Assembly: GCA_018304505.1 (NCBI GenBank)
Contig: JAGVWA010000021.1
Location: 1 to 6,621, forward strand
Reading direction: 5' to 3'
Source of the DNA: Nanobdellati archaeon
GTDB lineage: Archaea; B1Sed10-29; JAGVWA01
DNA: 6,621 nt
The position numbers were made by a program, and so were the translations under genes. Shown here piece after piece: positions 1 through 6,621 of the stretch. Below the pieces are notes generated by a model that saw nothing but the letters and a program-made list of their open reading frames with translations, ran no database searches and was not told where the DNA came from. The stretch's first letter is position 1. Every line of letters begins with the position of its first letter.

Positions 1-1441
1 GGTTAAGTGTCTTGCTGGCCAAGAATTTATCAAGGCTTCTCTTGATGCCTCAACAGATCAGTTGTGTATTAAGGCAACAGAAAGCCTCGACGGAGCAGGA
101 TCCTCAGCAACTTGTTTAACATTCACGCCAGTAAACACGTTTACCCAAACGGACATTAGTACCCCTCAATTTAGTGCTGCTATGCCGAGTGGCAAGCAGA
201 TTCTTGGCGTGTCCTCTGATGGGTCAAGATTCTTTCTAACAGACGGTCAACCATCAAGTAATCTTAAGACAAGTATTGATAATGGAGCAAATTGGGTAGC
301 TGGGGGGGATATCACTATCCCCCAGACTGGTGATTTCTCTGGATTCTTTTCTGACTCAACATTTGAACCAACAAAGGTATTTGCATTAACAGATGGTAGA
401 ACTACCCCCGCCGTCTCCCCATCAGTGCATAGCAGCACAGATGGTGCATCTTGGACTACCGTTGCTATACTAACTGTAGGACAGGCTGACGCTAGTACAG
501 CTGAGGACTTGTATTTTGTCGATGCGACAACAGCGTATATTGTAGGTCAGGACAGTGGGGAAGGAAGCACAAAATCGTACATAGCAAAAACAACAGACTC
601 TGGGGCTACATGGACAAAGATTGATAACCTTGATGATGGAACTGGAACGGCCTTGGATGTAATCGACATTGTCACATTAACGGTTAGTGGTAACACCAGA
701 TATGTTGTTATCGGCACAAACACTGCTAACAGCAAAGGAGTTATACGTTACTCTGATGACGCTTTAACATGGATTGAACTAGAGATTACCACGATGACCA
801 AGGGTCTTGCAATGGAGCTAGATGCAGATGGAAACGCCATAGGGGTATTCACAGATGGTACAAGTATCTTTATTTTTGAGAGCTCAAATGGAGTTGACTG
901 GACGCAGGTAGGAAGTGAATTCGGCTCAATGGACTCCCTTGCAGGGTTGTATCTCCATAAATTATCTGGACAATTATATGGAATAATCGAGAGCGTCGGG
1001 GCAATTATATATCAGGGTAGCGGAGTTGATTGGACAAAAGATACAGCTATTGGGAGCTTTATGAGTAGTAGTGTCTTGGGGATCGCATCAGCTGGGCAGA
1101 CCCTGTTAGTTGCAGGGGGGAGTGGTGCTGATACGAATGTAAAGCTCGCGATAAAAAATAGCGACACAGAGAGTGGTGGTGACACATTTACCTTGTTTGA
1201 AGGTGGTACTGAGAAAGCTTCTGACGCGACTGGAACAACACTCGCTTGTTTATCAGAAGATGTAACATCAAACACCATTGTTCCAACGTGCGTTTCAGTA
1301 AGCCTCTGTCCTACTGATGGCTCAGGCTGTTCAACGCTTGACGTTAAGAGAGGGGTAGGGTATGAATTTGAGTTAGAGCAATCGATAGACAGCGGTGCAG
1401 AGACACTAGTTGGCAAGATCTTCGCCGGCGAAGGCCAATAA
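1..1441 (+). CDS. Asp-box (BNR/sialidase-like) beta-propeller surface protein, 5'-truncated
   Basis: The frame is open from base 2 with no stop before the TAA at 1439-1441, so the true start lies left of the window; TTG at 62 is only an internal codon. About 479 codons are visible. Six Asp-box-like motifs (S/T-x-D-x-G-x-x-W pattern) have their Trp codons at about 293, 452, 611, 770, 899 and 1031, for example STDGASW, TTDSGATW and SSNGVDW. The spacing is 53, 53, 53, 43 and 44 residues, as expected for successive blades of a beta-propeller. Asp boxes occur in sialidases, sortilin-type proteins and many secreted proteins with no enzyme activity. No sialidase catalytic residues can be assigned, so an enzyme call is not supported. 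After the propeller is a Thr/Ser-rich region with four Cys (codons near 1247, 1289, 1307, 1328) that could form disulfides. Three more Cys precede the first blade. No C-terminal membrane anchor is seen. An extracellular location is inferred from composition and from the secreted neighbour, because the N-terminus is missing. Confidence 0.8.
   Translation, partial: VKCLAGQEFIKASLDASTDQLCIKATESLDGAGSSATCLTFTPVNTFTQTDISTPQFSAAMPSGKQILGVSSDGSRFFLTDGQPSSNLKTSIDNGANWVAGGDITIPQTGDFSGFFSDSTFEPTKVFALTDGRTTPAVSPSVHSSTDGASWTTVAILTVGQADASTAEDLYFVDATTAYIVGQDSGEGSTKSYIAKTTDSGATWTKIDNLDDGTGTALDVIDIVTLTVSGNTRYVVIGTNTANSKGVIRYSDDALTWIELEITTMTKGLAMELDADGNAIGVFTDGTSIFIFESSNGVDWTQVGSEFGSMDSLAGLYLHKLSGQLYGIIESVGAIIYQGSGVDWTKDTAIGSFMSSSVLGIASAGQTLLVAGGSGADTNVKLAIKNSDTESGGDTFTLFEGGTEKASDATGTTLACLSEDVTSNTIVPTCVSVSLCPTDGSGCSTLDVKRGVGYEFELEQSIDSGAETLVGKIFAGEGQ
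304..323. repeat. 8-bp perfect inverted repeat with 4-base loop inside the propeller gene
   Basis: GGGGGATA at 304-311 and TATCCCCC at 316-323 are exact reverse complements separated by TCAC. The left arm is part of a run of seven G (302-308). The element lies within the first recognised propeller blade and codes for Gly-Gly-Asp-Ile-Thr-Ile-Pro, so it may be a chance result of codon choice. No regulatory role is shown. Confidence 0.5.
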
Positions 1442-1498
1442 GTCATGCTCCTTTTGAACTATGGCATCAGGGCTTCATCCTGAGTGTAAAAGTTTTAT

Positions 1499-1513
1499 AG
1501 AAATCTTTATATA
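1499..1513 (+). promoter_or_regulatory. Archaeal BRE + TATA promoter of the 849-residue surface gene
   Basis: A purine-rich AGAAATC (1499-1505) is followed directly by TTTATATA (1506-1513), a close match to the archaeal BRE/TATA-box consensus. The TATA centre is about 21 nt before the ATG at 1531. Transcription should therefore start at or within a few bases of the start codon, giving a leaderless or nearly leaderless mRNA. No Shine-Dalgarno-like sequence precedes the ATG, which agrees. A weaker TATA-like TTTTAT lies at about 1493-1498. The 89-bp gap after the propeller gene means this gene has its own promoter. Confidence 0.8.
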
Positions 1514-1530
1514 CTACGTTCTCCAAAATT

Positions 1531-4080
1531 ATGAGCGTGAGGGTGAAAGGGGCGCAACTGTTACTTGGGTATTTGATATTATCTCTACTTTTTAGTTTAG
1601 GTTTTGCAGAGCCTGATTGGTTGAGCAGGGAGTGGGGGTATTCAAAGAATATCTCTATTAATAGCTCTGTTAATGTTGTTGATTATCAGGTTAAGCTTGA
1701 GTTTCCTGTGTCTGAGTATGCGGGTAAGATGAATGGTAATGGTTCAGACTTGCGGTTTTTTGACGACAACGGAACTGCGTTGCCGTTCTATGTTTCTGAT
1801 TGGAGGGGTAATGGGACTGCGACTGTGTGGGTTAAGGTTCCTGAATTACTAGTAGGCGTGCCTAAGGTCATCACCATGTATTACGGAAACCCCAACGCTG
1901 AGTCAATGAGTAATGGTGAAGCTACATTTATCTTTTTTGAAAGTTTTGAAAATAAGACATTCAAAACACCTTATAGAACTTCTTCGGTTGAGTTGAATGA
2001 TTCGCCCGATGGGGGCTGGGTGATGATGAGTTATCCTGGACTTAAGAGCGGAGATGGAAAAACTCATTTTGTTGGTGATACAAGGTACAATTTTAGCACG
2101 CTTAACATAAGTTTGTTGAATGTTGAGATAAACGTTAAGATGAAGGATGGTAATTCGAGTTATACGGGGAAGGTAGGAGTTATCGAGCAGGCTGTCGCCG
2201 TTAATGATAAAGACCTTGGAATTAGTCTAAATACAATTAATACTGATACTAAGTATAAAGACGTAAATCTCTTTGGCATTGAGATGACGTGGTCTGCTTT
2301 TTTTGCTCAAAACCTAACACATGAGAGCCTCTTAAATGGTATTGTTAGGACCCCTGATTGGAGGACGATCACCATCACAATCGGTGAGGGCGCTTTTATG
2401 ACAACTTATATGGATGGGCAAAAATTGTTTAGTAACCAGCACTATCAGCTGCCTAAGTGGTTATATCTTGGGGACTTTAAGCACAGCGGGGATCCTATTG
2501 AGAGATCAGATGAGCAAAAAATTGCTAGATACAGGACGTATTATGATCAATTGATGTTGTCGAGGTACATTGCGAAAAAGCCTGCTGTGACCTTTGGGGC
2601 TGAGTTTGAGTATGTGAACTCAAAGCCGGTAATAGTGAACATTTCCTTGCCGGATGAGATTGTGGCTTACAATTCGTATAACATAACTGTTGTGGCTACT
2701 GATGCAGACAATGATGAGTTGAACATTAGTAGTGATCACTGGTTACTGCAGGACATGGGCAGTTACTTTGTTCTTGAACCCACGGTGTTTGATGCGGGGG
2801 ATTATGAGGCGAACATTACCGTGTCTGATGGCATTGATTTTGTAATTGAGACTATAAACTTTACCGTAAAATCAGGCTTAGTGCTGATTCCAGAGGAAGC
2901 GGAGAATGATACCTTGGAGCCATTTGTGCCTGCAGGCATTGATGGTGAGGACCAAGTTACAGCTGACGATGTTGTCCCGGAATCAGAAACTCCGGTAGAG
3001 GAAACGCCAGACTTTACAACTTTAGCGAGCATTACGGCTATTATTAATGGTTCAAGTCTGGAGTTTGATCACAGCATCTTTAAGTGGAATGCATTGGAAA
3101 ACGAGCAGAGGCAAAAAATAGTCTTTGAAGAGGGCTTGCCTCTTGGTTCTTCATTTGATTATCTTACGTCGCCAGCGCTTGAATTATTCGGCACGGAGTA
3201 CCTCATAGACGTGCCTGCTTCGAGGGCGTATGCTGATGGTTCGTTAGCAGAGTCAAAACTTGTATTGCTGCAGGGGGGCATGGTGGCTTTAGCTTCTGGG
3301 TCCGCTGTTCAGTTGCCAGGGGGTATTCAGGTTGTTGGTCTTTCTGGAACTAACATTTCGGATACTGCTTTTGTTAGTTTTTCATTTATTGTGCCACAGG
3401 ATGATGGTTCAAATAAGACGTATGTTACATCGATGCTTGGCTCAAATTCAATGCAGGAGTTTGATGGTGGTAATATCGTAGTGTATGTTGAGTTTGTTGG
3501 TAGGGTAGGGGATGCTGACTACGTTGCACGTTTCGCTATTGGTGGGCCACGGTTGATCTTGGAGTCTGGTAAAACTATTCAGTCTCCGGATAGTGGTTTT
3601 GAGTGGCGCGTTGATAAATTGAACGGCACTGGTAGTGGGTTATTGACGCTTGATGTCGCACGTATCAGGCCGCAGGTAGATGAAATAATTGATGGTCTAG
3701 TGTTGAATGTTTCTGATCAAGGGCCGTGCGAATCACCAAGCTCTTTGGAGTGCTCCAACAGGTTTACAGACGTTGAGAAGGCTGTGGTGTTAAAGATTCT
3801 TTCTGTTATGGCTACTGAGTCGATCAAGAGCATGCCTGAGGCGCAGAAGCAGAGGTGGCGTGAGTCTGCGCAGAAGAAGTCGTTAGGAACGAGAACTCGG
3901 GAGGCCGTTGGTTCACTTGGTACTCGGTCGAGGAATGCTATTGTGCAGACGCCCCAAGCAATCGGAAAGTTGGGCAGCGGCATCGCGTCAAAGGCCGCGG
4001 GTCTGAAGAGCAGCATAGCGGTGCCTAAGTTCACTAAGACTAAGGCCGCGGTGTCGAACCTCGCGTTCTGGAAAAAGTGA
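1531..4080 (+). CDS. Secreted multidomain surface protein: DUF2341, Ig-like and S-layer-like regions, basic C-tail
   Basis: This 849-residue protein begins with a signal peptide (hydrophobic core about residues 8-25, likely cleavage after GFA-26). Residues about 35-125 are a typical DUF2341 domain, with the hallmarks LRFFDDNGTALPFYV and ITMYYGNPNA. Residues about 130-360 look like a concanavalin/LamG-type jelly roll, often found after DUF2341. Residues about 365-448 form an Ig/cadherin-like domain (ATDADNDELNIS, DAGDYEANITVSDG). An acidic Pro/Glu linker spans about 453-497. Residues about 498-725 are beta-rich and recall archaeal S-layer modules (FGTEYLIDV, then KLVLLQGG, then a GG-IQVVG strand); this match is from memory of the family and less certain. 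Two Cys (733, 741) may form a disulfide loop. The last 80 residues are strongly basic (about 17 K/R against two E). Roughly 20 N-x-S/T sequons suggest N-glycosylation. ATG 1531 fits the promoter and signal peptide, but GTG 1537 and 1543 are also possible starts. No transmembrane anchor is visible after the signal peptide. Probable role: structural or adhesive envelope protein. Confidence 0.88.
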   Translation: MSVRVKGAQLLLGYLILSLLFSLGFAEPDWLSREWGYSKNISINSSVNVVDYQVKLEFPVSEYAGKMNGNGSDLRFFDDNGTALPFYVSDWRGNGTATVWVKVPELLVGVPKVITMYYGNPNAESMSNGEATFIFFESFENKTFKTPYRTSSVELNDSPDGGWVMMSYPGLKSGDGKTHFVGDTRYNFSTLNISLLNVEINVKMKDGNSSYTGKVGVIEQAVAVNDKDLGISLNTINTDTKYKDVNLFGIEMTWSAFFAQNLTHESLLNGIVRTPDWRTITITIGEGAFMTTYMDGQKLFSNQHYQLPKWLYLGDFKHSGDPIERSDEQKIARYRTYYDQLMLSRYIAKKPAVTFGAEFEYVNSKPVIVNISLPDEIVAYNSYNITVVATDADNDELNISSDHWLLQDMGSYFVLEPTVFDAGDYEANITVSDGIDFVIETINFTVKSGLVLIPEEAENDTLEPFVPAGIDGEDQVTADDVVPESETPVEETPDFTTLASITAIINGSSLEFDHSIFKWNALENEQRQKIVFEEGLPLGSSFDYLTSPALELFGTEYLIDVPASRAYADGSLAESKLVLLQGGMVALASGSAVQLPGGIQVVGLSGTNISDTAFVSFSFIVPQDDGSNKTYVTSMLGSNSMQEFDGGNIVVYVEFVGRVGDADYVARFAIGGPRLILESGKTIQSPDSGFEWRVDKLNGTGSGLLTLDVARIRPQVDEIIDGLVLNVSDQGPCESPSSLECSNRFTDVEKAVVLKILSVMATESIKSMPEAQKQRWRESAQKKSLGTRTREAVGSLGTRSRNAIVQTPQAIGKLGSGIASKAAGLKSSIAVPKFTKTKAAVSNLAFWKK

Positions 4081-4104
4081 GTTAGCGACGTTTTCTAGAC
4101 AGGA

Positions 4105-4115
4105 TTTTTTATTTT
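4105..4115 (+). terminator. Poly-T archaeal-type terminator of the 849-residue gene
   Basis: T6-A-T4 lies 25 bases after the TGA of the surface gene. T-rich tracts in the non-template strand without a strong hairpin are the usual intrinsic terminator of archaeal RNA polymerase. It sits in the 42-bp gap between two convergent genes. For the opposite gene only a weaker run is seen: A5 at 4072-4076 on this strand, which is T5 on the other, inside the end of the surface gene. Confidence 0.55.
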
Positions 4116-4122
4116 GAGCCTT

Positions 4123-5238
4123 TTATCGTCTCAATCCAAGGGTTGTTTTTTCCTGCTTTTTGCGTGCTTGTTGTGCTGCCTCTTCTGCCTTTTTATGCAA
4201 TGCGAGGCGCTGTTTGGCCCTTAGTTTTGCCTCTAATGCACGTGCCCTGCTTGTATTGATGTCTTTTCTTGTTTGTTCATTGTGGCTTGAGGATGATCTG
4301 AGAATGGGGGCTTCGTGGTAACTAACCCCTGGCTCCGCGTAGCCGATGAAGCGTGCTTGTGGTGGCTGCCGTACTGTTTTTTCGATCCGTTGCTCTCGTG
4401 CCCGTGCTATTGCTTGCGGTGTATGGTAAATCCTTAGTAAGCGTGCTTGCCGTGACGCGTTTTCGTGCATTCTTAATGGTGGTGTGGGGACTGGTCGTAG
4501 TCCGAGTGTGATTTGTCTGGCGTGTTCTTGTGCAACTTGTGCGGGGCTTCCTGCTGCTCTAAGCTCCCTATATAGTGTTTGCTGCTTTTTCTTGAATTCG
4601 CGTGCCAGTGCGAGTTCTTGCTTCGCGAGGTGGGTTGTTGTTTCGCCCTGTGTGATTGATTGTTTTCGCAGCTCTTTTAACTTGTCATAAGCCTGCTTCC
4701 TAAGTTCAGTATTGGTGATTTTCATTTGATTTCTCGCAGCTAAAGTATCGGTAAGCACAGTCCTTATTTTTGCTTTTTTGTAAATGAGCTTGCCGGTTTT
4801 TTCCCAGACTTCTCTGTCTAGGGTTTTCCCGATTTTGGTTTGGGAAACTATCCCGCGTCTTAGTTGTTGTTGTTCTTCTTTGGTTTCTAGTCCTGAGTAG
4901 GCTTCTAGGAATGTTACGCGTTCCTCTTCAGTTTTTAGGCTGTTTAAGGTTTTAGATATTTGTGTTGCTTCTCTTTCTCTGTCTGTTAGTGGTTTTACGA
5001 AACTTGTTAGTGTGTGTTTTCGTTCTCCTGGTGGTAGTTGTTGTATGGCTTCTTCTAGTTTTGAGGCGATTGTGTTTCCTAGGTTGAGTTTGATTTGTTG
5101 GATTGTTTTGCCTTCGTGTTTTGATATTTCTGATAGCCTTTTGAGTTCTCCTTCGTATAGGGTTTGTATGTTCATTTGTTGGGCGATTTGTTGTAGTTCT
5201 GGGCGTATTGGTATTGCTGCTCGTTCTTTGGGTGTCAT
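4123..5238 (-). CDS. Basic Gln-rich helical (coiled-coil) protein, unknown function
   Basis: The product is 371 residues and I do not recognise the family. It has no signal peptide or membrane segment, so it is probably cytoplasmic. Residues about 15-130 are mixed-charge helices (for example LKRLSEISKHEGKTIQQIK and LKTEEERVTFLEAYSGLE). Residues about 175-228 are a K/Q/E-rich coiled-coil candidate. Residues about 245-258 are proline-containing (LRPVPTPPLR). Residues about 330-371 form an Ala/Lys/Arg-rich helix ending in basic residues. The strong positive charge would suit binding to nucleic acid or to an acidic partner, but no known motif shows this. Codons 231-278 lie in the 144-bp segment repeated at 6123-6266. 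The ATG at 5238 is 14 bases after the stop of the 154-residue gene and no promoter is visible in the gap, so the two are probably co-transcribed. No Shine-Dalgarno sequence is present. Confidence 0.85.
   Translation of the reverse strand: MTPKERAAIPIRPELQQIAQQMNIQTLYEGELKRLSEISKHEGKTIQQIKLNLGNTIASKLEEAIQQLPPGERKHTLTSFVKPLTDREREATQISKTLNSLKTEEERVTFLEAYSGLETKEEQQQLRRGIVSQTKIGKTLDREVWEKTGKLIYKKAKIRTVLTDTLAARNQMKITNTELRKQAYDKLKELRKQSITQGETTTHLAKQELALAREFKKKQQTLYRELRAAGSPAQVAQEHARQITLGLRPVPTPPLRMHENASRQARLLRIYHTPQAIARAREQRIEKTVRQPPQARFIGYAEPGVSYHEAPILRSSSSHNEQTRKDINTSRARALEAKLRAKQRLALHKKAEEAAQQARKKQEKTTLGLRR
4406..4549. repeat. 144-bp direct repeat, copy A (inside the 371-residue gene)
   Basis: This segment matches 6123-6266 in the same orientation at 142 of 144 positions. 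The differences are C/G at 4417 versus 6134 and C/T at 4450 versus 6167. Both fall at third codon positions of the 371-residue frame and are silent (Pro CCG/CCC and Arg CGG/CGA). The repeat is 48 codons long and encodes residues from SPAQVAQEH to TPQAIA. Identity drops sharply at both edges. Confidence 0.95.
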
Positions 5239-5252
5239 TGAAACAAAGAGTT

Positions 5253-5717
5253 TTAAGTTGATGTCGGTGCGGCCTGTGAAGATTTTAAATTCTGTAGATT
5301 ATGTTGCCGTCGACTTTTGTATCTATCTAGTTCATTTAGCGCTTGTGAAATTGCCCTTCTACGTTTGAATTCAAGTGCTGCTGCACCTGCTATGGCTGCT
5401 GGTAATGCTGGTAAAAATAGAGGTGTTAAAGCACCTAAAAAAATGGTCTCAACAGCTATTGCTTTTCCGCCAAGTGCACCAATTATACTTGCGGCACCTG
5501 TGCGTTTTATTCTGCTGGTGCGTTGGGTAATCATTTTGCCATACCATTGTTCATACTCGTTTTTTATAGCTGCATTCTCTTGTGCTTCCGCCAGAATTTG
5601 GCGAAGTTTGGGGTCATTTGGCGCGGTTCTTAATTCTTTTTCTAGAGTTGTAATATGTTCTTCAAGATTTTTATATGAGCTAATATCGTTGAATACTAGT
5701 TCTAGATTTGCTGCCAT
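5253..5717 (-). CDS. Small protein with coiled-coil N-terminus and central hydrophobic membrane segment
   Basis: The product is 154 residues, of no family I recognise. Residues about 14-58 form a charged helix or coiled coil (LEEHITTLEKELR, LRQILAEAQENAAIKNEYE). Residues about 74-116 are hydrophobic and rich in Ala, Gly, Leu and Pro (FLGALTPLFLPALPAAIAG). This is long enough for one or two membrane passes or a re-entrant hairpin, and basic clusters flank it (RIKR at 69-72, KRRR at 118-121). The C-terminal third is basic and helical. Positive charge on both sides of the core would favour a hairpin with both ends in the cytoplasm; this is inference. ATG 5717 is supported by a TATA box about 25 nt upstream, implying a leaderless transcript. 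The 371-residue gene follows after 14 bases, so this is probably the first gene of a two-gene operon and may tether that basic protein to the membrane. An ORF on the opposite strand over the same bases is Ser/Ala/Ile-biased and was judged a shadow. Confidence 0.82.
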   Translation of the reverse strand: MAANLELVFNDISSYKNLEEHITTLEKELRTAPNDPKLRQILAEAQENAAIKNEYEQWYGKMITQRTSRIKRTGAASIIGALGGKAIAVETIFLGALTPLFLPALPAAIAGAAALEFKRRRAISQALNELDRYKSRRQHNLQNLKSSQAAPTST

Positions 5718-5738
5718 GTATTATAAAAGACGGTTTGG

Positions 5739-5746
5739 TTTTTAAA
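5739..5746 (-). promoter_or_regulatory. TATA box for the 154-residue membrane-protein gene
   Basis: On the minus strand this reads TTTAAAAA, centred about 25 nt before the ATG at 5717. That is the spacing expected for a leaderless archaeal promoter. It lies in the 43-bp A/T-rich gap after the 96-residue gene, so transcription probably restarts here. A second A/T-rich TTTTATAAT is too near the ATG (about 5721-5729) to serve as the TATA box. Confidence 0.6.
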
Positions 5747-5760
5747 TTGATGTTTAAAAA

Positions 5761-6051
5761 TTAGATACTATCTAACTCTGCTTCTAACCTAGCTCGAGTA
5801 AATTCCCTATCTATGCGTATCCCTTCTTCTAGTAGTGCCATTAGTGGGTTTTCTTTTCTGAGTCGTTCTTGCTCGCGCTTTTCTGCCTCGATTTCGGCTT
5901 GTCTTTCTTTGGCCATTTGTTTGTCAAAGTCTGTAAACCACATACTTTTTTTCAACTCTCTTCGGGTTTTGCTTTCGCTTAGATTCTCGAATTGTCGTAG
6001 TATACTTTGCGTAGGGGGTGTATAAAAAGTAGCATGGTCAGGCTTCGGCAA
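5761..6051 (-). CDS. Small charged coiled-coil protein, TTG start, unknown function
   Basis: The product is 96 residues, unrecognised, with no signal or membrane segment. Residues about 10-40 are mixed (TPPTQSILRQFENLSESKTR). Residues about 43-96 are an almost uninterrupted charged helix (DKQMAKERQAEIEAEKREQ and LMALLEEGIRIDREFTRA), a coiled-coil candidate. A TGA lies directly before TTG 6051 in this frame, so no earlier start is possible. The next in-frame Met is residue 37 (5943), which would remove a third of the protein. With the TTG start the gene overlaps the TGA at 6038-6040 of the upstream frame by 14 bases, a common arrangement for coupled genes. A weak TATA-like GTTTACCATA lies about 20-30 nt upstream on the minus strand. 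The start is uncertain; the C-terminal two thirds are firmer. Confidence 0.68.
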   Translation of the reverse strand: MPKPDHATFYTPPTQSILRQFENLSESKTRRELKKSMWFTDFDKQMAKERQAEIEAEKREQERLRKENPLMALLEEGIRIDREFTRARLEAELDSI

Positions 6052-6621
6052 TCAACGATTGATTGTGGTATGGTAAACTTTCGTGGCCGCAGCGCGCTTT
6101 TTCCGTGGTGATTCTTTGTCGGGCTATTGCTTGGGGTGTATGGTAAATCCTTAGTAAGCGTGCTTGTCGTGACGCGTTTTCGTGCATTCTTAATGGTGGT
6201 GTGGGGACTGGTCGTAGTCCGAGTGTGATTTGTCTGGCGTGTTCTTGTGCAACTTGTGCGGGGCTTAGCGTGCTTTGGTGGTGCTAGTGGTGTGGGTGGT
6301 GTTTGTTGTGGGGGAACAGTCGATGGCCGTCTTTGGGGGGTAAGTGTGTGGGTTTGGGTTGGTCGTGCTTGTTGCGCGGGTCTTTTTTGTTGTTTTAGTG
6401 CTCGTCTTTCCTCTTTGATTTTTCGTCTGGCGTTAAGTTGTTTCAGGTTTTCCAGTGCTTGTTCTGCGTTGTTTTTTTGTCTTAATACTTCGTTGACTTG
6501 CTCGAGGTATGTGGCGCGTTGTGTTTCTAGTTTGCGTTTTTTCAAGCCTGCGATTACTTGTTCTCTTACGAGGTCTGTTGTGGTGCGTTGCCTCAGCAGG
6601 CTGATTTTTGGCGTGGGTTTG
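5979..6621 (-). CDS. Partial basic coiled-coil / proline-rich protein with a frame break; paralogue of the 371-residue gene in its middle
   Basis: The frame is open from base 6620 with no stop, so the gene begins right of the window; TTG 6545 is probably an internal codon. The visible part starts with a basic helical region (6620 to about 6381; LVREQVIAGLKKRK, YLEQVNEVLRQKNNAEQALE), a coiled-coil candidate. A Pro/Thr/Gln linker follows (about 6380-6269; TVPPQQTPPTPLAPP). After that the DNA becomes the 144-bp copy of the 371-residue gene, but this frame reads it one base out of phase. The product from about 6268 to the stop at 5979 (Thr/His/Arg-rich, running into the next gene) is therefore probably not natural. 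A +1 shift within about 6283-6267 would continue into the homologous frame, which ends at TGA 6038-6040. The N-terminal part looks genuine. The annotated end depends on whether the break is real, programmed or an assembly error. Family not recognised. Confidence 0.55.
   Translation of the reverse strand, partial: KPTPKISLLRQRTTTDLVREQVIAGLKKRKLETQRATYLEQVNEVLRQKNNAEQALENLKQLNARRKIKEERRALKQQKRPAQQARPTQTHTLTPQRRPSTVPPQQTPPTPLAPPKHAKPRTSCTRTRQTNHTRTTTSPHTTIKNARKRVTTSTLTKDLPYTPSNSPTKNHHGKSALRPRKFTIPQSIVDCRSLTMLLFIHPLRKVYYDNSRI
6038..6283 (-). pseudogene. Frame-displaced segment homologous to residues 231-278 of the 371-residue protein
   Basis: This minus-strand frame opens after a TAG at 6284-6286 and closes at TGA 6038-6040. 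It reads SPAQVAQEHARQITLGL through YHTPQAIAR, identical to the 371-residue protein over the repeat, then about 25 unlike residues ending in SLIAEA. It has no convincing start of its own; the first Met is in the middle of the repeat. Two of two differences from copy A are silent in this frame, which suggests it was under coding constraint. It is best read as the detached 3' part of the gene entering from the right edge, needing a one-base frame change at the repeat boundary. The tail may hold weak similarity to the other copy (RQRITTEK against REQRIEK). Confidence 0.5.
6123..6266. repeat. 144-bp direct repeat, copy B (in the frame-broken gene)
   Basis: This is the second copy of the segment at 4406-4549, at an offset of 1717 bases in the same orientation, with 142 of 144 positions identical. 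Its right edge (6266/6267) coincides with the window in which the upstream ORF and the homologous frame part by one base. No target-site duplication, terminal inverted repeat or transposase is seen near either copy, so homologous or illegitimate recombination between related genes is more likely than transposition. Confidence 0.95.

Follow-up and report, generated by a model that had tools for sequence, protein, structure and literature searches.

Recent recombination between diverged tandem paralogues as the probable source of a near-identical 144-bp block in an archaeal orphan gene array

The window, that is, the whole stretch of DNA analysed, is a complete contig of 6621 bp (C17) from a 917-kb genome in 21 contigs, which is 93% complete and carries an archaeal SSU rRNA gene on contig C15. 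The first part of the window contains two genes on the plus strand: positions 2-1441 encode the C-terminal portion of a protein in which BNR/sialidase-like motifs (SxDxGxxW) recur, which is truncated at the contig start and gives a weak NCBIfam glycosylhydrolase match, and positions 1531-4080 encode a protein of 849 aa with a DUF2341 domain, an N-terminal signal-like segment and a basic C-terminus, which is probably a surface protein. Contig C15 also shows a second, short 3' SSU rRNA-like match at 21162-21250, 0.8 kb downstream of the 16S gene, an internal repeat (GFEKLGNKMD...) at 11606-11769 in a 203-aa protein with a seemingly acylphosphatase-like N-terminus, and a GTPase gene with five relatives (42-49% identity) in MAGs labelled Thermococcus, Diapherotrites and Woesearchaeota.

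The right end of the window is identical over 94 bp to the start of C15, and a reading frame is continuous across the join. Three other contig pairs of this genome overlap by exactly 99 bp (all contig ends were read except the right end of C21); end overlaps are thus a signature of the assembly and, judged from the shared sequence and the open frame, C17 and C15 very likely adjoin. When joined, C17 and the start of C15 contain three paralogous units of a helical/coiled-coil family in tandem, all on the minus strand, with the following features (coordinates are those of the window unless C15 is named):

C15:2761-1658, minus strand: paralogue 1, without the first ~350 residues present in paralogue 2
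C15:1440-1, then C17:6527-5979, minus strand: paralogue 2, joined ORF of 662 aa
5979..6620, minus strand: 3' part of paralogue 2, the remainder being on C15:1-1440, minus strand
5253..5717, minus strand: N-terminal ORF of paralogue 3, 154 aa, with a hydrophobic stretch
4123..5238, minus strand: main ORF of paralogue 3, 371 aa, predicted to be all-helical
5761..5943, minus strand: small gene before paralogue 3, 60 aa from the ATG at 5943
5998..6014, minus strand: 17-bp promoter/operator-like element CTACGCAAAGTATACTA, upstream of the unit
4406..4549, minus strand: shared block, copy in paralogue 3, SPAQVAQEHARQITLGLRPVPTPPLRMHENASRQARLLRIYHTPQAIA
6123..6266, minus strand: paralogue 2 copy of the shared block, shifted to the +1 frame with respect to the upstream ORF; its own frame is open from 6283 to 6041
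4328..4360, minus strand: 33 bp around the codons for QARFIGYAEPG, matched exactly in paralogue 1 (C15:1818-1850)
6528..6621, no strand assigned: 94-bp contig-end overlap, identical to C15:1-94

A small gene similar to the one before paralogue 3 precedes paralogue 2 (C15 1691-1485), and both are alike at their C-terminal end. The element CTACGCAAAGTATACTA occurs exactly twice in the genome, at 5998-6014 (minus) and at C15:1739-1755, each time preceding the small gene of a unit, and no further site was found in the genome with three mismatches allowed. Since the small genes before paralogues 2 and 3 are both preceded by this element, the repeated unit is probably composed of a promoter element, a small gene and a large gene. 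Three more AGTATAC sites are clustered upstream of paralogue 1 (C15:2830-2870), and the array may have a regulator of its own. Each unit would originally have consisted of a small gene and a large gene with an N-terminal hydrophobic segment, probably a membrane-hairpin, and long helices.

Identity between paralogues 1 and 2 is 73-74% over the compared part and reaches about 90% in the best 149 residues, and paralogues 2 and 3 show about 30% protein identity along the N-terminal ~400 residues. The two parts of paralogue 3 correspond to a single ORF in paralogue 2, whose N-terminus is homologous with the separate N-terminal ORF of paralogue 3. Paralogue 3 does not contain the ~150-residue segment and the Pro-rich linker which are found before the block in paralogues 1 and 2, and the block is located at the equivalent C-terminal position in all three aligned paralogues. 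The initial annotation proposed a gene family exchanging modules between otherwise different genes: the family is supported, as three tandem paralogues, but module exchange is not supported in the form proposed, since homology between the genes extends over most of their length and the block has the equivalent position in each, with no copies elsewhere in the genome or in 40 relatives.

The near-identical duplication of 144 bp reported there is real and was recovered by a repeat finder and BLASTN: 4406-4549 and 6123-6266 match at 142 of 144 positions (mismatches 4417 and 4450), and in the longer pair, 4403-4549 and 6120-6266, at 144 of 147 (mismatches 4405, 4417 and 4450). An exact run of 99 bases (4451-4549) is shared by both copies, and chance is excluded because the second copy (6123-6266) gives a BLAST E value of 3.6e-68. 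As reported, neither difference inside the block alters the protein in the 371-residue frame, both being at third codon positions. The duplication is not read alike in both genes, however, since the upstream ORF at the second copy is in another frame. Likewise, the flanks differ on all four sides, as described, but they are not unrelated, because the two genes are diverged paralogues. A search for the block found three locations in the whole genome, all in paralogues, and none in the 40 relatives searched; the viral contigs scanned with the block gave no match, and the repeat search listed no inverted repeats at the block edges. The third copy, more diverged, is in paralogue 1 (C15 1988-2113; 96% over 82 bp) and shows a short internal duplication; its protein is identical over 27 codons, with two to three silent differences. 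Within the core shared by the three copies all differences are silent and protein identity is 100%.

None of the three large genes is intact, each being truncated or frameshifted, so the array looks like one under birth-and-death evolution that is decaying. In paralogue 2, the break between the upstream ORF and the block lies no more than about 27 bp from the block edge, and near it the linker is no longer alignable to that of paralogue 1. In paralogue 3, the two ORFs show a -1 frame difference in an overlap at 5256-5298. Assembly of mixed strains could account for both frame breaks.

The array genes could not be placed convincingly in any Pfam or NCBIfam family, and PHROGs gave a single weak match, to a family of unknown function. 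A two-row profile of paralogues 2 and 3 found only their own genome among 394 archaeal genomes, own included, and no relative was detected in a pattern scan of 85k genomes of a bacterial and archaeal collection or in viral contigs scanned with the long protein; pattern scans reach close relatives only, and distant ones are possible beyond the archaeal set searched with the profile. The protein family is an orphan within the databases and genomes searched, while the exchange process discussed below is already known. A single-sequence AlphaFold model of the 371-aa ORF is all helical and most confident within helices 142-229 and 319-370, and the block corresponds to residues ~230-277, a low-confidence linker between two long helices. 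With a pLDDT of 62 and a pTM of 0.28, the model is too weak for a fold search. The block may be a short linear segment, probably flexible, that connects two helices and is maintained at the protein level. The most likely guess for the protein, because of its hydrophobic stretch, long helices and basic tail, is a scaffold or adaptor anchored in the membrane and bearing a conserved linear motif. The block was also considered as an RNA element and rejected, since its folding z-scores (+0.89 and +1.50) show no excess structure and Rfam gave no match.

Silent sites carry the interpretation of the block. Outside it, paralogues 2 and 3 show 30% amino acid identity, a saturated dS of 1.99 and differences at 19 of 29 fourfold sites; inside it (49 codons), amino acid identity is 100%, dS is 0.11 and only four of 27 fourfold sites differ (Fisher p = 1.4e-4, on a small number of sites). 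The synonymous distance between paralogues 2 and 3 in the block is no greater than that of the younger pair, paralogues 1 and 2, outside it (dS 0.285; fourfold 18/80, p = 0.58). With a dN of 0.056 outside the block (dN/dS about 0.2), paralogues 1 and 2 evolved under purifying selection; together with the lack of non-silent core differences in any copy, this implies that the block segment matters at the protein level. The block copies lie at equivalent positions of homologous genes, and silent divergence of the tract is far under that of the flanking homologous sequence. Because silent sites are conserved in the block and saturated outside, protein-level selection alone is insufficient and recent exchange is indicated, in agreement with the gene conversion put forward in the initial annotation. 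We consider recent recombination between paralogues 2 and 3 in the tandem array the explanation of the block, with a probability of roughly 0.78. A recent homologous recombination event, by gene conversion or unequal crossing-over, would have left a ~147-bp piece of the C-terminal region almost alike in both genes, and conversion is the mechanism we infer. Transfer from paralogue 3 to paralogue 2 is possible, given how close the single frame break of copy 2 lies to the block edge, which makes paralogue 2 the likelier recipient of a tract that matched poorly at one end; a separate later indel may instead have produced this break.

The block could also have stayed alike with no exchange, through strong purifying selection that acts on the protein segment and perhaps on the nucleotides as well. 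The wholly silent differences of the three-copy core fit this explanation, but the conservation extends to the fourfold sites, the block has neither RNA structure nor an Rfam family, and the copy of paralogue 2 is out of frame with its upstream ORF, so that selection without exchange is improbable.

Slightly less probable still is an assembly artefact, with a single block entered at two places, or with the block serving as a false bridge between contigs from different strains. The assembly probably derives from a metagenome, the contig stops 355 bp beyond the second copy, and the exact run between the copies equals the 99-bp overlap of the three other contig pairs, which places the block at the resolution limit of the assembler. 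Against this, the copies can be told apart by their mismatches (4417 and 4450) and by their four flanks, which all differ, and a clearly different third copy is present on C15. Within a single contig, re-pairing of direct repeats requires that the intervening segment be excised, and the linear order is therefore the natural solution. Chimeric joining of two loci is unlikely, because a single contig carries both copies and each of the four flanks is distinct.

The frame breaks might also be programmed, with a T TTA AAA heptamer (-1) and CCC C at the block edge (+1) linking the parts of the proteins. The heptamer, at 5289-5283 (minus), is in the right frame within the ORF overlap of paralogue 3; it coincides with F-K-I codons, which are also FKI in the intact frame of paralogue 2, and the stretch downstream folds worse than shuffles (z +1.43), with no stimulatory structure predicted. 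If true, the shared C-terminal block would be joined to proteins conditionally in an archaeal orphan family, but decay is the simpler reading and programmed frameshifting is very unlikely. Least probable is a mobile or exchangeable cassette moving between unrelated genes, for although high identity stops sharply at the edges and the reading frame is broken at the upstream junction in paralogue 2, the only three genomic occurrences are in paralogues at equivalent positions, with none in the 40 relatives or viral contigs searched and no inverted repeats listed at the edges.

Recombination between paralogues 2 and 3 would document a short, recent exchange tract with a frame-breaking edge in a tandem, lineage-restricted family of a small-genome archaeon, and illustrates how such arrays can rearrange and decay; it is otherwise an ordinary event of genome evolution in an uncharacterised family. 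By analogy, the array is like birth-and-death coiled-coil arrays with segmental exchange, which share its tandem helical paralogues, truncated members and mosaic segments, but it is archaeal, has no homology to any known array and gives no evidence of surface display or selection for diversity. Among prokaryotic paralogues, genes of important pathways have been described as evolving in concert repeatedly and over long periods (PMC6053082). Unlike those genes, the present case shows one short tract, in an array that is disrupted and restricted to a lineage; like them, it shows paralogues of the same genome that are locally far more alike than their overall divergence allows, silent sites included.
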